Source: a virus. From it: a DNA stretch of 31,455 nucleotides. This document shows positions 1 through 31,455 of the stretch, in pieces. The stretch's first letter is position 1. Each line of letters opens with the position of its first letter. The position numbers and the translations under genes are program-made. The stretch is taken from positions 1 to 31,455 of IMG/VR virus record IMGVR_UViG_3300047335_000061. One strand, given 5' to 3'. The notes under the pieces are model-generated. The model ran no database searches and had not been told where the DNA came from. It saw only the letters and a program-made list of their open reading frames with translations.

Positions 1-59
1 CCGCCGGTATTGCCGGTGAGCTGGGCCATCTGGGTAGAAAACAACGTAGCGATACTCAT
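1..59 (-). CDS. Partial structural gene downstream of capsid (5' end only)
   Basis: Only the first 19 codons (MSIATLFSTQMAQLTGNTG) lie in the window; the rest is beyond the left edge. The ATG at 59-57 is preceded by AAGGGG at 73-68 with an 8-nt spacer, a good ribosome binding site. It follows the capsid gene on the same strand, so a head-completion or tail adaptor protein is likely by position, but the visible residues do not identify a family. The Shine-Dalgarno sequence is inside a small hairpin (62-82). Confidence 0.6.
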   Translation of the reverse strand, partial: MSIATLFSTQMAQLTGNTG

Positions 60-61
60 GG

Positions 62-82
62 AAAAAACCCCTTATGCAGGGG
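62..82 (-). terminator. Hairpin with T-run covering the RBS of the left-edge gene
   Basis: On the minus strand CCCCT-loop-AGGGG is followed by six T residues, which looks like a short intrinsic terminator or attenuator between the capsid gene and the next gene. The 3' arm doubles as that gene's Shine-Dalgarno sequence. The stem is only 5 bp, so termination is likely partial at best. Confidence 0.4.
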
Positions 83-84
83 AG

Positions 85-99
85 GCGAACGCCGTTCGC
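85..99. promoter_or_regulatory. 15-bp palindrome GCGAACGCCGTTCGC (copy 1)
   Basis: A perfect inverted repeat, GCGAAC-GCC-GTTCGC, lies between the capsid stop (125) and the next start (59). The same 15 bases recur at 16128 and 25894, and a variant with a different centre at 23765. All four are close to gene starts. Function is inferred: regulator binding site or RNA hairpin. Confidence 0.6.
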
Positions 100-124
100 C
101 CCCGATTTCAGGAAGACGACGGCG

Positions 125-1042
125 TTACAGGCACTTGATCTCGACGAGTTTTGCCTCTTCCAGTCGGCTCGCCCCCACGGCCATATCCGCATAGACATAC
201 CAGGCGAATCGCTTATCCGGCCGCGGGCTGATCTGGCCGCCGATATCCTTGGCGATGCCGAGCCCCAAAGCCGATTTGCGATAGGCCGGCACGCGCGTGT
301 AGCCGCTCCCATCGAGCTGCAGGCGCTCCGAATGGATGAACTTGAAGCCCATGAAGGTATCGATTTTGCCGTCATAAAGCGCGCGCACCGTGTTGTAATC
401 CGCGCTCGTGACTTCGGTCGTGGCCAGCAAATTGCCCTTTTGCTTGGCGGCAACCACGATGTAGCGCTCTTCCATCTCATCGCCTTCCGCCGCATCCAGA
501 GCGACCGAGGCAGAGATCAATTTGCTCACCGTCAGGCCCACGTTGCCGGAGCCGTTGCCATAGGTCCAATCATTCACCGCCACCACGGTGCCGGCCGGCG
601 CCGTCGGCTGGCTTTCCGAGTTCCCGTTCGGCCAGGTCACCGCCGTGCTGCCGGAATGCCCGGTATACGCCGTCGCCCACATGCAGCCGATGATCTCGTC
701 ATCCTTGCCGCGCTCGAGCGCCGCTGCACCGGTCATGCTATAACTGCTGGCCGGATCGATCAGCAGCCGCACCTTGTCCAGCTTGTCGATCAGATCGCCC
801 CAATCATAGTCATAGGGTGCGATGCGCCGGCGCAGCGATTGCGTGTTCATGATCGGGCTGTCGCTGTGCCGCGCAATCACCTTGCGCGCGGCGCTCGGCG
901 CCATCTGCTCCATATAGGCGCTCTCGCCGGTGATGTCGTCCGTCAGCACCGTGGGCGACAGCCGTGCATAGCGCTGCTGCGCCAGCATGGAAACATTGCC
1001 GGTGAACTGCTGAACAAACGCGTCGGTAATGGTAAAGGACAT
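125..1042 (-). CDS. Major capsid protein
   Basis: A 305-residue protein that should form the icosahedral shell. It begins MSFTITDAFVQQF and has the layout of podoviral major capsid proteins of about 300-330 residues, with an N-terminal arm (YARLSPTV) followed by a mixed alpha/beta core. Identification rests on size, overall sequence character and position after the portal and scaffold-like genes on the same strand. The ATG at 1042 is preceded by GGAG on the minus strand, about 9 nt upstream. A 170-bp gap to the scaffold-like gene separates it from the tightly overlapping upstream genes, so it may have its own promoter for high expression, although I see no convincing consensus there. It is unlikely to be anything but a virion protein. 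Confidence 0.8.
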   Translation of the reverse strand: MSFTITDAFVQQFTGNVSMLAQQRYARLSPTVLTDDITGESAYMEQMAPSAARKVIARHSDSPIMNTQSLRRRIAPYDYDWGDLIDKLDKVRLLIDPASSYSMTGAAALERGKDDEIIGCMWATAYTGHSGSTAVTWPNGNSESQPTAPAGTVVAVNDWTYGNGSGNVGLTVSKLISASVALDAAEGDEMEERYIVVAAKQKGNLLATTEVTSADYNTVRALYDGKIDTFMGFKFIHSERLQLDGSGYTRVPAYRKSALGLGIAKDIGGQISPRPDKRFAWYVYADMAVGASRLEEAKLVEIKCL

Positions 1043-1212
1043 GGGGGAACTCCGCCAAAAAGGTTCAAGATTTGACGGCTGAGCTCCCCAATTCCGCGCA
1101 GCGAATGCGCCCTACTGGACCCGTGCCTGGAGGTCTGCGGCCCCCCTGATCACCGCTGCTTTTGGCCGGACCCTTTCGAGCTCCCCGGCCGCCAGCAGAT
1201 GCACGCGTAAAA

Positions 1213-2178
1213 TCAGGCTTTCGCCGGTTCCGGATAGGCCTGCTGATGTAAAGCCGCCATCTTCGCCACGGCCTCCTTGTGGCCGGCATGGGACTTATCG
1301 AGATAGGCGGCCGAAAAAGCCTTATCGGCCCGCAACGCATTGATCTGCTGCCGCGCCTCCGTGGGCGAACTGATCTGCTCGCCGCCGCCGCCGCCTTTGC
1401 CGATCAGGCCATCCTCCGAGAGGGCCATGCCCATCTTGTGGAACACTTTGATCAGCGCCGGATTATTGCCGATGCCGGATTTTTCCAGCTCGGCCCGCAC
1501 CTCGTCGTTGCCGTAATGGGCCAGCGCCTTTTTCGCGAGATCGAGGTTTTGAGGATAAGCGGCGCCCCATTCGCTTTTCAGCGAGGTTGTGGCCGCTTCT
1601 TCCGCTTGCGCGGTCTGCGCCTGTAACGCGCCGCGCGCCTGCGCCGCTTCGCCGTTCCACCAGGCGTAAAGTTCGTTTGCCTGTTTCGTCGACAGACCAA
1701 GCTTATGCGCCGTGTTGGCGAAATTTTCCTGCAGCTTCTCGTCGACCGTAACACCTTCCGGCGGCTTGAAGCCGTATTCTTTCGGCTCGGCCGGCCGCCC
1801 AAGCTTGGCATACATTTCCGTCCAGGCCGCATCGTCGCCATCGGCCGGCAGCGCCACGATGCGGCCTTTGTCCAGCCCGACCATCTTCGCCGCATTTGCA
1901 TAGCTGCGCGCCAGGCCATCAAGATCCTTGATGTCCTTGAACACCGCCATTTCCTTCAGATCGGCCGGCAGGCTATCCGCGAAGGAAATCTGCGGAGCGG
2001 CAGGCGCTCCACCAGCCGCCGCTCCGCCCGCGCCAGCCGACTCCGCTGCGCCCGGCGCAGCTCCTGCCCCTGCTGCCGCTCCGCCAGCAGCAGGGGCGGC
2101 CGCTGCTCCGCCTCCGCCGCCGGCAGACCCATCTGGCGCCATCACAATCGCCAGAAACCAATGTTTGAAAATCCGCAT
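1213..2178 (-). CDS. Scaffold-like capsid assembly protein
   Basis: A 321-residue protein with a low-complexity Ala/Gly/Pro N-terminal segment (about residues 13-65), a central region (KDLDGLARSYANAAKMVG, EYGFKPPEG) and a charged helical C-terminal half. The YANAAKMVG and EPKEYGF motifs are frequent in phage proteins encoded directly before the capsid gene and annotated as scaffold or assembly proteins. It would help procapsid assembly and probably leaves the mature head. The chosen ATG at 2178 has a GGGAG ribosome site 7 nt away and overlaps the previous stop (TGATG); a GTG one codon earlier and the ATG at 2142 are alternatives. Confidence 0.7.
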   Translation of the reverse strand: MRIFKHWFLAIVMAPDGSAGGGGGAAAAPAAGGAAAGAGAAPGAAESAGAGGAAAGGAPAAPQISFADSLPADLKEMAVFKDIKDLDGLARSYANAAKMVGLDKGRIVALPADGDDAAWTEMYAKLGRPAEPKEYGFKPPEGVTVDEKLQENFANTAHKLGLSTKQANELYAWWNGEAAQARGALQAQTAQAEEAATTSLKSEWGAAYPQNLDLAKKALAHYGNDEVRAELEKSGIGNNPALIKVFHKMGMALSEDGLIGKGGGGGEQISSPTEARQQINALRADKAFSAAYLDKSHAGHKEAVAKMAALHQQAYPEPAKA

Positions 2179-2519
2179 CACGGGTCTCCCGGAAGATCGA
2201 TGTCAGGCTGGTCCGATCCGGCATCCGGCGTGATCGGCTGATAGATCGGCTCGTTGCGCGCGAGCGCCAACTGCATCAGATCGCCTTCCGTCCAGCGCAG
2301 CCGCTCGAGGATTGTCAGCGCCATGCTGCGCCGCCCCTCATTGAACGATGTCTGATGCGGATCTTCGGCCTGATACGAAACGCTCAGGATGCCGCCCTCG
2401 CGCAGCAGATCCAGCAGCACGATCTCGCCGGCGGGCGAATGCACGAAGGTTTGCGCATAGGCGTGCAGCAGCATCGCGCGCTTCTTTTCGAGATCGGCGT
2501 TTTCCGGCAGGTCGCTCAT
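2178..2519 (-). CDS. Bbp19-like phage structural-module protein
   Basis: A 113-residue soluble protein. The segment from FVHSPAGEIVLLDLL through EGRRSMALTILERL, with an aromatic residue, a G-x-x-VL-x-DL motif and an EGRR motif before a C-terminal helix, resembles the Bbp19 family first named from Bordetella phage BPP-1. Its function is unknown to me; members sit among head genes. The ATG overlaps the previous stop as ATGA, indicating translational coupling in the head operon. The C-terminal tail is acidic and proline-rich. Confidence 0.65.
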   Translation of the reverse strand: MSDLPENADLEKKRAMLLHAYAQTFVHSPAGEIVLLDLLREGGILSVSYQAEDPHQTSFNEGRRSMALTILERLRWTEGDLMQLALARNEPIYQPITPDAGSDQPDIDLPGDP

Positions 2520-2851
2520 GCGTGCTGCCTCACCAGCTTGCCGATATCGATTTTCGACATCCATGCCCGATATTCCGGCGTGGTGATCAGCACGTGCTCG
2601 ATGAACGCCGCGTCGAAATCGCATTTGAAATCGAGCGGCCGCGCCCGCTTGGCGCTCGCCTCGAAATCGCGCCGTATGCTCGCTGTCAGCAGATCGGCCA
2701 CTTTCACCTCACTGCGATGCAGCTCGCAGTAATGCAGCGTGGTCATCATTTTCAGCGCACGGTGCCCCGGCTCCAGCCAGGTCCGGCTCGGCACCACCAA
2801 ACGCGGCCCGCGCGTCGGCTCGTTTTTGCAGCCGATGTGATCGCAGATCAT
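2516..2851 (-). CDS. Small Cys/His protein of the head operon
   Basis: A 111-residue protein starting MICDHIGCKNEPTRG. Cys and His residues at the N-terminus (C-x4-C) and in the middle (HYCELH) could form a zinc knuckle. The rest is mixed helix/strand with no family I recognise. ATGA overlaps join it to both neighbours. Cys-rich small proteins next to portal genes are common in phages, but no role can be assigned. Confidence 0.6.
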   Translation of the reverse strand: MICDHIGCKNEPTRGPRLVVPSRTWLEPGHRALKMMTTLHYCELHRSEVKVADLLTASIRRDFEASAKRARPLDFKCDFDAAFIEHVLITTPEYRAWMSKIDIGKLVRQHA

Positions 2852-3132
2852 GCGCGCCTCCGCGCAGGGACGGCCTTGCGAAGTGCCGGGGCGCAGCCGT
2901 CGCAACACGGAAGCCCGGCAACAACCGTTGTCGCCGCACACGCCGTGCAGCTCCTGCAGTACTCGGCCTGGGCCGAGGCGCGGCTCGCATGGAAATTGGC
3001 GCGAATGGCGTTCGCACGCCGCCGCGCCGTTTCCTCGAGGTCCTCGCGCGCGATCGCCCCTTTCGCGAAGTCGCGCAGCGCCGGCCCCAGCACGCCACGC
3101 ACGGCCGCGTCCAGGCGCGCCTGCGGGGTCAT
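2848..3132 (-). CDS. Small Cys-rich protein downstream of portal
   Basis: A 94-residue protein. The N-terminal half is helical and charged (RREDLEETARRRANAIRANF-like composition). The C-terminal half has Cys pairs (YCRSCTAC, LPCCDGCAP) arranged like a four-cysteine zinc ribbon, ending in a basic tail. Its ATG overlaps the portal stop codon (ATGA). Function unknown; a DNA- or protein-binding accessory head factor is conceivable. Confidence 0.6.
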   Translation of the reverse strand: MTPQARLDAAVRGVLGPALRDFAKGAIAREDLEETARRRANAIRANFHASRASAQAEYCRSCTACAATTVVAGLPCCDGCAPALRKAVPARRRA

Positions 3133-4859
3133 GCCGCGGCCGCCTGGCTGGGCGGCCCGTAGCCTGCCCCAGCGGCGCCCTGGGCGGCGCCCTGGGCCTG
3201 CATGCTCGCCAGATTTGAAAGCGCCCCGGTGCCGTCTTTCGCGCCCTTGGTGGCCGCCAGCAGGGCCTGCTGTTCCTGCTGCTGCTTCGCCGCGTCCGCC
3301 TGCGCCTGGCGATACGCCGCCATCTCGTCGGGCGATTTCAGCGCATCCGCCGGCGCGTTCAGATCGCGCGAGGTGCGGCGGATGATCCGTTCCGCGCTCA
3401 GCACGCTGCCGGCATCCGGGTCCACCTGCATCAGCCCCAGCGTCGTCTGCACCAGGCGTGACACGCTATCCAGCTCGCTGGATTTCTGCGCGATCGCCAG
3501 CGGAGATACATACTCCACATGCAGCGGCCGGCCATTGATCTTCGGCGGCGGCTGCGGGAACGGCGAGCCAGGCCCGAACTTCTTCAGCTTGCTCTGCCGC
3601 CACAGGATGTTGAAGGTGCGCTCGATCAGCGGCCCGGTGAATTCGCCCTGCATGCGCGCCACCATCGGGCTCGCCTGGCGCATCTTTTCCGCCCGCTGCT
3701 GCTGGGTGAACGTCGCCGTCACGCCCTTGCCGTCGCTCGCCGGGTCGGTCATGTCCGACGGCATGATGAACCAATCGACGTAGAACCCGCGAATGATCAT
3801 CTGCCGGGCGTCGTTCACCATCTCGCGGCCGAGGCCGATATCGCCTTTCGTCTCCAGCGGCTGGATGCGATCGGTCGGCCGCATCCCGGCGCGATAGAAA
3901 ATCCGCGCGCCGGGCTGCGTGCGCAGCGGCAGCATGAAGCCGTCATCGGGCAGCATCAGCGGCGGATCGACCACTTTCTGCGCGCCTTTCAGCACCGTCT
4001 TGACCATTTCGTTGAGCATCTTGATGTCGGGCAGCGCCCGCATGCCGGGCGAGCGGCCATAGATCTCGCCGGTCGATTTCATGAAGCGTGGCGCCATGAA
4101 CGGGAACTCGTCGAAGCCGCCTTCGGAGATCACCGCCGCATCGTCCTCGGACACATAGACGCTCTCGAACGCCTTGTGTTTGCTGTCCGCCCGTTGCGGG
4201 TCCCGCACGGCGCGCGGCTTGACCTGGTGCAGGAACCAGAACTTGCTGTCCGGCTTCTCGTCGAACGCCTTGGAAACCTTCTCGCCCGCAGCCGCCCCCC
4301 AGCGCTGCACCGCCTGCTTGGCGGTGAACTGAAACCGCCGCACCACGGTATCGACGCGATCCTCGTCATTTTCCGCGATCACGCATTCCTTCAGGTGCCG
4401 CGTGGAAAACTGGATCGAGCCGGAAGGCGTCTCCAGCACGCTCATCACCCCGGTGCCGATGCAGCCGAGGTCCTGATACAGCTCGTGGCTCTGCGCCGCG
4501 AAGGTGTGTTTGGTGCCGGAGAAAATGTCGTAGAGAATGTCCGACACGCCATCGAGCCACACGCGGCAATCGTAATCGGCGTTCACCGCGTCATCGTCGG
4601 CATGCAGACCGAACCATCGCACATCGGTGCTGGTCAGAAACCCATGCAGACCATTGGCGAATTGATCCAGCGCCCAGAGCGGCGTGCCATCATACACCCA
4701 GGTCATCAGCTTCTGGCCCGGCGTGCGCTCGACGATGTAGCTGGAGCGCTCCGGAAACATGTAGTTCGCGCATTGCTGCCAGTGGCTTTTCCAGGTCAGC
4801 CGGTCGCCGTCCAGATACTGCCAGCGCTTGATCACCTCGTTGGCTTTTTCGTCCGGCAT
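3129..4859 (-). CDS. Portal / head-to-tail connector protein (T7-like)
   Basis: A 576-residue protein matching the podoviral head-tail connector family in length and motifs: an N-terminal helix leading to WKSHWQQCANYMFPER, the conserved DGTPLWALDQFANGLHGFL region, a wing segment around TPSGSIQFSTRHL and the stem region LPDIKMLNEMVKTVLKGAQK. Twelve copies would form the vertex ring through which DNA is packaged and ejected. The C-terminus is Gln/Ala-rich (QAQADAAKQQQEQQA), common for connector C-terminal barrels. The ATG at 4859 lies 1 bp after the stop of the preceding gene. Confidence 0.9.
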   Translation of the reverse strand: MPDEKANEVIKRWQYLDGDRLTWKSHWQQCANYMFPERSSYIVERTPGQKLMTWVYDGTPLWALDQFANGLHGFLTSTDVRWFGLHADDDAVNADYDCRVWLDGVSDILYDIFSGTKHTFAAQSHELYQDLGCIGTGVMSVLETPSGSIQFSTRHLKECVIAENDEDRVDTVVRRFQFTAKQAVQRWGAAAGEKVSKAFDEKPDSKFWFLHQVKPRAVRDPQRADSKHKAFESVYVSEDDAAVISEGGFDEFPFMAPRFMKSTGEIYGRSPGMRALPDIKMLNEMVKTVLKGAQKVVDPPLMLPDDGFMLPLRTQPGARIFYRAGMRPTDRIQPLETKGDIGLGREMVNDARQMIIRGFYVDWFIMPSDMTDPASDGKGVTATFTQQQRAEKMRQASPMVARMQGEFTGPLIERTFNILWRQSKLKKFGPGSPFPQPPPKINGRPLHVEYVSPLAIAQKSSELDSVSRLVQTTLGLMQVDPDAGSVLSAERIIRRTSRDLNAPADALKSPDEMAAYRQAQADAAKQQQEQQALLAATKGAKDGTGALSNLASMQAQGAAQGAAGAGYGPPSQAAAA

Positions 4860-4860
4860 C

Positions 4861-5073
4861 TCAGCCGCCCAACAACGTGGTTTTTTGCGTATTCGGCGCC
4901 GTGGTCACGCCGGTGCCGCTCGTCAGCAGCGTCGAAGCGCGCCCCATCGCCTGCGCGTTCTGCGCTGCCTGTGCCTGCTGTGCCGCGAGCACGGAAGGGC
5001 TTGCCAGGGTCGGGATCGGCGGCGGCGCCGGCGGCGCGGCCGGCGCGGCGCCCCCACCAAACAATCCGCTCAT
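4861..5073 (-). CDS. Small Pro/Ala-rich protein upstream of portal
   Basis: A 70-residue protein starting MSGLFGGG, followed by an Ala/Pro stretch, an Ala/Gln helix and a GRASTLLTSGTG motif. Small proteins with this Phe-Gly-Gly start and an R-ASTLLTG-like motif are common beside podoviral portal genes; their function is unknown. It starts by ATGA-type overlap with the previous gene and ends 1 bp before the portal start. Confidence 0.65.
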   Translation of the reverse strand: MSGLFGGGAAPAAPPAPPPIPTLASPSVLAAQQAQAAQNAQAMGRASTLLTSGTGVTTAPNTQKTTLLGG

Positions 5074-5399
5074 GTGGCGCCGCTTTCCCACTGATTGTCG
5101 ATGCACCAGCCATCCGTCGCCGGGTTGCTATCGGCAAAGCGCGGCAGCCCGGTCGGGTAGGTCGGCAGCGTCACCGGAAACGCCACGGTCTCCGTTGGCA
5201 CATACGCCGCCGGTGTCGGCTCATTCGGCGGCTCGGTCTGCAGCGCCGCGATCACCTGCGGCGAGCTCAGCGCCTTGTAGCCATTCGCCGCATAGGCCAC
5301 GTACACGGCATCGAGGATTTCCCGCTGCAGGATAATCCCCGGCGCCAGCGTATCGAATACGCCGATCAGATCGTATTCCGGATCGGCGGCCGCACTCAC
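5070..5399 (-). CDS. Hypothetical protein in head operon
   Basis: A 109-residue acidic protein with many Pro, Tyr and Thr residues and a C-terminal WCIDNQWESGAT. No signal peptide or membrane segment. I choose GTG at 5399 because it forms a GTGA overlap with the upstream stop. Family not recognised. Confidence 0.55.
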   Translation of the reverse strand: MSAAADPEYDLIGVFDTLAPGIILQREILDAVYVAYAANGYKALSSPQVIAALQTEPPNEPTPAAYVPTETVAFPVTLPTYPTGLPRFADSNPATDGWCIDNQWESGAT

Positions 5400-5725
5400 G
5401 GCGTGCGCACCGAAGCGGTCACCGGCCCGGCCGCCGCCGGCGGCGGATCGACGGTGAGATAGGCTTGATTGACGCTATCGATCCCGGTCACCGTGTAGAA
5501 ACCGCGCGGCCCGGAGGTCGCAAACACCTCGATCGGATCGTTCACCGCAAACGCGGTGAAGGTGCCATTCGCGGCCGTCAGCCGGTTCGAACCGAAGGTG
5601 ATCGAGGCGGCGGTCACCAGCTTGCTCATGCCGATATCACGGGTCACCTGGCTGTTCGGCGCACCCTGCGCCACGCGCTCGTGCTGGCCGTTCACGCGCT
5701 GGCGCGTTCCATAGTTGGGCGGCAT
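5396..5725 (-). CDS. Hypothetical beta-rich protein in head operon
   Basis: A 109-residue protein starting MPPNYGTRQRVNGQHER. The middle and C-terminal parts alternate short hydrophobic strands with Gly/Asp turns (PIEVFATSGPRGFYTVTGID), suggesting a beta-sandwich, perhaps a virion decoration or adaptor protein. The start codon overlaps the previous stop (TGATG). Not assigned to a family. Confidence 0.6.
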   Translation of the reverse strand: MPPNYGTRQRVNGQHERVAQGAPNSQVTRDIGMSKLVTAASITFGSNRLTAANGTFTAFAVNDPIEVFATSGPRGFYTVTGIDSVNQAYLTVDPPPAAAGPVTASVRTP

Positions 5726-5928
5726 CAGCCGTTCTTTCCCTGATCGGCAGGATCGTCTTCCTGCACCCACTCCCCGCACCAATCGCCGGGCCTCTTCGCG
5801 ATGGTTTGCGGATAGCGTTCGCAAAACCCCGGCGGCTCGACCCCGCTGCGCGCGGCGACGACGCGATCCGCAATGTCTTTCGGATGCTTGTAGAAATCGC
5901 AGGTAGCGCAGCAGGGCTCGCCGGACAT
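5725..5928 (-). CDS. Small zinc-ribbon-like protein
   Basis: A 67-residue protein with Cys residues in CCATCDFYK, FCERYP and WCGEW, the spacing of a compact four-Cys zinc-binding fold with a CxxC first half. Small proteins of this look occur often in phage head operons. It starts at ATG 5928 and is followed by a TGATG coupling to the next gene. Role unknown. Confidence 0.65.
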   Translation of the reverse strand: MSGEPCCATCDFYKHPKDIADRVVAARSGVEPPGFCERYPQTIAKRPGDWCGEWVQEDDPADQGKNG

Positions 5929-5931
5929 GGC

Positions 5932-6168
5932 CTAGCCCTTGACGTCGAAATGCTCGGCCGGCACCGCATCGATCCAGGTCGGTTGCCGGTTCGGCGGGAA
6001 AATCAGGATCGAAGCGGTCCCGTCCTCGTTCAACCCGCCGACCATGCCGGCAAATTCGCGCTGGCTGGGATGATGGATCGAGCCGAGAATTTCGTTGCCG
6101 TCGCGAACGGTTTTCGTTTCGTGATGCTCAGGGGTCTTGTAGTGCACGCGATCGCCGATGGCGGGCAT
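5932..6168 (-). CDS. Hypothetical small protein, first gene of the head operon
   Basis: A 78-residue protein (MPAIGDRVHYKTPEHHETK...) with an SH3-like alternation of short strands. GGAG lies 8 nt before the ATG. It is the first gene after a gene-free stretch (6169-6238) bearing a perfect palindrome, so it probably begins a transcription unit. Family not recognised. Confidence 0.6.
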   Translation of the reverse strand: MPAIGDRVHYKTPEHHETKTVRDGNEILGSIHHPSQREFAGMVGGLNEDGTASILIFPPNRQPTWIDAVPAEHFDVKG

Positions 6169-6231
6169 GGAAACATCTCCGGTTTGAACCGGGGAAGCCT
6201 TGCAGATTACACGAGTCCGTGTGAAGCCCCT

Positions 6232-6251
6232 AAAGTGTCTATAGACACTTT
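6232..6251. promoter_or_regulatory. Perfect 20-bp palindrome AAAGTGTCTATAGACACTTT
   Basis: Ten bases followed immediately by their reverse complement, covering the TAG stop of the 6239-6463 gene and lying 64 bp upstream of the next minus-strand start (6168). It lacks a loop of its own, so a dimeric protein binding site fits as well as a bidirectional terminator (the plus strand continues TTTTG). Downstream on the minus strand TGTAAT near 6210 could be a -10 element. Confidence 0.5.
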
Positions 6252-6463
6252 TGTGGTTTCGCCTTTCCAGATAAGGGACATTCGCGAATTTTTGCGGTCA
6301 GCCGTCCCCTTTTGTCCAGTTTTCCGAGCTGGTTTAGCCGCGCCCGACACAGCCCAAACTCGTGCACCAGGTCCTTCCACAGCACACCCTTGCGGCGCGC
6401 GGCGCGCACCGCCGCGCCGATCGCCGCCAGATCAGCGATCGCGCGGTTGCTACTGGCCGACAT
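6239..6463 (-). CDS. Small HTH-like protein after large terminase
   Basis: A 74-residue basic protein starting MSASSNRAIADLAAIG. The segment GVLWKDLVHEFGLCRARLNQLGK could form a helix-turn-helix, suggesting a DNA-binding protein. Its start lies inside the last codons of the large terminase gene (14-bp overlap). A role in late regulation or packaging is possible but unsupported. Confidence 0.5.
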   Translation of the reverse strand: MSASSNRAIADLAAIGAAVRAARRKGVLWKDLVHEFGLCRARLNQLGKLDKRGRLTAKIRECPLSGKAKPQKCL

Positions 6464-7982
6464 TGAAGGGGTCCCAATCGCTTTCGTGCCGCATCCCACG
6501 CAGCGCCTGAAAGCCGCTCCGCTCGCGCCTGCCGCGGATCGCCAGATCCTCGCCGCCGGCCGAGAGCAGATACTGGTTTGCATCGTGATCGTGCGAATAT
6601 TCGTTTTTGTCGACTTCGTCGGTGAACTTTTCCTCACCCCCGCTGCGCACCTTCCGAAACCGATAGCCCGCATTGAAACCTTCCCGCAGATGCGCGCAGG
6701 TCGGGCTGAGCAGATAGCCCGGCTGCCCGTCTATCAGCCGCGTCAGCGGCGTCCGCACCGCCTCCTGCCGCGCTGTTGGATTATTCGTCGGCGCCGCATC
6801 GACGCGGATGCCGGCCTCCGCGCTGACGATTTCCGTCCAATCCTGCTCGCCGGCCACGCGATCGGCGCCATACACGGCCGAAGGGTCCGCCCAGGCCCTG
6901 ATCGAGCCGTGCCGAGAATACCGTTCGCCTTCCTCCGGATCGCTGCCGCGATACGGCGCCGGCGAGGTGACGCCGAATTCCGGATACTTGTCCTGCAGCA
7001 GTTTCGCGAGCATCTGGCCGAACCGGCGCGGTCCGGTGTTCTGCTCTCCGAGCAGCTCGTCCAGGATGCGCCACTGGCCATTCGGCATCCGCTGCCCGAT
7101 CACCGCCGCCGGGTTGCCGCCGGCATCGAGCCCGATCAGCAGCGGCAGCCCTTCGACCGCCTTCAGCTCGCTGTCCGCGACATGCAGCGCGTCATTGAAT
7201 TCCGGATAGACCGGCTTGCCCGCCCGGCTGACGCCAGGCTTGTTGCGGATGAACTTGTCGATATACCACTCGGGCTGCCCCGCCATTTGCCGGACGTAAT
7301 AATTTTTCGGCAAATTGACCAGGTTCTCCGCATCCGGCGAAAGGCCCGAGGGCTGCCGGAAAAACTTCCATCCGGGCGGCAGCTTGGGCACATACCATGT
7401 TTTGTAACAATGGTTGCCGAGGCTCGGCGCGTTGAAATCCTCGATGATGCCGAACCAGGTCGGGCCGCCTTCATCCATGCCAGGGTAGCGCCCGGCACGC
7501 CCTTGCGCGATGCTTCGAACATCCTGCGCCAGCGTGTCGTTTTCATTCAGGTAGAAGGCGGTCGGCTCATACCCCTTGAGCACGTCTTCCGCGGCGTTTT
7601 CGCCTATCGCCAGGAATTCCACTTTCAGGTCGACGATGCTCCGATCCGGCAGGCCGAACTGCAGCTCATGCAGCGCCGGCGCGTCTCGGCTCCCGACCCA
7701 GCGGCCGACATCTTCCGGGAATTGTTTGTGCCAGCTCGGGATCGTCGTCTTCCAGAGCTGCCGATAGGTGTCACGCACCACGCAAATCTTGAACTTCCGC
7801 AGCCCGTCTTTCCACGATTGCTGCTGATCCATCGCCGTGCGCACCATCCGCATCAGGCACGTTGTCGTCTTCCCGCCCCCGATCGGCCCGTTGATCGCTG
7901 CCACCTCCGACCGATCGACGAAGAACGCCTTCCCGACCGGACCCGAGGGCGCGTAGCGAATGGCGTTCGCGGGAATGATCAC
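6450..7982 (-). CDS. terL: Terminase large subunit (packaging ATPase-nuclease)
   Basis: A 510-residue protein that pumps DNA into the prohead and cuts it. The Walker A motif GPIGGGKT is at residues 32-39, a Walker B-like TAFYLNEND at about 141-149, and the C-terminal RNase H-fold nuclease starts near PVYPEF (about 258-262) with the catalytic-type aspartate in IGLDAGG (D286). Length fits the family. The GTG start at 7982 overlaps the previous stop as GTGA. A one-mismatch copy of the GCGAAC-N3-GTTCGC palindrome lies 12 nt into the gene (7956-7970). Next to the putative small subunit it forms the packaging module. Confidence 0.9.
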   Translation of the reverse strand: MIIPANAIRYAPSGPVGKAFFVDRSEVAAINGPIGGGKTTTCLMRMVRTAMDQQQSWKDGLRKFKICVVRDTYRQLWKTTIPSWHKQFPEDVGRWVGSRDAPALHELQFGLPDRSIVDLKVEFLAIGENAAEDVLKGYEPTAFYLNENDTLAQDVRSIAQGRAGRYPGMDEGGPTWFGIIEDFNAPSLGNHCYKTWYVPKLPPGWKFFRQPSGLSPDAENLVNLPKNYYVRQMAGQPEWYIDKFIRNKPGVSRAGKPVYPEFNDALHVADSELKAVEGLPLLIGLDAGGNPAAVIGQRMPNGQWRILDELLGEQNTGPRRFGQMLAKLLQDKYPEFGVTSPAPYRGSDPEEGERYSRHGSIRAWADPSAVYGADRVAGEQDWTEIVSAEAGIRVDAAPTNNPTARQEAVRTPLTRLIDGQPGYLLSPTCAHLREGFNAGYRFRKVRSGGEEKFTDEVDKNEYSHDHDANQYLLSAGGEDLAIRGRRERSGFQALRGMRHESDWDPFNVGQ

Positions 7983-8272
7983 CAGCCGCCCCCCGCGCCC
8001 TCAAACACCGACGTGCCTTGGCCGATTTTTTTGGCACCTTCCGAACAGGCAAGGCCTCTTCCAAAACCTGAAAAAAGCACGGACGAAGGGGGGCGCGCAG
8101 CGCTTGAAACCGAAAAACCGGGGCACCCCCCCCGGCGGAAATTTCCCTGGCTGGAGGCCCCGCCGCCTGGCGCGGCAGCGCCACGACGCGGCCAACCCGG
8201 CGCGAGCAGCAGATTGGGTATCAGCGGCGCAAGCACCACAACAGACAGCGCGATCAGCATGTTAGCGCTCAT
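7979..8272 (-). CDS. Putative small membrane protein between terminase genes
   Basis: A 97-residue reading frame beginning MSANMLIALSVVVLAPLIP, a hydrophobic segment of about 18 residues that would be a signal anchor, then a Gly/Ser/Arg-rich low-complexity tail. It overlaps the putative small terminase end by 11 bp and the large terminase start by GTGA, so the tiling supports it. The ribosome site is weak and the C-terminal composition is poor, so it may instead be partly non-coding. No family recognised. Confidence 0.4.
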   Translation of the reverse strand: MSANMLIALSVVVLAPLIPNLLLAPGWPRRGAAAPGGGASSQGNFRRGGCPGFSVSSAARPPSSVLFSGFGRGLACSEGAKKIGQGTSVFEGAGGGW

Positions 8273-8801
8273 CTTCCAACTTCCCATCTTCCAACTGCTG
8301 AGGTTGCGCGGCGCTAAGTGGCTGAAAGAACTCACCTTCCAACGTCGCACCATGATCCTGGCCAAGGTCGCCGAAAAACACCGGGATGATGCCAGCGCCA
8401 TTGACGTTGACGCTCACCGGCATCTTGCCTTCGACGTATTCGAGCACCACGCGCCGCGCATCCATCTGCGCCTTGAACGCTTCCAGCGGCGTGCAGCCCA
8501 GCTCCCGCGCCAGGTCGTGCACCGGCCGGTTATACGCCTCGATCAGCCCATCCACTGGATGCTCGCCATGCGCCCGCGCCAGCACATACTCCCGGAACGC
8601 CTGCGTCTTCCGGTTCAACGCGCCCTGCGGCCGCCCAGGGCCCGCCCGCTCACGCTGCCGCAGCGCCGCCTGCCGCTCCGCAAGCCCAGCCGGCAGCGAC
8701 GCGATCTCCGCCGCCGGAAACAGCGCCGGCTGCACCGTCGGCGCGCCCGCCTCGTCCAACGCCTCCCGCATCGCATCCACCACCCCAGAAGCAGCAACCA
8801 T
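8262..8801 (-). CDS. Putative terminase small subunit
   Basis: A 179-residue protein. GRPQGALNRKTQAFREYVL is typical of phage small-terminase-like proteins (G-RP-G-x-N-K-T-x-AF), followed by helices and ending in a Gln/Glu/Asp tail. It lies immediately upstream of the large terminase and next to the symmetric repeat array, which would suit recognition of a packaging site. A generic phage DNA-binding protein cannot be excluded. ATG at 8801 has a weak GGGTGA ribosome site. Confidence 0.6.
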   Translation of the reverse strand: MVAASGVVDAMREALDEAGAPTVQPALFPAAEIASLPAGLAERQAALRQRERAGPGRPQGALNRKTQAFREYVLARAHGEHPVDGLIEAYNRPVHDLARELGCTPLEAFKAQMDARRVVLEYVEGKMPVSVNVNGAGIIPVFFGDLGQDHGATLEGEFFQPLSAAQPQQLEDGKLEDER

Positions 8802-8862
8802 CTGATTTCACCCGAATATTTTAATGATCACCAGCAGCGCGTCTCACGAGATGAGACCATTT

Positions 8863-9131
8863 CCTAACCGAGTTAGGAAACCGGTTAGGTTTTGGGTTAG
8901 GTTTCTTTCCTGTCCTGGCCTTCATCTCTTCCATTCCTAACTTCCTAACCACCTAACCATGTATTCCTTCATGCGCGTGCGCCTGCGCATGCGCGAGAAG
9001 ATATAACTACGCGCGTGCGCACGCGCGCACACATCACGCGAGGCGGTTAGGAAGTTAGGAAGTTAGGTTTGATGTAAGCTGTTGAGGCGAAAGGCAGATT
9101 TCCTAACCGAAAACCTAACCGAATTCCTAAC
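8863..9131. repeat. Mirror-symmetric GTTAGG/CCTAAC iteron array (putative origin or packaging site)
   Basis: The gene-free stretch 8802-9245 holds thirteen copies of GTTAGG or its complement. Twelve form two inverted halves: GTTAGG at 8872, 8884, 8896 (12-bp pitch) and CCTAAC at 8936, 8944, 8952 (8-bp pitch); then GTTAGG at 9046, 9054, 9062 (8-bp pitch) and CCTAAC at 9102, 9114, 9126 (12-bp pitch). Every left copy mirrors a right copy about the same centre, 9001/9002, to the base. A thirteenth copy (8863-8868) makes a TTTCCTAAC-CGA-GTTAGGAAA palindrome with the first. The centre is AT-rich and flanked by alternating GC/CG tracts. It sits between replication and terminase genes. Confidence 0.85.
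8971..9030. other. Alternating purine-pyrimidine tracts around an AT-rich core
   Basis: Two blocks of alternating G/C dinucleotides (8972-8995 and 9008-9030) flank AGAAGATATAACTA. The right block contains a perfect 18-bp palindrome CGCGCGTGCGCACGCGCG (9010-9027), the left block GCGCATGCGC (8985-8994). Such tracts can adopt Z-DNA or cruciform structure, and the core could be a melting site. This is the exact centre of the iteron array. Confidence 0.6.
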
Positions 9132-9245
9132 CGCCCTCCCGAACCCATCGACGTCTGATCTGTTCGCGTCCGTATGGGTCTGGGCAACGCGAGCAGTGAA
9201 GCACAAATGCAACCGTGGTCGTCAAGCGTCATGTGACCCTCCTGG

Positions 9246-9578
9246 TCAGCCTGGTGGTGAAATCGGGCGAAGGCCCTCGGGCAGCGCCCAGCGATACTTC
9301 CAGCGCACCGCCATCAGTCGCGTAATTTCCGACTGTGTCAGCTTTTCCACGCGCCGCCCGCGCACGCTGCGAATGAACTCCAGGTCGCCGCTCCCCGGAT
9401 CGGTCTTCTTCACGCGCTGCAGCGCCGCGCACAGATTGCCCAGCAGCAGCTCGAGCTCGAGGCCGTCGCGATGCGGCTCGGTTTCCTGGACAACCTTCCT
9501 GGCCTCCTCCACAAGCCATGGCGTCAAGCAGTGTGCTGCTTGCGACGCCACGATCGTGCAGGCCTCTTCCCGCGTCAT
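9246..9578 (-). CDS. Hypothetical protein, last gene of the replication operon
   Basis: A 110-residue protein starting MTREEACTIVASQAAH, largely helical, with a basic region RSVRGRRVEKLTQSEITRLM that could include a DNA-binding helix pair. The ATG overlaps the helicase stop as ATGA. It borders the iteron array, so a role in origin binding or replication control is a positional guess only. Family not recognised. Confidence 0.6.
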   Translation of the reverse strand: MTREEACTIVASQAAHCLTPWLVEEARKVVQETEPHRDGLELELLLGNLCAALQRVKKTDPGSGDLEFIRSVRGRRVEKLTQSEITRLMAVRWKYRWALPEGLRPISPPG

Positions 9579-11494
9579 CCCGGATACGACCAATCTGCCG
9601 GATCATCGGGCTCGGGCCGATCGTTCGGCTCGGGTGCGGGCGTCGCCGGCGGCGCGTCCTCGATGCTGGCCTCGAGGCACAGCTTGAGCTCGATGAGCGT
9701 GGCCTTGCTCTGCGAACCAAACCAGTAGGTCTTGTTGTCCCGCAGATGCGGCAACCTGCGCAGCGATTGCACCCAAACGCCTTGCGTGCCAGGCCGCGCG
9801 CCCCATTGCGTGTTCTCGAATATCTTCGAGAGGCCGCGATGAATATTCGCTATCGCCAGATATTGGATGCCGGTGCCTAGATCGGTCACCAGCTTTATCC
9901 CATAGTCCAGCAACAGCTTTTCCGCATTCCGAACGGTCGCTTTCAGCGCATTGAATTCCTCGGTTGTCCACGCCGGATCACCCGTGCCGGCAGCCGCCGC
10001 AATCCATTGTCCCAAGGTCTGCCGAACGCGATCACGCGAATTGTCGATTTGCGTCGACAGCAGATACGCAAGGCACGCATTCTCGTCGCTCATCGTGCCT
10101 TCGATCTCGGCGAGCTTTGAGGCCTCCAGCCGCTGCGTCCAGCCTGCCAGCACATCAGTCTCTGGCAGTTCATCGGCCAGCAATAAATCAGCGCAGGCCA
10201 GCAGCGTTCCGAACACATCCTGTCCGCGCGCCGAATGCCCCGCCGTCGCCATCGCCGCGCGATACGCTTCCAGCGTCCCCGGAAATCGCCGCCATTGCAT
10301 CAGCAGCCGCCGCAGCAATTTCGTGCCGAGCTCGGCAATCTTTCGCTCAGTCGTCGACGGCGCCGGCACACCCTCCCGCAGCTTGTCCAGCTCGAGTACG
10401 GCCATGCGCGATCGATCCTGCGAAAGCAGCGGCGGTATCAGGATCGAAGAGAACATGAAGCACGATCGCACGGTGAACGCGCTCGCCTCGTGATCCTGCC
10501 CGCCGCGATACCCGATCGATCCCGAGGCCGCATCGCGCGCCAGCTTGATCAGCGCCTGCATTTTGCGGTTGTCTTCGTCGCTCTCGCTCTCATCGAGCGC
10601 CACGGGCCGCGAGGCATATTTCAACGTCTGCCGAATGCCGGCCGCCGAGCTGTCCGACGTGCGCAGCAGCCCGTTATCGCCCATCACCCATTGCAGGATC
10701 TCGGCGAGCGTGCTTTTGCCCGTGCCCGCCCCGCCGGTGATCCACGCCACCACGCGCCACCCGAGCGCACCGCCCAGCATTGCCGCCCCGATCCACCCGA
10801 GCAGCAAATGCGCATCGATATCCTTGCGCCGCCAATTCCAGGTTTCCAGCAGCGCCAGCATCTCGGCCGCCGGCCCGCGCGGGCCGCCTGGCTGCGCCAC
10901 GCCGTGCGGCTTCATCCCCGGCGGCCCGGCCGGATACACCAGCCCGCCGACCAGGCCCGGCGCGATCCGCGCCCAGGCCGCTTCCGCCGCGGCATCGTCC
11001 TGCACCGCCGTCACCAGCAGCTCATCCCCGCAATGCAGGATCAGCTCGCCATCCCGCCCCTTCCACGCGCCGGCGCCGCGCACCCGCTCCTCGGCCGACC
11101 AAACCCCCAGCTTGCCGCACTCGCCCATCAGCGCTTCGGCGCACAGCTCCGGCTTCCACCCCGTGGTGATCCATCCCAGCGTCGTCTTGTCCTGCGATTT
11201 GCGCGGCCAGAATTCGTAAAGCAGGTCTTTTTTGCGGCCGAACATCTGCTGCAAATTCAGCCGCGAATGGTCCCGCGCCTTCAGCTCGCGTAACTGCCCG
11301 AGCTGATCGAGGTAATAGCAAACGTCGCCATTCACCCCGATCGGCAGCACCGGGCAGCCATAGGGCAGGAACGTCATTTCCCCCTGGCCGGCGCCATCCT
11401 CTTCGCCTGGCGCGGCGGGTGCGGGAGGTGCTGCGTCGATGCTGTTTCGCCGCAGCCGCCTCACATTGCCAAGGCCTTCGGTATCGTCGCTCAT
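9575..11494 (-). CDS. Phage replicative helicase/ATPase (P-loop)
   Basis: A 639-residue protein. Walker A GGAGTGKS lies near residues 254-261 and a Walker B-like PVALDESE near 297-304. An Ala/Pro-rich N-terminal linker and a roughly 200-residue N-terminal domain precede the ATPase core. The arrangement resembles the phage primase-helicase C-terminal ATPases of the D5/SF3 type, working with the separate TOPRIM primase encoded just upstream. It should unwind phage DNA, plausibly from the neighbouring iteron array. I chose ATG 11494, which overlaps the primase stop as ATGA, rather than an earlier in-frame start. The C-terminus is Pro/Glu/Asp-rich. Confidence 0.8.
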   Translation of the reverse strand: MSDDTEGLGNVRRLRRNSIDAAPPAPAAPGEEDGAGQGEMTFLPYGCPVLPIGVNGDVCYYLDQLGQLRELKARDHSRLNLQQMFGRKKDLLYEFWPRKSQDKTTLGWITTGWKPELCAEALMGECGKLGVWSAEERVRGAGAWKGRDGELILHCGDELLVTAVQDDAAAEAAWARIAPGLVGGLVYPAGPPGMKPHGVAQPGGPRGPAAEMLALLETWNWRRKDIDAHLLLGWIGAAMLGGALGWRVVAWITGGAGTGKSTLAEILQWVMGDNGLLRTSDSSAAGIRQTLKYASRPVALDESESDEDNRKMQALIKLARDAASGSIGYRGGQDHEASAFTVRSCFMFSSILIPPLLSQDRSRMAVLELDKLREGVPAPSTTERKIAELGTKLLRRLLMQWRRFPGTLEAYRAAMATAGHSARGQDVFGTLLACADLLLADELPETDVLAGWTQRLEASKLAEIEGTMSDENACLAYLLSTQIDNSRDRVRQTLGQWIAAAAGTGDPAWTTEEFNALKATVRNAEKLLLDYGIKLVTDLGTGIQYLAIANIHRGLSKIFENTQWGARPGTQGVWVQSLRRLPHLRDNKTYWFGSQSKATLIELKLCLEASIEDAPPATPAPEPNDRPEPDDPADWSYPG

Positions 11495-12630
11495 AATGCC
11501 AGGCGTTCCCCCGCGCGTTGCGCGATCGTGGTTTGAAACCACTCATTCACGTCTTTGATGCCAGGCGGCGGCCGCGCTTCCGCCACCCGTTTGCCCATGG
11601 CCTTGAAATGCGCGACGGCCCGATCGGCCGCGAGATCGGCCTTGCTGCCGGGCGTGTCATTGTCCCGCCACAGCACCACGCCCTCGACGCAATCCGGCAG
11701 CCGCACATTGACGAAATTGCCCACGCTCACCGCGCACAGCACCCGCGCTTCGGTATCGGCGAGCGCCACGTTCAACCCATCCTCGATGCCTTCGACCAGG
11801 TCGACCCAGACGCGGGCCTTCAGCTCGGAAAGCCGCCGCGCCTGCTTCACCTCGCCGGTTTTCGGGTCGACGCGCGTGCCACGCCACAGCCGGATCGTGC
11901 CGCCCCGAAAACTGCCAAGCGTGCTTTTGGCGACGTTTTTGCCGTCGGCACTGAACACCGGCGCCTTGCGCACCGAACCGTCCTGCAGCACTTCCAGATA
12001 GGTGCGATGCACGGCGAGAAACTTGCCGTCGCTGCTGGTGATCGCCGCCATCATCGCCGGCCACGGCCGCTGGCTATGCTTCTCCCAAAGCCCCGGATGG
12101 CAGCGCAGCGCGCGCAGCGGATAGGGCAGCCGCGTGATGTTCAGGCCGCGTCCCAGCAGATAGCCCTGCGCCGGGCTGTCGGCGATCGGCGCGCTCGCCA
12201 GATACAGCATTTGCGCCGTGCGCCGGCGCTTCTCTGCATCCTCGTCGATTTCGTCCTGCGTCGGCCGCACCGGCGCCGGAAGCTGGGCCAGTGCCGCCGC
12301 ATCCGCGCCATCGATGCCGAGCCAGGCTTTCGCCCACACGATCGCCGCCTTCTTGTCGCCGGCGAACCGCAAGAAGGCGATCAGATCCAGCAGATCGCCT
12401 TTTTCGCTGGGCGATCCGTTATGCACCGCCCAGATCCCGCGCCGCGGGCCATGGCCGATATGCACGCTGAGGCTATCGCCGATGCCGCCGCGGTTGCGCC
12501 GCGCCTCGCGCCATTCGCTGCCCTCGCGCCGGCCGAGCGGCAGCAGCTCGCGCACCAGGCTTTCGCAGCGCTCCGTGAGCATCCCTACGATACGCCCGAT
12601 CGGCACCAGCGGCGTCACGTTGCCGGTCAT
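11491..12630 (-). CDS. TOPRIM-domain DNA primase
   Basis: A 379-residue protein with a C-terminal TOPRIM domain: VEGIED (residues 279-284) supplies the first acidic residue and WRDNDTPG (321-328) the DxD motif. The upstream part (GLWEKHSQRPWPAMMAAIT, then AVHRTYL) resembles the DUF7146-type domain found in phage and plasmid primases; GDLLDLIAFL near residue 78 is the usual primase fold element. No clear CHC2 zinc motif is seen. It synthesises primers at the phage replication fork and is coupled by ATGA to the helicase gene. Confidence 0.85.
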   Translation of the reverse strand: MTGNVTPLVPIGRIVGMLTERCESLVRELLPLGRREGSEWREARRNRGGIGDSLSVHIGHGPRRGIWAVHNGSPSEKGDLLDLIAFLRFAGDKKAAIVWAKAWLGIDGADAAALAQLPAPVRPTQDEIDEDAEKRRRTAQMLYLASAPIADSPAQGYLLGRGLNITRLPYPLRALRCHPGLWEKHSQRPWPAMMAAITSSDGKFLAVHRTYLEVLQDGSVRKAPVFSADGKNVAKSTLGSFRGGTIRLWRGTRVDPKTGEVKQARRLSELKARVWVDLVEGIEDGLNVALADTEARVLCAVSVGNFVNVRLPDCVEGVVLWRDNDTPGSKADLAADRAVAHFKAMGKRVAEARPPPGIKDVNEWFQTTIAQRAGERLAL

Positions 12631-12636
12631 GGCAGG

Positions 12637-12966
12637 CTAATTCACCCGGACGGCAGCAAAGCCTTCGGCGGCGAGTTTTTTCTCGATGTCGGCGCGGAGG
12701 TTATTCAAACAGAACCGCATCTGGTCAGTTGGCGCTGCGTTGACAATCAGAAGCTGGTCTGCGGTCACCGCGACGAGGAGAACGCCGGTTAGGCCGCGCT
12801 TTTTTCCGAGTGCGCAGAGCTCTTCCGGAAGCGTCCTTTCTTTTCTGGCTTTGTGCGCTTTCGCCATGCCGGCCATCCGCCGCGCTCGTATGTCCAGGTC
12901 TTGCCAGCTTCGCTTCGCCCCTACACGGAAGCTCTCACGGTTTTTCATTGACCCCTCCGCCATCAT
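12637..12966 (-). CDS. Hypothetical basic early protein
   Basis: A 109-residue protein beginning MMAEGSMKNRESF, with a Lys/Arg-rich helical first half (MAGMAKAHKARKERTLPEE) and a hydrophobic strand segment GVLLVAVTADQLLIV. GGAGGG sits 6 nt before the ATG, which overlaps the previous stop as ATGA. It is co-directional with the primase gene 6 bp downstream. No family recognised; a single-strand binding or primase accessory role is only a positional idea. Confidence 0.65.
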   Translation of the reverse strand: MMAEGSMKNRESFRVGAKRSWQDLDIRARRMAGMAKAHKARKERTLPEELCALGKKRGLTGVLLVAVTADQLLIVNAAPTDQMRFCLNNLRADIEKKLAAEGFAAVRVN

Positions 12967-13244
12967 TGCGATCCCTCCGCAAAAGATGCCGGCGGCGCTT
13001 TCGCGTCGCCGGCCGAGTTTGAAGCTGGAGGAAACGCCGGGCCACGCCCGGCCTGTGTGGCAGGGCGTGCCCTGCGCAACTGTTCGACCGCCAGGCGCAA
13101 CGCGCCCGCCACGCGGCTGAAGGTTTGGATGAGGTTGCCGCGATAGCAGCAGATGCGCACCAGCCCGAGGCGCGCCTCCGGGAACAGCCCGCCAGCGGCG
13201 CCCAGGCCGCACCAGCCGAATTCGATGATCACGCCGCCGATCAC
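12963..13244 (-). CDS. Hypothetical early protein
   Basis: A 93-residue protein. The GTG at 13244 overlaps the previous stop (GTGA) and the gene ends by ATGA overlap with the next one. Its start IGGVIIEFGWCGLGAAGG is hydrophobic and could be a membrane or signal segment; the C-terminal part is Ala/Pro-rich. Family not recognised. Confidence 0.5.
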   Translation of the reverse strand: MIGGVIIEFGWCGLGAAGGLFPEARLGLVRICCYRGNLIQTFSRVAGALRLAVEQLRRARPATQAGRGPAFPPASNSAGDAKAPPASFAEGSQ

Positions 13245-13498
13245 TGCCGCTGCCTTTTCCGTAGACTGTCCTGCGAAATGGCGCGATAGCGGCGCGTCTC
13301 CTTCCAATTGGCTTCAACGTTCCGCATCAAATCGCCAGCGATGGACCCGCAGATCTCCCGAGCGTGAGCCTTGGTTTCCGAGGCAAACCCGATCGTGGCC
13401 GCCAATTGCACGATCAAAGCCGACACTGAGGTGTCCAATTTCTCGCCAGCCATCAGCGTTGCCAGGAGACGGGCGAGTTTTTGCGTTTCCGCGTTCAT
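13241..13498 (-). CDS. Hypothetical helical early protein
   Basis: An 85-residue protein (MNAETQKLARLLATLMAGEK...) that appears entirely helical with a basic C-terminal tail (SLRKRQRQ). Coupled by ATGA to the HTH gene upstream and by GTGA to the gene downstream. Function not recognised. Confidence 0.55.
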   Translation of the reverse strand: MNAETQKLARLLATLMAGEKLDTSVSALIVQLAATIGFASETKAHAREICGSIAGDLMRNVEANWKETRRYRAISQDSLRKRQRQ

Positions 13499-13740
13499 GC
13501 GCAGCCCCGTTTCGCGCGCACCAGGGCAAGCACCTCTTCTTCGAGCGCCGGGCATTCCGCCATCAGCACCACCAGCTCGGCCATGCGCGGCGCGTTCGTC
13601 CCGAAGAACCAGTTTTCAAAGGCCCGTTGCGACCAGCCATGCCGCCGCGCCATGCGCTTGCCGACGGCGCGCACCTCGCCGAACTCCGTTCGCAGCACCC
13701 GGCTCACCAGCCCCGCGCAACTTGCGGCTGTGACGCTCAT
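13495..13740 (-). CDS. Small helix-turn-helix protein
   Basis: An 81-residue protein. The central segment AVGKRMARRHGWSQRAFENWFFG, followed by PRMAELVVLMAECP, has the look of a Cro/XRE-like helix-turn-helix with the recognition helix near SQRAFENWF. It is probably an early regulator. No good ribosome site is visible before the ATG at 13740, which coincides with a palindrome-rich leader (13741-13766). It is coupled by ATGA to the next gene. A near-match of the GCGAAC-N3-GTTCGC motif (13679-13693) lies inside it. Confidence 0.6.
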   Translation of the reverse strand: MSVTAASCAGLVSRVLRTEFGEVRAVGKRMARRHGWSQRAFENWFFGTNAPRMAELVVLMAECPALEEEVLALVRAKRGCA

Positions 13741-13751
13741 GAGAAGTTCTC

Positions 13752-13766
13752 GGGGAACATTTCCCC
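13752..13766. promoter_or_regulatory. Inverted repeat GGGGAACATTTCCCC
   Basis: A perfect inverted repeat with a 3-nt centre in the 78-bp region between divergent starts at 13740 (minus) and 13819 (plus), next to the smaller palindrome GAGAAGTTCTC (13741-13751). On the plus strand it is followed by TGTTTTTG, so it could also act as a weak terminator. An operator for the divergent genes is the other possibility. Confidence 0.4.
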
Positions 13767-13818
13767 TGTTTTTGCAAAGGTGCCTTCGGCAATTTGTGCG
13801 CTGCACAGGAGGGTCGGG

Positions 13819-14109
13819 ATGACTGAAGAGGAAAAGGCATTTGAAGCAGAAGCAAAGCAGGATGGTCTTATCCTCGTGCATCGCGCGGCCTGGCTCGCGG
13901 TGTTCCGCCTCTTTCCCCCGCTCGCTGCGCTCCGCGACGCCATCGACACCGACGTGCGCACAAAGATCCTCGATGTCTTTCGTGATGCGCCAGACAATCT
14001 CCGCAATCGTATCGTCATGACGACTGCGATCGAAGAAGCTGACGCGTTATTTGGCTTTCTAGGCGACGACGAAGATCAGGCAGGCTCACGGAATAGCGAG
14101 TTTCCATGA
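13819..14109 (+). CDS. Hypothetical acidic protein encoded against the early operon
   Basis: A 96-residue acidic protein starting MTEEEKAFEAEAKQDG, with a plausible hydrophobic core (AAWLAVFRLFPPLAALRDAI) and an acidic C-terminal end. A consensus ribosome site AGGAGGG lies 6 nt upstream. It lies on the opposite strand within the leftward early operon and its 3' end overlaps the 14015-14242 gene by 95 bp. Balanced amino-acid composition favours it over the antisense frame (13737-14018), although that frame tiles neatly. Function unknown. Confidence 0.55.
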   Translation: MTEEEKAFEAEAKQDGLILVHRAAWLAVFRLFPPLAALRDAIDTDVRTKILDVFRDAPDNLRNRIVMTTAIEEADALFGFLGDDEDQAGSRNSEFP

Positions 14110-14242
14110 CGCCGCGTTGCCTCTCGACCAGGGCCTCATACAGCGCGAACGCCTGCTGCTTTTCGCGATGCGTGCTATCTGGGTTCAGCAGCACCAGCAG
14201 CAGCTCGCCCTCGCCGAGAGGCGGTTCCGCGTGATCGCTCAT
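14015..14242 (-). CDS. Small early protein downstream of Cro-like gene
   Basis: A 75-residue protein starting MSDHAEPPLGEGE, with an amphipathic helical segment (EKQQAFALYEALVERQRG) and a basic C-terminal end. The ATG overlaps the stop of the Cro-like gene as ATGA, so both are probably translated from one transcript. Not assigned to a family. Confidence 0.55.
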   Translation of the reverse strand: MSDHAEPPLGEGELLLVLLNPDSTHREKQQAFALYEALVERQRGVMETRYSVSLPDLRRRLESQITRQLLRSQSS

Positions 14243-14481
14243 CCAGCGCGCTCGATGGGGGGTTCGACCTGGTGGGGAGGCGAGGCTTGTCCGCGTGTTC
14301 TGGCCAGCAAAGCGAATGAGATCGGCACGTGCCGCTCTTCCGCTGCTTTCACGAGAACATGCCAATAAACCGGCGGAATGCCCTTCCGACGCCACTGCGT
14401 TATGGCGTTCGGCTTGGCGCCCGTGATTTCACTCACAGAACGCCTTCCGCCCAGCTTTTCAATGATCTCCGGAACTTTCAT
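14239..14481 (-). CDS. Cro-like HTH regulator
   Basis: An 80-residue DNA-binding protein. MKVPEIIEKLGGRRSV then SEITGAKPNAITQWRRKG is a compact helix-turn-helix with ITQWRRKGIPP, as in Cro/YdaS-like phage regulators. It is the first gene of the leftward early operon and divergent from the CI-like gene, the classical arrangement for a lytic switch. No Shine-Dalgarno sequence is evident upstream of the ATG. A downstream leftward -10 near TACGCA would give a nearly leaderless mRNA. Operators at 14494 and 14538 lie between the two genes. Confidence 0.75.
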   Translation of the reverse strand: MKVPEIIEKLGGRRSVSEITGAKPNAITQWRRKGIPPVYWHVLVKAAEERHVPISFALLARTRGQASPPHQVEPPIERAG

Positions 14482-14493
14482 AATGCGATGCGT

Positions 14494-14508
14494 AACAGCG
14501 GCGCTGTT
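14494..14508. promoter_or_regulatory. Operator O1, AACAGCGGCGCTGTT
   Basis: A perfect 15-bp inverted repeat AACAGCG-G-CGCTGTT, 13 bp upstream of the Cro-like start. One of four copies of the same motif in 840 bp around the CI-like gene; likely bound by the CI-like repressor and/or the Cro-like protein. Confidence 0.75.
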
Positions 14509-14529
14509 GCTTCGCAAGACAAAACTGCT

Positions 14530-14558
14530 GTCGTGCCAACAGCGCCGCTGTCGGTCAA
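14530..14558 (-). promoter_or_regulatory. Candidate leftward early promoter
   Basis: On the minus strand TTGACC (14558-14553) is a good -35, followed 17 bp later by CACGAC, a poor -10. Operator O2 fills the spacer, as O4 does in the rightward promoter at 15310. The similarity of layout supports it more than the -10 does. A second option is TTGCGA (14517-14512) with TACGCA. Confidence 0.35.
14538..14552. promoter_or_regulatory. Operator O2, AACAGCGCCGCTGTC
   Basis: Matches the operator consensus AACAGCGSCGCTGTT except for the last base. It is centred 44 bp from O1 and 16 bp upstream of the CI-like start, so occupancy could control both divergent genes. Confidence 0.7.
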
Positions 14559-14567
14559 AACAGACCG

Positions 14568-14978
14568 ATGAAAACGCCTGCCCCCGAACTCGCAAAGCAG
14601 ACCGGCGCTCGCCTGAAAGCGATCCAGGCGGAGCTTGCCTTAGCTTTCGATCACAAGACTATTGACGACTTTGCCGACCTTATTGGCGAAAGCCGCAATA
14701 CCGTCTCAAACTGGCTAAACGGGTATAACCCTCCGAGCATCTACGCGATGATACGCCTTTGCGATAAGCACGGGTTTACCCTCGACTGGATCTACCGGGG
14801 CCGGTCCGAGGGGCTCGCCTACGATAAGTCTGTGAGACTGGAGGCGTTTTTGGCTGGGGTGGCTGCACCGTCTCTGGCGCCTGCGGAGCCGCTGGGAGTG
14901 CCGGCTGCGGTGCCGCCGGAGGCTGCTGGGAGGGCGAAGGCTGATAGGAGGGCGAAGGCCAGCGCGCAACGACCATGA
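14568..14978 (+). CDS. CI-like phage repressor (XRE family)
   Basis: A 136-residue protein with an N-terminal XRE-type helix-turn-helix: TIDDFADLIGESRNTVSNWL, then NPPSIYAMIRLCDKHGFTLDWIYRG, the usual continuation of small phage repressors. The rest is an Ala/Pro-rich tail, and no LexA-like autoprotease domain is present, so induction by RecA-mediated self-cleavage is unlikely. It is divergent from the Cro-like gene with O1 and O2 between, and its stop overlaps the start of the next gene (ATGA). No clear ribosome site is visible. Confidence 0.8.
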   Translation: MKTPAPELAKQTGARLKAIQAELALAFDHKTIDDFADLIGESRNTVSNWLNGYNPPSIYAMIRLCDKHGFTLDWIYRGRSEGLAYDKSVRLEAFLAGVAAPSLAPAEPLGVPAAVPPEAAGRAKADRRAKASAQRP

Positions 14979-15289
14979 GTTTTTCCCGGTTTATGTTTTT
15001 ATTTCGGATCGCGAGATTGGTTCTAACCGCGCAGTTTGTCGAGTGGATGTTACGCTTGTGTGCGCTTGCTTTGGTAGCGACCTGTGCATACTCAGCCGCA
15101 AGGATGTACCGATGGGACGTTTTTCCCGTGCAAGGCGATTACCTGTTCCTAGACCGCTGGCACCATCAAATTTGGCGGTGCGCGCCATATCCGGACGCTA
15201 GCTCCTGTGTTCTTGTGATGCCGCTTCCCGATCCTCCTACGCCAGCGCCTGCCGAGCCAATGATACCAGTCCAGCCATCACACAGATAA
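14975..15289 (+). CDS. Small membrane protein co-expressed with the repressor
   Basis: A 104-residue protein with one strong membrane segment (about residues 24-44, LRLCALALVATCAYSAARM), a basic N-terminus facing the cytoplasm, and a C-terminal part ending in a Pro-rich tail. Two Cys residues (RC at about 69, SCV at about 78) could pair outside the membrane. Translational coupling to the CI-like gene means it is probably made in lysogens. Superinfection exclusion or another lysogenic conversion role is an inference from context; no family is recognised. Confidence 0.6.
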   Translation: MSFSRFMFLFRIARLVLTAQFVEWMLRLCALALVATCAYSAARMYRWDVFPVQGDYLFLDRWHHQIWRCAPYPDASSCVLVMPLPDPPTPAPAEPMIPVQPSHR

Positions 15290-15302
15290 CAGCGCCGCTG
15301 TT
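15288..15302. promoter_or_regulatory. Operator O3, AACAGCGCCGCTGTT
   Basis: A perfect copy of the 15-bp operator, exactly 30 bp (about three helical turns) upstream of O4, overlapping the stop of the membrane protein gene. The run of seven T residues that follows (15301-15307) means the hairpin may also terminate the repressor transcript. Confidence 0.75.
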
Positions 15303-15309
15303 TTTTTCT

Positions 15310-15337
15310 TTGACAGTAACAGCGCCGCTGTTAGGTT
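15310..15337 (+). promoter_or_regulatory. Candidate rightward early promoter overlapped by O4
   Basis: TTGACA at 15310-15315 is a perfect -35. After a 16-bp spacer, TAGGTT (15332-15337) is a moderate -10. Operator O4 occupies exactly the spacer, so repressor binding would block RNA polymerase. It would drive the operon from 15362 through the ParB-like gene toward int. Confidence 0.6.
15318..15332. promoter_or_regulatory. Operator O4, AACAGCGCCGCTGTT
   Basis: A perfect copy identical to O3, placed between the -35 and -10 elements of the rightward promoter. Confidence 0.75.
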
Positions 15338-15361
15338 GCCCCCTCACCGCAGGGGGTTCGC

Positions 15362-15592
15362 ATGTCCTTACAGCCAGAGATCGCCGCTCAGCCGGCAGAA
15401 CCGGGCAGATATCGCCCTAAAAACAAGGGCATGGCAGCCCATTTGGCCGCCATCGCCGCCGCCACCTTCGATCCGATCACCCGCGATCTGCTCCGCGCCG
15501 CCGTGCCGCAAGTCGCCCGCATGGAGCAGGCACTCGACGAGCTGGTGATCGAGGCCGCAGAGGAAGCCGCCATCGAGGGGGCAATGCAATGA
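15362..15592 (+). CDS. First gene of the rightward operon, hypothetical
   Basis: A 76-residue protein, basic at the start (RYRPKNKGMAAHLAAIAAAT) and then helical and acidic (LDELVIEAAEEAAIEGAMQ). A purine-rich AGGGGG sits 6 nt upstream. The next gene starts inside its stop (ATGA). As the first product after O4 it could be an early host-takeover or regulatory protein, but no family is recognised. Confidence 0.6.
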   Translation: MSLQPEIAAQPAEPGRYRPKNKGMAAHLAAIAAATFDPITRDLLRAAVPQVARMEQALDELVIEAAEEAAIEGAMQ

Positions 15593-15801
15593 CCTTCCCC
15601 GGCTGCCCCCGCAACAATGTGGGTTGCACTTGGCCGATCTGCGGCTGCGCGCCCTCGGCCATCGATCTGCACCAGCCCAGCAGCAAGGCGCTGAGCGGCG
15701 CCTGGGCGGCCGCCTCCGCCCATCGCGGCGAACCCGTCCTCGTGCTGGACTACACCGAATTCTGCCAATGGGAGCGCGTGCTCGAGGCAGCGCGCCCATG
15801 A
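15589..15801 (+). CDS. Small Cys-containing protein
   Basis: A 70-residue protein starting MTFPGCPRNNVGCTWPICGC, with four Cys residues in the first 20 positions that could bind a metal. The rest is mixed, ending FCQWERVLEAARP. ATGA overlaps couple it to both neighbours. Function unknown. Confidence 0.55.
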   Translation: MTFPGCPRNNVGCTWPICGCAPSAIDLHQPSSKALSGAWAAASAHRGEPVLVLDYTEFCQWERVLEAARP

Positions 15802-16178
15802 CCGCCCGCCATCTCTGGCTGGTCGACGCCGCCGGCACGCCCGATCCGCTGCTCGATTTCCTGCGCGGCTGCCAATCCGCCTACCGCAACGACGACACCG
15901 GATGGTCCGTCTGGGATTTCGTCCAGCAAGCCACCTACAGCTTCGATCGCCTGGTGATCGGCGAGCCGGCGACCGTCGCCCAACTGGCTCAGCTTGCCTG
16001 CATGATCGAACGCCACAAGGCCGCCCTGCGCGTCGCCAAGAACCGCCTGATCGTGATCGCGATGATCGAACCGCCGATCGACGCCGAGATCCTGGCCGAA
16101 GCGCGCTTCACCGTCCAGCACGTCACCGCGAACGCCGTTCGCACGAAAGGAGAGCTCCATGCCGAAGGCTGCCGCTGA
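15798..16178 (+). CDS. Hypothetical protein before the ParB-like gene
   Basis: A 126-residue soluble protein starting MTARHLWLVDAAGTPD. The pattern DLLLDFLRG-like helix then long helical segments (QLAQLACMIERHKAALR) suggests an all-helical fold. It starts by ATGA overlap and its last 20 bp overlap the ParB-like gene start; the GCGAAC-N3-GTTCGC palindrome is within its last codons. No family recognised. Confidence 0.55.
   Translation: MTARHLWLVDAAGTPDPLLDFLRGCQSAYRNDDTGWSVWDFVQQATYSFDRLVIGEPATVAQLAQLACMIERHKAALRVAKNRLIVIAMIEPPIDAEILAEARFTVQHVTANAVRTKGELHAEGCR
16128..16142. promoter_or_regulatory. 15-bp palindrome GCGAACGCCGTTCGC (copy 2)
   Basis: Identical to copies 1 and 4. It ends 16 bp before the ATG of the ParB-like gene, immediately upstream of its AAGGAG ribosome site, a position suited to autoregulation of that gene. 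Confidence 0.6.
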
Positions 16179-17928
16179 AACCTTCTGGACGCGCCTGGAT
16201 GCAAATCTCGGCGCCTTCAACATTTCCACCCTGGAAAAGGCCGCCGGCCTCGGCAAATGCACCTTGCTGAATGCGCGCAACCGCGGCTCTACCCCCACGC
16301 TCGATACCGTGCTCGCCGTCTGCCGCAGCCTCGGCGTGCCCGCCCTCACCTTGCTCGGCCCGGACACGCCAACCGAGCTGCTGCAATCCTCCGCCACGCC
16401 GGATGACGCCATCCGTCGCATCCCGTTCAACAACCTCACCGTCAGTCATCTCAACCCGCGCCGCACCATCGACGAGGGCGCGCTGACGGAGCTGGCGGAA
16501 AGCATCGCCGAGAAGGGCCTGCTGCAGAACCTGGTCGTGCGGCAGGACGAGGATCAGCCCGCCATCTACTGGATCGTCGCCGGCGAACGCCGCTACCGCG
16601 CCTTGCTTCTGCTCGGCGCCGGCGGCCGCTTCCCCAAAGACCTGCAGACGCTTGGCGTGCCCTGCCGCGTCATCACCGCGACCGACGCCGAGCACACCAT
16701 CCTCGCATTGCTGGAGAACATGCAGCGCGAAGAGGTATCCCCGCTCGACGAAGCCGAAGCCATGCACCGCCTGCACACGCTGGACCCGAAACTCTGGAGC
16801 GCCACAGCCATCGCCCAGCATCTCGGCGTCACCCCCCGCCTGATCCAGCTCCGTTTGCAGATGGTCAAGAACCTTGCGCCGGCGGCAAAGTTAGAGTTGC
16901 GAGCGGGCAAGATCAATTTGAACCAGGCTCGAGTGCTCGCACGCCTGCCGACCATCCTGCAGGAACATCTGCTGCAAGATGCGGTTACCGGGACGCCCGC
17001 CGACGAGCTGTTCGATCCCACGGATTACACGCCGACATCGCTTGCGATTTTCGATGTGAAGAAGTCCGGCCTGGAGACGTTCCCCGATCCGGAGGATCAG
17101 ACCAAGGCCTACTTCGTCTCGCGCGAGGCTTTCCTGAGCGCGCAGCGCGCGGCCGTCGCCATCCGCAAGGCCGATCTGCTGCGCGAAGGCGTCGAAAAGG
17201 TGATCGATCTTACCTACGATCAGCCGCACCGTTATGTGCCAGGCGGCAACATCGCCGTCATCGTCTCAGAGCTTTCCGGCCGCGTTTCGATACGCCTCGG
17301 CCTGAAAGACGCATATGCGCAGCCATCGGCATCTCACGTCAGAGCAGACGATGACGACGACGATCTGAATTTGGATGCGGGCGCGGTGCCCTCCCATCCT
17401 GCCCGCGCCAAAGTGCCACCTTTGGCGGCAGCATGGCGGCGCTATCGCCAGGAGGTCGATGAGGCACGTGCCGCATTCCGTGGCGAGCTAGAGCAGAACT
17501 TGTCGGATAACCACTTCGCGCTTCTGCTGCTGGCGGAGTTCGCCAATCAAGGCGATGCTGGCACTGTCATAGACCCGCAAGGCGTCGACGTGGCGCCGTT
17601 GCTCGGCGTCACCAGCGAAGAGTTCGACAAGACTTGCGAAGCAGACGACGACCACGCTTTTTTTGCAATGATCAAAACGGCCGCCGGAAACGATCCACAA
17701 GCTGTTCTGCGCCGCGTCGTGTTCGCCATGGTTCCCACATCCACCTGGGGCCGGCAGCCAGCATCTTTGCCAGAGGCATGGCGGGACGTCGCTAGAGAGT
17801 GCCATGTCGCGGTGCCCGATATACTGTGTGAGGATCAAGCGGAACACGACGCCCGCATCAGCCGCTACGTCTCCGAGGTTGAAGGCCAGACCGACATCGA
17901 AGACGCGATCGCGGACGCCGCGGCGTGA
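16159..17928 (+). CDS. XRE HTH-ParB fusion protein (ParB/RepB/Spo0J family)
   Basis: A 589-residue DNA-binding CTPase-type protein. An N-terminal XRE-like helix-turn-helix (about residues 22-62) precedes a ParB N-terminal domain: NPRR (99-102), the nucleotide-binding box GERRYRAL (142-149) and the ENMQREEVSPLDEAEAMH box (186-203). The ParB central HTH follows near 214-238 (TAIAQHLGVTPRLIQLRL). The last 350 residues include an Asp run and no domain I recognise. ParB normally loads at a centromere-like palindrome and works with ParA, but no parA gene is in the window. AAGGAG lies 6 nt before the ATG. The extra HTH and the palindrome just upstream suggest a regulator that may bind GCGAAC-N3-GTTCGC sites; that is an inference. 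Confidence 0.85.
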   Translation: MPKAAAETFWTRLDANLGAFNISTLEKAAGLGKCTLLNARNRGSTPTLDTVLAVCRSLGVPALTLLGPDTPTELLQSSATPDDAIRRIPFNNLTVSHLNPRRTIDEGALTELAESIAEKGLLQNLVVRQDEDQPAIYWIVAGERRYRALLLLGAGGRFPKDLQTLGVPCRVITATDAEHTILALLENMQREEVSPLDEAEAMHRLHTLDPKLWSATAIAQHLGVTPRLIQLRLQMVKNLAPAAKLELRAGKINLNQARVLARLPTILQEHLLQDAVTGTPADELFDPTDYTPTSLAIFDVKKSGLETFPDPEDQTKAYFVSREAFLSAQRAAVAIRKADLLREGVEKVIDLTYDQPHRYVPGGNIAVIVSELSGRVSIRLGLKDAYAQPSASHVRADDDDDDLNLDAGAVPSHPARAKVPPLAAAWRRYRQEVDEARAAFRGELEQNLSDNHFALLLLAEFANQGDAGTVIDPQGVDVAPLLGVTSEEFDKTCEADDDHAFFAMIKTAAGNDPQAVLRRVVFAMVPTSTWGRQPASLPEAWRDVARECHVAVPDILCEDQAEHDARISRYVSEVEGQTDIEDAIADAAA

Positions 17929-18233
17929 CCGACCGCACCCTGATCGATCGCCCGGCCGTCGCCGCGCGCCTCGGCCACAGCGTCGAATGGCTCTACAAAC
18001 ACATGCCGGACATGCTGGCCGCCGGCTTCCCAATGCCGGTCATCGGCAACCAGCGCTCCGCCAGGTGGGACCCGCGCGCCATCGATCGCTGGCTCGATGC
18101 GCGCATGCCGCCGCAGATCAGCGGCCCGTCCACCCTCCCGCAGATCGTCATGCCGGCCGACCTGGCGCGCGAGAGCGCCGAGCTCGATCGCCGCAGCGAG
18201 GAACTGGCGGCCGGCCGCCGGCGCCGTGGATGA
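17925..18233 (+). CDS. AlpA-like HTH protein (possible excisionase)
   Basis: A 102-residue protein. RPAVAARLGHSVEWLYKHMP, then FPMPVIGNQRSARWDPRAIDRWLDARM, is the winged-HTH pattern of AlpA/HTH_17 proteins and small phage excisionases, with an Arg/Glu-rich helical tail. With a tyrosine integrase in the same operon it is the best candidate for the recombination directionality factor. The GTG start overlaps the ParB-like stop (GTGA). Confidence 0.65.
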   Translation: MTDRTLIDRPAVAARLGHSVEWLYKHMPDMLAAGFPMPVIGNQRSARWDPRAIDRWLDARMPPQISGPSTLPQIVMPADLARESAELDRRSEELAAGRRRRG

Positions 18234-18489
18234 GGCCGGCCTCTTCGGCCAATTGCCCGTCCAGCGCCGCGCGCTGCGCCACGCGGAGCGCCTGCTGCTG
18301 CTTGCCTTGCCCGATCACCAGCCCGGCGCGCGTTTGGCCACGGTGAAACGACAGGATGAACCCGTATGCCGCCGCCTGCTGAAGCGCGAGCTGGTGATCG
18401 TTCGCCTTATCCCAGCGAGCCACACCGGCGACCGTCCGAAGATGAAAGCCGCCCGCCTGCCGGCAGCCCTCCCGCTGCTGACCGCATGA
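18226..18489 (+). CDS. Hypothetical protein
   Basis: An 87-residue reading frame starting at GTG 18226 within the end of the AlpA-like gene. It is basic and helical (QRRALRHAERLLLLALPD, VCRRLLKRELVIVRLIP) with no recognised family. Its stop overlaps the next ATG (ATGA), which supports translation. Confidence 0.5.
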   Translation: MDEAGLFGQLPVQRRALRHAERLLLLALPDHQPGARLATVKRQDEPVCRRLLKRELVIVRLIPASHTGDRPKMKAARLPAALPLLTA

Positions 18490-18692
18490 ACACCGACGCC
18501 ATGCTGCTCGCCGCCACCATCGCCCTGGGCATCGACCTGGCGCACAGCGCGGCCGAGCTCACCGATTTCCTGCGCGTGCACCTGCCCCAGATCGACCAGG
18601 TGGCACGCCTACGCCCGAAGCTGGTCGACCAGCTCCGCACGCGCGCGAAAGCCCGCCGGCTGGCCTTGCCGGCATCCGAGGAGTTACGTTGA
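18486..18692 (+). CDS. Hypothetical small helical protein
   Basis: A 68-residue protein starting MNTDAMLLAATIALGID, all helical, with a basic C-terminal half (LVDQLRTRAKARRLALP). ATGA overlap before, TGATG coupling after. Family not recognised. Confidence 0.5.
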   Translation: MNTDAMLLAATIALGIDLAHSAAELTDFLRVHLPQIDQVARLRPKLVDQLRTRAKARRLALPASEELR

Positions 18693-18811
18693 TGAACAAC
18701 ATAACATCTGCACACGAACTGGGCGACGCCCCACCATGCAAATGGCAGCGGCCGGGCCAAACCAAAGTTATGGCAAGGCCATGGCTCAAATTCCCATGCC
18801 TATCCGGTTGA
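18692..18811 (+). pseudogene. 5' remnant of a phage gene truncated by the IS
   Basis: A reading frame beginning MNNITSAHELGDAPPCKW at 18692 by TGATG coupling runs into the left inverted repeat of the insertion sequence at codon 35 and stops at TGA 18809-18811 inside it. Its original continuation is not visible directly after the right repeat in an obvious way, so sequence may have been lost with the insertion. Identity unknown. Confidence 0.5.
18795..18809 (+). repeat. IS left inverted repeat
   Basis: CATGCCTATCCGGTT, exact complement of 20194-20208. The similarity continues discontinuously inward (GACACCC left, TTCACCC right). Confidence 0.8.
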
Positions 18812-18836
18812 CACCCACAGATACCGGGTGTAGTAA
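18808..18836 (+). promoter_or_regulatory. Promoter at the left IS end
   Basis: TTGACA (18808-18813), a perfect -35 overlapping the inner edge of the left repeat, with a 17-bp spacer and TAGTAA (18831-18836, or AGTAAT one base on). It probably drives the passenger and transposase genes, and may read through into int. Confidence 0.5.
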
Positions 18837-18863
18837 TGTCGTCATCAGATGAGGAGACGGCAG

Positions 18864-19184
18864 ATGACTACGGTTTACGCGATCCACGACACCGACGCGG
18901 CCCACCTCGAAGAGGTCATCGCCGAAATGCGCAAGATGGGCGCGCCGACAATCCGCGTTGTCGACTGTTCTGATTTCTTCATGGCCCTCGAAGGCTCGCA
19001 CCGGCTTGCCGCAGCGGCGGAACTTGGTCTTACCCCCACCTTCGTCGTCTTCGACCAAGGCGACGTGGTCGATCTGTCCGATCTGGATATTGACACTTAC
19101 AACCTCAATCTCGGCGAGACCTATACGGCGGGCGAGTTGGCGGGTGAGTTGATCGGGATGCACAACCCGACATTTTCGTTCTGA
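18864..19184 (+). CDS. ParB/Srx-like passenger protein of the IS
   Basis: A 106-residue acidic protein. The segment TIRVVDCSDFFMALEGSHRLAAA followed by ELGLTPTFVVFD resembles the core of the ParB/sulfiredoxin fold, where GSHRLAAA corresponds to the GxHRxxA nucleotide-binding helix of ParB nucleases. No DNA-binding HTH is present. ATG 18864 is chosen over 18849 because GAGGAG lies 7 nt before it. It lies wholly inside the inverted repeats and ends 9 bp before the transposase, so it moves with the element; its role in transposition is unknown. Confidence 0.7.
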   Translation: MTTVYAIHDTDAAHLEEVIAEMRKMGAPTIRVVDCSDFFMALEGSHRLAAAAELGLTPTFVVFDQGDVVDLSDLDIDTYNLNLGETYTAGELAGELIGMHNPTFSF

Positions 19185-19193
19185 GGGCTGACC

Positions 19194-20192
19194 GTGATCG
19201 ACCTCCCGTTCCCGCGCTCTCTCCCCGAGTTCCAAGCGCTGTTCCCCGATGATGCGGCGTGCGCGGCCTATCTTGAGGCGGCACGCTGGCGCGATGGTTT
19301 CGTCTGCCCGCACTGTTCGACGGCTGGCGAGCCCTTCCGCTTCGAGGCGCGCCCCGGCGTGCTGCGGTGCAGGAAGTGCAGGAAAGACACAGGGTTGACG
19401 GCAGGGACCGTCATGGAGCGCACACATACACCACTGAGCGTGTGGTTTTGGGCGAGTTACCTCGTCAGCAGCCAAACGCCGGGGATGAGCGCGGTTCAAT
19501 TCCAGCGTCAGCTTGGGCTCACCCGATACGAGACGGCCTTCCAAATCCTGCACAAGCTTCGGGCCGGAATGGTTCGCCCTGTCGCGGATCGGATCGGCCG
19601 GATTGAGGATCATGTCGAGGTCGATGAGGCGTGGGTCGGCGGTAAGACCAAGGGCGAAGGCCGGGGCGTCCACGGCCAGACGCTGGTCGCCTGCGCCGTC
19701 GAGGTTCGCCAGCGCGACCCCGCCTCGCCGCTCAACAAGCGCAAGGGCGGCCGGATCGCCGGACGTATCCGCCTGTCCGTGGTCGAGGATCGCACCGCCA
19801 AGTCGCTGTGCGGCTTCGTCGAGGCAACCGTGAACCCCACCACCATGATCGTGACCGATGGGTGGAACAGCTATAGCGGCCTCGCCAAGCTCGGATACGA
19901 GCACCTTGCATGCGCCGAGAACAACGACCCTCAGGTCGCCGAGGACTATCTGCCGATGGTCCACATGGTCTTTTCGAACCTGAAGACGTGGTTGAAGGGG
20001 ACGCACCACGGTGTTAGCCCCCAGCACCTTCAGGCCTACCTCAACGAGTTCACCTTCCGCTTCAACCGCCGCCACTACCCGTTCAACAGCTTCCGCTCGT
20101 TGCTCGGGCTCGCGGGCGGAAACGAGGCCCCCACTTATGCCAGCCTGTATTCGGGTGATTGGAAGCATCCTAAATGTGGTGGTCATGGGTGA
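19194..20192 (+). CDS. IS1595-family (ISXO2-like) transposase
   Basis: A 332-residue DDE transposase. The N-terminal zinc ribbon (CPHC ... CRKC) is followed by the family motif TGLTAGTVMERTHTPLSVWF, an HTH region (MSAVQFQRQLGLTRYETAF), and the catalytic domain with VDEAWVGG (first Asp), IVTDGWNSY (second Asp) and a C-terminal NEFTFRFNRR segment. It appears full length with no frameshift, so the element may be active. GTG start at 19194 with GAGGG 6 nt upstream. Confidence 0.9.
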   Translation: MIDLPFPRSLPEFQALFPDDAACAAYLEAARWRDGFVCPHCSTAGEPFRFEARPGVLRCRKCRKDTGLTAGTVMERTHTPLSVWFWASYLVSSQTPGMSAVQFQRQLGLTRYETAFQILHKLRAGMVRPVADRIGRIEDHVEVDEAWVGGKTKGEGRGVHGQTLVACAVEVRQRDPASPLNKRKGGRIAGRIRLSVVEDRTAKSLCGFVEATVNPTTMIVTDGWNSYSGLAKLGYEHLACAENNDPQVAEDYLPMVHMVFSNLKTWLKGTHHGVSPQHLQAYLNEFTFRFNRRHYPFNSFRSLLGLAGGNEAPTYASLYSGDWKHPKCGGHG

Positions 20193-20193
20193 A

Positions 20194-20208
20194 AACCGGA
20201 TAGGCATG
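20194..20208 (-). repeat. IS right inverted repeat
   Basis: AACCGGATAGGCATG, the complement of 18795-18809, ending two bases past the transposase stop region. Confidence 0.8.
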
Positions 20209-20212
20209 CCCA

Positions 20213-20242
20213 GTTGACCTAGATGAGGACATCCCGTTTTGA
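20213..20242 (+). pseudogene. 3' remnant resembling an SSB C-terminal tail
   Basis: Directly after the right IS end one frame reads VDLDEDIPF then TGA. The acidic stretch ending in DIPF is the signature C-terminal tip of bacterial single-stranded DNA-binding proteins. Its stop codon overlaps the ribosome site of int, the spacing expected for operon genes. I infer that an ssb-like gene stood here and lost its body when the IS inserted; the short length makes chance similarity possible. Confidence 0.45.
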
Positions 20243-20256
20243 GGAGCGAACGCAGC

Positions 20257-21531
20257 ATGACACCGCACACAACCCATGCCAGGCTCCCCCCCGCGCCAGC
20301 GAGGGGCAAAGCCATGACCAAGGTCAAGATCCGTTACTTCGTCGAAAAGCGCGGCGCCGCCGGCGCGATTTATTACTGGCAGCCCAACAACGCTCTTACG
20401 GCCGCCGGCTGGCATCTCATCCGCCTGCCCGACGATCGGCGCCAGGCCATCGCCAAGGCCGAAACGCTCAATGCCGAGCTGGACGCCTGGCGCACAGGCA
20501 CAGCCCTGCCCACGGCCGCCGGCAAGCCATCCCCCTACGTGGAGGATGGCACCCTCGCCGCCGTCATTCGCACCTACAAGGCCAGCCGCTTCTACACCGG
20601 CCTGCGGGAGCGTACGAAGCGCAGCTACAAGCAGAACATGGATTTCCTGGAAAAATGGGGTGGCGACAAGCGCGTCGCCGCCATCACCCCGGAAACGGTC
20701 GAGAAGCTCTACGTCTCGCTCTATGAGCGCACCCCCAGCAAGGCTGCGGCCGTCATCACCATGCTGCGCATGTTGCTGCAGGCCGCCATCCGCATGCGCC
20801 TGGTCACCATGAACGCCGCCAGCAAGGCCGGCATCAAAGGCCGCCCGCATTCCGGCAGCATCTGGCCCCAGGGCGCCATCGCGCTCTTCGCGGAGATGGC
20901 CGACGCCGAGGGCTGGCATAGCGTCGGCACCGCCGTCATCCTCAATAACTGGCTAGGGCAGCGCCAGGCGGACATCCTGCAGCTGCCTCGCAAAGCCGTG
21001 GCCGACGGCCGCGCGGCCGTCCTGCAGAGCAAGACGGGCGCCCGCGTCAGCGTGCCGGCGAGCCCTGCCATCACCGCCCGCATCTCGGCCGAGCTGGCCC
21101 ACCAGAAAACCCTCGAGGAAGCCCGCACAGCCGCCCTGGCGAAAAAGGGCGCCATCGCCCTGCCCAAGGATCCGCCGGCGACGCTGCTGCTGTGCGAGAC
21201 GACCGGCGCCCCCTGGACGGAGCACTACTTCCGGCACGTCTTTGCCGACATCCGCGCCAAGCTGGCCAAGGCGCACCCCACGATCGCGCACCCCGACGGC
21301 ACCGAGGTCGATACGACGAAGCTGGTCTACATGCATTTGCGTCACACGGCCGTCACCGCCATGGCCGTCTCCGGCAGCACCGCCATGCAGATCGCCGGCG
21401 TCACCGGCCACAGCCTCGCCGGCGTCAACCAGATCCTCGCCCGCTACCTCAGCCTCACCAGCGAACTCGCCGACCAGGCCATCGGCAACCGCATAGCCTA
21501 CGAACAGCGCCAGGCCGGCGTCAAAGGCTGA
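20257..21531 (+). CDS. int: Tyrosine recombinase integrase
   Basis: A 424-residue phage integrase. It has an N-terminal arm-binding type domain (IRYFVEKRGAAGAIYYW), a core-binding SAM-like domain (about 95-190) and the C-terminal catalytic domain with R236 (LGQRQADIL), K259 (QSKTGA), HLRHT (R362), H385 (TGHSL) and the nucleophile Y397 (ILARYLS). The position three before R362 is Met rather than the usual His; the neighbouring His may substitute. ATG 20257 has GAGGAG 10 nt upstream; ATG 20314 with GAGGGG is an alternative. Last gene of the rightward operon, 2.4 kb from the att core. Confidence 0.9.
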   Translation: MTPHTTHARLPPAPARGKAMTKVKIRYFVEKRGAAGAIYYWQPNNALTAAGWHLIRLPDDRRQAIAKAETLNAELDAWRTGTALPTAAGKPSPYVEDGTLAAVIRTYKASRFYTGLRERTKRSYKQNMDFLEKWGGDKRVAAITPETVEKLYVSLYERTPSKAAAVITMLRMLLQAAIRMRLVTMNAASKAGIKGRPHSGSIWPQGAIALFAEMADAEGWHSVGTAVILNNWLGQRQADILQLPRKAVADGRAAVLQSKTGARVSVPASPAITARISAELAHQKTLEEARTAALAKKGAIALPKDPPATLLLCETTGAPWTEHYFRHVFADIRAKLAKAHPTIAHPDGTEVDTTKLVYMHLRHTAVTAMAVSGSTAMQIAGVTGHSLAGVNQILARYLSLTSELADQAIGNRIAYEQRQAGVKG

Positions 21532-21539
21532 AACCCGAG

Positions 21540-21875
21540 TTAGCGGGTCTTTGGCGCCGGCGCATTGCTGGAAATCGCCGCCTGCTTGCAAGACGGATTA
21601 GCGACTTTCTGCAAGGCTTTCATCCCCGCCTGCAGGTCGCTGATCTGGGCGCGCAGTTGCTTCTCGACAGTCTGTTCGGCCGTCAGCCTTTGTGTCGCGG
21701 CTTGGTCCGCGGCCTTTGCCTGTGTTTGCAAATCGACGACTTCCGCGCGGAGGTGCATTTCGGTTTGCAGATCGGTCATCAGCTTTTCCGCGGCCGCCTG
21801 ATCAAAAGGCGTCGGCTGCGCATCGGCATAGGCAAGCGCTGGCAACAAGCAGAATGCGGTAATCAGCATTTTCAT
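21540..21875 (-). CDS. Periplasmic coiled-coil protein
   Basis: A 111-residue protein with a clear signal peptide (MKMLITAFCLLPALAYADA, cleavage after AYA or ADA) and a long predicted coiled coil rich in Ala, Gln, Leu (about 30-90). It ends convergently 8 bp from int. The build resembles a periplasmic spanin-like or structural protein, but it lacks a partner outer-membrane lipoprotein in an overlapping frame, so the assignment stays open. Start overlaps the previous stop (ATGA). Confidence 0.6.
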   Translation of the reverse strand: MKMLITAFCLLPALAYADAQPTPFDQAAAEKLMTDLQTEMHLRAEVVDLQTQAKAADQAATQRLTAEQTVEKQLRAQISDLQAGMKALQKVANPSCKQAAISSNAPAPKTR

Positions 21876-22114
21876 GGTTTTTTACCTCTATGCGTTGGGC
21901 AAATAGGCGCCATCATTTCCAGATCGCGCCAGAACGCTTTGCTGGCCGCATCCCATCTTACACCCGGTGCAAGCACCACGCGCGGCTTGTCGGTGTAGAT
22001 GGTGAACAGCGGCTTGCCGCTTGCGTCATCGAATTGGATCGTGTTGTTCAGGCGGGCTCCCATCGCTATTTCAAAGTGAGTCGGAAAATCGACAGGAAGT
22101 GGTGGTGTGCCCAT
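21872..22114 (-). CDS. Hypothetical small protein
   Basis: An 80-residue protein starting MGTPPLPVDFPTHFEIAMG, beta-rich in the middle (NTIQFDDASGKPLFTIYTDK). GGAGG lies 7 nt before the ATG. It lies between two secreted-protein genes on the same strand and overlaps the next by ATGA. Family not recognised. Confidence 0.6.
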   Translation of the reverse strand: MGTPPLPVDFPTHFEIAMGARLNNTIQFDDASGKPLFTIYTDKPRVVLAPGVRWDAASKAFWRDLEMMAPICPTHRGKKP

Positions 22115-22133
22115 ATCTTGGCCTCCAATTTTC

Positions 22134-23735
22134 CTAACAGGCCGTCGCGCTGGAAACCAGCACGCCGGCGGATGTGAAACACGCATAGGTCGCAGCGGTG
22201 CCGGTCGGCAGCGCGGTGAACGCTACCGAGCCCGTGGCTCCGCCAGGCAGTCGGATCGCCATGTCCGAAAAACTTGCATTAGAAAGATTGATGCCGTCCG
22301 TCACATTCAGCGCCGTGCCGGCAATGCCGATCAGCGTCGTCGTCTGTCCAGGCTGCAAATTATGTCCAGGCTGATATTCGCTCGCGAGGTTCGTCCCGAA
22401 CTGTATCCAGATCTTGGCGGGCACCACATTTGCGGCGGTCTGAAAGATACCCAGGCACGCGTCATCGCCTATCGAATTCGTCGTATCTTCCCGATAGCAG
22501 GCCGCGCCGTAATTATTTTGCAGCGTGTTATCCGCGTTGGCACTAGCAATCTCAGCCGCGATCAGCCCTGCGAAGAATGATCCCTGTGAGCCGGTGATCG
22601 CGGCGCTGGAAATCGTCTGCGCCGAGCCATTGATCGTGTATTGATTGCTGCCCAGCGACGCGGTGATCTGGGCCTGGGTCCCGCCCGGAATGCTGAGCGA
22701 TTGCCCGACCGCCGGCGCCCCGACAACCGTGCCGCCGACAGTCAGCGTGTTTCCTGAGATCGATGATGCGGTCGACGTAAAAGCGATGATGTCGCCGGTG
22801 ATCGCAGCGTTGGAGATCGTCTGTGCGCTGCCGCTGATCGTGTATTGACTGCCGCCCAGCGATGCGAGGATCTGCGCACGCGTTCCGCCCGGCACGGTGA
22901 TCATCTGGCCGACGGCCGGCGTGCCGGTTACCGTGCCGCCGACAGTCAGCGTGTTGCCGGAAATCGACGACGCGGTCGACGTAAACGGCGTGGCCGCTCC
23001 GGTGTCGAATTGCGAGCCGAGCTTCAGCCCGATGCCAAGGCCGATCGGGTTTCCCGAAGAGCCGCCATTGGTGATGTTCGTTGCGCCATGAACGTTGATC
23101 GATCCGCCATGCCACTCATCGGTCAGACCGGGAAAATTCGTGCTGGTGTCGATCTGTGATTGCACATCGAGGGCATACACATTGCCCAGAAACAGCGTGC
23201 CCGTATGAGTGATGATCTGCAGGGCCGTGTTCGTGGAGCCCTGGCCAAACTGCCCGTTAAAGGTTTGCTGGATGAAATTGGCATAAACACCGGTGAGCGG
23301 AGAGTTCGTGAGCCCGCCGGTCCAAGTGTTGTTTTGATAGATATTGGCGTAGTTTGCGCTGTTGAAGGTCGGGCAGCACGTGATGCTATAATTTGCTGTC
23401 CAATGCGTCGTGACGAGCAAGTCCAGGCTGTTGACCGTCGCACCGTCCACGCCCGTGGAACCGAGCTTGATCAGGTTCGCCGAGGCGCCATAGTTTTTCA
23501 GCAAGTAAAGATTTGCCGAACCTGGCGTGAAGGAGAAATTTCCTGAGCCGGATTGCGATATCGTGTCGACTGTCAGGCCGCCGGTGACCGACGCGCCATT
23601 CTGGATCGTCGCCCCCTGCAGGAAGGAGGTGGCGTTCGGCACATTCCCGCCAAAGAACAGCGGCGGGATTTGCTCCGCCATCGCTCCGAACGAGAGGAGG
23701 ATGGCCACGGCAAAACCGAGAAGTGAACGCCTCAT
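22134..23735 (-). CDS. Secreted repeat-containing phage protein
   Basis: A 533-residue protein with a Sec signal peptide (MRRSLLGFAVAILLSFGAMA) and a body dominated by Gly, Ser, Thr, Asn and Ala, typical of beta-helical fibre or surface proteins. Two tandem copies of a 68-residue unit start FTSTASSISGNTLTVGGTV. The last residues include SSATAC. Tail fibres do not normally carry signal peptides, so it may be exported to the host surface, or the hydrophobic start may have another role. First gene left of the att core, with a GCGAAC-N3-GTTCGC palindrome 30 bp upstream. Weak ribosome site. Confidence 0.65.
   Translation of the reverse strand: MRRSLLGFAVAILLSFGAMAEQIPPLFFGGNVPNATSFLQGATIQNGASVTGGLTVDTISQSGSGNFSFTPGSANLYLLKNYGASANLIKLGSTGVDGATVNSLDLLVTTHWTANYSITCCPTFNSANYANIYQNNTWTGGLTNSPLTGVYANFIQQTFNGQFGQGSTNTALQIITHTGTLFLGNVYALDVQSQIDTSTNFPGLTDEWHGGSINVHGATNITNGGSSGNPIGLGIGLKLGSQFDTGAATPFTSTASSISGNTLTVGGTVTGTPAVGQMITVPGGTRAQILASLGGSQYTISGSAQTISNAAITGDIIAFTSTASSISGNTLTVGGTVVGAPAVGQSLSIPGGTQAQITASLGSNQYTINGSAQTISSAAITGSQGSFFAGLIAAEIASANADNTLQNNYGAACYREDTTNSIGDDACLGIFQTAANVVPAKIWIQFGTNLASEYQPGHNLQPGQTTTLIGIAGTALNVTDGINLSNASFSDMAIRLPGGATGSVAFTALPTGTAATYACFTSAGVLVSSATAC
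22578..22985 (-). repeat. Tandem 204-bp coding duplication
   Basis: Unit A (22985-22782) and unit B (22781-22578) each encode 68 residues beginning FTSTASSISGNTLTVGGTV and ending around SAQTIS-AAITG. Identity is high in the first 19 residues and the last third, with differences between. It is an in-frame duplication inside the secreted protein gene. Confidence 0.85.
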
Positions 23736-23764
23736 ATTCCGACCCCATCACTGGCGCGCCGACA

Positions 23765-23779
23765 GCGAACAGCGTTCGC
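23765..23779. promoter_or_regulatory. 15-bp palindrome GCGAACAGCGTTCGC (copy 3)
   Basis: Same arms as copies 1, 2 and 4 with the centre AGC instead of GCC. It lies 29 bp upstream of the start of the secreted repeat protein gene. Confidence 0.55.
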
Positions 23780-23812
23780 GTCATGTCGCTCATGAACAAA
23801 CCGAGGACGCGA

Positions 23813-24044
23813 AAGTTGGAAGACAGGCAATCCAACAGTTGGAAGATCTTCCAACTCCCGCGCCAAGTTCTCGAATTGTCCCGGAATTACGCCAATGAAA
23901 TCAGCGTGGTAGCGATGGTGGGTGCAGTAGGATTCGAACCTACGACCCGCTGATTAAGAGTGTGCATAAAACCGATACAATTCAACGCTCTATCCGTTAC
24001 GTCTTACGCCGTAGTCTAGCCTTTGGCGGTCGAAGTTGGATAGA
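23813..24044. repeat. AGTTGGA repeats around the att core (candidate integrase arm sites)
   Basis: AAGTTGGAAGA at 23813-23823; AGTTGGAAGA joined to its complement as a perfect 20-bp palindrome AGTTGGAAGATCTTCCAACT at 23837-23856; and AAGTTGGATAGA at 24033-24044. The core (23916-23960) lies between them, so the layout matches P and P' arm-type sites of a lambda-like attP. The last copy could also be part of a weak hairpin after the 24061 gene. Confidence 0.5.
23916..23960 (-). other. Attachment site core: 3' part of tRNA-Lys(CUU)
   Basis: On the minus strand this is the anticodon loop CTCTTAA, stem TCAGC, variable region, a perfect T arm (GTAGG-TTCGAAT-CCTAC), the acceptor 3' strand and an encoded CCA, as in tRNA-Lys(CUU). 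It is the typical segment that a tyrosine integrase uses to restore a host tRNA. The 5' half is degenerate (23961-24010), so no functional tRNA is made here. Both flanks are phage genes, so this is attP or a junction of tandem prophages. Confidence 0.75.
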
Positions 24045-24060
24045 ACTTTGTCGTCTCCGT

Positions 24061-24699
24061 TCAACTCGTCGCCGGCACTTTGATAGCCACGTTCGGCACC
24101 GAAGTCGATGGCGGTGAGACCGGCATTCCGGCCGTGCCGCCATTCGCAAGCGCGGCCTGATTGCACTCGGATTGCACCGTGCTGGCCGCGGCCCCTGTGG
24201 CCAGCACCGCAACCGGCGCTGCCGCGCCCAGCTTCGCCGTCGCCTCCGCATCGATCACGCCCACCACCAACTGGCCGCCGCCGGCCGCGTCGACCGCACA
24301 GAACAACTGCCCCGCCGGCGAGGCCAGCGCGGCCGTGGTGCCGGTCGTGGAGCAAGCGGACAAAGTAAGCAGCGCCACGCCGGACGCCAGGATGCAAAGG
24401 GCGATCGCCTTCGCAGTGGGGTCGGTGCCAACTTTTGTGATAATCCCAGCCGACTGGCCATTCCTGCCCGCCAGATACTCATCCGTCAGCTCGAAGACGC
24501 CTTTCGTCACCTGCGCGCCGATCGTGTTGGCGTTGGTGTTGTCCTTGAGAATGAGCATCACCAAAGACATCACGCCGAACGAAATAGCGTGTTGCACGGT
24601 CACTGAATGCATCAGCGTCGCGGTGATCGTGGCCAGCCCGCCGGCCGCCCCGATCACCGAAGTGACCTGCTTCATCCATTCCTTGAGAAACGCATACAT
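24061..24699 (-). CDS. Holin-like membrane protein with lipobox-like motif
   Basis: A 212-residue protein. N-terminal segments VIGAAGGLATITATLMHS and HAISFGVMSLVMLIL look like two transmembrane helices, as in small phage holins. A third hydrophobic stretch near 100-116 ends LLTLSACSTTG, a lipoprotein-box-like sequence, followed by an Ala/Gly/Val-rich tail. It follows the lysozyme gene by TGATG coupling (a GTG one codon upstream is an alternative start), supporting a lysis role. Whether it is one holin or a fusion of a holin with an outer-membrane spanin-type lipoprotein is unresolved. Confidence 0.6.
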   Translation of the reverse strand: MYAFLKEWMKQVTSVIGAAGGLATITATLMHSVTVQHAISFGVMSLVMLILKDNTNANTIGAQVTKGVFELTDEYLAGRNGQSAGIITKVGTDPTAKAIALCILASGVALLTLSACSTTGTTAALASPAGQLFCAVDAAGGGQLVVGVIDAEATAKLGAAAPVAVLATGAAASTVQSECNQAALANGGTAGMPVSPPSTSVPNVAIKVPATS

Positions 24700-25271
24700 C
24701 ACTGTGCTCCCTGAAGTGCGGCGAGCTCCGCCGCGTTGAGATCATCGGCCGTGTTCGCGGCGACCGACGCATGCACCGAGGCCACCATGGCCATCGCTGA
24801 TGGCGGGTCATCCGCCTGCCACACTGCCAGCTCGGCCATGCGCCGCCGGCGCAAGGGCGGAAAAACCGAATTGCCCAAATGGCAGTAGAGAAGAAAATTC
24901 TGCCCGGCATCGTGCATGGAACCGACATTGATGTTGGCCAAAATGCGCGAGCTTTCGAGCGCGCCGAGGCCGATATTCCAGGTCAGCGAAACCAGCGCGG
25001 CTGTCTCATCGATGGTGAGCGGCAACCGCACCATGCGCTGAATACCAGGCAAGAACTGGCCATAAAGCCTGGCGCGCGTCAGCTCGTCGCATGCGGCGAC
25101 CGAAAGCGGCGGCGTATTCGGCCCGACCGGCGAGCCATCCGCCAGCGTGGTCACGCCATCGCCGATGGTCCAGATCCCGCGCGTATCGCGGTAAGGTTTG
25201 AGGCGCCTGCCCTCGAAACCCTGAAACAGCACTTGGCCTTTATCGATGCCCGCCTGCGGCAACAAGCTCAT
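24699..25271 (-). CDS. Phage lysozyme (T4-type endolysin, GH24)
   Basis: A 190-residue muramidase. The catalytic triad spacing of T4 lysozyme is intact: E20 in FEGRRLKPYRD, D29 nine residues on, T35 six further in GIWTIGDGVT. SLTWNIGLGAL later is the conserved N-(V/I)-G helix. No signal peptide, so export depends on the holin. A GGAGG ribosome site 8 nt before ATG 25271 decides the start over an in-frame ATG 12 codons upstream. Confidence 0.9.
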   Translation of the reverse strand: MSLLPQAGIDKGQVLFQGFEGRRLKPYRDTRGIWTIGDGVTTLADGSPVGPNTPPLSVAACDELTRARLYGQFLPGIQRMVRLPLTIDETAALVSLTWNIGLGALESSRILANINVGSMHDAGQNFLLYCHLGNSVFPPLRRRRMAELAVWQADDPPSAMAMVASVHASVAANTADDLNAAELAALQGAQ

Positions 25272-25272
25272 C

Positions 25273-25518
25273 TCAATGTCCTCCAAAGGTCTTGAAGAGA
25301 TCGACAACCGTGGCGATCATCCCGCCAGACGTAACCACGCCGAGAAACAGCAAAGCCCCGTGCGCGCGCTGCACGAGCATGTTGTTCGCTTCTAGCTTCA
25401 CGTTCACTTGCTTGAGCTGCTCGGCCATGAAGTCTTCTGACCGGTTCATTCGCACCTCCAGCCCCTCGACACGCTGCGCAATCCGCCCGAGATCGAAATC
25501 AGAAAAGGCAGACGCCAC
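25273..25518 (-). CDS. Small coiled-coil membrane protein (holin/XhlA-like)
   Basis: An 81-residue protein with an N-terminal helical region (RIAQRVEGLEVRMNRSEDF, VNVKLEANNMLVQRA) and one C-terminal transmembrane helix (GALLFLGVVTSGGMIATVV). This layout matches hemolysin XhlA-like phage proteins, which sit beside lysozymes and assist lysis. I choose GTG 25518, with GGAG 8 nt upstream, over TTG 25545, which would give a TTGA overlap but has no ribosome site. Confidence 0.65.
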   Translation of the reverse strand: MASAFSDFDLGRIAQRVEGLEVRMNRSEDFMAEQLKQVNVKLEANNMLVQRAHGALLFLGVVTSGGMIATVVDLFKTFGGH

Positions 25519-25541
25519 AGCATGTTCTCCGCAATCCTGCT

Positions 25542-25922
25542 TCAATATTGCTCGAACCGCGCATAATGCGATCCGCTGGGCTGAATGCAGTTCAACGCCG
25601 ATTGGTTCACGCCGGGCCCGTTATCGTCGAAACCGCACGCAAGCGGAAAACCGTTCGATCCAACCACGGCGGCGTTGGATCCTGCCGTGCCCCACGCGCA
25701 CCAAATCGTGATCGCGCTGCCCGTCTGGCAGGCCGTGTCCAATGCGACGATACGTGCGCGCAACGCGCCATTGCCAGGCGGCGCGGTCAACACAGTCGTC
25801 GCCGTCGACGGCACCACTTGCGATCCGTTTTGGTAATTGCCAGGCGCAAACTTGATGCCTTGCGCGCTGGCCGCGCCGACGAACAATAAAAGAGCGAACG
25901 CCGTTCGCAACATGGTAAGCAT
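25542..25922 (-). CDS. Secreted small protein
   Basis: A 126-residue protein with a Sec signal peptide (MLTMLRTAFALLLFVGAASAQG; cleavage after ASA) and a small Gly/Asn/Thr-rich domain with four Cys residues (TACQTG, IWCAW, ACGFD, NCIQP) that could form disulfides in the periplasm. AAGGGAG lies 8 nt before ATG 25922; the palindrome copy 4 lies at codons 5-9. It lies between the tail spike and lysis genes. Function unknown. Confidence 0.65.
   Translation of the reverse strand: MLTMLRTAFALLLFVGAASAQGIKFAPGNYQNGSQVVPSTATTVLTAPPGNGALRARIVALDTACQTGSAITIWCAWGTAGSNAAVVGSNGFPLACGFDDNGPGVNQSALNCIQPSGSHYARFEQY
25894..25908. promoter_or_regulatory. 15-bp palindrome GCGAACGCCGTTCGC (copy 4)
   Basis: Identical to copies 1 and 2. 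It lies 14 nt inside the secreted-protein gene starting at 25922, so it doubles as coding sequence (RTAFA). Confidence 0.5.
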
Positions 25923-25979
25923 CGCAAAAACTCCCTTCAATTCTATCTCGCCTAGCACACAGGCCCGCGTCGTTTCACA

Positions 25980-27803
25980 TCAAAAACTCGGACCGCCGCC
26001 TTTTGCCCACCAGGCAAATGCGCCGGACTGCGCACCTTGATTGATCACGATCCCGGTGTTTTCCAGCAACGCATTGAATGGCCCGATGCCGCTGCCGCCG
26101 CCGGTTGCGGTCACGCCAAAGGCGAGGCCTTCTTCTCCGAAAGCGGTCGGGAACGTCACCGTGTAACTGCCGTTTGCAGCAACAACCGGCGTCACTCCCG
26201 AATAGAAGGTCACGCCGTTTTCATCGATTTCGGTGAGGCTGCCGGCGCCCGGCACAAAGGCGCGCACATTACCGGGCAGGATATTGCTTGCCCAGCTCAG
26301 CCCGGCGCCGATATCGATCAGCGGGTCCGGATTGCCGTTGCCCTTGTCATAGGCAAGGATCTTGGTGCCGATCGAAGGATAGGTGGCCGTCCCGGTGCCT
26401 TCCGCGAACACACCTCCGGCGCCGGCGCTGAGATTGAGGAACAGGTTCGATGCCGCGAAGTTGCCAGGCGTGTTACTAGCGCCAAGCACCACGCCGGTGC
26501 CGACCGATCCGCCGGTGCGCACCATTTGCACATTTTCAAAGATGTTATTGTCGCCGGAGCCGATATAGATGCCGTAGCCATTGCTATACACGCCACGCAC
26601 ACGACGGATCGTGTTGAACGATGCGTTCGCCGTCGCAACCCCGCCGACGATCAAGGCATCGAGCCCGAGCGGGTAGCCGTTCGAATATTCCTGCCGGAAA
26701 TCGATATCGATATCGTTGTTCTGGCAATCCGCCGGATCGGTCAGACCGGCCACGCAACCGAGATGGACTCCGAACACACCGAATTCCAGCACCGTCACCT
26801 TGATGACGCTCTTGCGCACCGAGAGAAGCTCGATGCCCTTCTGGCAACCGACCCCGCCGGGATAACCGCTATCCAGCATGATGTCGGTGAATTCGCAGCC
26901 ATCGAGCGGCAACGCGCCACCAGGCGCGATCTGCACCATCTGCCCGGTGGCCAAACCATTCCAGAAGATGCGCGTGGCGGCCGCCGGCGCCGCGGAGTTA
27001 TACCAGGCCCCACGGCCGGCGCCGCGGATCTTCACGTCGCTGGCCGAGATCCGCAGCATGCTGGAAATAGGGTAATTGCCCGGGGGGATATAGCCCCTGC
27101 CGCCGCCATTGGCCTGCAGCGCCGCGATCATGTTGAGCAGCGGCTGCGTATCGTCCGAAGCGCCGTTCCCCTGCGCGCCGAAATCCGTTTTTGCATTAAG
27201 CTCCTGGTTGAACCGCTGCGCCAGCGTGGCCGCCTGTGTCCCGCTCGCGGCGGTCACCGTATTGGCTGATTGATCGATCCCGGAAATCGTTTGCACGTTG
27301 CCCTGGGCGTCGAACCCCAGAACTTTATTCGCGCGCTGCCAGGAGGCCGGCAGCACCAGCATTGGGTTGAAATCGGTCAACGGCGCCGTCAGCGCATATT
27401 TCAGCGCCTGCAGCACCTGCTGGATCAGCATCGTCACGCGATCGAATGCGGCTTCCACGGCTTTCGCCGGAAACAGCGTGTTGTTCAAAAACGCCGATTG
27501 CTGCGTCGGCGCCATCGAGCGCTGGATCGAAAGCGTGTAATTCGCCGGCGGCGCGGTATTGCACACGATCGTCGCGCCGGACAGATACTCGCCGGAGGCG
27601 CTATCCTGCGTGCCCACCACGGTATAATCGTAAGTCCCTGCGCCGTTCATCGCCGGCTGCGGCGTCACCGGCTCCAGCGACGTGGTGTTATAGAGCAGCA
27701 CCAACAAATCACCCGGCTGGAAAAATACATACTGAAACGGAAAGGCAGTCGTGGCGCCGTTGCACGTAAAATTCGCAACATTGGTGCTGGAGGAAATGGT
27801 CAT
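25980..27803 (-). CDS. Tail spike with pectate-lyase-like beta-helix
   Basis: A 607-residue protein. Residues 1-115 resemble T7-like tail fibre N-terminal domains that attach to the tail (FPFQYVFFQPGDLLVLLY, then the helix FPAKAVEAAFDRVTMLIQQVLQAL). FGAQGNGASDDTQPLLNMI (about 208) starts the pectate-lyase superfamily right-handed beta-helix, with later NNIDIDFR and NNIFENV rungs. Such proteins usually bind or depolymerise surface polysaccharide and set host range. C-terminal residues are strand-rich. The ATG overlaps the internal virion protein stop (ATGA). Confidence 0.85.
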   Translation of the reverse strand: MTISSSTNVANFTCNGATTAFPFQYVFFQPGDLLVLLYNTTSLEPVTPQPAMNGAGTYDYTVVGTQDSASGEYLSGATIVCNTAPPANYTLSIQRSMAPTQQSAFLNNTLFPAKAVEAAFDRVTMLIQQVLQALKYALTAPLTDFNPMLVLPASWQRANKVLGFDAQGNVQTISGIDQSANTVTAASGTQAATLAQRFNQELNAKTDFGAQGNGASDDTQPLLNMIAALQANGGGRGYIPPGNYPISSMLRISASDVKIRGAGRGAWYNSAAPAAATRIFWNGLATGQMVQIAPGGALPLDGCEFTDIMLDSGYPGGVGCQKGIELLSVRKSVIKVTVLEFGVFGVHLGCVAGLTDPADCQNNDIDIDFRQEYSNGYPLGLDALIVGGVATANASFNTIRRVRGVYSNGYGIYIGSGDNNIFENVQMVRTGGSVGTGVVLGASNTPGNFAASNLFLNLSAGAGGVFAEGTGTATYPSIGTKILAYDKGNGNPDPLIDIGAGLSWASNILPGNVRAFVPGAGSLTEIDENGVTFYSGVTPVVAANGSYTVTFPTAFGEEGLAFGVTATGGGSGIGPFNALLENTGIVINQGAQSGAFAWWAKGGGPSF

Positions 27804-30800
27804 TGTGCGGTCCCGCTCAGTTGCGCCGCGCGCGCCTCGGCGCCCGTGCGCACCGCTTCGGCCAGCTCAGGAAAATCGCCGAGCAATTGCTTCTTCGCCG
27901 CGTTGCGCATTTTGCTCACGATCGTTTGCACCATCAGCGCCTGCAGCGAGGGATCGGCGTTGTTCCATTGCCGCTGCAGGCCTTCATCCGGGCTTTTGCC
28001 TTCCACGAGCGCATTGAGCATGTCCTTGGCGCCAAGCCCCGTTTCCGGGTCTTTGAGGCCATTACCAGCCTGTTGCTGATACCGGTCTAGCTGCTGAGGG
28101 GTGAGCTGCAATTGCACGTTGATTTGCCGGCCGGCCGAGAAGCTTTGCACTTGGCCCGGCTTGCGTAGATCGAGCTGGCCCTGGTCGGAATGCGGAAACG
28201 CCGCCCGATTGTCCCAAATCCATTTATCGATCGGTTCCGCATTCGCCGCCGGCGCGCCATAGGTTACTGGACTGACAGCGCGCGCGAGGCCGGTGCCGGA
28301 CAGCCCTGGCAGGAAGCCGTTCTCTTTTGGGATCGGGTCACCCCACAGCGTGCGCTCCGGCGGCAGGTTCTGGCTCACCATCGGCAACCGCGCTTCGACC
28401 CCCTGCAGGAGATCGTAATGCGCACGCACCCAGGGATCGGTCGACGCTTCGGCGCCGGCCGCAGCGCCCGGTGCCACCAAGTTGCCGATGAAGCGATCGA
28501 CGTATTTCGAGCCCTCCCGGTCCGGCGTCTGCAGCGCATCGAAGAACTGCGCCAGGCCCGACATATAGGTTTTCGAAAGCAGCGCATTGCCTAGCCCAAA
28601 GCCGAGGCTCGCCGCGACATCATAGCGGCTTTGCTCCGGCGCAAACCGCAGCGTATCGAAGGTGTCGCCGATCGCACCGAGATACATACCGATCGGATCG
28701 ACCTGGTTGTAGTTATAGGCCGTCCCGCCGATCGTGATCGAATAAGGCTGATTGCCCGCCGCGCGCCAGGCGCGGTTCAATCCAGGGTCGGAAGGCCCGC
28801 GGCCGGTAATCAGCCCGTTCGTCGCCAGCCCGGCCGCCGCCATCGCCACGCCCGAGCCGAGCGCCATCCGCGCAATCTGGATGTCGCGCGCGGCCCCGCC
28901 GGCGGCGAGATCCGCCTTGATCTGCTGCGAGGGAAAGGCGGCCGCCACGGGCGAATTTCGATACACCCAGCCGAGCAAATTCGCCGGTATCTTCACGAAG
29001 GGCAGCACCATGCGGCCGAACGGAATGGCAAAATCCGTGCCTGGAAGCGGGATGTTGATGGCGTTCGCTGTGTTCTCAAGCGCTTTCGACACACCGGTCA
29101 AAGGCTCTTGGAACGTCGTTCGCATCGTCGCCGAAACCGCCTGCTCATGCATGTCCGAAGGCGGCGCGGCCTGTATCTGCGCGATGTGGTTTTCCAGATC
29201 GTCGCCGCTCAGCGCCTTCGCCATGGCGCTGCGAAACGCCAGGCCGTTCAACTCCGCCCGGTAATTCACGTATTTCGCGAAATCATCCGCCGCGCCGATC
29301 CAGCGCGTCGGCAGCGCCATCTTCAGATAATCGACAGCCGCACGCGTCGGCTGGTCCGGCGTCAGGTCCGTGGGCGCGCCATTGGCCGCGATCTGCACAC
29401 GGTTGCTGCCGATCGCATCCGTCGATACGCCGCCCTCGAATTGGTGTTCACCCGTAGCGATACCGCGTCCGGCCAGACGCAGCCCGTCGCGCATCGCGCT
29501 GGCATACCCGAACGCCATTCGCGCCGCCTCACCAGGCTGCACCTCCGCGCCGGGCACGCGCGCCGCGATCGCGCGCACGCCCATTTCCCAGGTCGCCGCC
29601 ATCACGTCGCTGGTCAGTTTTTTCGCCAGCACGTGCGGGATGTTCGAAAGAATGACGTTGTAATAGCCGTAAAGGAACAAATCCCGCGCGCTCATCTGGC
29701 GCGAGGCGGCAACGAGCTGGTTCACCTTAACCGGATCGTTCAGATCGGCGAGCCGGCTCGCCAGCTTCGTCACCTCGCCGGCGCCCCCGGCGTTATTGAT
29801 CAAATCGCCCACGGCTTTCGTCATGTCCGAGCTGGTGCGGCTCATGATCTGATAGGCATTCAGCGTGCGCCCTGCCTCAGCGCGCGCATTCTCGAAATAT
29901 TGCTGGATGCCCTGATGCGTCGCGAAAGCGCGCAGGAACTGCGCCTGCGCCGCCGGCGTCGCGGTATTCGGGTCCGTCGCGGCCGTGGCGAATTGCACGA
30001 GCTGCTGCGCGCTGCTGTCCAGCATCATCCGCATGGCCGTCGTTTGCGCGGCATCGAGCTGCTGGCCCTTGTAGCCGGCCAGGAATTGATCCGGCTGCAG
30101 GCCGAGCCCGAGGGCGAGCTGCGTCGTCTCATCGTGGCTCTGCACGCCCTGGCCGGGCAGCATCGAGGAGACGCGCTCGAGCGTGTCCTGGATGTTATCC
30201 GTGCCGATATAGGCCAGGTTCACCTTCACCGGATTGGCGCCGGTATCACCGTCGAGATAGGCCCGCGCGTTCTTTTCCACGTCCGGCGAAATCGTCACCG
30301 GATCAGCCTTCGCGTCGCCGATCGGCACCGCCTCCGGCTGCAGCGCCGGGGCAGGCGGTGCCACATCTGGCGCTGCTTTTGGTTCGGCCGCTGCAGCTTC
30401 TGGCGTTTCGATCGCCTTCGCCGCGTCGGTGGCGGACATGTCCGTTGGCCCGACGCGCGTCGCTGGATTAGCGTCGGCGCCCGCTTTACCGACATCCGGC
30501 GCAGCGGCGCCAGAATCCTCTACGGTCGCCGCTGGCGCTTGGTCGCCGCCGGCCGCTGCCGGCGCCCCGGTCAAAGCCCCCATGGCAGCGTGCGCGGCCG
30601 CCGGCAACGCCGTGCCCACCACAGCGCCGGGGATGGCATCGGGGGTGCCCTGCATCAGCGGCGCGCCGGTCACCGCATTGTCCGCCGCCTTGCCGGCCAC
30701 GGCCACGGCCGGCTGCACGCCGAACGCCTGGAACATCAGGTTCTGCACCGCGCCCGCAAACGGCTTCATGCCGAACAGCGCCCAGCCCGCGGCCGAGAAC

Positions 30801-31455
30801 ACGCCGGCAGCGCCGGCCCGTGCCAGAGCTTGGTCAAAAGCCTTCGCCGGATCGCCGGGGTTGTTCTTCAGCGCCGCCGCATAGAACGGCCCTAGCTCCT
30901 GGGCGGCACTCATAGCCCCCGCGCCAAGCGCGCCGCCGCCGATCGCGCCGCCGGCGCCCCCCACGACGGCGCCCGTCGTGCCGCCGGCCACGGTGCCGGC
31001 CGGCCCGGCCAGGCTGCCCACGGCCGCCCCGGTTTCGCCACCACCTTCGGCGCCCAGCGCGCCGCCGGCCGCGGCGCCGCCGATGCCGGCCGCCAGCACC
31101 GGCGCGCCATGCGCGATCTGATACACCGCCTTCGAAAGCGCCTCTTCCGGATGCGCCAGGTCGCCCCACGCGAGCGGCTTCGCATAATCCGCCTGGGCAC
31201 CCTCAGCCGCCGGCGCTTTGCCCGCCAGCGCATCGCCTGAGGCACTCAGATCGCGCAACGACTGCATCAGCCCGCCCGTCGCCGCCTGGCGCAGCGTGCC
31301 CAGGAAACCCGCCGGCGCACCCGGCGCAGTCGCCTGCGCCGCCTGCACGACCCGGTCTCCGATCGGCTGGTTCTGATCGACCGGCGGCACCGCCGGCGCG
31401 GCCGTCGCCGGCGGCGCGGCTTGCTGGCCGTAGCGTGCCGAAAGATCAGCCCACG
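27800..31455 (-). CDS. Large internal virion / DNA ejection protein, 5' end cut by the window
   Basis: An open frame of 1217 residues that continues past the right edge: in-frame codons upstream of GTG 31390 read WADLSARYGQQ. A Gly/Ala-rich stretch (roughly residues 100-165 from that GTG) resembles membrane-inserting glycine-zipper segments. An Ala/Pro-rich linker follows, then a long helical body with LPTRWIGAADDFAKYVNYR, FAIPFGRMVLPFVKIPANLLGW and YNYNQVDPIGMYLG, motifs I associate with large polyvalent phage proteins and podoviral internal virion proteins. It probably forms part of the trans-envelope channel for DNA entry. Confidence 0.75.
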   Translation of the reverse strand, partial: WADLSARYGQQAAPPATAAPAVPPVDQNQPIGDRVVQAAQATAPGAPAGFLGTLRQAATGGLMQSLRDLSASGDALAGKAPAAEGAQADYAKPLAWGDLAHPEEALSKAVYQIAHGAPVLAAGIGGAAAGGALGAEGGGETGAAVGSLAGPAGTVAGGTTGAVVGGAGGAIGGGALGAGAMSAAQELGPFYAAALKNNPGDPAKAFDQALARAGAAGVFSAAGWALFGMKPFAGAVQNLMFQAFGVQPAVAVAGKAADNAVTGAPLMQGTPDAIPGAVVGTALPAAAHAAMGALTGAPAAAGGDQAPAATVEDSGAAAPDVGKAGADANPATRVGPTDMSATDAAKAIETPEAAAAEPKAAPDVAPPAPALQPEAVPIGDAKADPVTISPDVEKNARAYLDGDTGANPVKVNLAYIGTDNIQDTLERVSSMLPGQGVQSHDETTQLALGLGLQPDQFLAGYKGQQLDAAQTTAMRMMLDSSAQQLVQFATAATDPNTATPAAQAQFLRAFATHQGIQQYFENARAEAGRTLNAYQIMSRTSSDMTKAVGDLINNAGGAGEVTKLASRLADLNDPVKVNQLVAASRQMSARDLFLYGYYNVILSNIPHVLAKKLTSDVMAATWEMGVRAIAARVPGAEVQPGEAARMAFGYASAMRDGLRLAGRGIATGEHQFEGGVSTDAIGSNRVQIAANGAPTDLTPDQPTRAAVDYLKMALPTRWIGAADDFAKYVNYRAELNGLAFRSAMAKALSGDDLENHIAQIQAAPPSDMHEQAVSATMRTTFQEPLTGVSKALENTANAINIPLPGTDFAIPFGRMVLPFVKIPANLLGWVYRNSPVAAAFPSQQIKADLAAGGAARDIQIARMALGSGVAMAAAGLATNGLITGRGPSDPGLNRAWRAAGNQPYSITIGGTAYNYNQVDPIGMYLGAIGDTFDTLRFAPEQSRYDVAASLGFGLGNALLSKTYMSGLAQFFDALQTPDREGSKYVDRFIGNLVAPGAAAGAEASTDPWVRAHYDLLQGVEARLPMVSQNLPPERTLWGDPIPKENGFLPGLSGTGLARAVSPVTYGAPAANAEPIDKWIWDNRAAFPHSDQGQLDLRKPGQVQSFSAGRQINVQLQLTPQQLDRYQQQAGNGLKDPETGLGAKDMLNALVEGKSPDEGLQRQWNNADPSLQALMVQTIVSKMRNAAKKQLLGDFPELAEAVRTGAEARAAQLSGTAQ

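Follow-up and report, generated by a model that had tools for sequence, protein, structure and literature searches.

Why should a viral genome carry a short word repeated in a mirror arrangement that is exact to the base, and which protein might read it? The window, that is, the whole stretch of DNA analysed here, is an entire IMG/VR virus record, 31,455 bases long, and its GTTAGG/CCTAAC array (8863–9131) comprises twelve copies arranged as two inverted halves of six sites each. From left to right, these are outer triplet A (8872–8901, + strand), with three GTTAGG at 12-bp pitch (8872, 8884, 8896); a 34-bp spacer (8902–8935; GC 0.44 against 0.64 overall), which is a candidate DNA-unwinding segment; inner triplet A (8936–8957, − strand), with three CCTAAC at 8-bp pitch (8936, 8944, 8952); an 88-bp centre (8958–9045); inner triplet B (9046–9067, + strand), with three GTTAGG at 8-bp pitch (9046, 9054, 9062); a second 34-bp spacer (9068–9101; GC 0.41); and outer triplet B (9102–9131, − strand), with three CCTAAC at 12-bp pitch (9102, 9114, 9126). 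Recomputation reproduced the positions, pitches (12/12, 8/8, 8/8, 12/12) and spacers given for these twelve copies in a preliminary description of the sequence, as well as its single sum, 18003, of left start and right end for all six mirrored pairs (8872+9131, 8884+9119, 8896+9107, 8936+9067, 8944+9059, 8952+9051) and its dyad centre at 9001/9002; the other strand likewise gave 6/6 pairs at one sum. The count of twelve holds for the mirrored copies but leaves out a 13th, CCTAAC at 8863–8868 (− strand), which is separated by 3 bp from the outer side of the left triplet and lacks a mirror partner, even though the range first given for the array begins with it. Both strands of the 31-kb window together hold 16 GTTAGG, 13 of them within 269 bp, whereas shuffled windows hold 3.6 on average and 9 at most, and when the window's own half-template was scanned without regard to the word, the array scored 36/36 against a background of no more than 30/36 (583,934 offsets). 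The arms are also alike outside the hexamers (30 nt, 90% complementary), as might be expected if the mirror were a by-product of repeat duplication and inversion with a functionless spacing, an explanation on which the relatives described below bear directly.

The genes around the array suggest candidates for its reader. Replication and late genes here are all on the − strand, and the array sits 3′ of the primase–helicase operon and before the terminase genes. Directly 5′ of it, with one ORF intervening, is the gene of a D5/SF3-like helicase (9575–11542, − strand; 655 aa), the proposed initiator, whose C-terminal residues ~482–624 (9671–10099, − strand) are proposed as the iteron-binding domain; a primase with DUF7146 and Toprim_3 (11491–12630, − strand) belongs to the same operon. 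On the other side, a small terminase-like (TerS-like) gene (8262–8801, − strand) starts 62 bp beyond the array, and the genes of the large terminase subunit (TerL; 6450–7982, − strand) and portal (3129–4859, − strand) are also present; the TerS-like gene was named by position and sequence, its PHROG match being a family of unknown function. The intervening 115-aa ORF (9246–9593, − strand), whose product had been put forward (as 9246–9578) as a possible binder, was seen only in the window and in its closest relative, L003, and so is not a general iteron binder. GC skew in the window keeps its sign at the array and is uninformative.

The divergent arm encodes an HTH gene and a ParB-like protein, the latter of 589 aa, with a ParB domain and an HTH-like region at its N terminus (16159–17928, + strand), and distant from the replication genes. 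Beyond it, an ORF at 19194–20192, which by its sequence resembles an IS1595-type transposase, adjoins a recombinase-like ORF (20239–21531). Iteron centromeres occur in plasmids, and the array could in principle serve the ParB-like protein, which is encoded in L003 as well as in the window, as a centromere-like site of partition. Among the fetched loci, however, with their limited flanks, relatives of this protein were confined to these two, whereas arrays are present in all, and the arrays of P4 and PICIs act in replication, such that a partition site appears extremely unlikely.

Arrays of the same plan are found in related phages, and the base-exact mirror is found in some of them. A profile of four helicases added 29 loci, some of them duplicates, from viral and bacterial contigs, including Sphingomonas, Rhodospirillales and Phycocomes. 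In L003, whose helicase is 66% identical, the equivalent gap holds an array of the word CGTTAT (+ 12 + 12 + [44] - 8 - 9 - [112] + 8 + 8 + [42] - 12 - 11 -) in the same order as in the window. All helicase relatives with a complete region have an array 3′ of the helicase (L009 on second inspection; L017 is truncated and uninformative), while none was present in the examined flank of some distant relatives (Bordetella phages L035, L036 and L043 and Microcystis phage L044). The words themselves are diverse (GTTAGG, CGTTAT, GTAAC, GTTACC, AGAAC, GGAACC, GTTGCA, GTTGC, GTAGC, GTCGTG, GTCGTA, GGTATGG, TCCCG). Across the catalogue of 24 loci, site number is 12 in 14 arrays and 10–13 in all 24, same-strand spacings are almost all 8–9 or 10–13 bp (8, 77 times; 9, 15; 11, 26; 12, 21; 13, 6), and opposed neighbouring sites are mostly 21–24 or 40–45 bp apart. 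Pitch, order and site number are thus kept in relatives with wholly different words, which bears out the earlier proposal that selection acts on the geometry and leaves the sequence free. Despite the likeness of the arms over 30 nt, the by-product explanation is refuted and retains practically no probability, as duplication within a genome cannot yield a spacing that recurs with unrelated words and spacers in many phages.

The mirror is less rigid among relatives than in the window. It is exact to the base in Bdellovibrio phage phi1422 (6/6 pairs, GTTAC) and in L053 (6/6, GTTAG) and nearly exact in others, and is therefore not universal; the rule that no base has been gained or lost does not extend beyond such cases, with relatives off by 1–4 bp or, where the halves are unequal, by about 10–12 or 22–24 bp in one spacer (40/52 in L008, 41/65 in L007, 42/65 in L052), steps that are suggestive of helical turns. 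An exact 12/12/40/8/8 template recovered the closest relatives only, which argues for a flexible geometry (about 1–2 bp, with larger steps in single spacers). Taken singly, the weaker arrays (~29–36 in k-mer clustering) fall partly within the upper range of a Markov null, for which the maximum was 33.7 (48 sequences of 12 kb), a doubt that is removed by the position and spacing they hold in common. The phi1422 array (L041, NC_019525; 7394–7694) comes from a cultured phage, where it immediately follows the primase gene, and is unannotated in the record; it also goes unmentioned in the accessible part of the phi1422 paper, which lists the repeats of other phages (PMC3391216).

Does geometry alone lead back to such helicases? 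A pattern of two inner pairs, 8 bp apart and inverted across 55–85 bp, was run against 2.9 million viral contigs; patterns and words were chosen after the first arrays had been seen, and independence in this test comes from the contig scans. With GTTCT, 25 loci were recovered, all with at least eight sites, and the helicase family was encoded in 22, each time with the array 3′ of the helicase (22/22) at a distance of 235–1359 bp; the three loci without it have short flanking DNA on one side. CCTAAC matched at five loci; the helicase is 119–175 bp away in three, and the remaining two have the array close to the end of a contig. With GTTAC, each polarity, forward or everted, had at least 120 loci, of which most among the matches listed were real arrays, and immediately 5′ of these are large genes for, among others, D5_N/DUF5906 primase-helicases and DUF927+HTH_56 (Cch-type) helicases. 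The everted pattern thereby failed as a polarity control, nearly all of the matches listed being real arrays, and the scan is uninformative on polarity. Across both polarities in viral contigs, GTTAC/GTAAC was by far the commonest iteron word scanned, among the matches listed, and its arrays adjoin several initiator families. Two GTTAC inner-pair arrays occur together in IMGVR_UViG_638276882_000001 (L074; 9062–9158 and 10787–10883), and likewise in IMGVR_UViG_3300031867_000183 (L108, L130); such pairs may represent two origins or the duplication of a module.

The helicase itself was modelled (pLDDT 81), and Foldseek matched it to the NrS-1 helicase region (6K9C), the SaPI5 primase-helicase (7OLA), AsfvPrimPol and MPXV E5 with probability 1.00 and E-values of 3e-7 to 5e-5, albeit with low TM-scores (0.23–0.33 by query length); in these matches the predicted ATPase region takes the D5/SF3-type hexameric helicase fold. 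None of Pfam D5_N, DUF5906 or DUF927 matched the window helicase, and DUF927 matched one of its 24 relatives (1.5e-4). A C-terminal stretch of 143 residues is predicted, with confidence (pLDDT 90), to fold as a domain of its own. Modelled in isolation, this domain gave nothing significant against the PDB (best E 0.57), and a profile comparison with the C-terminal regions of PICI and Cch proteins gave no match; homology to the P4, PICI or Cch domains is thus unsupported by either search. Given the ATPase core, similarity in the C-terminal segment 560–620 is correlated with similarity of the iteron word (partial Mantel r=0.42, p=0.0005), as the N-terminal part of the helicase (r=0.03) and the primase (r=0.04) are not, with the reservation that words were aligned by eye and that relatedness among the sequences is only partly controlled. 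Of the helicase and primase parts compared, then, it is the C-terminal domain alone that, judged from these alignments, co-varies with the word beyond the ATPase core.

The same comparison bears on the adjacent small terminase, which would be the reader if the array were a packaging initiation site (pac or cos). The TerS-like gene starts 62 bp away, terminase genes come next in many relatives, and TerS similarity follows word similarity (r=0.55), weakly so once the ATPase core is given (0.20, p=0.018). Given the C-terminal helicase domain, however, TerS drops to r=0.13 (p=0.086) and TerL to −0.03, whereas the C-terminal domain given TerS stays at 0.48. Moreover, the phi1422 array follows the primase gene directly in a stretch without annotated terminase, this phage is reported as circularly permuted (PMC3391216), and the P4 and PICI arrays lack an adjacent terminase. 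None of the examined contigs terminates at the array, and in the computed data the array was associated with neither TerS specificity nor genome ends. We consider a packaging site very unlikely.

Proximity to the terminase genes might instead reflect a second role, in which an origin doubles as the operator of the late (terminase) operon and binding of the helicase links replication with late transcription. The 62 bp between the outer site and the TerS start, a weak promoter-like match at 8818–8847 (− strand) and TerS starts 20–80 bp past the last site in several relatives would all suit such an operator; the TerS gene of the AGAAC class, on the other hand, is about 670 bp distant, and the promoter match is a consensus match only. 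This dual role strikes us as rather unlikely.

If the array is an origin, where might the duplex open? The centre in the window holds an alternating purine–pyrimidine run of 27 nt (9008–9034) and also a short AT segment (ATATAACTA). Such runs, 11–35 nt long, occur in the centres of the 22 arrays that were measured; these centres are GC-rich, with a mean near that of the locus (~0.62), and alternation exceeds the 95th percentile of background in 16 of them; the spacers between outer and inner sites, in contrast, are AT-rich, at about 0.19 and 0.27 under locus GC. The spacers, rather than the GC-rich centre, are thus most likely the melting sites, while the centre is a possible supercoil-absorbing (Z-DNA) element. 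A hairpin or terminator was rejected as a conserved feature of the centre, with folding better than z=−2 in only 7 of 22. In the window, a terminator-like stem of 9 pairs lies within the array centre (9008–9029, − strand) and could also end transcription of the helicase operon. The spacer at 8902–8935 is 85% purine on the helicase-sense (−) strand; the mean among relatives is 0.55, so this bias is not general.

We conclude that the array is very probably a phage replication origin bound by the phage's own helicase, with the six sites of each half seeding one hexamer. From the computed evidence (the layout, its conservation despite word change, the location 3′ of the helicase, the fold family and the C-terminal co-variation) we infer binding, one hexamer per half, the melting site and bidirectionality. 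The D5/SF3-like helicase (9575–11542) would bind as hexamers through its C-terminal domain, one seeded by each half with its three sites at 12-bp pitch and three inverted sites at 8-bp pitch, and two hexamers would assemble face to face with the centre between them; opening of the AT-rich spacers, of the centre or of both would follow, and the helicases would depart in opposite directions, each together with the co-encoded primase. The iteron word would be free to drift because it needs only to match the phage's own helicase domain, whereas the spacing would be held because it sets the position of the subunits in the two rings; one hexamer per half would suit the count of six sites, the mirrored arrangement and spacers that accept extra DNA in roughly helical steps. 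Of the three functions that had been offered for the array, the origin is favoured, and packaging and a centromere are not as the main function, since the array accompanies the primase-helicase even in phages and satellites without an adjacent terminase and since comparable layouts occur in a tested PICI origin (PMC6092414) and the annotated P4 origin.

Whether these arrays reflect a general spatial code for the origins of virus-encoded self-loading helicases is, in our estimate, an evenly balanced question. Under such a code, twelve sites, six per half, would set two facing hexamers through the spacing of their mirrored runs, the word would be a phage-specific key, evolving freely in step with the C-terminal domain of the helicase, and one large branch would have a Z-DNA-prone centre of alternating purines and pyrimidines in place of an AT-rich one. 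The assembly of ring helicases on duplex DNA that is still closed has long been a question, and dozens of natural spacing variants with differing words on one plan make the idea of one hexamer per half directly testable. The arrays also offer a simple means of locating origins in many uncharacterised phages.

Among known origins, those of the lambda O type are also phage iteron origins, but have direct repeats of ~18 bp that are not mirrored, and use the host helicase via a loader. The alpha protein of satellite phage P4 acts at ori and crr, and is a D5-type primase-helicase by its Pfam matches. The annotated P4 ori has six type-1 sites (+ 10 + 11 + [22] - [43] + 10 +), close to one half of the window array in its site number, 10–11 pitch and 43-bp gap between opposed sites; it differs in forming one six-site set, with the crr repeats several kb off, rather than two mirrored halves. 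At the SV40 origin, short inverted recognition words serve two hexamers of a virus-encoded SF3 helicase, but there are four pentanucleotides rather than a 12-site array and the reader domain is N-terminal; the two hexamers of large T antigen, a viral SF3 helicase, are treated in the accessible portion of PMC9894130.

Within the open-access literature on phage iteron origins with such helicases, close matches came only from work on PICIs, SaPIs and SCCmec. In SaPI Rep the ori is read by the C-terminal domain, and the protein apparently does so as two hexamers (PMC7581432); SaPI5 Rep and SCCmec Cch2 (PMC7581432; 7OLA) share with the window the helicase fold (Foldseek) and an origin directly downstream; their C-terminal domain is the DNA reader, as is proposed for the window helicase, although the latter has no D5_N/DUF5906 Pfam match and no detectable C-terminal homology to them, and the Cch2 origin has three iterons as against twelve mirrored ones. 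As in the window, PICI origins (EcCICFT073, Gram-negative; SaPI, Gram-positive; PMC6092414) have a central region with a set of short iterons on either side and lie directly 3′ of a D5/SF3-type primase-helicase gene, and the rep–ori segment of EcCICFT073, from E. coli, replicates a plasmid (PMC6092414). We assigned the EcCICFT073 locus from its PICI gene content (NC_004431, 1377930–1388654), and its ori (- 9 - [46] + [22] - 11 - 9 - [31] + 11 + [22] - [46] + 9 +) is also mirrored to the base (5/5 pairs at one sum). The statement that no phage origin has been described with this layout is therefore fair for the 12/8/8/12 pitch, but a two-set iteron origin was already known from PICIs. Each EcCICFT073 half runs pair–single–triple towards a short 31-bp centre, with 9/11 pitch and 46/22 gaps, whereas the window has runs of 12/12, [40] and 8/8, and its centre is GC-rich and alternating, the AT-rich stretches being the spacers. 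PICIs, furthermore, are satellites, whereas the window is a complete phage with terminase and portal, and for these two reasons, a complete phage and a centre that is not AT-rich, we do not class its array as a PICI origin. Our best reading is an origin of the PICI/P4 type, with a self-loading helicase, within a complete phage; what is new here is the 8/12 pitch, the combination of an alternating purine–pyrimidine centre and AT-rich spacers, and the occurrence of the arrays in many phages, and a kind of origin that had been described as exclusive to satellites would thus be widespread in complete phages.
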